A stretch of DNA of 64,000 nt from Prosopocoilus inquinatus (Eukaryota; Arthropoda; Insecta; Coleoptera; Lucanidae), in contig CM069871.1 of assembly GCA_036172665.1 (NCBI GenBank), positions 5,952,001-6,016,000 of the forward strand. Direction: 5' to 3'. Both the position numbers and the translations under genes were made by a program. Under the pieces are notes generated by a model. That model saw only the letters and a program-made list of their open reading frames with translations. It did no database searches and had not been told where the DNA came from. This document shows, piece by piece, positions 1-64,000 of the stretch. Every line of letters begins with the position of its first letter. Position 1 is the first letter of the stretch.

Positions 1-429
1 AGAAAACCGAGCAAGAGCTGGCCGGTGTTGCCATGTCATGGGGAATTTCCCAGTTGGAATTTGAAAAAAATAAAAACAAAAGGGGGAAAATGGGAGAAGA
101 TAAAAATTTAAGGAAACTAGTTTTCATTTTCATTTTTATTTTGAATGATTGATTTTTGTTTTGTCGGAAGTCTAATTTCTTTCGAGAAGTAAAGCACGAT
201 TGCATCGTGATCAAGGTTGCCAATAACAACGGTTTGAAAGACTTGCGTATTAAAATTTAATCTAACCTATTCCAATTAATTTTTAATTCGTAGTCCAAAA
301 TGGATGTTAACAATGGGTCGCTAGTTTAACACTTATGTGAGATTCTTCTTGCCTTGTTGGTTGGCCGAGCCCTATTTAGAGGTTATTTTGCCAGTTATTG
401 AGCTAATTAATTAAAGCTAGGTCTTTTAT
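1..429. other. Non-coding DNA, nothing recognised
   Basis: AT-rich sequence with no supported gene, RNA or repeat up to the SINE head that follows. Confidence 0.4.
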
Positions 430-528
430 TTTGACAAACACAGACAACCATGGTTCAGGTGGGACTCGAACCCGAACTGTGAGTGCTCACGGTTTCTTCA
501 GTCTAACCACTGAGCTACTCGACAGCCC
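430..528 (-). repeat. tRNA-derived SINE head (family member 1)
   Basis: On the minus strand a pol III box A (TAGCTCAGTGGTTAGA, 502-517) is followed by a near-consensus box B (GGGTTCGAGTCCC, 460-472). The spacing is that of a tRNA. It is not a working tRNA gene: the seven bases before the D-arm do not pair with the bases after the T-arm, and the anticodon arm does not close cleanly. The sequence downstream of box B resembles that downstream of the second copy at 7861-7966, as expected for a tRNA-related SINE family. I see no clear A-tail or target duplication, so the 3' end is uncertain. Confidence 0.6.
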
Positions 529-702
529 ATGTAAGATTTCGATTGTTAACTATCAGACACCTGAACGGAGAGAGAAGATTTTATACATACTTTACGCAGG
601 GAAAACTATTGAGGGGAGAAAACGGGGAAATTTGTAATTCTATTAACCTGGTAAAAAATTGCACCAATAGTTTTATTAATCTATTCAAACAAAACTGTAA
701 CT

Positions 703-808
703 CGAATAAATTAAATAAAACACTATTTTAGTACATATCACTATATTCTATATTCTATATTTTAATATAGTGATATATACTGAAATAGTGTTTTATTTAA
801 TTTATTCG
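703..808. repeat. Small AT-rich palindrome (MITE-like hairpin)
   Basis: Two arms of about 45 bp starting at CGAATAAATTAAATAAAACA are almost perfectly complementary across a short AT-rich centre. The transcript or single strand would form one long hairpin. No transposase-family hallmark or clear target duplication is visible, so it is only MITE-like. Confidence 0.6.
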
Positions 809-3290
809 TGTAAAATGGAATATCACAAATTAACAGCTAATAGTATCAATTATTTGAAAACTGTAACTTGTTGAACATTATAGGGAAATGCTCCTTATAG
901 AAATGACAGGCTGGAGTTGGCACTGAATACATGGGAATTAAAAAAAATTAAACTTGACAGATTTGGCGCCCTATGTGGGGTACAAGTTATGGGTGTAATC
1001 AACGACCATTTCCATTCTCGATCGCTCCTTGCCATGTTTTCAGTTCATAGGTAAAGTCATAAACATATAATTTTCCTCTCAATTTTGTTATAATAATTAG
1101 AACAACCCGAATTCGTCCCGAAAGGTTATAAAAATAGAGGTCGTGTGCAACCGACGTTATTGTGAAATTTCAAACGTTTACTCTTTTTCGTATTGTCGAA
1201 CCGCGAAATTCGTGGCATTAAAATTAAAATTAAATTCTACATAATGTATGTACGTGCATAAATAATAAAGTTTTATGCGTTCGCGCTTTTGTGCACAAAA
1301 CACTGCCTAAATTAACAGAGCGATTAAAACTGAAACGTAAATAATTGTTTCCATTCGAACGGCATAAAATTTTATATCACGTGCATTCATTAATGAAACT
1401 GTTTGTTTCGTTTCGCGTTTCGTTTCATGGCGGTGCCTTCATGGGTTTTCGCGATTGTTATAAAAGGCTGTTAATGTTAATGTCTGGCGGATGAGACAGA
1501 AAATGGAACAACTTGTGTTTAGGAGGTTTTATTGCGGCGACCTTTGTAAATTCGATTTCCGATGTTAAGTGCGTTCACCAAATTACTTACTTTTGCATCC
1601 CAGTTTTCTGACAGTTTCAAAGCGAGCTTGAGATATCAAGCCGCTGGGTTTGCACTCTCCCGAGGAATAGTGGAGATGAGGAGAGACTATGTTGCATTTA
1701 AATTCCTGGCTGCGCGGATATTATTTGAAGTTCAAATTGACTTTGGACTCTCCTTTTAGTTTTCTTCCACGTCGTTATTAATTTGAGCAGCTACTTCAAA
1801 AGGAACGTCTACTCTGTACACGTACAACGTAATTTCCAGGCGAAGTGGAAACCGTATTGCCCAGTATTTTACAATTATGAAACATTCCATCCATATTACG
1901 ACGAGGTGCCTTTTGATGATGATAAAGTGCAGGCAACGTTTAATATATTAGGAAGAATTCAAGTTTTTAATTAAATGTGAAGAACAGGGGGCATCAATAC
2001 TCACTCACTCATTGAATTTCGAGATGTATGGTGAGGATTCTTCAGAGTACAGAAAATTTTCAACTAGTTTTTTTTTTATATCGATCTCCCCCCGAAGTTT
2101 CCCAAAGTCCCTGCTGAATTGGGAGCGCAGAAGTTTCCGTTGTCCAGAAAACGAATTGACAGGAAAATTTCCCCACAGAAATATCGTAATTAAGTTTGAA
2201 TCACAAACAGCATGTATAGAGAGTACGTCAGCAACATCTATTATGCAAGAGCTCCTCTCTCTTGCGTCTGTGTTTGATCATAGTACAGTATTGATCGGAT
2301 TTGCACGTACCTAGTGGACATTAACTTAATTAAACTAAACACGAAATTAGCACTTCACTAATTGCAGATCTGGAGGATTTATCACATCATGCTCTCAACT
2401 TTCCCCATTCGAATCGGAGAGCCCCGCGCCATCCCCCTCACGAGAAATCAAAAACAATAAATTTATGATGGAAAATTTCTATTTGGGGAAATTAATCTCG
2501 GGAGGAAATAAACTATCATCGCAGTACGCGAACTTTTAAATTAGGAAACGAAGCCCAGTCAAGTACGGAATCACATCTCCCGAACGTTACACCAAACAAA
2601 AGGAAACGAAATTGGATCACTAAAAACAAAGACTTTGATTAATGGAACCGGACGGTTTTATGTTATAAAGTGCAGTCTGAATTCTGGCGAGTGATTGATT
2701 ATAAAACAATGGCTTAGCCCCAAAAAGAAAGAAAAAAAAAAACGTCGTAAACTGAGATCCTGGACTCAGACCTGCTTGCACGAAGATTTGAATTTAATAT
2801 AATAGGGAATGACTATAGATGACTGGTCATATTTAAAGAAAAAAAAAATCAATAGTTTTACAAACAAAACAAACACATCACTACACGAATTTCGAGGAAA
2901 ATTACTCAGGAAACATTATAATTCCAAACGAATTAACCCTAATGCAAGTGACCTTTCAGATACTTAAATTGTTTAACTCCACGACAATTATTTTAAATTT
3001 GGCGGCATCACTACACGATTAAGATTCCCTTGTATGTAGGTAGGAATGAACGTGCTTAAGTATGATGATTCATCCCACACTTTACTGATTCATTCCTCGT
3101 TTGTTCTCGATTTAAAATACTTTTTGGTTACACCATAACATTTTATTATATTACACCCATTTTAAGTTACGCTTAAGTTTAGCCAAATCTCCAAGTGATT
3201 ACAATTGCCCTCTCATAAAAACTACTATAGAAAACTGTTAAGTGATATCATTTTTCAACGTTTCTCAAGTTGTGAAAGATTGCTGCACAA
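809..3290. other. Non-coding DNA without recognised features
   Basis: About 2.5 kb of AT-rich sequence. The short open frames inside (for example 2012-2314 on the plus strand) show no recognisable domain. No RNA gene, tandem repeat or TIR was found. Confidence 0.35.
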
Positions 3291-4180
3291 CAAAAAAATT
3301 TGCTTCCCCAAATTGCGAGCCATAAAGAACCCTCTCCCTGTCCATCCGTACAATACGACCAAATTACCGTACCATTATTTGTTAACGCACAAATGGCAAT
3401 TTCGAAGATTTAATGTGAAGCCATTGCAGATAAGCACGGGCATAATCTCCAAATTTGTATCTTGTGTGACAGAACGAGAGGAATATCATATGGCAGTTAA
3501 CAAGTTAACGGACGCCGTATCGTTCGCGTCGTAATGCGATTTATTCCGAACGGCATTCCTGCATGCACTCCTCCGTATGCTCACTTCAATTTACTCCAAT
3601 TTAGAGGCGGTGCTGCCTATTAAAGGCAGTGTGGATTTAAGAAGATGGAAGATCGCTGGTAACAACACGATAAGTGTTTGGGTGCCTTTGTAAATGCGAT
3701 AATAACGATTAAGTTAATAAAAGCATAATATTTAGTAATTTAGAGTTCAAATTAGTCAGAGATGACAGGACGAGTTCAACTCGTAACATGCACGAGGAAA
3801 AGCATTTTAAAAAATGAAACAACTTTGGAGGATACGTCAAGCGGAAGATGAAAGATCAGTTCAACTCAAAAGATACACGAGGAAAGGCGTTTTAAAATAT
3901 GAAAGAAATTTGGAGGATACGTCAAGCAGATGATGATACTTAGAAGGGTTGGCAAGGCAAGGTTCTAAAGAAGAAGATTTTTCGAAGCAACACGAAACGA
4001 CCAAAGTCCCAATTCGAAGAAATCACAAAGGAAGGAAAGCGCGAGGAAAATCAGAAAATTTCGCTAGACTTCTGGCTAAAAGGTTTTCCCAATTATAGTA
4101 CGGTAATTTGATCGTATTGTACGAATGGACAGAGAGAGGGTTCTTTATAGCAGAGCAATTTGGAGAAACGATTTTTTTGT
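3291..4180. repeat. Inverted-repeat pair with 90-bp arms around 0.7 kb
   Basis: The segment 3291-3378 reappears as its reverse complement at 4091-4180. Both contain the block AAAGAACCCTCTC and, a little further on, TACAATACGA followed by CAAATTACCGTAC. The arms look over 80% identical by eye. The interval could be a degraded TIR element, or two copies of a dispersed repeat in opposite orientation. Translation of both arms gives look-alike short ORFs, which follow from the repeat and are not genes. Confidence 0.6.
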
Positions 4181-5775
4181 TTGGCGAAAATCCAAGGAAA
4201 AGTATTGAATCCAAAAGGAAATGGGAAAAGGTCAAGCAAGTCTTTGGGGAGAGGATTTTCCGAGCAAAACAGAAGATCTAGAAAGGAAAAAAAGAAGAGT
4301 GTACGGAGAGCTCATCAGAATCAGAACAGCGATGGTTCCAAGAAAGAAGACGCAATCATATTAGATGATGAAGGAAATTTAGGAAGCAATGACTTGGCCA
4401 GGATGCAAAAAAGAAGTTCCAGTGAAGGTTATTTTCGAAGAAAGACCCAAGACTGATCCAAAATGGAGAATTTAGGGAAAAGAAAACTTACGAACGAGCC
4501 AAAAAAGTTTTCGAAGCAAGAACGCATAAATTTAAAATTGTATTCAAATGTAGAAGAAATTTGGAAAGCGTCAGTAGAAGGAATGACAGGGCAAGGATGC
4601 AAGATAAGTTTTCCGAAGCAAAATGAAATCAATCATAAGCCAAACATTGAAAAGCAAGAAAAAAATAAAGCCCACGAAATTTGATCATAAAAAAGAGGAT
4701 TTAAATGAATTGGGAAGTTTTAAAGTCTCTTTGGTTTATTTTGATAAAACGACAAAGAAATTTCCTAATCACAATTCAACGATGAAGATTTTTCGTCTGA
4801 AATTATGACAATCGATTGGTTTTCAGTCTTGGTCTTTCCCATTCTAAAGAAGACAACTCTTTCAAATATTATATCGAATGCAAAATAATTGCACTTAAAA
4901 GAGTGGACTCAAACAATGTGTCAAAGAAATATTTTAAAAGAATTACGTGCAAAGTGATATTTAGGTCTGTCTCTCATTCTAGAAATGTCTTAAATATTAT
5001 AAGAATCAATAATCTAGAGAGTAAAAAAAAAAACTAATCAGGGTGCAATCAGTAGACCTCACTGGAAAAAATCCTGATATATACGTTAAAGAATCAAAAA
5101 ATATTTCTGTTTAAATTTCCTTAACTGAAAAGAAATTTAAAGTTCAAATTAATACGAGGATGACGAGATGGGTCCACCCAAAAAGATTTTCAAATTGAGA
5201 AGAGTATAGCTGCACTAAAATGTGAAAGAAATTTAGAAAGTAGAAGATATTAGGTAGGACTTTGCAAGGATGCAAACTAAGGTGCTGGGGAAAAGAAGAA
5301 AGATTTCGAAGCAAAATCAAAAAGAAAGAAAAGGCCAAATTAAAACCAATCAACAAGGAAGAAAAATACGAAGAAAACATCTAGAGGGTAGAAAATGTTC
5401 CGTAAGAATAGTCCTGGCAAAAATGTTTTCAAATGTAAGAAGACAAAAAGTGCAAAAGTTGAAAAAAAATTGAAAGCAGAAGGAATATTTTAGGAAGAGG
5501 GCATTGGAGAAGCAAGGTGGAAACCAGATCGACATCCAAATCCAATTAAAAAGGAAGACCAACAAGAAGAAATTGGTGATAGAGGGAAGAGTTAAAAAGA
5601 TGAACGGACGATAGTCTAAAAGGTTCCCCCCTCACGAAGATGCAAAGGAAAAAAATAGAAAGAATAAGATGACGAGGATGAAAGTTTAATTGTAGCGAAG
5701 AATGTCTTCGAAATAAGATAAAAGAAGGAAGGAATCTAGAGATAGAAAGACAGTCAGGAGTTCTAAACAATAGAC
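3700..5775 (+). repeat. Purine-rich degenerate tandem repeat block 1
   Basis: The plus strand is strongly purine-biased and full of variants of GAAG, AAGGAAGA and TTTTCAAAGCAAG. A clear local duplication with a period of about 86 bp lies at 3773-3849 and 3859-3935 (shared core GGAGGATACGTCAAGC). From about 5340 the sequence aligns in order with blocks at 8.1-9.2 kb (for example ATAGTCCTG, then AATGTTTTCAAA, then GTGCAAAAG). I recognise no coding capacity. It may be an old satellite or eroded 3' sequence of a retrotransposon. Confidence 0.5.
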
Positions 5776-7860
5776 TTCACTGGAAAGTGGTCCTCATAAA
5801 GAAAATCAAATAAATGGTAAAGAATTGAAGATTCAAAAAACTAGAATGACTTCAACGGCTTCAATAGAAAATTATCCCTACCGCCAATTATTGCGTTGCA
5901 AAAATCAAGAAACCACCCCTAATTTGGAGACAGATTAAAATTGCCTGGGATTTAAAAAGGCTGAAGGATCAGAATGCCAACTCTCACAGTTTTTTGATCC
6001 ATCAACATTTGGTGATGTTGAGATGTTAAGTAATAACAAGGAAAGCAAGACCTTCCAATAAAAGTAGCAGCCCCAAATTATTTATTTGCGTACACCGAAG
6101 ACTTATTAACGTACTGTATGTTTCCAACAGTTCCGAGAAAGATCAATATTCCAGTGGATCGTGGATTTCAAAGATTTCAGTTCTCTTCTAAAAATAAAGG
6201 GAGACAAAATGTAATCTTTGTTTTATGTGACAGCTTCGTCGTAGAAAAGCAGTCAGTCAAGTTTTTTTAATGAACAGTGTACAGCATGATCTTAATTAGT
6301 AGGAATGAGTTACTATCCCATTCATTTAAATGCATATCCCCGATTATTTTTAATTGAATAGATTTTTTTTTCTTTTGGTGAAGATAAAGACAATAAAGTT
6401 TTCATGTGTAACTCGGTTAAATGTATAGTTATGACTACAAGTGTTTGTCCAAACTTAAAACAGCACTTATTTATTACCGTAGTGGAAGTTTTTATCGCAC
6501 GAAACGTCGGCGTAAAAAGTAATTACATATTGTATAAAATTTTTATTACGCCCGGCGTTACCATATCTGCGCGAACTTGGGAAATAACCATTTATATCCT
6601 AATCTCATATTTTAGGTCGCGCACTTTACGATGTCCATTGTTTAGCCGGTGTAAAATAGCAAATATATGTGTTGGAGAGTCGTGCAAAAGGCAACAGTTC
6701 AGCCTGATAAAGGGTTGTACGGGTCCCAGGGCAGGCCTTTACCACAATCGAGTTGTTATCTCCAAGTTGCGCAGCTGCTTATTGTAGCTCTAGGTTGACC
6801 ATTGTTCAACGTATCGACAACTTAACGAGCTGAACCCCCGGCATCCAGAAAGAGCCAAATCTAATTATTATAATCGCCTGACCGAAAATTGCTGACGATA
6901 ATAACAGAGCGGAGGTCATTGATTGTCTCCGGGTGAATCAGGCGTTTATTAAACTAATTCGTTATTTCCTAAATAATTTGTTAGGTATTTAGCTTAGGCA
7001 GACGCACTTGCAAAAGTATTTTATGAATGATGTTCAGGGAAAAGAATTCGAGCCACCACCAATGCGAAAATCTAGTGCTCGGAATGTATTAGTCCCGCCT
7101 ACAATAATCTCTACAAAATGAGAACGCTCGTATTGCACTCATTTTCCTCCTACTCAATAACAATTCTAAGCTCCGGCAGGCATAAACAATACATTCGGTG
7201 TAAAAAGCGCCCAATACTAAGTGGGCTGAATTCTTTTCCCTGGTAATATTACTTGGCGATCATCAATTTCGGCCTCTGAAAGGAAGTATCTAACGAATTT
7301 AGTTCCTCAAGTGTAACCAAGTCTTTTTGTTACTTTGAGTAAAATTGGGAGAAATTTAAAAACAAATTCCTCCGTGAAAGATTAGAAAGGAATGGCTTCC
7401 ACTGAACAAATACTTTGGAAGACGTAGTTCTCATGAAGCCGCATAATGTAGGGCGTTTTCTCAAAAGCAGAAGTTAGATACTAATTAGGCATGAATTCGA
7501 GGAGCGTTAAGCAGCTTCCTTTATGCGATTCCACACTTTTAAATAAACCAAGTTAAGTAACTATTAGAACAATCTGGAAATGTGCTGGAAGTTCGTGCGG
7601 ATTTGCATATCATTACACAAGTGACTTGGCGTTGAGGTTAAGGGTGATTGCAAATTATTTTTTTCCAAAGAAGAAATTATTTTTGTTTTTTTTGCCTAAA
7701 AAATTATTTTTCTTCCACATTTTTTTTTACTTCTATGATAACGACTTTCTAACACTATTTGTCTTGTCTTGTTTAGCTTAACTTTGCGCAGCCCCGTTCA
7801 TTTTTGCTTGTAGCATTAACCATTCCAGGCAGTTTCGAAGTAAATGTAGCTGAGTCTAAA
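5776..7860. other. Non-coding DNA; less AT-rich island at about 6480-6960
   Basis: No gene or repeat is supported. The 6480-6960 stretch has more balanced base composition and several homeodomain-like TAATTA/ATTA cores, which could suit a regulatory element, but nothing here proves function. A 127-residue open frame at 6404-6787 has no recognisable domain. Confidence 0.3.
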
Positions 7861-7966
7861 CTTGAGCAACACCAACATTCATGGCTTTGACGAGATGCGA
7901 ACCCACGCCCACGCTGATGTGTAGCACGATTTAGAAAGTCGGCTAGGCTAACCGCTGAGCCCTAAT
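7861..7966 (-). repeat. tRNA-derived SINE head (family member 2)
   Basis: The minus strand carries a box A-like GGGCTCAGCGGTTAGCC and a box B-like GGGTTCGCATCTC, with two departures from the box B consensus. The sequence after box B, including CCATG, then TGTT, then a TCAA-rich stretch, parallels the copy at 430-528. Together they suggest one SINE family. The copy is more eroded than the first. Confidence 0.5.
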
Positions 7967-7974
7967 AGTAATTT

Positions 7975-9290
7975 AAAGTTCAACTTATAAAGAGGATAAC
8001 AGACGAGTACCAATCAAAAGGATTTTCACTTTCAAAGTAAAAAGAGAATTGTCGCAATAAAACGCGAAAGAAATTTAAAAAGCAGTATATGATACGTAGA
8101 AGGGAAGCAAAATAAGGAGCTAGAGCGAAAAAGAAAGTTTTCCAAGGAAGATGAAAATCAACCAAAAAGGAAAAAAGAAACGACGTTCATAAGAACTATC
8201 TAAAATGTTTTCAAAGTAAGAAGATCATAAGTTGTTTTCAGATTTGTGGAAAAAATTGAAATGCAGAAAGAAATTGGTGCATGGGATGCAAAATAGTGTT
8301 TATTAGAAAGGGCACACTGGAAGAAATGGGGTTACTAAGATCAACTGAAAAAGAAAAACGAGAACAAATCGAAGGTTTAGACGAGTTTGGACACACTGGT
8401 AGAAAGGGGGTTACTAAAATCAACTGAAAAGGGAAAGCAAGAAGCAAGTCAAAGATTTACAGGAGTTCATAAGAATGCGGTGGAAAGAGTTTTCACATCT
8501 AGGAGATGTGAAGCAAATTTGATAACTACAGCGAAGAATATTTTCGAATCAAGATGAAAAAAAAAAAAAATCAAGGGCAACCAAAAAGGAAGAAAAAACC
8601 GATGAAGTCTAGAGTATAAAGAATGCCTTTGGGAATAGTCCTGCCCAGAACATTTTCAAAGCAAGAAAACTAAAATCATAAAACGTATTCAAATGTGGAG
8701 AAAACTTGAATTGCAGAGAAAATGAGTGTATGGGTTGCCAGACAATATTTTGGGAAGAGCGTATTGGAAGAAATCTAAGACCAATTGAAAAGGAAGAACG
8801 AGAAGGAGTTGAAGATAAAGAGAAGTTCATTAGAATGACGAACTGTTTCCCAGTGCAGAAGTTGTGAATGATAAAATCAAAGAAGAAACTAAAATCAACC
8901 AAAAAGGAAGAGAAAGACTAAGAAATCTAGAGGAGAGAGAATGCCCATGATAATGAGAATAAGTCCTACCCAAAACAAGATAACTAAAAACAAATCGTGT
9001 TCAAATGTGGAGAAAAAAATGAAGTGCAGAATAAACGGGTGTATAGGACGCAAGACAATATTTTGGAGAGTGGGTATTAGAAGAAGTCTAAGACCAATTG
9101 AAAAGCAAAGATAAGAAGAAACAGAAGGTAAACAGAAGTTCATCAGAAAGACAAAAGGTTTTCCAGTCCAGAAGATGTGAGGGAAATGATACGGAATAGC
9201 AGAAAGAGAAAGTAATACTAGGAATAATATGGCGAGGACGGAGGATGGGGGAAGATTCCAGCGAAGAACAATTTGGAAATTAGAACTCCA
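7975..9290 (+). repeat. Purine-rich degenerate tandem repeat block 2, period about 300 bp
   Basis: Units at about 8579-8870 and 8898-9180 align throughout. Each begins AACCAAAAAGGAAGA, passes through AATGTGGAGAAAA and GACAATATTTTGG, and ends near AGATGTGA or AGTTGTGA. A less similar unit occupies 8150-8470. Inside it is a duplication of about 82 bp (8307-8380 and 8390-8460, shared GGGGTTACTAA). The same text occurs in block 1 at 5.3-5.8 kb. Confidence 0.6.
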
Positions 9291-9445
9291 GATTAAGGGT
9301 GCGCAAATAATATCGATTTCTTCAAAAACAGTTTCTTCCGCTGTAAAAACTGGTTATAAGCGTTATTTTAGATATTAGGTTTAAACCGAAGACCTGATTT
9401 CTGAATCTTGGAACCGACTACTGGTTTTTTCGTGCCATTATGGTC

Positions 9446-9975
9446 GATGGTTTTGCGATTTTGGTCGATTGGTAAATCATAATGACTAGATCGCCTCTGT
9501 ACCAGTCAAATTTCGAGTCATCCGAGCATGAGAGTAAATTTAGTCAAACGTAAACACCCCAATAATGATCGTGGAGAATGTCGCATTCTGCTTCCTTGAA
9601 ATTTACCGACGAAGTCACCGGCCTGCAGGTGGCCCAACACGTCGGAATTGGCGGGGATGATTGATTGATATAATTTTGCCCTGCAACAAAGTCAGGTTAT
9701 GTTGATAGTTTAGGGCAACACCGAGTGCCAAACAAATTTTGAAGACGAAGAAGGCAGAAGGGAAGAACAATTTTAGAAAGGCTAAAAAAATTGGAAAGAT
9801 CTGCGGTTAAGAAAAGATGGAGTACACACATTGGATGGTTTTGCGATCTTGGTCGATTGGTAAACCTTAATGACTAGAGCGTCTCTGTTTTAATTAAATT
9901 TCGAGTCATCCAAGCATGTGTTGACAGTAAAACGAGTCAAACATAAACATCCTAATAATGATTGTTGAAAAAGTC
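9446..9975. repeat. Direct repeat, two copies 387 bp apart
   Basis: The 9446-9575 segment recurs at 9833-9975. Shared blocks are TTGGTCGATTGGTAAA, TAATGACTAGA and AATTTCGAGTCATCC, followed by AATAATGAT. The copies differ by scattered substitutions and a small insertion. Confidence 0.65.
9597..9822 (+). repeat. Dispersed repeat, copy 1 (partner at 11995-12290, inverted)
   Basis: Begins GAAATTTACCGAC(G/A)AAGTC, continues through GCGGGGATGAT and AGGTTATGTTGA, then GAAGAAGGCAGAAGGG. The reverse complement of 11995-12290 carries the same blocks in the same order. The identity of the repeat is unknown. Confidence 0.6.
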
Positions 9976-10097
9976 TACCTTCTTTGTCTAAACATTTTTG
10001 GAATTAATTTTCTCATGTTTTTAAACTTTTTAATTTCTTTTTTAGCTGATTATCGTTTCCTTGTGAAACCATCGGTTAACCGCAAACCTTTCGATTA

Positions 10098-10315
10098 ATT
10101 AACCTGATCCAGTTAAACCAATTGAGAAATAAATTGGTAAACCGAAAACAGATTTTAAAAAAGCGAATATTCCTACATCAAGACCAATCAAAAAAAAAAA
10201 AAAAAGGTGAAATTAATCTGATCCAGTTAAACCAATTAAACTGATGAACCGAAAACAGATTAAAAAAAAGCGTGTATTCCTATACCAAGACCAATCAAGA
10301 AAAAAAAAAAGGTGA
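10098..10315. repeat. Tandem duplication, period about 110 bp
   Basis: Two adjacent copies of a unit starting CTGATCCAGTTAAACCAATT and ending in a run of A followed by GGTGAA. The second copy lacks about ten bases after the start block. Confidence 0.7.
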
Positions 10316-10620
10316 AAAGGAAGATGCAATTTATGGAAGAGAAAAATTCGTAAGAATGAGGACAAACCGGGAAGGTTTTCAAAGCAAGAATCCAAAATTG
10401 TACTAAAATGTGCAAGAAATTTGGTTACAGAAGAAGATAGAAGATACAGGAAGGTTTTAGAAGTAAGAAGGAAACCAGAAGAATCAACAATTATGTCGAA
10501 TAGAAAAGAAAAAAGGCAAAACGAAGATTGAATTCGGTATTCTTAAATGCAATTAAAGAATGAAGAGCTTTCGAAATTTGTTACACAGCGTGAATATTTT
10601 TTCTTACTTTCACAATTCCC
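10316..10620 (+). repeat. Purine-rich repeat block 3
   Basis: Continues the purine bias of blocks 1 and 2, with the shared phrase TTTTCAAAGCAAGAA at about 10377. The phrase suggests the same repeat family in a more fragmentary state. Confidence 0.4.
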
Positions 10621-10852
10621 AGCCATGAATGAATCAAAGCGAGCTTAACAAACCGCCTATTACATTATTTATTACTCTGATGAGCACCGCATCTTAGGGG
10701 CTTTAATTTGATACATCGCAAGCCATACATTCCCGTTTCAGATTTTAATGTAAGGGTGCGTGGGCGTGAGGGGATAAATCAAGGCTAATTCTAGTGACAT
10801 TTATATTCCCCTAGGTGTCGCAAAATGTGACGGAGCAGAGCAAGCGAATACC

Positions 10853-11065
10853 TTATTGGATCTTGGAAATATTTCCTTTCAAAAAGAAAAAAATATATGT
10901 ATACAGCAGAAAGGGATTTGATTTTCATACCCCCATTGATGCTTAATTAAAGATTGGCTTTGAGGTTAGCCCCGTATTGGATCTTCGAAGTGTTTCCTTT
11001 CAAAAGAAATGCAATGGATAGAAAGGGATTTAATTTCACATCGCCATTGGTGATGATTGAGTTTG
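10853..11065. repeat. Tandem duplication, period about 120 bp
   Basis: ATTGGATCTT, TTTCCTTTCAAAA and AGAAAGGGATTT recur in order at 10855-10945 and 10975-11065. The units have diverged by substitutions and small indels. Confidence 0.65.
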
Positions 11066-11994
11066 AGTTATGAGTATTTTTTTGTTTTTTTTTTGTTTGA
11101 AGGGTTAATCTGAAGTAGGAGTAGGAAGAGCTTGTAAATATAAGAGAGAATGTGAGCAAGCCGTCCCATAAGCACATAACTGCGTAGGACCTCCAACCGT
11201 GAAAAAGGAATTGGATCTGAAGCACATTCTATAAGCTCTTTCACTTTACGGCAATTTTCACAACGCTCAGAAATGCTAAATCAATTCTTCACCTGTTCCT
11301 TAAAATTGATGTGCCTCACGAAGTCGCGCGCGTCTCGTCGCCTTTCACGGTTTAGTTATGCATAGGCAGTCCCGGGCGTCACCTTTTACGGTTCGACGCT
11401 CCATCAACCTAAATAGCGACAGCTACTTTTCTTGCTCATCCATAGTTCTTAAAAACCACACCCTTCACTTCACATCTGCCCCCTCCCCCACTTCCCCCGA
11501 ATTCAATTAATTCATCACGTCAATTAGCCCCCCCGAAATATTTGTCGCGAATTGACAAAACAGGGAAAATTACGAAAAAATCGTTCGAGGGTCCGAGAGA
11601 GCCGCCGCCGGAAGAATTAACCGGAAAGATACCCCTCCCCCCCCACCCCCCACAAACATCCCAAGGGATGTTCGGAATTATTCTCTGCCGGCAAGGAAAA
11701 ATATTTTCATGAATAAAAAAATTTGTATTTCGTATCATGTACACGGTAAACACTGCGCGATGTTATTCGGGTAAATGTGTGCGTTACGCGAAACGAAATG
11801 CCCCTGAAAAATAAACATCGGAACGCAGTTGTGAATTTGAATACGTTGGAAACATTTTTTTTTATACATATACACTACATACATGTTTGCACATTTTGCT
11901 TTCGCAATCCCTTCTCTATTATGGTGCAAATTTAACAAATCTTGTTGTAAACACCTCCTAAAAACATTCCCGGCCTTTTAACAAATTCCGTTGT
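11066..11994. other. Non-coding DNA with C-rich tracts
   Basis: No gene or RNA is supported. The region has runs of C at about 11479-11500 and 11527-11533, and a near-pure C tract at 11633-11651, in an otherwise AT-rich window. Open frames across the tracts are compositional. Confidence 0.35.
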
Positions 11995-12290
11995 ACATTT
12001 GAATTTTTTGGAAACCTAACCTCGTGAGTAATCCCATCCGTTTTTTCATCTTTTCCTATCCGCAACCAGGTCCTTCCAATTTTCTTTACGCCTTCTAAAA
12101 CCGTTTCTCCCCTTCTGTCTTCTTCATCTTTAATTTGTATGGTACTCGGTTTTGCCCTAAACACTCAACATAACCTTACCATCTAACCTTGTTACAGCGC
12201 AACATTGTACCAATCGATCATCCCCGCTAATACCGACTGTGGTGATGGATCACCTACGAGACGGTGACTTTGTCGGTAAATTTCAATTTT
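11995..12290 (-). repeat. Dispersed repeat, copy 2 (inverted relative to 9597-9822)
   Basis: The minus strand reads GAAATTTACCGACAAAGTC, GCGGGGATGAT, AGGTTATGTTGA, then GAAGAAGACAGAAGGGG, parallel to copy 1. A 68-codon open frame on this strand (11958-12164) lies within the repeat. Since copy 1 does not keep it open, I do not treat it as a gene. Confidence 0.6.
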
Positions 12291-12344
12291 CGCTTTTATT
12301 ATTCGCCCTCTGTAAATCAAAATTAGAAAAGGGTCTTCAACTTC

Positions 12345-13145
12345 CCCATTTCAGAATTGACTTCTGAAAGTATTAAGCTTCGCCCAAGAGCCTGGCTCAC
12401 CATAGTTTCTTCGTTCAAACATTGGGAGAACCCTTGTAACGTATACCATCAGACTAATCGAAGAAGCAAGCTCGGCCTTCACCCAGCCTTTTCAGAATTG
12501 GCTTCTGAAAGTGTCAAGCCTCCATCCAAGACCCTGAGCCTTTTACAAAGATCCGATGTCTTTGATTATCGATTAGTAACCATCGATAGTGCAAGATTTC
12601 CTTTTATCATAGCAACTTTTCTCAATCATTGGCGGAACCTTTACAAAGAAGACACTCAGAATTGGCTTCTGAAAGTATCGAGCTTCATCGAAGAGCTCGG
12701 ACCAGCTACAAAGTTCCCATGTCTTTGTTCAACTATTAATAACCATCGATAATGCAAGATCTCCTTCTATAGTAGCGACTTTTCACGATTTTCTGGAACT
12801 TCCATTTAGATAGTAGCTTCTCTGGTAAAAATAACATTGGAGGAACCTTTGGAAAGAAGACGGTCAAAATAACCGAAGAGGCAAGCTCGGTCTTCAACTT
12901 GCCCATTTCAGTATTGGCTTCTGAAAATATCAAGCTTCGCTCAACCATCTACAAAGTTCCGATGTCTTTGATCGACGATTAGAAACCGTCGACAGATGTC
13001 CTTTTATTATAACTACGTTTCACGATCGTCTGAAACTTCCATTAAGAATGTAGCTTCTTTGTTCCAAATATCAGTGGGGGGAACCTTTGCAATGAAGACG
13101 ACCGGAGTAATCGAAGAAATAAGCTCGGTCTTCAACTTGCTACCT
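12345..13145. repeat. Tandem array, 3-4 diverged units of about 140-250 bp
   Basis: The phrase CAGAATTGGCTTCTGAAA, with variants, starts units near 12352, 12493, 12657 and 12909. AAGCTCGG(T/C)CTTCA recurs near 12467, 12885 and 13121, and CGATTAGTAACCATCGATA-like blocks recur between them. Units differ in length through internal deletions. The 131-residue open frame at 12357-12752 results from the repeats. Confidence 0.7.
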
Positions 13146-13640
13146 ATTTGGAGGAATGTTTCCGTTTCCTATTGGATCATATGATTCGTTAGGTGAGATT
13201 ATGGTTTTAGGAAACGAAATTTTAAACCGTAATAACCTTGATGGCCCGCGCCTTTTAAACTTGCCTTCTATTTGCCTCTTACTCCTGCTTTCAGTTTCCT
13301 TTTTCATCCTTAACTCCGCCATTCCGCTCTACTTTTTCCTACTTCCTTATTCTCTTTGCCCTTTGTTCATTAGTGATGATTATTCTTATCCGTAGAATAC
13401 TATAGGCCGATAATTTTCGCTGATTCTGAAGTACATTTAGATCTTAACATCTCCATCTCCATTGGATTGAACTTTTATCTTCCTATTTTCACCTGTTATC
13501 TTCTAACGTCTTCGTTAGATCTTATTTTCTCTCCACTCTCAGATATTTAGTTTTGCCCTCATTAATTTCTAACCAGCAGTCTTTGATCTATCCTCTGTAG
13601 ATTGGAATTTTCTACATAATTATTTCTTTTGATATTTTTC
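13140..13640 (-). pseudogene. Non-LTR retrotransposon relic: end of RT and C-terminal tail
   Basis: On the minus strand three pieces typical of the region after the RT catalytic core appear in the correct order. They are INEGKTKYLRVER near 13545-13585 (compare the usual INxxKTKY block), a degraded IGR-KFN piece near 13480-13500 (compare the beta-strand before the YLG motif), and EGKFKRRGPSRLLRF near 13240 (compare the GRRxRGRPxxRW tail of many arthropod non-LTR elements). Stop codons and frameshifts separate them. The catalytic YADD box and everything upstream are missing. The element is 5'-truncated and dead. The clade cannot be assigned by eye; the relic at 39.4-41.0 kb is similar. Confidence 0.5.
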
Positions 13641-14820
13641 GCTAGTTTTAAGTCGTGCGTGCCGGTTAAATATCGACGTCATTGTTGAGTTATATTCCTT
13701 TTAGCCTTTATGTTATTTTGTGTTTTGTTCTATGACAAATTGGGGGAAGACCCACAATAACATGAGAAAACCAATGAAATCCAATCCAACCCAACAAGCA
13801 AAACCTAAAACAGTTTGAAACCAGATGATTTGAATAGAAGTTTAACAAAAACTATGAAAACTGAAATTAATTTAGTTAATGTGAAGCAGAAAATAAAAGG
13901 TTAATGAAGAGGTAAGGCACCAATTGACGAAACAGGATACTACGAAAGAATAGAACAAAAACATAATAATGCAACGAACAGAAAATCAAGAAAGAGCTGG
14001 CGGAAAGCTGAAGAGAAAATAAAACTTCAGCATGAAATCGTGAAAAAGAAGAAATCAAAAGAATGTTTAAGGAAAAGAGTTATTTCGGGTATAAGTTAGA
14101 GAGAAAATTGGTATTGGTAAAAAAAGGGAAAGAAGGAACAACAATTTGGAACGAAAACTTAAATCTGTATAGATAGTAAGAAAATAGTTTTTAACCTTTA
14201 TATGTCTTTAAAATGAAAAATAACTGAGAAGAAAATCAATTACTCTTTTTTCCCCTCTTGTTCTTCTTCACTTTGGATATTCTTTCTACGATGGCCGTCT
14301 TGTCCTTGGTTTGTCTATGTTTCCTTTCACGACGCCCATCCTCTATGCCCTCCAGAAATTATCTTCATTTTTTGTCCGCTGTTTTTTCAATCTTTCGCCC
14401 AGATTGAACATATCTTATCCTTGCATTTCTCTTCGTTAGGAAAAACCGTGCGCTTTATTTTATTTGCTCCTATGGTGTGAAGATCAGCTCCTTTTTGGAA
14501 TCATCTGATGATAATTTGAAACTGGTTCGTCCTTTCTGATTATGCATCAATCTTTGTTTGATATTAGATGCAAATTGTTTTTGATCTCTGAATAGATACT
14601 TGCTCTTGTTGGGGCCTCGTCACGAGAAGAGTACCTCAAAAATTCCACCGTAACAATTTCGGCCAGGTTTTTAACACAGAGCAGCGCATGACATGCAAAT
14701 TGCTGGGTCAGCCGCAACCTTGGCCGACCTATTTTTCAATTATTATCACAGTGTCGGGCAAAAACCTGTCACAACCAAATTAATTGAACCAATCCAATTG
14801 TAATCCATGCTTCGTGCATT
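13641..14820. other. Non-coding, strand-biased DNA
   Basis: The base composition changes from purine-rich on the plus strand (about 13750-14240) to pyrimidine-rich (about 14240-14480). No coding, RNA or repeat identity is supported. Confidence 0.3.
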
Positions 14821-15372
14821 TTGGTGTCAAATTCAGCTTCATGCTCTTATCTATTTTGCCATGACCTTCATGTGGCATCCTTTTTTTCCTTCGTAAGCTC
14901 AAGATTTCTGCATCTCTTCATCATCTGCTCAAAAACACTTTTCGTTGCCAACTTCAATGTTTTTTGTGGACAAGATCTCCTTGAAAACTACGACTCATTG
15001 GGAATTCGTTCCAAATTCAGCTTTAAGGTCTTCTCTATTTTGCCACGTCCTTCATTTGGCATCTTACTTAACTTCATTTCAACATCAGCCCAAGGCACCT
15101 ACTCGTGCCCCCAAGAATTCATTTCGTTGCCAATTTCAATGTTGTTTGTAGACAAAATTCCTTGAAAACTATGTTCCATGGGGGGATATATTCGTTGCAA
15201 ATTCTACTTCATGGTTTTGTCTACTTTACCACGTCGTTCATTTGGCATCATTTTTTGCCCCGTAACTTGGTTTCACCATCTGCCTAAGACCTCTGCATCT
15301 CATCATTCCCCCAGGAATTCTTTTCGTTGCCAACTTTATTGTCTTTTGAAAACAAAATTCCCTTGAAACGTA
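14821..15372. repeat. Tandem array, three units of about 185-205 bp
   Basis: TTCGTTGCCAACTTCAATG and variants occur at 14941, 15124 and 15328, each followed by a GACAA(G/A)AT block and CCTTGAAAACTA. Upstream in each unit are GCAAATTC-GCTT and a TTTTGCCACGTCCTTCATTT-like block ending in GGCATC. Several overlapping open frames are by-products of the repeat. Confidence 0.75.
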
Positions 15373-16679
15373 AGCCCCATGGATGGAAATAGGTAGTCTA
15401 GGCAAACCAATGAATATTTCATTCACGACTGAAATCCACTAATTCATGTCCACGGTCTTTAATTTCAGATTTTTTTTTAACGAATTGTTCCAACTGGGGC
15501 CTTGTTAGAAATTATGTTTTTTTCTTGTTAACTAATTCTGAATCAATTTGCACATTTTAATTTGAGGATGTCCTAAGGAAGGAAATCGCCCCTAACACCT
15601 TGTGTCAAAAATGATTTTCCGGGTGTTCGTCTTTTCATCGAAAATATATGTAGGTTAAGTGCAAAAATCCTTTGCCCCTTATACATTGTTGGATTATACC
15701 GTCTCGTGTAATATGGTGTCCCGGAACGTGTGACGGTAACATAAAAACTTATGAAAGTTCGGCCATAAAACGAAAGTTATTTTACTGCACTATTTGTTTT
15801 CCAGCAATAAAACAAGTTTCTGCCGTAGTTTGCATGTATTTTTATTATTGGGTTTCCTCGACGGCTAGACCCCGACGCTCGCTCATTAATTTCCTGCGGA
15901 TCTAACGAGTTGACCAGACAAGCAAGCGCATTAGAAAATGGGACAATGGCGTCGAAGCTCGCGAGCTTCTGAATTTGATGGTGCATTAAAATTTTAGTCC
16001 TGTTGCATTTACTGCCGGTATGATTATACTGTTATTAACGGCGATAGAGAAGAATAATTTGAACGTTATTCCGGTTGTGATAAAATATTTCGTGTAAATG
16101 TTACTAGGTTCAAAGGTGTACTTGGCTGCTTTTGCTGTCGTGATTAGAGGTAGTTTACGTTTACATTTAAATGTCAGTATTTTCACTAGCGCAAACAAAT
16201 ACAAAATACACCCTTCAGTTGATTGTGTATAATAATAAGTAATAAGTTTCGGAAGAGATTAACACACCGCTTGGTTTTACATTGTAATTACCTATTTTTA
16301 AATTAATTAAATTAAAGAAACTTCTTTATTAATTATGCGATATAATAGATATAAATACAGGGCCTCTGTCGGATGATTATTAGTTCCTATAGAGCATGAA
16401 GTCGATTATTAAAACTTCTCTGTGAAAATAAATAAACCAATTAGTGGTCCACGTCGACATCGCTGTTTAATTACCTCTGTTTGTTAATGCAGAACCGGTT
16501 TATCCGCTCGGAAGAATTTGCTCGAAAGAAATGAGATTACACTTAACGCATAAAGAGTTTTCTAGATACACTGTATTTTAGAATTTTGTAACTCAATAGT
16601 GCACAAATTCTCGGAAGACCACGAACGCGTTGGCCGGTGCGTAAGATCGAAGAGGTCTAAAACGTTTCTCTAATACAAA
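15373..16679. other. Non-coding DNA, nothing recognised
   Basis: About 1.3 kb without a supported gene, RNA or repeat. Short AT-rich palindromic runs (for example TTAATTAAATTAA near 16303) are compositional. Confidence 0.35.
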
Positions 16680-16681
16680 TA

Positions 16682-17975
16682 CGTGGGCTGCTGGAAAAGT
16701 TTCTGGAAACGGTATGAAAAAACGCATACAAAATTTGGTAAACGGTATCATTGTTTTTCGAAGTATTCGCCTTTGACGTTAATACATTTTTGCATACGCT
16801 CGAACCAATTTCTAAATCACGTTTTCCACTCTAAAGATGGTACCTCAGAAACCAGTGTCCGGAATGTTTCAACCGCTGCTTCACCCGACGAAAATCGCTC
16901 ACCACGCATTTTATTTTTAATATTTGGGAACAAAAAGAAATCATTAGGTGATAAATCAGGTGAATATGGACAATGAGTCATTAATTCAACATTTTTGTTG
17001 GACAAAAAATCAACTGTTTGACGGGCTGAGTGAGAGCTGGCGTTGTCATGATGGAGAATAATTCGTCGATTTCGATTGTTTCTTCTTATTTGATCGATGA
17101 CTTTAGGCAAACAAATTGTAGTATACCAATCAGCTTTTACGGTTTTTCGATCCTCTAAAGCCACGGTTGCTACATGTCCAGTTAAACCAAAGAAACAAGC
17201 AATCATTTGCTTCGCAGCACTGCGTGAAAGGACAACGTTTGTTGATTTTGGTTCATTTTGAATTACCCAAACGCTAGATTGTTGTTTACTTTCTGGCTCG
17301 TACGAATAGATCCACGTTTCGTCACCAGTTACAATGTTATAAACTAAATTTGAACGACATCCATTGAATTTCTTGAGCATTTCTCCGCACTATTTGACTT
17401 GAACTGTTTTTGCGCTTCTGTTAAATTCTGTGGGATCCAACGACTGAAAAGCTTTCGTATGTTCAAATGATCATGCAAAATCTGGTCTATTACTTTCATG
17501 TCAATGCGTAAGGATGCTTGAATCTCACGGTATGTCACACGTCGATCTCGTTCAAGCATTTAACGCACAGCATCTACATTAGTGGCAACAACAGATGTTG
17601 GTGGATGACCTTCACGAAATTCGTCACTGAGAGAGGTACGTCCACGCTGGCATTCGGCAAACCAATTATAAACACTGCTCTATGATGGTGCTTCATCTCC
17701 AAAAGCCAAATGAAGCCGATCGAGGCATTGTTTCGGCGTTAGACCACATTTGAAATCGTAAAAAATCATGGCACGAAAATTTTCACGCGAGATTTCCATG
17801 TTTACACAAAATTACTTTTTCTCAAATGCTGTACAAACAAAACTAGTTCACTTGGATAGGAACTGTCAATAGAATTATAGGCGAAAAATGTCAAATTTTT
17901 CAAATATGACAGTTGATAAACGCATTAAGCAATTTTAGACCTACCAGATTCCAGAAAATTTTCCAGCAGCCCACG
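16682..17975 (-). mobile_element. Full-length inactive mariner (Tc1/mariner, DD34D)
   Basis: The 1294-bp element has matching ends: CGTGGGCTGCTGGAAAAGTT on the left and its near-exact reverse complement on the right. About 25 of the first 27 bases agree. TA dinucleotides flank both ends (16680-16681 and 17976-17977), the hallmark target duplication. The length is the usual mariner length. The transposase relic fills the minus strand. The well-preserved TIRs with several coding lesions suggest an insertion of moderate age. The transposase motif text resembles vertumnana-type mariners, but I cannot assign a subfamily firmly. Confidence 0.97.
16748..17799 (-). pseudogene. Mariner transposase pseudogene
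   Basis: The ancestral product would cut and rejoin DNA at the TIRs, with an N-terminal helix-turn-helix domain and a C-terminal DDD nuclease domain. The start at 17799 opens MEISRENFRAMIFYDF, a normal mariner start. The catalytic residues are visible: VTGDETW (first D), HHDNASSH (second D) and SPDLSPNDFF (third D), with exactly 34 residues between the last two. The C-terminus ends GEYFEKQ at about 16748. The frame is broken by TAG at 17680-17682, TAA at 17560-17562, a frameshift near an A5 run at about 17406-17411, and TGA at 16817-16819. In the shifted frame a further stop sits at 17390-17392. It cannot make active transposase. The 1052-bp span matches the family's roughly 345-350 codons. 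Confidence 0.95.
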
Positions 17976-19690
17976 TACAGAGCGCGATGACCGTGATTAC
18001 CATGGACCAATGAAAGTCTTGATGTCAAACGACGTCACGTCACATCCAAGACGCAATGTTGTCACCTTACTAACTCAAACACATACCACACGTGGTTGCC
18101 GAAAGTAACTTCGAATTACCCCGTAATAGTATCTACACTATCTTTTAAACATACAGTATATTTTATTTTACATTAATATACAAGTAGACAAATATTTTCA
18201 GAGCTTAACAAATTTTCCATCTTTCTTATCCACCCAAACGCAAACAACAAATAACCTTATTAGTGTCAAAGTGATAAAGAGTGGGTTTGTTTTCCGACAG
18301 TAATTAACGGAGTTGGTGCGTTTAAAACATTTGTTCTCCGGTTTTCGACGCAGTGTCCCGCCGTAACATTTACATAAGCAAAATAACAAAGGAACATTAA
18401 AATATTTCGGCGTTTGAGCCGTTTCTTCGGCGGTAACCCCCGCATTTATAATGCCCTAAGCGCAGACGTAAGCCTAAATGGAACCTTTTCAGATTACCTA
18501 CTTAGTGAGCACTTGTGTACATAATTTTCTTTTGCGTGTATAATGTTTAACGTGGATTAAAACGTTTCATCTCGAGCGTAAACGCGCGCTGCTTTTCGCC
18601 AAAGTTCTCTCACCCGCAAAACGCAAACAATTATTTTCGCATTTGATACACGTAAACACATCTACCGCCTGTTTCACTGAATTTTACGAAAAACGATACA
18701 AACAGATACCATACAATAAAAAAAAATTAAGACAACAGCGAACCCGCACGATTTCAAGTTTAAATGCAACATACTGTATGCAAATATTCTAATAATTTTG
18801 AACGTCGCATGCAAAAAGTGGATGGTGTCCTTGATTAATTAATTATTATTGAGGGTTTGATATCGCTGCGTTTAATCAAAAGCGTTTCAGGTCCCTGAAA
18901 ATTTTAACGCATGGAGAAAAGCTTTCAGCAAATTAATTTACCATGAAATATCTAATCATTAATTTACTACTCCTACTACTATTTTCCGGTTCGTTTCGAG
19001 CGATTGAAACAACTTTAATTCATGTCAATTTGTGAAGTCAAAGCCATCAAATATTAAAAGTACACTCAGCCAGGAAATGTAAGCGCGAATATCTAATAAT
19101 ATAATATATAAAAATATCAAACACGGCGAAAACAAATAGTGAGTTGTTGTAAATGATTAATTACATGCGGAACGCGTTGAAATGTTCCGCCATTTTCGAT
19201 TTGTAAAATTAATAAATAAATTTCCGCCAGTTGATTGTCAATTTACCAGAGGTTTTCATTTGTGTATTCTGTGCTTTGTTGCCGTTCGTTTTGCGGTGAA
19301 AACTTTCAAAACTAATCGAGAAGGGAACAATTGTAGTATGTGAGAAATCAATCAGTCGGTAATTGCATACTTTATGTTACTGTGATGACTGAGAGTATTA
19401 TTAATAAGTGGTAAATGTTCATTTTTTAAATCGTTTAAAAGTCACAGGACCATTATAGCCGCTGTGTATAAACAAAGAAGAATGATGTTAATACGGAATC
19501 AAGAATGAATATCTTGATTGTGTAAGAAAAGAGGAACGTAAGAAATCAGAGAAATTGTAGAGAAAATATTTATATTTTATTTATGAAAGCTTAATTTTGA
19601 AGTAGCATCATCTACAATAAGTTTTTGAATTGTTGATTTCTTTGCGGATTTTCAGTTTCCATAAAACAGGATTTACACTCAAAAGAAAGC
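17976..19690. other. Non-coding DNA, nothing recognised
   Basis: About 1.7 kb between the mariner and the box-bearing array. No gene, RNA or repeat is supported. A 63-residue open frame on the minus strand at 18198-18389 has no recognisable domain. Confidence 0.35.
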
Positions 19691-21830
19691 CAAGTTCATT
19701 GACGGAGGCGCCACCTATGAATCATCTATTTAAGAAAAATTGCACTGATGTAATCGGCAATATTTTTTTCCGTGGTGCTGATTTTTTTAACCATTTCCAG
19801 AGCAAAACATATTTTACAGAAAAGCTTTCCACTAAAAACAAGAAAAGACAAATTCGCTAGAAAATTCAGTTTCATTTACAGCGACGCCATCTATGAATGA
19901 AAATTTATTTACTAACAAAATTTACAAAAATTTTGATTTCTATGCTCGTCGATTTCCTTGCCCATTTCCAAGCATCTGATGACAATTTTCCGGGAGCTTT
20001 ACACTCAAAAGGAAACGATGTTTTCTTAGAAGATTCAGTTTAATTTGCAGTGGCGGCATCTATGAATTACTTGGAAAAGATACAGTGACATAATCTATAA
20101 TAATTTTCTGAGTTGCTGATTTTTTCATTTTGTTTCCTCACCGGGAGACATTTTGCAGGAAAGTTTCATACAAAAAATTTAGCAGAGAATTCAGTTTTAT
20201 TTACAGTAGCACCATCTATGAATCATTTACTTAAATACTTACTTACTGACGTAATATACAAAAATGTTGATTTCTTTACCGATTTTCAGAACAGAAGACA
20301 ATTTGTAGGAAGCTTTACGCTCAAGCGAAAGCGCAGTTTATTAGAAAGTACAATAAAATCTGCAGTGGCGCCATCTCATTTATTTTAGAAAAATTACAGA
20401 CTTAATCTGCAATCATTTTGTGAATTCTTGTTTTCTTAACACATTTCCAGATCAGGAGACATTGCAAAAAACACTTTAAAAAAATCGGTGTTAAAATTAC
20501 GATGGCGCCATCTATGAATCATATAAGTACTTTGGAAAAATCTCAGTGACATAATCTGCAATAATTTTCCGAATCGTTGATTTCTTTCTCCAATTCCTGA
20601 AGAGAAGAAAGCCTTTTTCTGGGAAGTTTTGGATTCAAAAAGAAGCGAAATTCGTTGGAAAATTCAGCTTAATTTACAGTGGCGCGCCATCTGTGAGTTG
20701 ATTTTGGTAAAATTACAGCTACGATCATTTTCTGAATCAGTTTTAGCCATTTTTTAGCCATTTTCAAATGTTGAAGACTTATTACGGGAAACTTAAAGCT
20801 CCGTTAACATGAGGCGCGATTCACGAACGTCACACAACGTACACTTTCGTTAACCGCGCTTCGTGTAAACTACCGCTACGTGGAAAACGTAAGAAAAAAA
20901 ACTTTTGCATCATGAAATTGCACATTTCGTGAGTAATCAACAAAAGTTATTGACGTTCGTAATTCACACACCACATCAGCGGGGCTTCACACTTAAAAGG
21001 AAGCGAAATTTTCTTACAATTTCCAGTGGCGCCATCCATGTAACTATTCTCTTAGCTCACTGTGATTATCTAATTCTAATTTCCAAAAAAAAAAATGTCT
21101 GACGTTACAAATTCTAAATTAACGAATTATGAAGCTTTTGTGTGCAGCTTCGAACAGAAAGAAAAAATGCAATAGAAAATTAATTTGAAAATCTAGTGGC
21201 ACCACCTAGGTGTTTATAATAGCATTTCTCTGAATAATAAACTGTAACTTTTCAAGATGATTTTAAAGATATCTTTTTTTCTTCTATTTATCATTCATTT
21301 TTTTATCCATTTACCCCAAATGGATAAAAAAATGAACGATAAATAGAAACAGAAAAGATATCTTTAAAATCATCTTGAAAAATTACAGTTTATTATTCAG
21401 AGAAACAGTTATTATAAAGAAACAGTTTGCAGGAAGTTTTTGGTTCAAAAGAAAATAAAATTAGGTTTAATTTGTGGTGGTTCCATCTATGAAGTTTTTC
21501 TGCCAAAACTACGATTTTCAGAGCAATTCTTGAAAAGAAAATTGAGAGGTATTTATTAGAAAATTAGTTTTAAAGTCTACTGGCGCCATCTAGCAGTATT
21601 CCTGGGAATCCTAAACTGCAATTTTTCGAGACTAGTTTAAAATTATATTTTTTATTTTTTATTTAAAAACTGAACTATATTGGCGCCACCATTCGATAAT
21701 TTTCTGAATTGTTCACTTTTTTAAACCCGTTCACTCAAATCCGGAAATATTTTGCAGGCAATTTTAATAATAATAAGGAAGCGAAATTCTGTTTAATTGA
21801 CACTGGCGCCATCTATGGCTATTTCTTCCA
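19690..21830. repeat. Diverged tandem array with a GGCGCCATCT box in each unit
   Basis: The box TGGCGCCATCT or a close variant occurs at 19707, 19883, 20051, 20207, 20366, 20503, 20681, 21027, 21197, 21478, 21581, 21681 and 21804. The first seven spacings are 176, 168, 156, 159, 137 and 178 bp; the next is 346 (about two units), and later ones shorten. Each early unit also carries TTTACACTCAAAAGGAA before the box and an (A)TGAATCAT, then CAATAATTTTC block after it. The box is clearly better conserved than the rest. On the minus strand it reads AGATGGCGCCA, which fits the AGRKGGCRSYV half of the known CTCF consensus. Binding is not shown by sequence alone. Confidence 0.75.
21213..21418. repeat. 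Near-perfect long hairpin inside the box-bearing array
   Basis: Arms of about 95 bp face each other across roughly 5 bases (ACCCC). The left arm includes AAGATGATTTTAAAGATATC and the right arm its exact complement. Its high identity compared with the surrounding diverged units means it formed, or was corrected, recently. It interrupts the normal unit spacing between the boxes at 21197 and 21478. Confidence 0.85.
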
Positions 21831-22031
21831 AAATCACTATTCAGTGGAACTTGGTATGGTATCCACGACTAAATAACAATGAGTGAAGTTACGTAAGTCA
21901 AAATTTTCAAATTGTAAAACCGTTTGAAAACAAAAATAATTAATTATTTGGAGAAATTAATTATTTTAAAACCTGTACAGTTCAAGGAAAAATATTCGGA
22001 AATAAATAAATTGATCAATGGTTTTTGGTTT

Positions 22032-22103
22032 GCAGTGGGAATTTCGAGCTACGTTTCTGCTGAGCAAGCCGCAAATAGGGCTGAAACAGCTGTACAGAGG
22101 CTG
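22032..22103 (+). ncRNA. Hammerhead ribozyme, decayed copy A (type I layout)
   Basis: The copy matches the copy at 51538-51610 closely. Stem I pairs GTTTCTG (22053-22059) with CAGAGGC (22095-22101) over seven pairs, including two G-U. The core position 22060-22066 reads CTGAGCA where the family requires CTGATGA. Stem II is 22067-22082 with an AAATA loop region. GAA follows at 22083-22085, then the A-U and C-G pairs of a minimal stem III and a GTA triplet (22092-22094), so cleavage would fall after 22094. The two core substitutions should abolish activity. Hammerheads of this kind are known from Penelope-like retroelements, retrozymes and Schistosoma satellite DNA. No such element ORF is visible here. 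Confidence 0.75.
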
Positions 22104-24400
22104 TTTATAAGTAACACAGAAGTGTTAAGTTTTTAACTTGTTCGGACAAGTTTCAATGTGATCTGATTGGGTGAGTATAAAAACAGTATATCAGTAACAA
22201 TAACACATGCAAACATGTCGCAAAGAAACGGATTATTAAAAACGAAAATTACAAAAGGTAGAGTTGATTGAAAATTGGAATAAACTAAATGCAAATGTTT
22301 AAATAATAAGAAGATTGATGGTGGGTTTCACAAAAAAAAAAATTGTTAATCACAGATTAATGTAATTATCTGATTAAAGAACGAATTGGACGAAGTTAAC
22401 AGTAAATTTGAAACAACCAATTATATTGTTTCACCCAACCAATCACAGGCTTGAGACTTTCATGATCTTCCAAAGTGACTGCAATCTTAAACTGATAATG
22501 GTATGTTTCATTAGGCGTCGTATTTTTTTTTTTTTCATTTTAAAGCAAAACGTTACATTTTTAAAGTCTCTTAATTCAACAAGAAAACAACACTAACAAT
22601 AATAATAAACAATCAGTACCTATTATAATATAACTGGATCAATGTACGCTTGGCTTTATCGTAAGTAACCATCTCAATTGGCAATTTTCTTTCTTTCAAT
22701 GCGCACTAAATTTAATGGAATACTCTTGTAACACCCGTTACGTAAACAGCAGTTATTTTGTTTGAAGTCGTGAAATGTTCTTATGGAAAACCATTACGCA
22801 AAGCGATCATTATTTGCTAACTGAAATATGATGTGGTTATAAAACAATTTATGTTGGCACTTTCTCTACGTCTTTATTGCGGAATATTTTTAGAAGCAAC
22901 TAGCGATTCAGTAAATACCCTTTTATACTAATTAATTAATAACACTTATTACTTGTTGTACTGGAACAAACGCACAAATTGATGATATCAAATGATACTC
23001 CTGTACGCGAACCACACCCTTAAGAACATTCAGCGTAAGGGCTACGAAACTGTCAAATGGTATCGTTTATGGCGAACGTCGTTGTACATACTTGTTTCCA
23101 TCTATCCACGCAGTTTTAAAGAAAACCTTGTATAAAACAGTGGCGTGCATCTTCCAATCAATTTAAAATAAACCTTGTGAAGGGTTTGTTTTGCTTGTCG
23201 CTGCATTTAATTTATTTTATTAAAGAAAAAGCTTCTGACTTTGAGTTAAGAGGTAATATATATTAATTAAATATCACTTAACTCAGAAAAATAGCAAAAA
23301 ACAACTACGATAAAAACGTCTCGTAACAAAGATGAGGGCGTGAACTCATATACAGCCAAATATATTGCTCCATCCAACGACTATCGCAGTGTATTTTATG
23401 ACGGATTAAAGCCTCGCCTTTATATGATGATCCCAGAAAATTTCATTCTCGTCTAGAAATCTCTTTTCCTTGGGACTATTCAGTAAAGCTAAGTCGATAA
23501 TTCACTCTCAACAAAGACCGGCTGGGCATATGATAAGATCGGTGTGTGGAATGTTCGGCAATCATTCTAATCTTTATTTCGCCATCTTCTTTATTAGATC
23601 GCTTCAAATCAAGAGCGAAGATGCTGTTAGTCAGCAAGTTCGCGTTACATACCATAAAGAATTACATAGCCACCGCACAGGTCGAACAAAGCAGAGGAAT
23701 TCGTCAATGCGATGGCTCCCTTCTTATTTATGAACCTAGAACGTGCAGACACAATATCACGAATGCAGGAGCTTCAGTTTAAATTCTTTCTTCCGCTTTA
23801 AACGTCCTCTGACTTTTATGCACACACACATAATCCCCAGACACGTCTTTTTACTACGAGGAGGTTTTCAGGTTGAGGTGGCGCCATCGCCAGTCTGAGC
23901 ACAATTTGAAAACGAATTATTTTGATTACGAGAAACTAGAGAGCGTTCAGTATTTTGTATGTACAATTGCAGAGGTGTAATAAATTTTGTTTACCTCCAC
24001 GCTCAACTTCTTACAAAGCAGCATTTTATTACCCCATCATTCAAAAATTGTGTTCCTTCTTTTGAACAAGGCAAGTGGGTCATGGTCCAACTTCAACTTG
24101 CCTCGACGCTCGATACTAAATAAAGACAATCACAGTAAATTGTTTGTAGCATTGATATTTGTAGCTCCAAACGAGGATTTATTTTATTACCCTTTTACAC
24201 ACGAGTCATATCTTATTCAGGTATCAAACAATTTGAAATCCTTGCAATTCTTTTCTGTTTTGTTGCAAAATATTTTTCTCTGTTTTCCTCAATTCTATCC
24301 TGTCGCTTATTCTTGTGGTAAGATGCTTTAGAGTCCTTCTTTGGTACGTATCGTGGTATTCGTTTGGGAATTCCTTTACTTGCTCTTACCCATTTCACCA
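22104..24400. other. Non-coding DNA with one isolated GGCGCCATC box
   Basis: About 2.3 kb with no supported gene or repeat apart from GGTGGCGCCATCGCC near 23877, which resembles the array box. Open frames at 23470-23782 and 23987-24331 have no recognisable domain. Confidence 0.35.
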
Positions 24401-26030
24401 TTCTTTTGTCTGATAACGAGTTTCCTTTTACAGTTTGCTCTAAAGTCTTATCAGGACCACCTGGCCTACATCTCTTTAATGATTGACCTGAAAATTGACG
24501 GTGAGGATGGTTTTTTTTTCTTTATACCTTTATCCATCATATTCCATATTTAGTTTGGCATTTTGCACTGGAACCTTTGTTTCTGCTTCGGTCTTCTTCA
24601 GGAGTGTTCCCTTCTTCTCTCATTCCTTCTTGTGAAATGGGCTTTCCCATTTCTTTCACGATTGACTTGATTTGAAAGTTGAATTTCCTTCTTTGGAGTC
24701 TAAACGAGTTTCCTCTTGATCCTTCTTCTCCTGGTCACTTTTGTGATAACAAGATTAGTAATCCTTAGACTTTCTTTGGTGAACGGCCCTGCAGTCGTCC
24801 TCGCAGATCCTAGCCTCACTTGGAAGATCCTAATCTTACACATTTCAATACGTCTTCCTAGTCAGCTTGCGTTTTTCTCAAAATTTCTTTGCTTGTCCTG
24901 CGATTTGGCAAGAACTTTCCTTTTACAGCTTCTCTTACTTGCTCTTGCTTGTTATGAAGACCAATTGGTCTTTTTCTCTTTGATGATCGACCTAGCGTGC
25001 GTTTGGAAACTGTTTTTCCGTTTCTGTTTACCCCAAATATCTATTGGGAATGGATCTCCTTTTTTTTTCTTGCCCTTATCCGTCATTTTCCATATTTTGT
25101 TCGGCATTTTTCACTGGAACCTTTGTTTCTGCTTCGGTCTTCTTCAAGAGTGTTCCCTTCTTCTCTCATTCCTTCCTGTGAAATGGGCTTTCCCATTTCT
25201 TTAACGTTTCTGTTTACCCCAAATATCTATTGGGGATGGATCTCCTTTTTTTTTCTTACCCTTATCCATCATATTCCTTATTTTGTTTGGCATTTTTCAC
25301 TGGCACCTTTGTTTCTGCTTCGGTCTTCTTCAGGAATGTTCCTTTCTTCTGTCATTCCTTCATGGGCTTTCCCATTTCTTTAACGATTGATTTGATTTGA
25401 AAATTGAATTTCCTTCTTTGAAGTCTAAACGGTTTCCTCTTGGTACTTCTTCTCCTAGTCACTTTTGTGATATTAAGACTACCAACCCTTATACCTTGTC
25501 ATTGTTTGATGAACGGCCCTGTAGTCATCCTGGCAGATCTTAGCTTTCACTTGGAAGGTCCTAATCTTACCTATTTCAACAAGTATTCGTATTCAGCTTG
25601 CGTTTTTCTCCAAATTTCTTTGCTTATCCTTGATTTGGCAAGGAGTTTCCTTTTACAGCTTCTCTTACTTGCTCTTGCGTGTTATGAAACCAATTGGTTT
25701 TTATCTCTTTGATGGTCGACCTGGCGTGCGTTTAGAAACTGTTTTTCCGTTTCTGTTTACCCCAAATATCTATTGGGGATGGATCTCCGTTTTTTTTCTT
25801 GCTCTTATCCATCATATTCCATATTTAGTTTAACATTTTTCACAGTACCTTTGTTTTTACTTCGGTCTTCTTCAGTACTGCCTTTTTCCTTGAACGAACC
25901 CTCTTGAGATATGACGACCAGCTTCCCTTCGTTTCTTTAACGATTAATTTGATAGTTGGTTTTCCTTCTTTGAACTCTTAGATTGGGATTGTAAAGTTTT
26001 CTTCGGTAACGCTTTGGAATGAGTAACAAG
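24400..26030. repeat. Nested pyrimidine-rich tandem duplications
   Basis: A block of about 430 bp at 24670-25100 recurs at 25395-25830, with AATTTCCTTCTTTG, GAACGGCCCTG and CTTGCGTTTTTCTC in order. Inside, a shorter unit of about 180 bp (TTACCCCAAATATCTATTGG, then TTTCTGCTTCGGTCTTCTTC) is repeated, with copies of the latter near 24579, 25127, 25310 and 25850. The 162- and 128-residue open frames here show no domain and change frame between copies, so they are not genes. The origin could be a satellite or the antisense of purine-rich blocks. Confidence 0.8.
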
Positions 26031-26299
26031 GAAAGCAAAATATGCGAAATCATTTATAAGAGAGAGAAAGAATAGTGAATTATTCAGATTTCGAGACATC
26101 AATGAAGATATGTCCATAATGAGCTTGGGTATGTTGTCATAACGAGTTTGTGGCAAAAACAGACATACCCCAACTTTATTTCCGTCCCCAAACATCAGTT
26201 TAACAAATATTGATATGTCTTTATGGTCCTAACGGAATTGTCTTGTAAAATTCGCCTCAGCTTTTGCCATGGAACCACAGAGTTTACGAACACGCTCTA

Positions 26300-27560
26300 A
26301 AGGAGTTTCCTCTTAGCCTTACTTTTTCAATCACTTGTAATATGAAGACTGCCAGTCCACCAGCCCTTTGGTGTTCGGCCCTGAAGTCATCTCTGAAAGC
26401 TTGCCTTCATTATTGGATGGTTTACCCAAACGTTTGCATCCCACGTTTGATAAACTTTTTTCTTCTTCCTCTCTCATTCGTCATATCATGTTTTCTTCTG
26501 CAAAAGTAACTTTTGGGTCTCTTAAGAAGGAGTTTCCTCTTCATGCTCGCAGTACTTACTTTAATTTCTTGTGCGCCAATCTTTTATTTCCTGAGCAGGT
26601 TAAAGAGCCCTGAGAGACACTTTACACTTAAAAATTTTGCTTTGGGGGAGGTGCATTTTTTACGTCCAAATTTTTTCCACGTCTTTTCTGAAGTGGTCAT
26701 TGTAAATCATCCTCATTTATGACCATGAATGAAATAAGCAGACCATATTTCTTGGTTTCCTTCCCAAATGATTCGCAGTTCAATTTAAGGAATGGTCTGA
26801 GTGGGATTGTTTTGATTGTCGGGTTATTTGCATGGATTTGCTTGATGGTTTTTGGTTTCATCAAATTAAATCTAGCTTATTAAATTGATCTATCTGAAGG
26901 AATTTGTTTTTGATGAGTTCTTCCCAAATCATTGGGATATTTCAGTCATGAATCGGGCTAATAGTTTCATCAAGGGAGATTTCCTTTTTGAGATTGTCCT
27001 TCAATATTTTAATATAAAGTATAGTTAATGGGGGATGTTTTTTTAGACTAGGAGGATTTTTCCATGCCAATGCTTCTGCTTTTTCTGGCCTTCGTTCCAT
27101 TCCTCGATTTCCAATTGCTTTTCAATTTGGGAAGGAAATTGAAAAAAAGTGATTGGAATATTCATCTAGATGTGTTTCAAATAGATACATGCAAAGTCTT
27201 CGAGTTATTTTCTTTTTCGGTGTCCTTACATAGCAAACAGGAGTTTTTCCCAATCCTTGCCATACTTCGCTTATTTCAGTCTCACTTGGATCGTGAAGTC
27301 GAGCGAATAGTTTCATCGAGGTGCTTGACAGGGGATCAAACTGTATCTCATCAGTATTAGGTAGTTGAGGGTGTTTTGTCAGACTAGGAAGATTTTCCTT
27401 TCCTAAGTTGTGCGTCTGCTTTTTCTGGTCTTAGTTCCAATTGGTTTGAATTTCAGAATGTACAAAAGTAATTCAAATTAGCGTCTTTCAAATAGGTACA
27501 TGTACAACATCAATTGAGGTAATGTCTTCGAGTTGTTTCCTTTTTCTTTTTTTTTTTGGA
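26300..27560. repeat. Further diverged duplications of the same region
   Basis: A weaker copy of the 24.7-kb unit starts at about 26305 (GAGTTTCCTCTTAGCC, then TTCGGCCCTGAAGTC). A second, unrelated pair lies at 27040-27260 and 27375-27560, sharing CTAGGA(G/A)GATTTT, TTCTGCTTTTTCTGG and GTCTTCGAGTT. Confidence 0.55.
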
Positions 27561-27775
27561 GTTTGTAAACAGAAGAAAATAGAGTATTTCAAATGTAAAA
27601 GTAAGGGAACTTAAGGTTAAGATTATTACGGTGAAACTCAATAATGTTGTGTTTAGGCGAACAAAGTCAGAAATGAGCACGAAAGGCGTGTAAGACAACT
27701 AAAGTTATTAAAGTTACAACTTTGTGTTACATTTGTGTTGAGCGGAAACCTGCCCGGAGATAATTAGACTTTCGA

Positions 27776-27811
27776 AAGAAAGAAGAAGACGAAGAAGAAG
27801 AAGAAGAAAAG
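27776..27811. repeat. Interrupted (GAA)n microsatellite
   Basis: A run of GAA/AGA triplets with one GAC interruption. Confidence 0.85.
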
Positions 27812-30419
27812 GAATTGCATGCAAAAAGGCGTGGAAGAATTAAAACTGTTTTAATTAACGCCAGACTCCTCGAAACTGTAAGCAATGCAGTGATAGCTCC
27901 ACATTCGTGCGCGACAAAGTTTAAATTAATTAAAATTATCAGAGAGGGAGAAGTGTCGAAGTCTCTGTGTAATTAAACGTATATTGACACTTCCGGCTGT
28001 CGCCTGACCTCTCACGGAGATCTATCCAATTACAAACATACCGCGTTGGCCCGAATTATTAAGAATTCCGCTCGTGTTGCTCGTGTCTATTAGAGCCGGC
28101 ATGTTAAAGTTATTAGAGAGATTACCGGACGAATTTCGGAGCACAAATAAATTTTTCTTGGCTCAATATAAATTCGGAGGTAGGCGGAATAAATATTGAG
28201 TTTCAGCCGAAATGTTTCATTTTAGTATTCCTGCGCCAAAGTGCCAGAAGTTTTCCTCTTAACGAGAGCCACTCTTTGTTCCTGCGTTAAGGGAAATTCT
28301 GCTTGTATATTTAATAAGGTTTACTTAAATACTTGAAGCACTTACTTCTGCGGTTCTACTATTTTTATGTGCAGTAGCGTTTATTTTATATAGTATATAT
28401 TTTTTTAATTCCGAAAGCAGACTTTCCTCTTTTTTCATTAACGTCGAAACTAACTTCAAAATTTGTTCGGCTAATAAAATATTTGCGCGAGTGTATTAAA
28501 GGTAAACAGCGGGATTGAAATTGTGTTAACTTTTTGTTCTTATTCCGGACAAAGAAAACATTACCTCGGTAGCAAAAACCGCAGAGATAAACGCAATTTT
28601 GGTTTGGCAATTATAATTATGTTTGTAATATTCCGAGCGACGTTAGCAGTTTCATAAAGCGGTCCCAAGTACTAGTCCCAAGGGATGAAGAACTTCACCG
28701 CCACCACCGCTGTTCAACCTGCTGTCTCATCGCTCGGGGGTTTCCAGATGGAATGTACTATTGCATTCCCCCATCGCCATGAACTCAACACGAACTCACA
28801 CAAATGTCAAACTTATTTAATTTTTTGCCACCCCCAATTATTTCTCATTTGTAACAGCAAAAAAAAAAAATATTATTGGGTGTCTGCAAATGAAACTTGA
28901 TGCAAAAAGCTTGTTTTTCTTTCATTATTGATTCAAATTTAATTTAATTGCCAATTAGGGCTTCACCCTCTTCCTTCTCTTATATTCACTCATAACATTT
29001 ATGTTGTTATTGCTTTTTTTTTTCTCCTCGACGAATATTAGTGAAAGGAATCAGGATTCACAAAACGTTCTTGTCTGTCTTTCTTCGCTCCTTCAATAAG
29101 AGGATTACCAACAAATTTGACGATTTTTTTTTAATTGAAATGAATTGCTTTTAATTGCTACTTTGAGGTACCTACAGAGAGGAAGATTTGGCGCAGGCGT
29201 AGATGGCAGTTATGGTTGATGATGCTCACCATCCAGTTCTAATTATACAAAAAAAAAACTTTGTAAATTATAATTTGATCAATTTATATGTGTAAAAAAA
29301 GTGCTTGCCGAGGGATGATGAAATTTATAACGCGAGAGTCCAATATAATTAAAGTGCTGCAGAAACTGTTGAGAACTGCTTCCATAAAGTATCAGGTTTA
29401 CGAAGCCTAATTGCATTATATTAAATTCATCAGAACATCTCGCAAAATCCACCGAACAATTTGCGAACACCGAGGGTGAATTCTAATTTCCCCCCTTTGT
29501 GACGACGGCATTAGAAAAAAAAAAGAGAGAGTTACTTGTTAAACGCACCGTAAGTTCTTTCTTTATGTTGCGAAATTGCGTTACGCCCGCGTCCACAATT
29601 TCAAGTTTTATAATAAAGGAAAAAATAAATTAGAAATCAAGCGGCTCAGCGGCGCGCATCTCCAAAACAAGTCTATAAGAAGCTTGTGGTAAAGCAATCA
29701 AGTGTTTTATGCCCGAAGTTGGAAAGAGAATTATAGTATGATGGCACTCTGTAACTCGTCAAAACTTTGTCTCAATTAATTTTATTATTTAATAAGAAAC
29801 TTCGGTAATGTACAACAGCTCAAGATGATGCGCTCAATTTATCAAGCGTCTCTGTAAAATGTTTCGGATTATTCTGTACATTTTATGGCGCTCGGATTTT
29901 GCAGTTTTATGAAGCAGAAATATAGTATAAAATTGTATTTCAGAAAACCAAGTTTTTGTGGTCTTCGAATAAGACGAATTAAGCCTGCGTTTAGTTGATG
30001 GACGAACTGTCAAATTTTAACGACGAGGGTCGAACCGTCTTGCAAAGTCTCACCGCCCGCGCCGCGTCGTAGTGGTCGTTTATGGTCGGATTTCAAATCC
30101 TGACCATCTCGGTCAATCAGCTGATTCGTCGGACAACGTAAAATAACCACGCAGTAAAAGATTGTTAAAGTTAGAGCTGTTTAGGACTGCTTGCAAGGCG
30201 GAATGGTGAATGATTGGCAACAGCCAACTGGCAACTGTCAACAATGAAGGTCGGACAAAATTATACACCGTTTAGTGTAAACGGAACTTGCCTACTACAA
30301 ATTAACAGACCTTGAACCCTTTCGTGTCCAAGCTCTGACAGATAACACGAAAAGCCAAGCGGAGCAACTGGATTATGCCAACCAAATTAATCACCTTTCA
30401 GGTAAATTTGTGCATACAT
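27812..30419. other. Non-coding DNA, nothing recognised
   Basis: About 2.6 kb without a supported gene, RNA or repeat. Open frames at 28386-28610, 28685-28900 and 29279-29470 show no domains. The 29640-30300 part is less AT-rich (including GCCGCGTCGT near 30060) but unidentified. Confidence 0.35.
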
Positions 30420-31690
30420 AAACTGATGAAACGATGAATCAATGAAGCAATGGGATGATAAAACTATGGATTGATGTTGCAATGAATCGATGAGGTGATG
30501 AGTCGAGGCAATAATGGATTAATGAAGTGATAGATCGAGGGATTAAAGAAGCAAGGGATGGATGAAGCGTTGGATCGATGAAATATTAAAGCGATAGATG
30601 GACGAAGCGATAGATCATTGAAACAATGATGAATCGATTGACCGATGAAGCCATGAATCGATGGATAAATTAAGCGAACGGTCGATGAAGTGTTGATCTG
30701 ATGAATCGATGGATAAATTAATCGAACGATCCATGAAGCCATGATCGGATGGATCGATGGATAAATTAATCGAACGATCGATGAAGCTGTAATCCGATGA
30801 ATCGATGTATAAATTAATCGAACGATCGATGAAGCTATAATTCGATGAATTGATATATAAATTAATCGAACGATCGATGAAGCTATGATCCGATGAATCG
30901 ATGTATAAATTAATCGAACGATCGATGAAGCTATAATCCGGTGAATCGATGTATAAATTAATCGAACGATCGATGAAGCTATAATTCGATGAATTGATAT
31001 ATAAATTAATCGAACGATCGATAAAGCTATGATCCGATGAATCGATGTATAAATTAATCGAACGATCGATGAAGCTATGATCCGATGAATCGATGTATAA
31101 ATTAATCGAACGATCGATGAAGCTATGATCCGATGAATCGATGTATAAATTAATCGAACGGTCGATGAAGCTATAATCCGATGAATCGATGTATAAATTA
31201 ATCGAACGATCGATGAAGCTATAATCCGATGAATCGATGTATAAATTAATCGAACGATCGATGAAGCTATGATCTGATGAATCGATGTATAAATTAATCG
31301 AACGATCGATGAAGCCATAATCCGATGAATCGATGTATAAATTAATCGAACGATCGATAAAGCTATGATCCGATGAATCTATGTATAAATTAATCGAACG
31401 ATCGATGAAGCGATGATCCGATGAATCAATGAATGGATGAACGAAGCTATGGAACGAGGAAGCGATGGAATGGTGAAACGATCAATGAGGCAATGGATGG
31501 ATCAGATGAATGAATGATTCGATGGATAGATAAAATGTTGGATCGGTGAAGCGTCGGATGGATCGATAAAACGATGTATTGATTAAACGATTTACCGATG
31601 ACGCGATGGATCGATGGATTGTTGATTCGATGAAGCGATGAATCAATAAAATGATGGATCGATGGATTGAAGAAATGCGACGGATCGATA
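30420..31690. repeat. GATGA-type degenerate repeat domain around the minisatellite
   Basis: Variants of GATGAATCGATGGA, GATGAAGCGATGGATCGATG and similar words occupy the whole interval at roughly 12-24 bp spacing. The ordered 48-bp array at 30665-31432 lies inside and is built from the same words. It therefore looks like a higher-order repeat amplified from a shorter one. Confidence 0.85.
30665..31432. repeat. 48-bp minisatellite, 16 units
   Basis: ATAAATTAATCGAACGATCG recurs exactly every 48 bp from 30665 to 31385, giving 16 units. Most units differ by one to four bases; the edge units are more diverged (ATAAATTAAGCGAACGGTCG at 30665). Because 48 is a multiple of three, the minus strand stays open and would read a 16-residue repeat such as SSIVRLIYTSIHRIIA for over 280 codons. 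I take this as a by-product of unit length, since no promoter, splice context or family supports a protein. Confidence 0.95.
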
Positions 31691-34600
31691 TATCACTTAA
31701 ATATTTTCGAGCGGCATTTTTTTGTGGACGTACAACAATCATCTCACATGTTTATACAAGTTTCAGATGCAAATCACTTCAGTTACAAAAGCGCCTCAAG
31801 AAAGCAAATAAACAAAGATTATTTCATAAATATCTCAATGAATCCGTTGAAATGAGACTTGAGATTAATTCGACAAAATTTAGGGTTAAAGTAAGATCTG
31901 GTTCACGTACTTAGGAAGAATTGAAAATGACATGTCGATAGAAACCATGGAAAGAGGACAGAGTTGGGCTCAGAGCCAGTATGGGACTTGTGAAAATTAA
32001 TTTTTACGGACGAAAGACGCAGTATTTTAAACTGAAATGATTTTTTAACAAAGAGTAGGTGCTACATTTTTATTTATATTTTAATTACGTTGGTTCGAGT
32101 GAAAGGGTTTTGAAAGAACAAAAAAAAAGAATGCCTTTACTATATTTTTATCTACGCTTTAGTTACTTTTGTGGAAAAAAGAAGTACAATTATAAATGGT
32201 CCGGATCGAATTGCTGAGCGAGCGTTAGAAAAGAATTTATCTTTATCATAGTTCGGGTGTCGTACGGCCTACTTTCCTGTTTTCCTTGCTCGGCATTGTC
32301 CTTGTGTATCCTTAGAAATGATGTAATGCAGCGAAACGAAAAGATTAAGATAAATTGAAACAATAAATTTACGCAGCCGGGGCGAAATCCCCCCCGAAGT
32401 TTCTTTTGAATTATTTAAAAGGCGGATCCACGAAATTATATTACCTAACGCCGATAAAGTAATTAATCTTTTGTCGCCGATGTTACGTAAACACTTTTCA
32501 GCTTAATTTTCCTCACAAAAACCCTTATTCGATTAATAGAGCCTTAATCCTGCTGAATCATCGAAATTTGCGACGCTTATATTTTTTTTTATAAAAATAA
32601 ATATTTTCCTAAAGCAATTTCTTTTTAAAATAAATGGCAGAACATGTTCTGCAAACTCGTGAACTATAATTAATTAACTTTGCAAAGCAAACAAGCATAC
32701 GTGTGTAATTTTCCTATTAGCATCTTAATTAATTTACACGCAGTAATTGAATACGTAATTAGAACGTGTAGTTCTTTGGTACCAAAAAAAAAAAGTTCTT
32801 GCCTTTAACCTCGCCGTCGCAATAACGAGCGCAAACTCGTCAAATTTTAAATTTATATCACAAACAAATCCCGAACACGAAAGACTTCCACGAAATTTGC
32901 ATGTCGTGCTCAAGATTTTAAGCAAAGAAATTTCAGCGGGGCCCGAGGAGTGCATTAATCAAAGCTACTGAGCAAAATGGAATTAGCAGGATTCCATTTT
33001 ATTTGCGAGAGAGGATTGTTCTTGTATTTGAACAAAGCTTCTTAAAATTTAAATCTCTATCCGTTTTAACACCTCCGCCGTCAAATATAACATTACCATA
33101 CTGTGCGCGAGGTCCTCATCAAATTTTCTACTTCTTTCCTTTGCCGTTTTCTTAAATAGGCTTTCACGAATGTAAAGAAAAAGAACTCGCCAATTTTTTT
33201 ATTGCGCCTTGTATATAAAAAAAAGAAAACACTGCGCACTCTCTCACACGAATAAATTCATCAACTTATTTTACTTTTTCTTCTTCTCCTGCCTCCTTTT
33301 GCTACTGCTGTTTCCTCAAACGAGCTTTCCTCACAATCTGAGACTGAAACAACAATAACGTAAGTGTCAGTCTTCTCATGGTTTCTTTATATTATATTTA
33401 CAAACAACAACATTTGCGCGCAATGCCTTCCTTCCTCCACCTTCAGATAATTTTCTATATTTTATATTTCCCATTAATTTGATGGCTAGGTGGTGTCGCA
33501 ATAGAAAATTCTCCTCGGGGCGAAACGTGGGGCAAAGCGTAAGTCAGAAAAATGATACAGATATAATTGCTACTCCAAGATGATAAATTACAAGGAGAAC
33601 CGGAGTCGCACGGCCGTTTTTCTTGCGAAATTTCGAGTGGGCCATAAATGTTTCTGATTCTTACTTTTTATACGCATTCACTTTATTCTCTTCCGTTCCG
33701 TTAAAGTCGGGGGGGTATTTGCCGCAAGGTCACTCATGCGTGTAGTCATCATTCAGGAACGGCAGGAGTTAATTCTAAAATAAAATTAATTTTGTTTTAC
33801 AGAACACTCCATTTTTACAATTATTTAAAAGTGAGAAAATGTGCGTAGACTGGATGGATAAGTCTATGCTGTTAACCGGATACAATAACAATCGTATATT
33901 GTATTTTTTTTTTAAATTCCAGGTTCATTGTTGCTTTTATAATCAGATCTCTCCGTCTCGTGTTGCAACACGTATAAATTCTTGGTTACTTGTGGTATAG
34001 ATCTGCTGTTCTAAGGTGGTAACATTGTTTCCCGTTTGATATCAAAGGTTCTCATTGGTTTTAGATGATCACGCTATCTATTACTGTGTTCTGATTGGTC
34101 GCCACTTTGGGCCGTTTATTATCCGCGTTCGGTATCCTCATGGCAGCGTTCCTTTGCATTTCATCATTACAAGGTGCACTTGTCTTTAGGTATGACCTCG
34201 AGAATTGTTGCATAATTTTCACGCAGAATTCTAAATAAATACAGTTACTGGAATCCTTTAATGCCTTGAGTGGCGGTCGATTTGCTGAAAGCAAATTATA
34301 CCGAGCGGTTAATCCGTTTGTGATTAAACAAAAGGTAATTGTTTGGATGCCCATGGTAGCGTGACCCATGCTTATACATGATTTCTTTGTTCTTTGTTCT
34401 TTTGTTCACTTTGCCTTATCGTTACCCCTGTTTTCTTTGGCGAGAATCCTACTACCGAGGACATAAACTGTTTGAATTACACATCGGAATACCATTGCGT
34501 ATGAAAAACGTATACGCAACTGAAGTATGACCTCTCCACGAGTGGTGGCGTTGCTCGGTAGCGTTTGCCAACGTTTGACAACTGAAGAACCACAACAAAT

Positions 34601-35357
34601 TTCCGAATTTTCGCGTACGCTGTGAATCTTTGGAGTCGGTTTTCCAGTAGCGTAGTCATCCTACCTCCCTAACACCCTTGAATTTGACTTGACTTGAATT
34701 TGATTTGACCTACCCCTTTCTCGATCTGAGTACTGCTCGGGACAGTTGATAGATTTTTTCAGCGCTAAGTTGCCACCGTTTTCATTAAGTAATCCGGAGG
34801 TGACGTAACTGCGTTTTGATGGTAACACTCGTATGTACGATTTAGAATATGCGACTTCTAGAAGTCGAAGGCAGTTTTACACACGTCGTACTTCCCTGTT
34901 GCAAGGGTGGCTTATCCACCAGTATTAAACAATATGCGGATTGCAACCAATCACATAAACCATATTACATCGTATTTTAATCAAATCGTAAGCTCAGTTT
35001 CTTTAAAAAAAAAAAAAACAGAACGAGACGAATATTTTCTTTGGTTTAAACAAGAGATTGTTTTTCTCAGAATTCGGAGTTGTTTACTTCGCCCAATTGC
35101 CGCCAATTTTATGATAAAACTCGTATCATTTAGGTCAAAGTTGACGAGCTACTACTCGTTGTGCGTCATTATTATAAAATAAATAACGCGATGAGTGTAA
35201 TTTAATAAATTAATGAATTTAATAAATTTTCATTTTCACGCGCGGTCATTGCAGAAAGAATATGAAAAAAAAAAGAAAGCACGAGAATGAACTTTTATTT
35301 GACTTCTCTTGACGTTTCGCCCCAAAAAAAAAAACGTATACAAGAAAGGGTAAATAA
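31691..35357. other. Non-coding DNA, nothing recognised
   Basis: About 3.7 kb without a supported gene, RNA or repeat. Short frames at 32734-32955, 34061-34369 and 34477-34659 lack recognisable domains. Confidence 0.35.
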
Positions 35358-35423
35358 AAATTATATTTTTAGCTCGTTCAAATTATATTTTTAGCTCGTT
35401 CAAATTATATTTTTAGCTCGTTA
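35358..35423. repeat. 22-bp tandem repeat, three copies
   Basis: AAATTATATTTTTAGCTCGT starts at 35358, 35380 and 35402 with essentially no divergence, so the expansion is recent. Confidence 0.95.
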
Positions 35424-35490
35424 CAAATTGTTTTTTTTTTTCATATCTTCCCTGACAAATGTTCGCTACCATTCTTTTATCGTTAGAACT

Positions 35491-35530
35491 CAGGGGTCCC
35501 CAAACTTTTTTGAGCATCGACCCCTTACAG
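35491..35530. mobile_element. hAT-like terminal sequence, single end
   Basis: CAGGGGTCCCCAAACTTTTT followed by a GAGCATCGACCCC block is typical of the ends of non-autonomous hAT elements. I find no matching opposite end or 8-bp duplication nearby, so this is probably a truncated copy. Confidence 0.4.
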
Positions 35531-36016
35531 AAAAATATGTGTTCCTATCCAGTTAAGAAGCAACAACATTCAGCCGCTAAATATAATGCGCGGTGTTGCC
35601 AACTCACCAATTTTCAAACTCCGCACTTTATTTTTTTTGTCGTTTAAAACCATATACATGCCGATTTGATATTTAAGAGTAAGTATCAATTAATAAACAA
35701 AAGAATATGAATTTGTTTGTTGACTGAAATTCGTCTTCAGGTATTTCCTCCCCGCCCCCTTTTCGATTATTCTGTTTTTGCGATCGTCATATGTTTATCG
35801 ACTGTTTGTTTCTCTGTTTCAAATCCGTCCTTGAATATCACCGTCACTTTTGCAAATTTTCTTTTCTGGTGTTGCCGGTATTATTTCAAATTTGTTTTCT
35901 TTTTCGTTTATTTTATTTGCATCTTCTGAAATTATTTCTTTTTTTCGCAAATATTACATGTTTTTTTTTTAAACCAGTTTTCAAAGCATAAAACGCAGGA
36001 TCTTCATAGTTGATGG

Positions 36017-36179
36017 TATCTCACGTGACCAAGTTCTGTCGCCTGATAGGATACTCATGATTGGTAAAACTGCAGCAGCATTAAATTCATTATTGTTTTT
36101 CTATTAGTAGGGCTTTACGAATTTTATTTTATTTCAATGTTAAGTAATTGGTTTGGTACGTCGTAGGTCACGTGAGATA
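36017..36179. mobile_element. MITE-like element with 14-bp perfect TIRs
   Basis: TATCTCACGTGACC at 36017-36030 and its exact complement at 36166-36179 bound 163 bp of non-coding sequence. The superfamily is unclear, and the repeat contains the palindrome TCACGTGA. Confidence 0.6.
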
Positions 36180-38705
36180 AAGGATTAAATGAAGACCCGA
36201 TGGAATAAATTTAAATAAATGTAAATTTGCATTTGAAGATTCTTATTATTTGTGTATGTATCAGTTTGTGGCACAGATTTGTGTCGACGTGGGTGTTCCC
36301 TCCAATGCAGAAAGAATCTAAATCTGTTTATTATAGTTACCGCGCAGGAGTAATAAAGTCCTCGTACATCACTATATATAGCCTGTAATGATGTTAAAAT
36401 GAAGCAAGCCCACCGTGCACAAAGGACTTTTACGTGTTGTCTCTCACATTCAAAGAGGAACACACTCGCAATTTAACTAAATTTAATAGAACACTGCAGT
36501 GGCACACAAAGTTTAAACAGACAGTTACTTGCATAAGTTATTTATTTATTCATCAAACAGATCGGATTTCGATAGTAATAAGTTATATTTTATGACTTTT
36601 CAACCGGCAACAATTGCATGCATTTGCTACATTATTCTTGTATTCTATAATTTAAAACTGTCTAGGGATATTTGTCGGAGGTAGACATAACCGATCGTAA
36701 ATGTCACCGGAACGTATTCGAAATGAGCTTGAATTTAAGTTTACTGTGGAGGAAACCCCATCCCCATCGTTGCCATTAATATAATACAAATTCTGATTTT
36801 GCCATTTAAGGCAGTAACATAAATCGCAAGGGAAATTAAATAATTCACTCGTTCAGCTATTAAATTGTGACGGATACTTCTTAATGAACAATCAAACACT
36901 CATTGATCGTATTTCGTAGGAGGATTGCATTCTTAAATGATACTTGGTGGTGTAATAGTATCTTTTTTGTTTCAGGAAGTCTTGTGTTTACATGATTTTA
37001 ATAATAACGGACGAACTTTTCATATCCCACTACTGAGTATGGTGTGAAAAATTCGTTCGTTGTCCTGGAAATGATACAAACACAGGACGTCTCGAAATGA
37101 CGGGTGAAACACAAAATATGTCAAAAATGGTGAATGAGGAAGATATGATACACTTCAGAGTATCATTTATAAACGCAACTCAATAAAGGTGCAAGTTAAT
37201 AAAATGAAAGTTCCATATGAAAAATGCACTGTCAACATTTTTATGTGCGCAACAGAAATGACGCATAAAGACAAATGTATAATAATTGTAATTGATCATC
37301 AGACAATTCAAAAATCGACAGTTTCTCTCCGATGAATGCAATGATAACAAAACGTGTAAAATGTTAGGCGAAATTAAACGACTTGCTTAAAACGACCGAA
37401 AAACTTTTCCGCAACTCAATGTTTCTCCTACTAATTTGTAACTTTATAATGCAAATTATGCAAATGGCGCTTGCTTATATTCATAGGCCTGGAGAGAAAT
37501 AAAATAACGGCCGAATTTTTTCTTTACGAAGTAAATTAGCAGCTTTACAAAGCAACAAATTACTTGCAGGGTCTTTTTTGTTTCGTGGAATATTGGGGGC
37601 TGGATAATCTTGTTTACAAAAAAATAGTGGACGGCAAGCTTGATAATACACTCACACAAACAAAGAAACCTCAAATTTATTATTTATTTTTTTGATGTGT
37701 GGTGTTGAATTATTGGTTCCAAACCATTCCCTTGTTCTTTTTAATGAAAAAAAAAAAAAAAAACAGTCTTAGCACAAATTGTTTTTTCTAATAAGTTCTT
37801 TCTCTTTATGAATAAGGCACACGCAAAATTTAAATTGATATAACAAATTCAGTTTAAATTGCGGGGAAATGTCACGCCAAGTCAAATTATGTACGACAAT
37901 GAGAAGGCACGTCACGTGCAAAAATGCTTTGGTTTTATCGATTTGCTAGAAATGTGAATGAAATACGTGTGTCAGCATGGTACAAGAAAGTAAGTGGAAG
38001 TTACTATGGATTCTGATTTGATTACATAAAAAAAAAACATAATTGCAAAGTAATTCGTTCCCTATTTACAACGTCATGACATGACAAAAACAAAAATATT
38101 TTGCATTTTTGCTTCTGCTGCAGTTCCAACAAGGCCTAGTAACCCCTAAATTTTTCAAAAAATTACATTCACCCTAATAAAACCTAATTTCTTTTCAAAT
38201 TTTAAACTCTTTAGTATCACATTATACTGTATTTCAGTTCCGTTCATTTAATTTGGTAGAAAAATAAGCCAGACAGAAATTTCCTCTTGCGTCTTCAAGT
38301 ACTGTCGAATTAAATTAAATGAAACCTAGAAACAACAAATTAAAAGGAAGTCCCGACCAGAACAAACGAGATAATACATTTAAAGAGAGGCAAATCGATT
38401 GAACCAAGCAAGGACCTTCATACTTATTTCAAATTTATTTGCCTGTAATCTCAGACCTCATTTTCACATTCAATCTGTTGTAATCTCAGACAGACAAGGC
38501 ACAGATTGGAGATGATTGAAAAAAACTTCATTTATTTTTGGTTTTTTATTTCATACAGTCTGGTTTCTCATGAATTGGAGATATTCATCCAAGGTTGATC
38601 TTTTTATTGTTAATTCAAACCGACGAGTTACAAATTCAAGTTCCCAAAAAAAACTACATGTAATTAAAATTATTGCAGTGCTTCATTAAAATATTTGAAT
38701 CAATA
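36180..38705. other. Non-coding DNA, nothing recognised
   Basis: About 2.5 kb without a supported feature apart from a poly-A run near 37747. Confidence 0.35.
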
Positions 38706-39249
38706 CAGGGTGTCCCAGATTCAGTAGGCTACCATGGATATCTTTCTTACTTGTGAAGATAAAGATTTGGTTAAATGGGCAATGCTACGCGCTTTTACGT
38801 GCTGTTTTAGATTCCGCGGTGAAAATTAGAAAATTCCGAATAGTTGCGATTATCGCAGGAAAGATGAAAATCGTTAAATAGCGAAATAATACAATGTCTA
38901 ATAACTTCATAATTGACACGAGAAAAGTGAATGCTATTTAATTGTATAAGAATCCAATATGGCCCTCGTTTAAAAAAAAAGAAAGTTGCTATCAATATTT
39001 TGAAAGCCGCCATCTCGAATTTTATTTTGACTTAACTTTCGGCTATATTTTATCAAACCTAGTAACTTTTATATGAAACTTTTTTTCAGTTTTTCTGCGA
39101 TAACATCGGAACTATTCGGAATTTTCAAATTTTCTCTGCGGAATCTAAATCAGGGCATAAAACTGCAAAACATTGCTCATTTAACGATAACTCTATCTCC
39201 ACTAATAAGAATGATACCCATGGGAGTCTACTCAGTCTGGAACAACCTG
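38706..39249. mobile_element. TA-flanked fold-back element, 544 bp
   Basis: The ends are CAGGGTGTCCCAGATTCAGT on the left and a diverged complement (GACTGAG...CAGACC...CCTG pattern) on the right, each flanked by TA (38704-38705 and 39250-39251). Complementarity continues inward for about 170 bp per side, including GAAAATT..., GATTCCGCGGTGAAAATT against AATTTTC...CTGCGGAATC. No transposase is encoded. TA target duplication and size suit a Tc1/mariner-type MITE. Confidence 0.8.
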
Positions 39250-39389
39250 TATATGAGTCACATTTCTGGCTTAATACTCATCGTGTAGTTTAAACAAGCT
39301 TGAAGCGATTAGAAAATTACGAAATTTCTGAAAATATAGACAAACCTGCTCTCTGAATGCGGTTGGAATATGTCAATAGTACCTAGACA

Positions 39390-40225
39390 CTTCACTGAAG
39401 GGTAATTCCAATTGTTTTCGAAGCTGTCTAGATTGGTACTTTCGGGGTAGTTCAGGCTCTTTTTTCAGTGCATTAGATTCTTTGGTTATGTTTCTTCATG
39501 TCTTTCTTTTCTCCGTTTCTTCTCTTTCTAGTTCTGAACTCTTTTTCCTTCTCAGATCGTCAGTCATCGCCTGCAACCAATAGGTCGTTCTAGGCCATCA
39601 CTTTTTCCTTTTGCCTGCAGATTTCCCTTCCAATACTGACAAAATGTTCTTTCTCTTTCTCTTTCTTTAATTTTCTTCACTATATCCTTGTTTCTATGTT
39701 CCTTCAATTCCTGTTTTTGCCTCCCATGTTCTTATAGGCCCGGTATTGTTCAAAGTACACTTTTCTCAACTATCTGAAATTTTCCTTCTGTTTTCTTTGC
39801 TCCTGCGAGTGTGCCAACTCCATTAATCATGACTGATTTGTGTTATTTCCAGACACTTCACTGAGAAGTAATAATTCGACTTCTTCTCGAAGCCCTCTAA
39901 GTTTGTACTCATTCAGTTCCCCCTTTCAGTGCATTAAATCATTTTCCTTATGTTTCTCCATATCATTCTTTTCATCGTTTTTTCTCTTTCCAGTTATCTT
40001 GAGCGACCAAGTCATTCTGGACCATGCCTTTCTCCTGCTGCCTCCTGATTTCCATTCTAACGCTGACAAAATGGTCGTTTGCTTTCCCGCTCTCCATGTA
40101 TGCAATATTTCTTTAATTGTCTTCACTATATCCTCGTTTCTGTGTTCCTTCAATTCTGTTTTCGCCTCATAGTGTTGTTATAGTCTAGTCCTAAATATTG
40201 TTCAACGTATCCTTTTCTAATTTTT
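39390..40225. repeat. Direct duplication, period about 465 bp
   Basis: The 39390-39780 segment (CTTCACTGA, CAGTGCATTA, GACAAAATG, CTTCACTATATCCT, TATTGTTCAA) recurs in order at 39855-40225. On the minus strand both copies lie at the 3' end of an RT relic, so the duplication concerns the retrotransposon tail. Confidence 0.75.
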
Positions 40226-41040
40226 TTTTGATCAAACTCATGATTGTTTGGTCCTCTTGTGGTGTTGTGTCTTTCCCAGTTTTTGTTTCTTCCTTCAATA
40301 TTTTCCTTTGCTGTTGTTTTCTTATTTATTTAGCTCAGCCTATGCCCATTATTTGCTGTCGTTGCTCCAAAATACTCGAATTTGTCCACTTCCCCAAAGA
40401 TGTATCTTCCAATTTGAATGTTACTATTTCTTTCGTCGTGGTCCTCATTATTTTCGTTTTTTTTTTTTTTTGATACATTAGGGTCCTACTTTTTGGACCC
40501 ATAGCTATCAAATTTGACTCCAAACTTTTCTGTTCTTTACATTTTTTCTTCTTGTAACTGTTTTCTCTTCTGGATCTGCCTGAACTGCCTTCTTTATTTT
40601 ATTTTTCGCGGTCTCTTTTCCTTTACTTTCGAGATACTCAAGCCGCTGTAATCTTGCTTTTATAACGCCATCTATTTTTGACGTTTTTTACCTGCCATAA
40701 ATCTCCTAGTTTGCTGTTTTTTCATATAAATAGTTGGTTTTGTTTCCTCCTTCTTTTATATAAATATTTGGTTTTCTTTCCTCTAACTATCCTTCTTATT
40801 ATTTTCCTTTTCACTTTACTTTTTTCTTGTTTTACATGTAACCATACAGAGTAGCTACTTTTATTAATCGTTTCATTGTTTTTCTTAGCTTTTTTTCACT
40901 TCTCGCCGCTATGACTGCTTAATTGGCTTTCTCTATCTGCTATAAAGCTACACAAAATAGCAGAGTCGAGAGCGGGCCCCCTTGTCTAAGGCCTGTTCGC
41001 ACCTACTTCAAAATCTCCTGTTGTTTATACTTTTACTCTG
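39390..41040 (-). pseudogene. Non-LTR retrotransposon relic: RT domain and tail
   Basis: On the minus strand, in the correct order: GLRQGGPLSTLLF near 40965-41010 (RT block 4, usually GLRQGDPLSPLLF), NIQIGRYIFGEVDKFEYFG near 40350-40425 (the strand before the YLG motif), and GGSRRKAWSRMTW near 40020-40060 (the basic RGRPxxRW-like tail). These are parts of a reverse transcriptase that would copy element RNA at a nicked target. A frameshift precedes the GLRQG piece, a stop follows it, and I cannot find the YADD box between the first two pieces. The element is 5'-truncated, and its tail is duplicated. It resembles the relic at 13140-13640. The clade is undetermined. Confidence 0.65.
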
Positions 41041-41185
41041 AGTCTTTTATTTACTTTTATAATTACGTAAGCCAATGCGAAATTGAATAAGTTTTGCTGA
41101 CAGCGAATGACCTTGGCGCTGCGATTTGGTTTCATTTTCGTATCGCAAATCTAAAATGTACGCGTATACGAGTTGTTGAAAGCGC

Positions 41186-41997
41186 CATCAGTCTTCCAAA
41201 AGTGAAAAAAACATTTTGCTCGAATTTCCTTCGCCGTTATCAATAAAACCCCTGCCCCTCCGGCTTTGCAAAGATTTGAGTTTCAAAATAAAAATAAGAC
41301 CTGACGTGACAGGTGTTTTTTCGGGGCGTCATCTCACGACCAGAAGAGAATACAATTTTAATCGAATTTCTTCATCTTCCCGTTGACGTTCTCAACAAAA
41401 CTTTGCCTTCTCTAACCTCGCAAGGATTTTAATTTCAGAATTAATGAAAATTTAAAATCAAGATGTGATTGGTTTACTTAGAACGCCGAAAATTTATTCC
41501 AATTGCAAGCAGAAGAATATCGTTGCATATCATTGTTACGTCAAGTTATGATTTTATCAAAATCAAATTTCAAAACGGGAGTCGACTTCCGCCTTGTTAT
41601 TTGGCAATGGCTTTAATTTCGAAATGAAAATGAAAATCTAAAATCAAGTTGCCCTTGGGATTATTATGTAGAGCGCCATCTCTTGACAAAAAATGGAAGC
41701 TGATAGCAGGATATCATATTTAATTGTTCACAATCTCGCCAATAATTTCTGGCAAGAATTACTTTAAAGAAATTGAAAGCGAAAATTAGATGCGTCGTAG
41801 CGAAGTATTTAGAACGCCATCTCTTAACCTCACCAATAACTTCTAGCTCTGCGTTTACAATAATTATTTTAAGAAAATTGAAAGTTAAAATTAGATGCGT
41901 CATGGTGAATTATTTACAACACCATCTCTTCGCTCATTTGTCTTTGGTTCATCAAAAATTCAAAGTGGCAACAGGGATAAATCCGAACGCCATCTTT
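41186..41997. repeat. Second cluster of GCGCCATCT boxes
   Basis: GCGCCATCA at 41187, GCGTCATCT at 41327, GCGCCATCT at 41672, and related CGCCATCT/CACCATCT at 41815, 41930 and 41988, all in the same orientation as the 19.7-21.8 kb array. Two units share AATTGAAAG(C/T)(G/T)AAAATTAGATGCG before the box. An isolated ACGCCATCT also lies at 40668. The sequence around the boxes does not resemble the units of the first array. Confidence 0.6.
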
Positions 41998-41999
41998 TG

Positions 42000-43570
42000 A
42001 CTAAGAGAGAAAGAAAGACACTGTATAAGAAATGAGCAGAATAATAGAAAAAATAGATCTTCTATAATAGATGCGCAATCGAGGACCTCCAATTGAGCCT
42101 TGTAGGTTGATCGACCCCTAATCCACCCCTACGGGTTAGGTTCATCGGCCCTTACAAGTTTTCATTGACCCCTTCTAATAACAATTCCTCACTTCCATAA
42201 AGTTCTAAATCTTTCTCTGGGGCTTTTCCAATTCTGTTTCTTCTAATCATTTTTCTGATTTCTTCTTTGGTTGGTTCTGATAGACGTTTGTTTCGTCTCT
42301 CCTTCGTCTTCCAGCTCACCATTAGGCAACAATTTGTAAAAAAAAAATATGTAAAATAGCTGCGCTAAATAATTTAGAACCAGTTTTCGCCTTCTGCAAA
42401 AAGACGAATAGATTCCAGATGTTCTTGGAAATAATCCCCAAATATTATACAGGGTCAGTCATTGCTGCTAGCATTCGATACCCTAAGTCTAAACGTTTAG
42501 CCCTAAGAGTGGAATAATTCATAAAAATAGATGGTAATGATTAGGAAAACAAGAGGTGTTAGGGCTATTTTCTAACCGCTCGAAGGGTTCTTATGAGATT
42601 TCGCGCGTAATATAAATACTTTGACATCAAAAATTATTTTGGTCAATGGTGTAGTCATGGATTTTAAAATTATTGTTGGTTTTACTTGATGTTAATAGAC
42701 AGTCGCTTTCGATATCACGACCAAAATAATTTTTGATGTTGAACAAAAAAAAAATAAATAAATAAACGATGACTGAATAAATGATTCGTTTATGTACTTT
42801 GGGCAAATAATATTTCGAACATGTCCACCGCAAATTACAAAATCCTAGTCGAATTACCCATCCACTTTGTCATAACCATGCATTCGCAATTGATTATTCC
42901 CTATAGCGGGCGAAAATCAGCCAATGGCAGTACTTTCGTTTCGAAATGCATGTATAATTCAAAAGCGTTTGCCACCCCATCGTGGTTCCGATGATCGCTT
43001 GGTTCCCTGCATTATTAAATCTACTATTAGTAACACACACGCATGCAATAACTGCGAATACCTAATTAGCTAATGATGTTATTATTATCAGGAAAGTTGC
43101 ACGTATCGGCACATTACAACTGATTAACGAGCAAATATTTGATGATAAGACTAATCCTAACAGGCTTGTTATTAAATGTATGTATATGTGTTATAGTAGC
43201 GCATGAAACAAACAACGAAACGATATAATTTTTCGAATTTATGATCAATTTATCATATTTATTGACCTAAATTAATACATGTATGGTATAATATATACAT
43301 CATCAACAGGCCTCGTTTAATATATTTTTGCAGTTTGTATTTTGATTAAATTAAATTAAACTAGAAAATAATAATTCGCTTTTATAAATTCGAATTTTAA
43401 TTTGACTCTGGGGGGGATTCGTTTAGGAAAAAAATCCACCGACCGATATCGACGGCGGCAACAAATTATTACAAAAACAGCCGCTTCAATCCGAGTCAGT
43501 GAAAATCTGCTCCTCCAAAATTCGAAAAAAGAAAAAAAAAAGTGGAACTCAATACATTCGTAAAAGATTA
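42000..43570. other. Non-coding DNA with a solitary TA-CAGGG end and a small hairpin
   Basis: TACAGGGTCAGTC near 42450 resembles the ends of TA-flanked fold-backs, but no partner was found. A hairpin with 20-bp perfect arms (ACATCAAAAATTATTTTGGT and its complement) spans 42621-42742. Nothing else is supported. Confidence 0.4.
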
Positions 43571-43784
43571 GATAACCTAATTTATTCGCCATTTATTTTT
43601 CCTCGGTTGGAAGTGGCGTGCTTTTTTTTGCAACAACCGCTCTCCTGAAATATTTTACGACGTTCCGGCGTCCCTTTGCTTTTTCCGCCCGTTTCATGCC
43701 AAAAAAAAAAAAAAAAAAATTATTGTATCAACCCCGCAGATCTTCGCAATTAACGGTTTAAGTGGCACGTTCCATTAAAAAGAG
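43571..43784 (+). repeat. Duplicated non-coding module, copy 1 (partner at 57886-58122)
   Basis: Ordered blocks shared with copy 2 are AACCTAATTTATTCGCCATT, GAAATATTTTACG, CCCGTTTCAT, ATTGTATCA, GATCTTCGCA, AATTAACG and GTTCCATTAAAA. The order and strand are the same and the spacings differ only by small indels. Each copy contains AAGTGGC(G/A)(T/C)G twice. It encodes no protein and shows no TIR. Confidence 0.75.
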
Positions 43785-44020
43785 TGTAGCCTAGCAACAT
43801 TAGCATACATTCTTTTTTGTCGTTTCTAGATGGAATTCATAAGGAAACTAACGGGTGTTCAAAAATTGTTGTAGTCCTGGGTGGCCGTGGAATCGTAAAC
43901 GTAAATATCGATTGTTGCTTCGCATCGCTCAAACGACTTCTGAACTATTGACCGTCAAATAACAAATACGTTATTGTTTATGTCTGTAATGTTTGGTTGC
44001 AACTTGAAACAGTAATTACA

Positions 44021-45695
44021 GTGTCTGTAAAAAGTTTAAGACCGATAAGCATTTTACCCACGTTTTCTAAAATATTTGAAAGAACTATTCAATCACAACT
44101 TATTAAATACCGGGTGTCCCGCGCCATGTGCTCACCCTTCTAGAATCTTTATTTATGAATCGATTAACCTGAATTTTGAAGACAGTAAACTAAACAAAAA
44201 ACGGAATTTTTCGACATATTGATAGTCGTCATAGGACTTCCGATTTCCCCGGAAGTGATATCAACTTTCTTATTTTAAATGGAACACCCTACATATTTTT
44301 ACATATTTAAAATCTACGGATCATTACGAGTCCGAATACGTATCAATTGTTAATTTTGGTTTCCATGACAACGAAAAAAAAACTTTCTTATTTTTCAATC
44401 TAGAAAGCTATGAATCGCATTTTTTCGATCTAATGCGATCAAGTGTTTCAAGAAAATCATTCCTTTGATGGTATTTTGATTTTTAACATTTCTACAGTAT
44501 TTGAAATTTTCATTAGCTCTTAACTCCTTTTTTTCGCATACGCTGATACCAAATACGTCATATTTTCTTTGAAAATAATTTAAAATAGAGCATGTCTTAC
44601 TGAAATTTTACACCCCCTTTATTTCAAATGACTTTCAAAGAAAATATGACGTATTTGGTATCAGCGTACTCAGAAAAAAATGTTATGTTGAACTAAGTCA
44701 AGAAACATATGAGGTTCTATCGAAAAAGATGATTTAAGAGCTAATGAAAATTTCAAATACTTGAAAAATGTTAAAAATCAAAATACCATCAAAGGAGTGA
44801 TTTTTTCGAAACACTTGATCGCTCGCATTAGATCGAAAAAATGCGATTCATAGCTTTCTAGATTGAAAAATAAAAAAGCTTTTTTTTCGTTGTCATGGAA
44901 ACCAAAATTAACAATTGATACGTATTCGGACTCGTAATGATCCGTAGATTTTAAATATGTAAAAATATGTAGGGTGTTCTATTTAAAATAAGAAAGTTGA
45001 TATCACTTCCGGCGAAACCGGAAGTCCTATGACGACTATAAGTATGTAAAAAATTCAATTTTTCGTTTAATTTATTGTCTCCAAAATTCAGGTTAATCGA
45101 TTAATAAATAAAGATCCTAGAAAGGTGAGCACATGGCGCGGGACACCCGGTACATTGAATCTAATGAAATTTTACCAAATATTCAATCTGGATTTAGGGC
45201 AGCTTATAGTTATACTACAGCCTTGCTTAATATAACAGACGACATTCTAAAGGCCACTGATAATCAGCAATTAACAGCTCTCGTCCTGCTAGATTTCAGT
45301 AAGGCTTTCGAAAAAAAAACCATAATATACTATGTTCCCTATATATATATATAAATATATATGCATCACAGGAGAATCTGTGGAATTAATTAAATCTTAT
45401 TTATCCAGTCGAACCCAATCAGTTGTTGTAGATTCACTTAAATCTAATCCGCTTGCTGTATCTCAGGGGGTACCTCAAGGATCCGTAATAGGACCGTTGT
45501 TATTTTCTATCTACACCTCACAATTTTTCCAAAACATTAAAACTTGCAGTGCACATATTTATGCGCGGACGATACGCAATTGTATTATTCTTTTAATCCG
45601 TCTGATTGGCGTGAAGCTGTTTCACACATAAATAGTGATCTGGATACATTATACAGGCAGATTCAGGCAACCCTTTCATTAAAAGTTTACGGACT
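44021..45695 (+). pseudogene. CR1/jockey-like reverse transcriptase pseudogene, split by a fold-back element
   Basis: This encodes part of the palm and fingers of a non-LTR retrotransposon RT. Before the insertion: RPISILPTFSKIFER (44036-44080). After it: LPNIQSGFRAAYSYTTALLN, then LVLLDFSKAFE (catalytic block A) near 45270-45310, then GVPQGSVIGPLLFSIY near 45466-45516, then DTQLYYSFNPSDWREAVSH. The YADD catalytic box near 45560-45573 carries a two-base insertion (TATGCGCGGACGAT) that shifts the frame. Another lesion and an AT dinucleotide run follow the DFSKAFE block. The 44110-45150 palindrome interrupts the ORF after codons reading QLIKY; removing it and one TA restores the reading QLIKY-IESNE. 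The endonuclease and 3' end are absent. Confidence 0.9.
44110..45150. mobile_element. TA-flanked palindromic element, 1041 bp
   Basis: The ends are CCGGGTGTCCCGCGCCATGT and its near-exact complement, flanked by TA at 44108-44109 and 45151-45152. Almost the whole element is an inverted repeat: arms of about 470 and 515 bp around a loop at about 44580-44635, with one extra segment of about 65 bp in the right arm. It interrupts an RT ORF, so both boundaries and the TA duplication are confirmed by the host reading frame. No transposase is encoded. An internal block TTAAATGGAACACCCTA and the phrase CAACTTTCTTATTTTAAATG are shared with the neighbouring palindrome. Confidence 0.92.
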
Positions 45696-45716
45696 TCTCC
45701 TTTGAATTTCTGTTTC

Positions 45717-47413
45717 ATATTTTGCAGTTATAAGTTAACGATATGGATCTATCAAAGTATAATATTTTCAAATTTTGAACACTTCCGCTTATACCGGAAG
45801 TTGCTGTCAACTTTCTTATTTTAAATGGAATACCCCAATTTTTAATGCTTTTTTGAAATCTTTATGAAATTCTAAAAATATTTTGTGTAACATGTGATAC
45901 AAGAAAAATTAACCTTTTCCGAGATATTTTCATATTTTTAAAATAACTCAGACTTGTAGAACCTTGGTTATGATACTGCCATCTTTGTACATCAAAAACC
46001 ATGATGCCCCTTTATGGCCTGTAGTAGGCTACAGTAACGTTCTTTCAGATCATGTCTAGTTTTGCACTTGATTACTTACAGGCTGGTTGAAAAGTAACTT
46101 CTATTTGAACTAATTTCAACTGTTGAAAAGTCATGTTTTTTAAATGGAACGCCTAGAATATTTTTATACCATGTGACTCAGATTAAATGTTCTCTCGTCC
46201 TATATTAGGATTCCCTATACTTATCTCTTATAGTTCACTCGTTATCGATGATTTATTTTTAGCACGTATTTTTTTCCCAGATTTCGGTATTATTTTTAAA
46301 TAGTGGGCTATGAAAACTAGAGAAATTATAATTTTTGAAATCATCCGTCTAGTAGGAATAAAAAAAAAACAATTTAATCGCTACGAAGAACCAAAAAATT
46401 AATAATCAAACACAGACATATTAAATGTATTTTATGATTAAAAAAATCGACAATTCAAGAAGTTAATAAAAAAAGCTGTTATATCGAGGAAAATGCGTTA
46501 TTACTTAGATACAGTAGAAAGTTATTACTAACACAGAATAGCCGAGGACAACTTAGAGCCAATATTATAACCAACAATTTCTGTATTATTTTTAATATTT
46601 CTAATTTATTTCTTAGTTTTCATAAAATTTTGTATTGTAAGTGTAAATTTCTCCTTGTAAATGTGTAAATAGTCATACCAAGAATTCTAATACATGCGGC
46701 ATATGTAAACAAAAAGTTCAGATGATAGATGTGTATTTAAATATTATTTGTCGGTTTTTAAAATGAAATTGAAATTACAGTCAGAAATTAATTTAAAAAA
46801 ACTCTGTTTGTTAAATTTTCATAGCACACTATTCAGGAATAATACTGAAAAGTGAAAAAATTGATGTGTCAAAGAGAAAATCATGAATAGAAAGAGAAAG
46901 AGTAAGAGATGGGTATAGGGAGTGCTAATACAGTTCGAAAGAACATTTAATTCTGATTCTTATGGTATAAAAAATACTGAGTGTTCTATTTAAAAAACAT
47001 GACTTTTAGACAGTTGAAATCAGTACGAATAGAAGTTACTTTTCAACCAGCCCGTAAACGATTTTGTGTAAAATTATGACCTGAAAGTTTATGAGCACAG
47101 CCTACTACCGCCCAAAAATTGAAATTATGGCTTTTGTTACACAAAGATGGCAGCATCATAAACAAGGTACTGCAACTTTGAACTTTTTTTAAAAAATGGA
47201 AATATCTCTAAAACGGCTAATTTCTCTTATATCACATGTTACACAAAATATTTTTAGAATTTCATGAAGATTTCAGAAATACAATAAAAAAATTGCGTAT
47301 TCCATTTAAAATAAGAAAGTTGACACCAACTTCCGGTACAAGCGGAAGTGCCCGAAAGTTGGAAATATTATATTTTAATAGATCATTATCGCTAACTTAT
47401 AACAGCAAAATAT
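45717..47413. mobile_element. Second palindromic element, about 1.7 kb
   Basis: Left arm from TATTTTGCAGTTATAAGTTA (about 45717) pairs with the right arm ending at 47413. Complementarity runs in to about 46330 and 46800, with about 470 bp of unpaired centre. Shared internal text with the 44110-45150 element (TCAACTTTCTTATTTTAAAT and AAATGGAA(C/T)(A/G)CC boxes at about 45822, 46139, 46980 and 47299) suggests one family. The exact termini are less certain; TA at both proposed ends is compatible with the same target preference. Confidence 0.75.
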
Positions 47414-49170
47414 TATTATTACTAATTTCAAGCGAAAACTAAAAAAAAATGTATCTAAGTCAGGTTTCCTGAGCCACCTACACTTCTATATTTCTAAGCT
47501 ACATTTAATTTTAATTTGCAATGCTGTACATTATTGTAAATTGTTGTCCTTATATTAGTTTTCGTTTACTCCTCCTGTTACTGTTTAATTTGGGTACACC
47601 ATAGTAGTGTTTTAGAAATCTACGTAGTTTTACTTTATTTTAGGCAACTTCTCATATTTAGTTTAAATTATAACACTCCAGGCTAAGTTGAAAAACAGAT
47701 GGGTATTCCTCAATATTCTGAACTTCGCCTTGTGGTTTGTGCATGCTTATTCGACGTAACATTATACTTCTGTATTTAATATCTTGTTTGGCATTGTCCA
47801 AATAATAATTATTATTAATTATTTAAAAATGTTTAGTTCCGCAGCCACCCAGGACTACGATAATCGTTGGACACACGTTAGTTAAAGGAAAGTTCCAAAT
47901 TCGTCTAGTTAATGCCCATAGGATAATGAATATTATTACGAAACATTAATTACAGTTTCTTTGAAGTGTACTGAACAAACTAAGAGAGTCATACATACAG
48001 GGAAGGGCAAAAGTATGGAACCGGCTTAATATATCGAAAACTGTTTGATGTGTCTGTTTGAAATTTGGTGTGTGATTTGGTTCACACCTACTAAGGCAAT
48101 GATCATTTTTTGGAAGAGTAAATGAAAATTAACTTGAATTTATTTAATAAATAACTCTCAAGAAAAAAATATTTTAAACATTCAAACAAAACATAAAGCA
48201 TTTGTTGTAGAAGTTTAATTTAATTTATTGCTTTACTTATGATTAGTTTTCCGTTTCATAATTTTCATAGCGGTTTTGCAAATGATTACATCGTCCTATT
48301 AAAAACAAAGTAAATTCGGAATTGATGCATTTGCGTTGAATGTATGTTTGTAATATCGTTGAGCATGGGTGTAGCCAAGGTGGGGGCGAATAAGACACTT
48401 GTACTCCCCCTAGCTAAAAAGCAACTATTTCATTTTTTTTCTGAAAATAGTTTATCAAATAAAAAAAAGTTATACAGAAAAAAAAATGTTTGATTTTTCT
48501 GAACGCTACTATACCGTTATTTCTATTCATTCGGAGTGACATTTAATACAGAAAATATTATTTATGAAGCTGAATTATGCTGCTGCATCATGTATAGAGA
48601 AAAACACTTTCCAAATAATCTTAATATAACTCAAGTTTATAAAAATGCTGAAGGGACTCAAATATTTTTAACTGCCAATAGAAAAGCAATAATTTTTTAA
48701 CCACCTAGCACATGGACCACTGAAATTTTTTTTTCTACGTTACGGCGTGACTGACAACGAGATTATATTATGTTAAAAAACAGATTACACAGAAAAAGCG
48801 TAGGTTAGAATAAACAGCAATGATTGAAAGATTCGTGAAAGATCCAAAACAATTGTCATTTACTTTAGAAAACCTAATTTACCCTTCCCTAAAATAAAAT
48901 CATGGCTGTACCCATGTCGTCTAGCTTTTATTAATTAACTAATTAATTATAAATTAATTAAGTTCTTACAAACAATCGTTGAAAAATCCATGAGTTGAAA
49001 ACAATAATAGTTTATTATTTAATTGTTAAACGCATAGTTTACATTTTATCATTTTTCAAATTAAAATAACTCTTTGGTGCAAAAATCTTACGTATAACTA
49101 AAATATCATTATAAAGTATAACTTAAGCGGTCCCTAAATACTGAAATTGTATTACTAGTTTTTAATAAAA

Positions 49171-49258
49171 TCTAAGTAAGATAAGACGTTGACAAAATAT
49201 TTTACATGTAGATATCTAAGTAAGATAAGACGCTGACAAAATATTTTACACGTAGATA
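49171..49258. repeat. 44-bp tandem duplication
   Basis: TCTAAGTAAGATAAGACG starts at 49171 and 49215. The two units differ at only about two positions. Confidence 0.95.
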
Positions 49259-49872
49259 TTAGAAAATCCTGCTATTTACAGACTAACTATTACTATCTCT
49301 GACGATAAGTGACCAAAAACGGATGTTTATTATTACAGATATTACAGGACAAATTTACATGACAATTGTCACAGAATTTTTATTTTTTTCTTCTTCTTCT
49401 TAACGTTTCTTATCCAGGGCAAAGAAACCACTGCTCCGATTTTTCTTCTTTCTGTAACACATGTTAACACATCTTCATTTGTTGTTTTTAAGTTTTAATC
49501 TTAATTCCTCCTTCACATTTTGGAACCGCTACGATTAATTGGTTACATTTCAAATCCCGCGCCCAAAATAACTCGAGAACTGGCGCCCTCATTTGAATTC
49601 CTTTTTAATCTCATTGAATTTTGTCCACTGAAGTGATTTGAGTTGCTGCCTGCTCTTAAAGGCGTCACCGCAACGATATTCTCAAATTAATTAATAGGAG
49701 TACTATTTGATTTCAATAAATAATCCCAGTAATCCCACTGTTTAGCATAATTTTAAGTTAGAAAGGGATGAAATTCTGTAAAAGTTTCATTCTTATAAGG
49801 AGATTTGGTATTGGGGTGTTGTTAATTGGGATTTTGGGTAGGGAAATTTTATTTGAAAAGGAAGGGTCTTGG

Positions 49873-50213
49873 TGTGATTCGGAATCAATAAGACCTAAAT
49901 TACCAATTTGTTTCAATTGTTTATCTGCTCTTGTTTCTGAGATCCAAAATCTATTTGATTTTTTTTTTTTTTGAAATCACAACCTGCTGATTTTTTCCCT
50001 TTATTTAATACTTCGTTTAATTCTCTAAATGGCCAGAGTTAGGAAAAATGGTTTACGTTGATATTCGAGATTTGTTTTCATGTTTTTAAGGCAACTTTTC
50101 TTTAGTTCTATCTGAAACAAATTCGTATTGTAGGTCTTATTGGTCCTAAATTACACACCGAATTTCAAACACATACGTCAAACAGTTTTGGATATTTTAA
50201 ACCAGTTCCATAC
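49873..50213. repeat. Internal copy of the 47998-53508 terminal regions, both orientations
   Basis: From 49873, CAATTTGTTTCAATTGTTTA, TCGTTTAATTCTCTAAA and AAAAATGGTTTA match the reverse complement of 53240-53440. From about 50090, TTGTTTTCATGTTTTTAA and ACGTCAAACAGTTTT match 53140-53480 directly. It looks like a shortened element with two facing ends, lacking the outermost 15-20 bases on the right. Confidence 0.6.
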
Positions 50214-50219
50214 ATTGTG

Positions 50220-51350
50220 AAGAGCAGACTAAAAAATTGTGACCAAAACGTAATTGTGGGAGAAGCCTACGAAAAAAAAAGCCGAAAGAAGAACAGTGGC
50301 ATAAACAGTTGAAGAAGGTTTGAAACTTTTGAGAGAAAAAAAGGGACCACTGAATTTACCATAAATACTACTGAAAGGAAAAACAATGGACTAGATCGAA
50401 ACCCTTGAACATGGTTAAGATCAAAACTTCTGAAGACGACTTAGAAAAGAAGTCGAAAGATGGAAGACGAAAACTTTCCAGTGAGATAGTTTGCAGAAAC
50501 AAAATCAGGTACGTTTGGTGAAAACAACTGAAGAGGAGAATGGAAGACGAAATGGCTTAAATAAGACTATTGAAATTAATGAAGTACGAAAGTGCAAAAC
50601 CTCCGAGAAGGGTTAGAATTGAAGAAAATAGCGAGTTTTTTTTAAAACTTAATAAAGAAAGAAAAGGAGCAACCATTCCAAAAAAAAAAAGTAGTTGGAC
50701 AGTGAGAATGGGATCTATCGTACAAACTGCCTAAAGGATATTGCTAAAAACAATTGAAGAAGAAAGTGAAGAACAAAATGGATTGTGTAGAAATAGAACA
50801 CTTGAGGAGAACACTGATGTTCAAAAGTTCTGAGTTCTGAGAGGAACAGAATTGATAAAAAAAAGAGTAGTTGGAAGAAATGTTCGTTTCAGATCCGCCG
50901 AAAATAGTCAAAAGAAGACGTTGACAGAAAGATACACTCGAAGAAAACTTCCGAAGAATGCTGCAAGTGAGTTTTCTTTTGAAAAAAAAAAATCGAAAGA
51001 GGGAAGACGAAATGTTCTAATGAACACAATCAGATAGGAGGAGAATGAAAGACGAAATGGCTTTTAAAAAAGACAATTGAAGATAACAAAGAAAAAATCA
51101 CTAAAAAAAAACACGTTGTCGAGGAGGCCCCAGATTGGGCGGAAACGGTTGTACGTGGCGTCGCTTGGCAAAACCTTTGCAATCGAAGCTAACCTGCAAT
51201 AATTATATTTTTTATTTTTCTGAAAAAAAAAACGACAAAATACGAAACATGCGGCGAACAAAAATAAAATAAAAGGAGGCTGGCGTTTCTGGGGAAGAGA
51301 AGATCAAATCGCCGGCAGAAAACAAAAAAAAAAAAACTGGAAAACTTGAA
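50220..51350 (+). repeat. Purine-rich degenerate sequence
   Basis: Words such as GAAGACGAAA, GGAAGACGAAATG and ACAATTGAAG recur irregularly (for example GAAGACGAAATGG at 50545 and GAAAGACGAAATGG at 51046). No domain is recognised. It resembles the strand bias of the 3.7-10.6 kb blocks, although I could not align it with them. Confidence 0.4.
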
Positions 51351-51537
51351 CAGTTGTGACAGCAGAAAGGGTTAACATGATAAAAAGAAATAGAAAATAT
51401 TCATATTAAATAGAAAGAAACAAAAACGCGTAGGAAATCGTTCGTTATTCAATTGTCACCCTTAGCTTACAAAAAATGATGATGATAATAATAAGAAAAT
51501 TGTTGAAAATCGTTTTTGATTGTAGTTGATCCCTCCA

Positions 51538-51610
51538 GCAGTCTACGTACAGCAGTTTCGGCCCTATTTGGGGCTTCATCAGCAGAAGCGCAGCTCGAGA
51601 GTTCCACTGC
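51538..51610 (-). ncRNA. Hammerhead ribozyme, copy B with intact catalytic core
   Basis: Read on the minus strand. The core CTGATGA is at 51582-51576. Stem II and loop occupy 51575-51560: GCCC pairs with GGGC around CAAATA, the same loop type as in the Schistosoma hammerhead. GAA follows at 51559-51557, then A-U and C-G pairs of a minimal stem III around TGCT, then GTA (51550-51548), so cleavage would fall between 51548 and 51547. Stem I is weakened: GCTTCTG faces CGTAGAC with two mismatches and two G-U pairs, but an outer GCAGT (51610-51606) can pair with ACTGC (51542-51538). All invariant core bases are present, so residual activity is possible. No Penelope-like ORF is adjacent, and the copy may be a stranded retrozyme-like or element-end fragment. 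Confidence 0.82.
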
Positions 51611-52030
51611 AAACCAAAACGTACTTGACCAAGGATATTCGCAATTGTTAGGTCAAAAAGCGTTCGTAAGATGTCGCCGTTTAAGCTGATAATAAAGAAA
51701 CGCGTGAGTTATTTGGTCTTCAAAGGTTTCTCGTCTTTTCTTGTTTGCAAAAAGAAACCAAAACAATAATAATAATGAAATGCAAAGAAGCAAATGAACA
51801 TCGAATGTTAATTTTAACGGTTTTCGTTGGATTTCATTTATTTTCTTGCGTAGCACTGGTAGAAATAAATTATGAAATGAAAGAGAACAAACACAAGTGT
51901 TCTTTTCAAATGCTTCGCGCCGAAAATCGTCGACTTTTCATTTGTTTTCAGTTTTGTTTTTATTTGCTTCAGGTGCTCCTGGGTGAACGAGAAGCGACGA
52001 TCGTCTTTTGTTTTTCGCTCATCTTGTTCT

Positions 52031-52582
52031 GCATTTTGTTGGTCATTTGTTTCAACAGTTCTTTTTTGTTTGTTTTTATCTAATTAATTTAATATCTCTC
52101 AATGTCACTCAATTTTTTATTAAAAAAATTTATCATTCTGTTTTTAGTTATTTTATAGATTAATTTTGAAATCTTTGGCTATTTGTTTTTTTTTTGTAAT
52201 TTCTACCATCACCACCATCTAGGGCTGGAGAGTTCTCGAGTTATCGGTTGGTTCATAGATGGCGCGACTACTTAAAAAAATACCGATTGACTATCATTGC
52301 ATTTTGTTGTCGTTTGTTTCAACAGTTCTTTCTTGTTTCTTCTCATGTAATTAATTTAATGTCTCTCAATGTCACTCAATTTTTTATTAAGAAAAATGTA
52401 TCAATCTGTTTTTAATTATTTTATAGATTAATTTTGAAATCCTTCGTTATTTCTATTTTTGATTTTGTAACTTCTACCACCATCACCATCACCATCTAGG
52501 GCGTGTCTGGAGACTTCTCGAGACTTTGGTTGGTTCACAGGTGGCGCGCGACTATATAAAAAATTACTAAGCGACTATCATT
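52031..52582. repeat. 268-bp tandem duplication, two copies
   Basis: GCATTTTGTTG starts at 52031 and 52299. Both units run through TCTCTCAATGTCACTCAATT, a CACCATCTAGGGC block and a GGCGCG box (AGATGGCGCGACTA at 52257, AGGTGGCGCGCGACTA at 52540). The (ACC)n/CATCACC run is longer in the second unit. Confidence 0.9.
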
Positions 52583-53510
52583 GGGAGCGTTCAGCCGACG
52601 TAGCAGTTGACGAAAACCAGAAACGTGTTTCATTTATGATGCGCTGAAACATGTTGGAACAGTTGAACGTTATAATAACTGTCAATAAACATTTGATCAC
52701 TGGTTTGAGGTTAGGTTTATGATTAATTATTCTAGATTATAAATTTACAAATTATTTCCAAAAAAAGTGAATTACTTGAAGATGACATGAACTGGAATGC
52801 GATTCAAGTTGTTTCTCAAAATGTTACAAATTTCTGTAAATACCTGTAAATGTACTTTTTGTAACCAGCTGATTATTTTATAAGTACAAAATCCTTTAGT
52901 AGGAGCATTCTTTGACCAGTTTTGCTTAACCATTAACCGTTCAGTGTACCAAAAAAGTCACTATACGTACTCAACAGTTGCGTTCGCTGAACGCGGCTAT
53001 TAACACTGAGATTTATTTTATTAGATTGGCAACACTTTTCAATATTTATGTTTGTATACCACTGTAAAACTCTAACAATCAGAATAGTTTACATCCTTAT
53101 TTTTACCAATACTTAGCAATTTTCTTTAATTCCCCGTATTTGTTTTCATGTTTTTAAAGCAACTTTTATTAAAGTTTTCTTTAATTCTATCTTAAGAACA
53201 ACCCATAATCTTGTGGCCTTCCTGTTTTTCTGCTAAAACTAGTATTTTTGTCGAATATCAACTGATAAACCATTTTTCCAAAGTTTCTCATTCAAAAGTT
53301 ATTTTCTCGAAAATTTTCTTATGTAATAGATAGATATTTTTATGTGGTCGTTTAGAGAATTAAACGAACTATTGAATAAACAGATAAACAATTGAAACAA
53401 ATTGATAATGTAGGTCCTATTGACTCTAAACCATATACCAAATTTCAAATAGATACGTCAAACAGTTTTTGAAATATTAAGCCGCTTCCACACTTTTGCC
53501 CTTCCCTGTA

Positions 53511-55597
53511 TATGTACATATACCGATGATTGACTGAAATTGAGTTCATGGAATATCAATCAATCAAGGAGCAAATAGCGCAAGATATTTGAGGATTGAA
53601 ATTTATGACGAGCACAAGAGATGTCACAACGTTATAAGAGGGGGAAATGCCACCATGTCTTTGAAAGGAACTAGAACGTACAAACGCCATATCCATCTGT
53701 TTTACAAGTATTAGCTTGTACCGCTTTCTGTGAACTGCAACAAACTCTGAGTTACCTCACAGACTTTATGTAAAAAGAAAAATTAAATACAAAGCTAAGA
53801 GGAAAGGTACAAACAAATTAAATACGTTTGAATATTGTACTGCAAAGTTTTAATTTTCGTTTAACGTAAGATGACTATTAACGAAATGTTTAATAAAAGT
53901 ATTTCGAAGCAACTCACATCCGCACGTTTTATTTACGAATGGGTAGCACATTCAGGCTGCTCGAAATTAATGGGCGTATAAAATTTTAATCTATGTATTA
54001 TACAACAGGGCATCTCCCCAATTTGTATCTTATAACTGGCAATTTGGAATCCCGTAAGCTCGATTTTACTCGTGTATTCCTTCTAATTCAATTTAACGTG
54101 TGAATAACGGGATTCGTCGGTATAATATTATAATGAACGCAAGGGGAATGGACTTTTCGTCGGCGTCGTGAACGAAGTGAGTTTCGATTTTCCCCCCAAA
54201 AAATTGCGCTTAATTTCGATTCGAAGAAGAAAAGTGTTGCGAGAAATACTTGAAACGTGCGCTAATGCGAACGGTGGATTACAATGTCGCGAGGCAACTT
54301 CTTTTTCCGAGTCAGCCGTCCTTTTAAATGTGAAAATTTAAATGCGAAGCAAAATTTTCCGGATGGAGTTTCCCTGTTTGAATCCCCTGATACCCGGTCG
54401 TCATAAATTTGATGTAATATTCGATACGTATCCGGTTTCCTTTGTATGAGGAGTTGCTGTGCCAAGTATTTTAATTTCCTGTTTAAGTATTTGCTTTTAG
54501 CTTTCACTTACTTGCTCCGGGGCCCCTCCCTAGTCTTTTGACGAATAAAACAAGAAGATCAAATTGTACCAGCATCCAAAAGTATATTTAAATATACCTA
54601 AAGCTAAAAGTAATTAAAAAAAAATCAAATAATGAAAATAATTTAGGCAAGTCGTACTCCCCAGGGAATTAAAATACGACAAGCTAATAATAACATAAAA
54701 AAACGAACAAGCGAAAAAGACGAAAGTGTGAATGAAGTTAATAACATTTATTACCAATATAAAAACACCAAGTAGTGAGACCCCAAAGCACCCGATAAAG
54801 CGAATTTATTACCACCACAAAGCTTCTCTCCTCGCCCTGTATATAATCACTTAAAGCTCTCCTTTTTTTTATTGTGGTTTTAATTCTCTTGCATTCACTT
54901 CCGAATCGAACAAATTTGATTGTTACCAACAGTTTGATTGATTGTTTGGATTACAAAGTAATCCCCCCCCACCCCTCCCAATGACCCCGAAGCAAACATG
55001 TTTAACGTTTTAATTCACAATCAGTTTTGCATATGCATGGCCGTTCGCTAAAGTAAGACGTCTACAAACGAGGCACGGAGAATATTAAAAGCAGTAATTC
55101 GACCGTAAACAACACAATAAAGTGACTTCTGTAGTTCACCGTGAACTGCAAAACAGAATCGTAAAACGGAAATTCATTTTTAAACTGACTTTGATGATGC
55201 TGGAGTGCACATTACTATGGAAAACTACCTCTTGGCCTACATTTGGAAAACGTTGCCCCGTAAATGCCTTTTCGTACGATCGATAAATAACTCTACTTTA
55301 AATGGTCCTGTCTACAAAAAAAAAAAATCCAAATGAACTTTAAGAACCTCCGAGTGTCAGAGGAAAATTTGTAGATAATAAAAGGATGCAGTGGCAAGAT
55401 TTTTTTTATTCGTCTTATAAGTAAAGGTAATGTTGAATTACTTTTCGTTAAATCAATAATAAACAACAAATCACTAAAAGCCAAACAAATACCGAATATA
55501 TTGTTTTATTTTTACTTTAGGAAACATCCATCCTCAAACACAGATTTAAGATCCCTTCAAATGACTGAGGCCCGATTTCTTGAAGTGATTAATTGGC
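53511..55597. other. Non-coding DNA, nothing recognised
   Basis: About 2 kb without a supported feature. A C-rich run lies at about 54963-54980. Confidence 0.35.
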
Positions 55598-55685
55598 CGA
55601 TTAGTTTAACTAATGATTAGAATGTGACATGCTAGGCAGCGTGTCATAACGTGTATCACATTCTAAGCCTTAGTTAAACTAATCG
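55598..55685. mobile_element. Small hairpin MITE-like element
   Basis: CGATTAGTTTAACTAA at the left and its exact complement at the right bound 88 bp. The inner TTAGAATGTGA also pairs. Limits and superfamily are uncertain. Confidence 0.6.
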
Positions 55686-56090
55686 TTCCCATTTTCTTAT
55701 TAAAAAAAAAAGATAAACGTATGTGTACCCAAATTAATAAGTCACTTAAATTATGCAAAAGCCTTAATACACTATACTTAATACTACATGCGGTACAGTT
55801 TTTAACTTTATCCATACAAATTTCGTAGTTAAGTTCAAGTTACGATGTGTGTGAACAAAGAGACTGCCTAAATACAAGGTCATAGCTGAAGTTCTCTCAT
55901 TAGTAGAACATCTTATCTAATTTATTAACGGCGTAGAAAAGCTTACCGCCGAGAAGGGATTAATAATAATTTGCTCCTAAAATAAACTTGCTGGAAATTA
56001 GTGCACATTTTGAATTAAGAAACGACATTTGTTTTGTCTCATTGGTCACCCCCGTTGTGATTTGATACTTCTTTTGCCTTAATTCGAAAG
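55686..56090. other. Non-coding DNA, nothing recognised
   Basis: AT-rich sequence between a hairpin and the third box cluster, with no supported feature. Confidence 0.3.
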
Positions 56091-56096
56091 AAATTC

Positions 56097-57012
56097 ACTA
56101 GATGGCGTCAACGACATACGTTTTGTAAGTTAATTTAAATCCTTAAGTGGTAAAAACAATTATTTTTAACAGTTGGCAGATTTGATATTTGATTTTGAGC
56201 GGTATGAAGTCAAAATATGATAAACTTCGGTTTTTAAAAAAATGTATTATTTGTCGTCCTATTTTTTTTTAATTAAGATAATAACTATGGATGATGCCAA
56301 CGACATTCTCAACTTTCTTTCTGTAAAGCTAACTGGATTTGTAATTTATTTGGCTTTGATTCACTAAATCCGCGAAAAACTTTAAATTATTTTAAAAATA
56401 CACTTGAATTTGGCGCTTAATATTTCTGAATTCGAGAGGAATTAAATAGATGGCACCACGTCACCGACGTTTTTTTTCCACGTATCAAAAGCGACTCTGT
56501 ATAACATTTTCCTTAAAAGAAAAATCATTTTGAAAGGTAGAAAGTAAAATATGATCAACTCCAGCCAGACTAAAGCTTTTCCAGAAAAACATTCTTGGAT
56601 TTGCCGCTTCATTTTTCATAATTTGAAAAAAAAGTATTGATAGATGGCGCCAACAACGTTCTTAATTTTCCATTGTTAAAACCAACACTGCTTAACATCA
56701 TAATTAAACTGATTTATTTGATTCGGCTGAAATTACCACTGAGACAAAGATTTCTTTCAGTTTTCTTGAACTTGGCGCTTCATTGTCTCTTAGTTCGGAA
56801 GAAATTTGATAGATGGCGCCACCGATATTCTTAATTTGATTTTTAAATGTTTTTTTTTTTTCGGATGCAAAACCAAAATATTCGATTTGTTTAAGTTGTT
56901 TGATTTTACCTCGAAAAGCTAGACGGAAGAAGATTCAGAAAACATTCACGAAATACGAAAAATCAGACGGCGAGGTGTTTACTAAACTTGCGTGTTTATT
57001 GATAGATGGCGC
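56097..57012. repeat. Third cluster of AGATGGCGCCA boxes, opposite orientation
   Basis: AGATGGCGTCA at 56099, AGATGGCACCA at 56448, AGATGGCGCCA at 56642 and 56811, and AGATGGCGCAC at 57004 all read forward on the plus strand; AGACGGCGAGG near 56965 may be a decayed sixth. Spacings are about 350, 194, 169 and 193 bp. Most units carry a TTGGCGCTT or TTGCCGCTT block and a TCGGAAGAAATT-like block before the box. Flanking text differs from the arrays at 19.7 and 41.2 kb. Confidence 0.65.
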
Positions 57013-57412
57013 ACGTATCGGAAAGTGAAACTGCGAGATTGGTTTTCCAAAAAAATTCCAAAACTCCATGTTCTGCATTTTTAATCCTCAGTTGAAAAGA
57101 GTATAATTCGAGAGACAATAATTCTTTAGTATAATAAACTTTTTTTACTCAATAAACCGTTTTAAGTAGACAGCCAAAGTCATTGCCCTGCATAGCCGGT
57201 TGCATGCACGGCAGGCGTTTCCTATTTTTTTAAAGACTACCAACGTCGAATTTCAGAACTACTTCAGATGAAAATGAAACAAACTGATTTAGCTAGCAAG
57301 CAAAAATATTCTCATTTTAAATTTCAATAAGAATTAATAATAATTTTAACGACGAAATCAATAGATATTAAAAAAAAACGACAAAGTTTAAACAATAATA
57401 AATATTTATACT

Positions 57413-57518
57413 TGTAGAGATCTCGCAGCGCGAAGACACCCTGTGGGCGGAGCTTATCTGCTTGTATTGCTTACGTGGCACAGGTCACGTGACAGGCTCG
57501 AGTCGCGAGATCTCTACA
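57413..57518. mobile_element. 106-bp element with 14-bp perfect TIRs, GC-rich
   Basis: TGTAGAGATCTCGC and its complement are the ends. The interior is much richer in G and C than its surroundings and contains the palindrome GTCACGTGAC (57484-57493). It could be a small MITE or an isolated palindromic site. Confidence 0.6.
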
Positions 57519-57885
57519 TCAGATATCAAAATATATGGAGATGGTTTCCATTTTTTGTTAATACAGCTTGAATGGAACTTTGGATTTTTTTCCTTTTTTT
57601 AGGATGTTCGGTTTTTTGTTGACAAGGTCTTCGAAAAATAATAAAAGGTGGATAAATTTGAAAATAAAATAAAATCAACAAAATGAATCTGGAGAAGATA
57701 CAAAACGAATCGAGCAGAGCGGGGTTGGTAAAATAAAAAAGAAAAAGTAAAGTTGCAAATCACATTCAATCGATTTTATAAGTAGACGGAGCAGACCAAT
57801 AAAAACATTAAAGCGAACTCGCTCGAACTCGACTCGGAAAATTAGGGCGTAAACTAATATCGAAAATATAAAACGGAAAACATTA

Positions 57886-58122
57886 AATAATCTAATTTAT
57901 ACGCCATTAATTTTTGCTCGGCTGAAGTGGCATGTTTTTGCCGTCGCTGAAATATTTTACGGCATTCCAGCTTTCATCCCTCGCTCTCTCTCTCTCTCCC
58001 CGTCCGTTTCATAATAATATCAAAAAAAAAAACACAAAATATTGTATCACCCCCCCGGATCTTCGCAGCAATTAACGACGAACGGCTGCCGGCTGAAGTG
58101 GCATGTTCCATTAAAAGAAAAG
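57886..58122 (+). repeat. Duplicated non-coding module, copy 2 (partner at 43571-43784)
   Basis: Shares with copy 1, in order, TCTAATTTATACGCCATTAA, GAAATATTTTACGGC, CCGTTTCAT, ATTGTATCA, GATCTTCGCA, AATTAACG and GTTCCATTAAAA. GCTGAAGTGGCATGTT appears twice within this copy. A (CT)n run interrupts it near 57985. Confidence 0.75.
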
Positions 58123-60256
58123 CATTTTCCAAGAGAAATTTCAGACCACGAAAACTTGCTCTTCTTAATCTGCGCGATCTAAATTAGAAATGCAGGAAGG
58201 AAACGTACGTCTGGGTTCGATGTGAAGGTTAGGTTTGCTCTTAATTCCCATTAACAAGTTTGCCATCGCATAAATATAAACGTGATGCAACTTCGCTGGT
58301 CTAGTTAGGACAAGTTTAATAGACGTAGGGTCAAGTATAATATAATCTAATCAGATTGTAGGTTCGTGTTACAGAAGTTCACGTACAATATTTTAAGCGC
58401 TAAAGAGTATATGTAATCAAATTAGAATGTTACTATTTTGACATGGAGTTGTATTAGGTAAATCAATTTGCTTCTTTCTTACTGCTCCTCAAGATTTTAG
58501 GAATATGTAACCAAGAGAATTTTTCTAAGTACGCCTATGATGGTAACTAGCGACCGGAATCACATATTTCGACGTCATCGTGTATGCAGGGCGCACTGTC
58601 TTACCAGATTATTCCCAAGAGGATTGCGCAATGAATAAAATTAAATTTGTCACTTTTATAGCGTTTTTAATTAATTGCTCCAGAGCACTCTGAGAGTATC
58701 TCAATTTTTTCCACTCAAATAAAATCGTTAGTCTTTTTTTTTGTTTTTCATTCATTGTGTCATGGTTGATTTCATTTTTTATTTTTTTCCTTTGTCAACT
58801 AGAATTATTGTTTTTTTTTAATTTTGTAATTTTCTTTTGTTTTTTTTATATTTTCAAGTACTTTCCAGAGAAACAACAAAAACATCAAAAAAAAAGAAAC
58901 TTATAAGTACAGATCGGAATCGCTTATTTTGACATCGAGTTATGTATTCATCATGCTATTGTACGATGCACTAAGAAAAAAGGAACTCGTTACTCGCATA
59001 AAGCAATTTCAAACTCACTCCTTGAATTATCCCGGAAAGGATACAAATGATTTTGTCTTTATTTCACAAAGAAATCACACGTTACTTGACGACGCCAAAA
59101 TACGTAAAAAATTATTGATTCGATTTAAGACATGAATATTTATTTATAAGACTCATCGATTAAAATTTCTAAAAAAAAATTGTGTTTGATTGATTTGGCA
59201 ACCTAATAATTTTATTGCAAATTGTTTGTTATTCAAGAAAATATAAACAACGAATACCACCGTTGTACACGACCGCCAAGAAGTATTCAGGATTAGCTTT
59301 TAATATACAGGCTGTTTCATAATTATGTCGACAAACTGAAACTATTTTTACCAATAAACTTAATCAATCATTTCAATCAATCAACGTCTGCACGCAAAAT
59401 TTTTAATGCATTCTAGTAGGTAATTTCGTTATTTACAACTTGTCTATTCACTTCATTGACGCTGATAATAATATTCAGTAAATGTAAATTGTCAAAGAGC
59501 CCTTGAGGGCTATTTTAGCGCCAAAATTAATTTGCAGAACTGTTAGGGTTATTAAAATTATTTAATTAATTAATTATTTATTAATTTTCGTTCAATTAAT
59601 ATTCGCATTATTTATTTATCGCATTTTTTTAATTTAAAAATTGTTAAAAATATATTCTCTTATTTATTTTTTACGAGAATTTATTATTTTCAGTTTTTTT
59701 TATATCATATATGTATTTATATATTTTCGTTGGATTTGTATTTTATTTATAGTGAATAGATAAAACAGCGACATCCTACGATCGCTTTTTGACCTGACTT
59801 TGCAACAATTTTTTTTTTATTTATAGTATTTAAAATATTTTAAAATAAACTAGGTATTGACCAGACGACATTTGCAATAACATTTTATTTTATTTTAATT
59901 ATTATTTACTTTTTAGCCCTAAACCACTCAAATCTAGCCCTATTTTGGTTTCCGTCTAGCTCTTTTCTAAATGTAGAGTTGGCATCATTGGTTTGAACTT
60001 TCTTCGTGATGAGGTTCCAATTAAGGCCGAAATAGCTGTACAGCGGATCCTTTAGAGCCCCACTGAAATCTGAACTGACCCCGCTACAAGTTTCAGTTTG
60101 AGTGATGGGCATAATCGAATTATTTCAATAATCGAATTCAGATTCCGATTCGATGACTCAAATAATCGGATGATGATTCGAATTATTTTTAATTCGATAC
60201 GTAACATTTCAATGATTACGTAAAAATATGATCATTTCAGTTATTTTCATTCAGGG
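58123..60256. other. Very AT-rich non-coding DNA
   Basis: No gene is supported. A weak direct repeat (CGGAATC-C-TATTT-GAC-TC) occurs near 58555 and 58913. TACAGGCTGTTTCATAATTA near 59308 looks like a solitary TA-flanked element end. Confidence 0.35.
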
Positions 60257-60393
60257 TTGGTTTCATAATCGAACTAAACGAGACTTTAAAATAAAAGTCA
60301 CAGTCAGATGTCAAAACTAATGTAAGAAACATATTAGTTTACACCTCAGAATGTGACTTTTATTTCAAAGTCTCGGTTAGTTCGATTATAACC
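60257..60393. mobile_element. Hairpin MITE-like element, 137 bp
   Basis: Left ATAATCGAACTAA, GAGACTTT and AAATAAAAGTCACA pair with the right arm. Arms are about 60 bp with a few mismatches. No TA is evident at the ends, so the superfamily is unclear. Confidence 0.7.
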
Positions 60394-60576
60394 TTAAGTA
60401 TCAAATGTTTATTTACATTTCAAATTCTTTTTATATTTTGCTAACGATAAGCCATAATCGTCTCAATACAAGACTATCAAACTTTATTTTATTTTATTTT
60501 TATTTATAGTCAAAACTCGTTCCTAATTCCTAACAGAATTCTCTACGTTATTATTTCTTCAATCCATTAAACTATA

Positions 60577-60607
60577 TAATAATAATAATAATAATGATAA
60601 TAATAGT
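60577..60607. repeat. (AAT)n microsatellite
   Basis: About ten AAT/ATA triplets with one G interruption. A poly-A run lies further on at about 60783. Confidence 0.85.
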
Positions 60608-60876
60608 TTTTCAATTTTTAATTATTTTTAAATCGAATTATGAGAAATTTTACAAGTTACTTTAATAATTATTATAATCGGATAACAGGTGAATTTTAAT
60701 CCACATTATCCCATCACTAATATCAACCATACTTAAGTACGAAATACGGTTTAGGCATTTTAGTTAGACATTTTCCGTTTTCAAAAAAAAAAAAAAAAAA
60801 AAAAAACATCGTCGTCGTCAATTTGATGGAATCGTCACAAATTAAAAATATTTCCTTTGCCATTTCCGATTAACTA

Positions 60877-61114
60877 CAGTTGAAAGCAAAAAAAAAGTAG
60901 TCAAACTACAGTTTCCTGTAATTATTCTTTCTCAAAATGACATAGATTAAAGAAGACGAATTCGCAGATTTTATCAAAGTTTTAAGCTTCTTAATTTTGA
61001 AAGCCTTTAAATTTCTTAAATGTTATCTGTGAAGTCGTCTTTAATCATCACCATTTTCAGAAAGAATGATTACAGGAAACTGTACTTTGTCTACTTTTTT
61101 CTTGCTTCCGACTG
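60877..61114. mobile_element. TA-flanked fold-back element, 238 bp
   Basis: CAGTTGAAAGCAAAAAAAAA on the left and a complement reading TTTTTTCTTGCTTCCGACTG on the right are flanked by TA (60875-60876 and 61115-61116). Arms of about 100 bp pair, including CAGTTTCCTGTAAT and ATTCTTTCT. The form is that of a Tc1/mariner-type MITE. Confidence 0.8.
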
Positions 61115-61305
61115 TACTTATTGCCGCCAAAAAAAGAAAAAAATAGATAACACCCCTTGTTATTATACGAGGTTTAAGAGAGAAGATAACGCTCTAGAGC
61201 AGTCAGTTAACAGTTAATTTCTTAGTTTCTCTTAGAACTTTATATATTTTTCCAGTAAATAATCACTTTTAGTAAGTGAAGGCTTAGAGCTTTTAAGCAC
61301 ATGAA

Positions 61306-61655
61306 TTATGTTACACTTTTTTTTAAAGCAAAATGAAGGTTTTTTTTGAAATCAATAGCATTGATGGTTCCTGGGCGGAGGACAAATTTGAAATTAGTCT
61401 TCCCAATTAAAAGCAAACCACACATAAATAAAGCACCCGTTGTTAAAATATCTCGTATTGTGTCCTCAAAATAACTATCTGCTAATTGAGTCATCAAAAT
61501 ATCAAAATACGTAAATGCATGGAAAATATTTCCTGCGCGCATTTCTGCTCTAATTGCGATGAAATGTTTCTGTATTTTAATTAAAACTATAATTTTCAAA
61601 TAAATATTTTGGTTGACTGACTGCTCAATTTGCTGGGCTATTCATTTCTGGTTCG
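61306..61655 (-). other. Open stretch, possible exon of unknown gene
   Basis: On the minus strand a frame stays open for about 115 codons and ends at a stop at 61306-61308. It has no ATG near its upstream limit. A possible splice acceptor (TTAATTAAAATACAG) precedes KHFIAIRAEMRAG. The sequence is more protein-like than other open frames here: mixed composition, one hydrophobic segment (LTTGALFMCGLLLIG), and few low-complexity runs. I do not recognise the family, no neighbouring exon was found, and chance or an eroded element remains likely. Confidence 0.2.
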
Positions 61656-62156
61656 TTTGAATTAACGAATTAATTAATGATAATATTAAAAAAAAAAGAT
61701 TAAACGCATCAACATTAATTGTAGAGGCAATGTGAACAAACATTCGCAGTATTTACATGAAAATATTATGGTATGTTCATTTATACGTAGCAGGTACAGA
61801 CGCGGGCGTTAAATTTTGATCGTCAATGTCAAACGAAACGTCAGTTTCAATTACAGAAGTTAAAAATGTTCAGATAAATAGTATCCTATCCTAATATCAA
61901 AAAAGGGTCAAAAATAACCTGAATTTTTAAAAATTAACTCGCAGTATTCAAACTTACTTTAAAAAAAATTTTAAAATGACATTGTAATCGTGTGTTATGT
62001 AAATGAGATATTATCAAAGTAATTACCAAGTGTTTTTATAATATGCAGTATCACAAAGTAACGGCGGAAAATTTTAATTACTCCTTTTAGTGAAATGCAA
62101 TCAGGCACCAAGCTTTGACAATCAACGACGACCAAAATTTATTGCTCACGACTGTA

Positions 62157-62391
62157 CCGGGCGATGGAAATTGATTGTCCTGATCCTACACTATATTCCG
62201 CGAGTTTCGCATCAATATTTACGTTTACCAGACGAAGATTGGCACGGAAAGCGGGGGAGTGCAGAGAACATTCGCAAAACTTACATCCAAATCGAACTTA
62301 ATTAATAAAAACATCCGGTATACGTAAATATTGATACGAAGCTCACGGAAAGTAGTATAGGATCAGGACAATTTCAATTTCGATCGCCCTG
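62157..62391. mobile_element. TA-flanked fold-back element, 235 bp
   Basis: CCGGGCGATGGAAATTGATT and a complement ending ATCGCCCTG are flanked by TA (62155-62156, 62392-62393). Arms of about 75 bp pair through TGTCCTGATCCTA and ATCAATATTTACGT. No coding capacity. Confidence 0.85.
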
Positions 62392-62393
62392 TA

Positions 62394-63362
62394 TATCTTC
62401 AATTGAACAGTTCATCAAATAACCTTCGAATTTTTCATGACATTGCGAAGCTGGGGTGTGTTCCGAAACTGCACTTTAAGGTCGCTCTGCAGTCTCTCTC
62501 GCATAAACGAGTTTAAACGTATTTTCTACTTCTTCTAAATAAGTCTCATGAAAAACGAAATTAGGGGTGGATTCCATAGCAACACATTCGCGACGTGAGG
62601 TATGAAAAGGTCAACTCGTTGCCATGGAAATAATGTAGACCTACGTCCCACTGAAGCGGGCGAGTGAGACGCAAAATAAGTTAAACTTGGTAAGTGTGAG
62701 AAAGATGCGATTAGGCATCCAACGTGCGCGTCGCTCTAAGGTAGAGTTTATGAACACGACTCAAGTTTTGAATTAAATCAACGCGAAATATCACTTTAGG
62801 TTATGGTAACCAACACAACTGTCAAACGTCAATCGTTTTAAGGTGATCGTCCTGCCTTCTCTGATCAAAAATCAAAATCAATTTGAACTTTTCAATTATT
62901 GAAGATACGTTAGGTATGTACAAAAATGCCGCTCGTATATTTTCGAAAATGTGCAAAGCTGGCCTATAATCAAAACTAAAATTCTTGAAAAAACTTCTCA
63001 AAAGTGAACCAAGTCGAGTTTAAATCAAAATGTTGCAACAGCAGTTTGTAAATGTTTGTGAATTTTTTTTTATAGAAAGAATTAAATACTTCCGGAAAGC
63101 GAGCGCCAAATACAGGGTGATTCGTTAACCTTTTTGGAAACTTTGGCACTCGAAAGCAGATGTAATCTTATGCTAAAAATATCGTACCAACAAGGGTTCG
63201 ATTTGCTTTTGTTTAGAAGTTACAGCGCGATTTTGCTTTTCTTCAGAATGACAAAAAATAGTTGCAATATGTAAATAAGCGGGACAAAACTCAAATTATA
63301 AAATTATAACAAATCAGGTACGTCTACGTTTACGAAAAAAAGAGAGTATCCACAATTAAAAT
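62394..63362. other. Non-coding DNA with one solitary TA-CAGGGTG end
   Basis: TACAGGGTGATTCGTTAACC at about 63114 resembles the starts of the fold-back elements. Its partner is not in the window and may lie beyond the right edge. Nothing else is supported. Confidence 0.35.
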
Positions 63363-63890
63363 TGAAAATTATCGATTTCTTACTTGTTATTGTTTTACTT
63401 ACGAAAAACAAAAGAAAAACATGATTTATTACACAAAAAAATGAACGCTTGATCGATTTGATGCTTTTCAGTCGAAATAGTCACTTTTTTTTCCTTAAAA
63501 ACCCAAACAAGATAATGAAATTAAATTAAATTAAATAAAACATTATTTTTGTTTACAAAAAGAAACAAAAAACGACTTTGCAATTCAAGCCAAAATTTAC
63601 TCAGGAATTGTAACAAAAAGTACAATTTTCCTAAATTTGTTGCGTCGTTCAATTTTTTTTGATACAACAAAATATCTCAACGAAAAACGCCGGAAATTGT
63701 CGGTATCTTATTTGTTATTATTTTATTACGAAAAAACAAAACAAAAGAAAAACACGAATTATAATATTACAAAGAAAAAAAAATGAACGCTGGAACTATT
63801 TGATGTCTTCCGATTGATTTCTTTTTAAAAAAGGCAAACAAGATAATGAAATAAACCATTATTTTTCGCTTACAAAAAGAAAGAGAAAAC
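63363..63890. repeat. Tandem duplication, period about 330 bp
   Basis: GAAAATTATCG-TTTCTTA, AAAAGAAAAACA, AATGAACGCT and CAAACAAGATAATGAAAT recur in order at 63363-63570 and 63693-63890. The array may continue beyond the window. Confidence 0.7.
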
Positions 63891-64000
63891 AATAATGAAG
63901 GACAAAGAAACAGTTGAAAACTTGATTTAAAAATCCATTTTTCTTTTCGCTTACGAGAATAAATAAAGGAAAGCAATGAAACAAATGAAAGTCTGATTTT

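Follow-up and report, generated by a model that had tools for sequence, protein, structure and literature searches.

The minus strand of a 64,000-nucleotide stretch of the Prosopocoilus inquinatus genome (contig CM069871.1; the whole stretch is called the window here) carries a hammerhead-like motif, which raises the question of whether the motif is genuine and, if so, which element carries it. A sequence-only reading had placed CTGATGA (51582–51576), a GCCC/GGGC stem with a CAAATA loop, GAAA (51559–51556) and GTA (51550–51548) in hammerhead order on this strand, and this arrangement was confirmed. The window sequence alone did not settle a chance origin. CTGANGA followed by stem II and GAAA arose 0.25 times per window in 4998 first-order Markov windows, and a fuller hammerhead descriptor was found 171 times in total over the same windows and at one locus, 51538–51610, in the real one. 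The Rfam model Hammerhead_1 (RF00163) scored the motif at 17.5 bits, short of its gathering score of 34 and with the cleavage side aligned in another register, and no family reached its gathering score when the whole 64-kb window was compared with Rfam. The minimum-energy fold of the copy did not have the hammerhead form (z −0.83; an equally stable fold was reached by 44 of 200 shuffled sequences). A covariance score under the threshold was the outcome that the sequence-only reading had said would count against it; the low score of the window copy is nevertheless not decisive, because its relatives pass.

These relatives were found by searching the 650-Mb assembly. RF00163 gave at least eight matches at E ≤ 1e-3 and at least seven above the cut-off among the 74 of 83220 candidates that were scored; two of the seven loci (L005 and L006) are the same in sequence, and L003 scored 36.3 bits. 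Inspection by eye showed that six of the eight matches carry the family's 3′ tail, with an end like TTGCAACWA, and that L005 and L006 carry it in part. Among 20 loci checked, copies of the main family mostly scored under the Rfam cut-off or were missing from its list (e.g., 25.6 bits for L018 and 21.5 bits for L027). The window DNA itself had at least 63 matches, from 40 scored of 3236 first-look candidates, one being the window copy and the rest 80–92% identical to it. A 47-nt ribozyme probe allowing up to three mismatches found 1407 genomic sites, 17 of them perfect and 1390 with one to three mismatches, and its reversed control found none; at least two pairs among the perfect sites are duplicated loci (L035/L036 and L044/L045). 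The element is a short mobile repeat with a genomic copy number well above one thousand. Owing to this genome-wide repeat family, chance resemblance can be dismissed, and the hammerhead-like motif is real. The absence of a recognised host element, as first read, no longer holds either, as the host is the dispersed repeat family itself. A search of a phage collection gave no match at E 1e-5, and the family was absent among the matches listed for the literature on beetle hammerhead ribozymes.

The window copy is a decayed single copy at 51500–51687 (minus strand; locus L009), 89% identical to the family consensus and ordered head, mid, hammerhead and tail. The type I hammerhead unit, taken with stem I and its internal loop, spans 51532–51599 and scored 75.6 bits with R1, a model built from 35 cores with the window copy among them, so that this is the score of a training sequence. 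On the minus strand, the catalytic core CUGAUGA (CTGATGA in DNA; C3 to A9) lies at 51576–51582, stem II (AGCCC/GGGCC) with its CAAATA loop at 51560–51575, GAAA (G12 A13 A14 A15.1) at 51556–51559, and the GTA triplet at 51548–51550. The predicted cleavage site falls between A17 (51548) and C1.1 (51547), the site proposed earlier, and coincides with the position homologous to the cleavage site of the family consensus. The conserved core letters of hammerheads are C3 U4 G5 A6 N7 G8 A9, G12 A13 A14, A15.1-U16.1 and H17. All of them are present in the window copy, with A at position 17. The catalytic core described as intact is therefore complete in its letters; the stems around it are not, as an A.C mismatch occupies the base of stem II at 10.1-11.1 (A-U in the consensus), and two of the seven inner stem I pairs and one pair of the outer stem (G.G) are unpaired. 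Because of the A.C mismatch and the two stem I mismatches, the window copy is probably an inactive or weak ribozyme. A special kinship of its stem II loop with the Schistosoma satellite hammerhead had also been suggested; CAAAUA is the Rfam type I consensus, and hence no such kinship follows.

The letters of the family consensus allow a complete type I hammerhead, with every core letter and three stems. Stem I consists of GCUUCUG/CAGAGGC, an internal loop CUAC/UG and then CUCGAG/CUCGAG; stem II of 5 bp (AGCCC/GGGCU) with the loop CAAAUA; and stem III of 2 bp (AC/GU) with the loop AGCU. The cut is predicted after GUA, which is replaced by GUC in one subfamily. In an alignment of 35 cores, from which four rows identical to kept ones had been dropped, 84.7% of the cells were paired under the hammerhead structure; when the partners were slid, this share did not exceed 46.7%. 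Both sides had changed in 21 cells, against a shuffle mean of 10.1 in a test that is inflated by kinship among the copies, and 11 pairs showed a change on both sides, against 6.9 in the shuffles and 9 with partners slid by −1. Older copies allow a more direct comparison. At 10.1-11.1, the base of stem II, G-C is usual in hammerheads. The pair is A-U in the consensus of the main family and G-C in the older relatives L002, L004 and L007; in two rows of older copies U-A replaces C-G at 10.3-11.3, and their remaining differences are at N7 and H17. Stem II pairing thus appears to have been kept in the older relatives through changes on both sides, these copies being worn and their intact form a reconstruction. 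Energy minimisation gave stems I and II for L018 and L008, but placed a GCUG/CAGC helix over the core and stem III; for L021 it gave a different fold.

After leaving out 5′-only pieces and repeated flanks, 59 of 67 distinct copies (loci L009–L058) share a common 3′ end point. The 15-nt 3′ flank of the copies is 87% AT, against 65% for the window, and includes a T-rich run of about eight bases. In our reading, the T-rich run is part of the target duplication in clear cases such as L026. Target duplications of 10–15 bp were seen in several copies, clearly in L026, L011, L037, L058 and L021, and are not evident in many other single copies. Over 49 copies, the similarity of a copy's own two flanks was 7.11, as compared to 6.10 for re-paired flanks (sd 0.17; the highest of 200 being 6.57). 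The duplication is imperfect in the window copy, where its probable 5′ part lies at 51688–51700 (minus: TTTCTTTATTATC; flank score 10.5) and its probable 3′ part in T-rich DNA at 51481–51499 (minus: TTTTCTTATTATTATCATC).

A module map of 52 loci (L003, L008 and L009–L058), which are best matches and not a random sample, showed three main arrangements. The first is a single head-mid-hammerhead-tail copy of about 190 nt, to which the window copy belongs. The second consists of foldback pairs placed head to head, many within one larger amplified repeat; this larger repeat gave no Pfam match in six frames (L016). In the third, hammerhead-tail-S-head′-mid-hammerhead follow one another directly in units of about 270–312 nt with a shared linker S. 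Such direct tandem units were found in three of these 52 non-randomly sampled loci (L003, L035 and L044), and also in the duplicates L036 and L045. At L008, L018 (identical to L033) and L048, neighbours on the same strand are joined by other junctions. The single copies run through the cleavage site to the common 3′ end, and hence the inserted template seems to have been uncut RNA or an opened circle.

Taken together, the feature in the window is, with a probability of about 0.7, an inactive or weak copy of a family that is non-autonomous, spreads through RNA and is of the kind known as metazoan non-LTR retrozymes. The family is best filed as a new family of these retrozymes or as a close relative derived from Penelope-like elements (PLEs); the kind of element is already known from other animals, and the family itself is new. 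The earlier proposal of a non-autonomous, self-cleaving retroelement holds in its first part, given the dispersed family, the common 3′ end, the target duplications and the lack of a coding match, and finds no support in its second, self-cleavage, as far as the window copy is concerned. As described for Acropora, Mytilus and axolotl (PMC7229834), retrozymes have, like the present family, a type I hammerhead with a stem I internal loop and a loop II, short units, a G+C content below 50%, target duplications of more than 4 bp where these are clear, no coding match and PLEs in the same genome. The type I hammerhead here lies in a repeat within the 150–450 bp range (about 190 nt as a single copy and about 270–312 nt as a tandem unit), the family units have a G+C content of 0.39–0.46, the 49-copy flank comparison supports duplications above 4 bp, and the genome contains autonomous PLEs. 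Where it occurs, at three of the 52 mapped loci and their duplicates, the direct tandem unit has the arrangement described for these retrozymes (PMC7229834). Compared by that description, the family differs in that tandem units are found in few of the mapped loci and in that its stem II of 5 bp has A-U as the basal pair. The hammerheads of RF00163 and of the satellites of Schistosoma, newts and cave crickets (PMC7229834) share the core, the CAAAUA loop and the strand order with the family. However, its stem II is longer by 1 bp, the window copy scores under the gathering threshold, and the family is dispersed, with no long satellite array among the mapped loci.

In the cycle inferred for the family, read-through transcripts of intact copies would fold into the type I hammerhead and self-cleave 3′ of the GUA (or GUC) triplet. 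A monomer of about 270–312 nt, which a host ligase may circularise, would be released from dimeric transcripts. The reverse transcriptase of a PLE, the putative helper, or of another non-LTR element would then copy the RNA, which would be inserted at AT-rich sites with a duplication of 10–15 bp.

PLEs of the same genome were identified by a GIY-YIG search, in which 150 of 2232 candidates were scored. The frames reach 788 aa, and many are present as inverted pairs. The 788-aa ORF of L081 carries both RVT_1 and GIY-YIG, and the full-length PLE ORFs are near-identical to one another. Among 120 listed of 1050 protein relatives of this ORF, the named organisms were all hexapods (Chrysoperla, Allacma, Aedes, Tribolium and Molorchus). 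Pattern matching placed a minimal hammerhead-like motif, in which GAAA is followed by a palindromic UACGUA, in the terminal repeat of L081 (1949–1986, plus strand) and also in L079, L080 and L082–L084; Rfam listed no hammerhead in L079, L081, L082 and L084. An older PLE family, with 27–33% identity to the young one across most of its pieces, contains a different minimal motif, again by pattern match (L061 at 2139, plus strand; L064 at 2140, counted on the reverse strand), and no hammerhead was listed by Rfam in its pieces. At L060, a copy of the hammerhead repeat that Rfam leaves unlisted lies close to a fragment of an SLX1 gene; the named proteins nearest to this fragment are mostly those of beetles (56% to Popillia japonica). 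No literature on PLEs with hammerheads in Coleoptera was found.

The copies could instead be terminal-repeat and "tail" fragments of an autonomous PLE, extinct or unfound, with the hammerhead at the junction of terminal repeat and ORF. Such a junction is described for Poseidon of Anolis, in which reverse transcription starts 111–118 bp into the ORF (PMC11167929). An internal start of this type would explain both the common 3′ end, which by hand count on the consensus lies about 80 nt past CTGATGA, and the AT-rich sites. By the same source (PMC11167929), the hammerheads of Poseidon resemble those of the family in being of type I, in their very short stem III and in their inverted arrangement, and its insertions likewise lie at AT-rich sites and stop at a common internal point; inverted pairs occur among the PLEs of the beetle as well as in the hammerhead family. 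The family consensus is also open in one frame over 65 codons. A meaningful open frame through the ribozyme was rejected, however, as at least one of the six frames is open in 452 of 2000 shuffled sequences and the 65-codon peptide has no match in Pfam, PDB or protein databases. The present hammerhead was also missing from the terminal repeats of the six young-PLE loci and from the older pieces examined, where other, minimal motifs occur instead; in L082 and L080, copies of the family hammerhead lie outside the PLE. Among the loci examined (150 of 2232 candidates scored), no ORF with reverse transcriptase and GIY-YIG was linked to this hammerhead. According to PMC7761336, the hammerheads of PLEs are minimal forms without helix III or without loop-loop contacts, whereas the stem I of the family has an internal loop. 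An origin from PLE fragments is therefore considered unlikely, though it would account for several properties of the copies.

It is conceivable, at a similarly low level of confidence, that a SINE-like or PLE-derived element inserts RNA left uncut by its own, otherwise well-formed, type I hammerhead. The ribozyme would then serve some step other than the circle-mediated spread proposed for retrozymes, such as the release of monomers, translation or a protein-assisted cut that follows reverse transcription. In the account given for Poseidon of Anolis (PMC11167929), unprocessed RNA served as the main template in vitro. An ordinary SINE moved by a LINE, with the hammerhead as a passenger domain, appears quite improbable: single copies of about 190 nt, duplications of 10–15 bp in several of them, T-rich DNA past a common 3′ end and a broken LINE-type reverse transcriptase within the window would suit it, but direct and inverted arrangements that share a linker are atypical of a plain SINE, and inspection by eye found no Pol III boxes. 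A chance likeness, or a protein-coding exon on the plus strand (51526–51665) read backwards, is regarded as refuted by the count of near-identical hammerheads against an empty reversed-pattern control, whatever the frequency of the loose motif in simulated windows and the splice-like sites at the exon ends, the repeat family ruling out the exon and the target duplications, paired changes and relatives above the Rfam cut-off pointing the same way.

The retrozyme-like family described here bears on an open question: by which enzyme hammerhead repeats are mobilised in animals, and whether their spread requires cleavage by the ribozyme. A large, partly young hammerhead family with older relatives stands beside near-identical full-length PLE ORFs in one insect genome; hence, both the mover enzyme and the need for cutting become testable in an insect.

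The window contains further members of the family. A second hammerhead on the plus strand (22043–22110) scored 69.8 bits with R1 and is outside its training set, and a third, older copy lies at 59992–60056 (plus; 32.0 bits). A partial core of an older relative, covering model positions 17–53 only, is present at 51118–51154 on the plus strand (21.3 bits), about 380 bp from the window copy and on the opposite strand. Two diverged direct copies of a repeat of about 270 bp, with no R1 hammerhead match, occupy 52035–52583, about 350 bp from the window copy. A sequence present in inverted and direct copies (49872–50216 and 53345–53496) flanks the hammerhead region like the ends of a larger element, the longest inverted pair being 87% identical over 53 nt. 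A Pfam scan of 44–59 kb in six frames found only a remnant of RVT_1, and PDB scans of two frames in this region gave only weak matches (E 0.024 or worse). The remnant, at 45380–45565 (plus), is of LINE type with a broken frame (E ~2e-6, below the curated cut-off); it had been considered as the host element and was rejected, its letters being those of a broken LINE-type reverse transcriptase. Elsewhere in the window, an open frame of 190 aa at 16817–17389 (minus) resembles a mariner transposase, and a 48-bp tandem repeat of about 16 copies, open in two frames, extends from 30653 to 31431.
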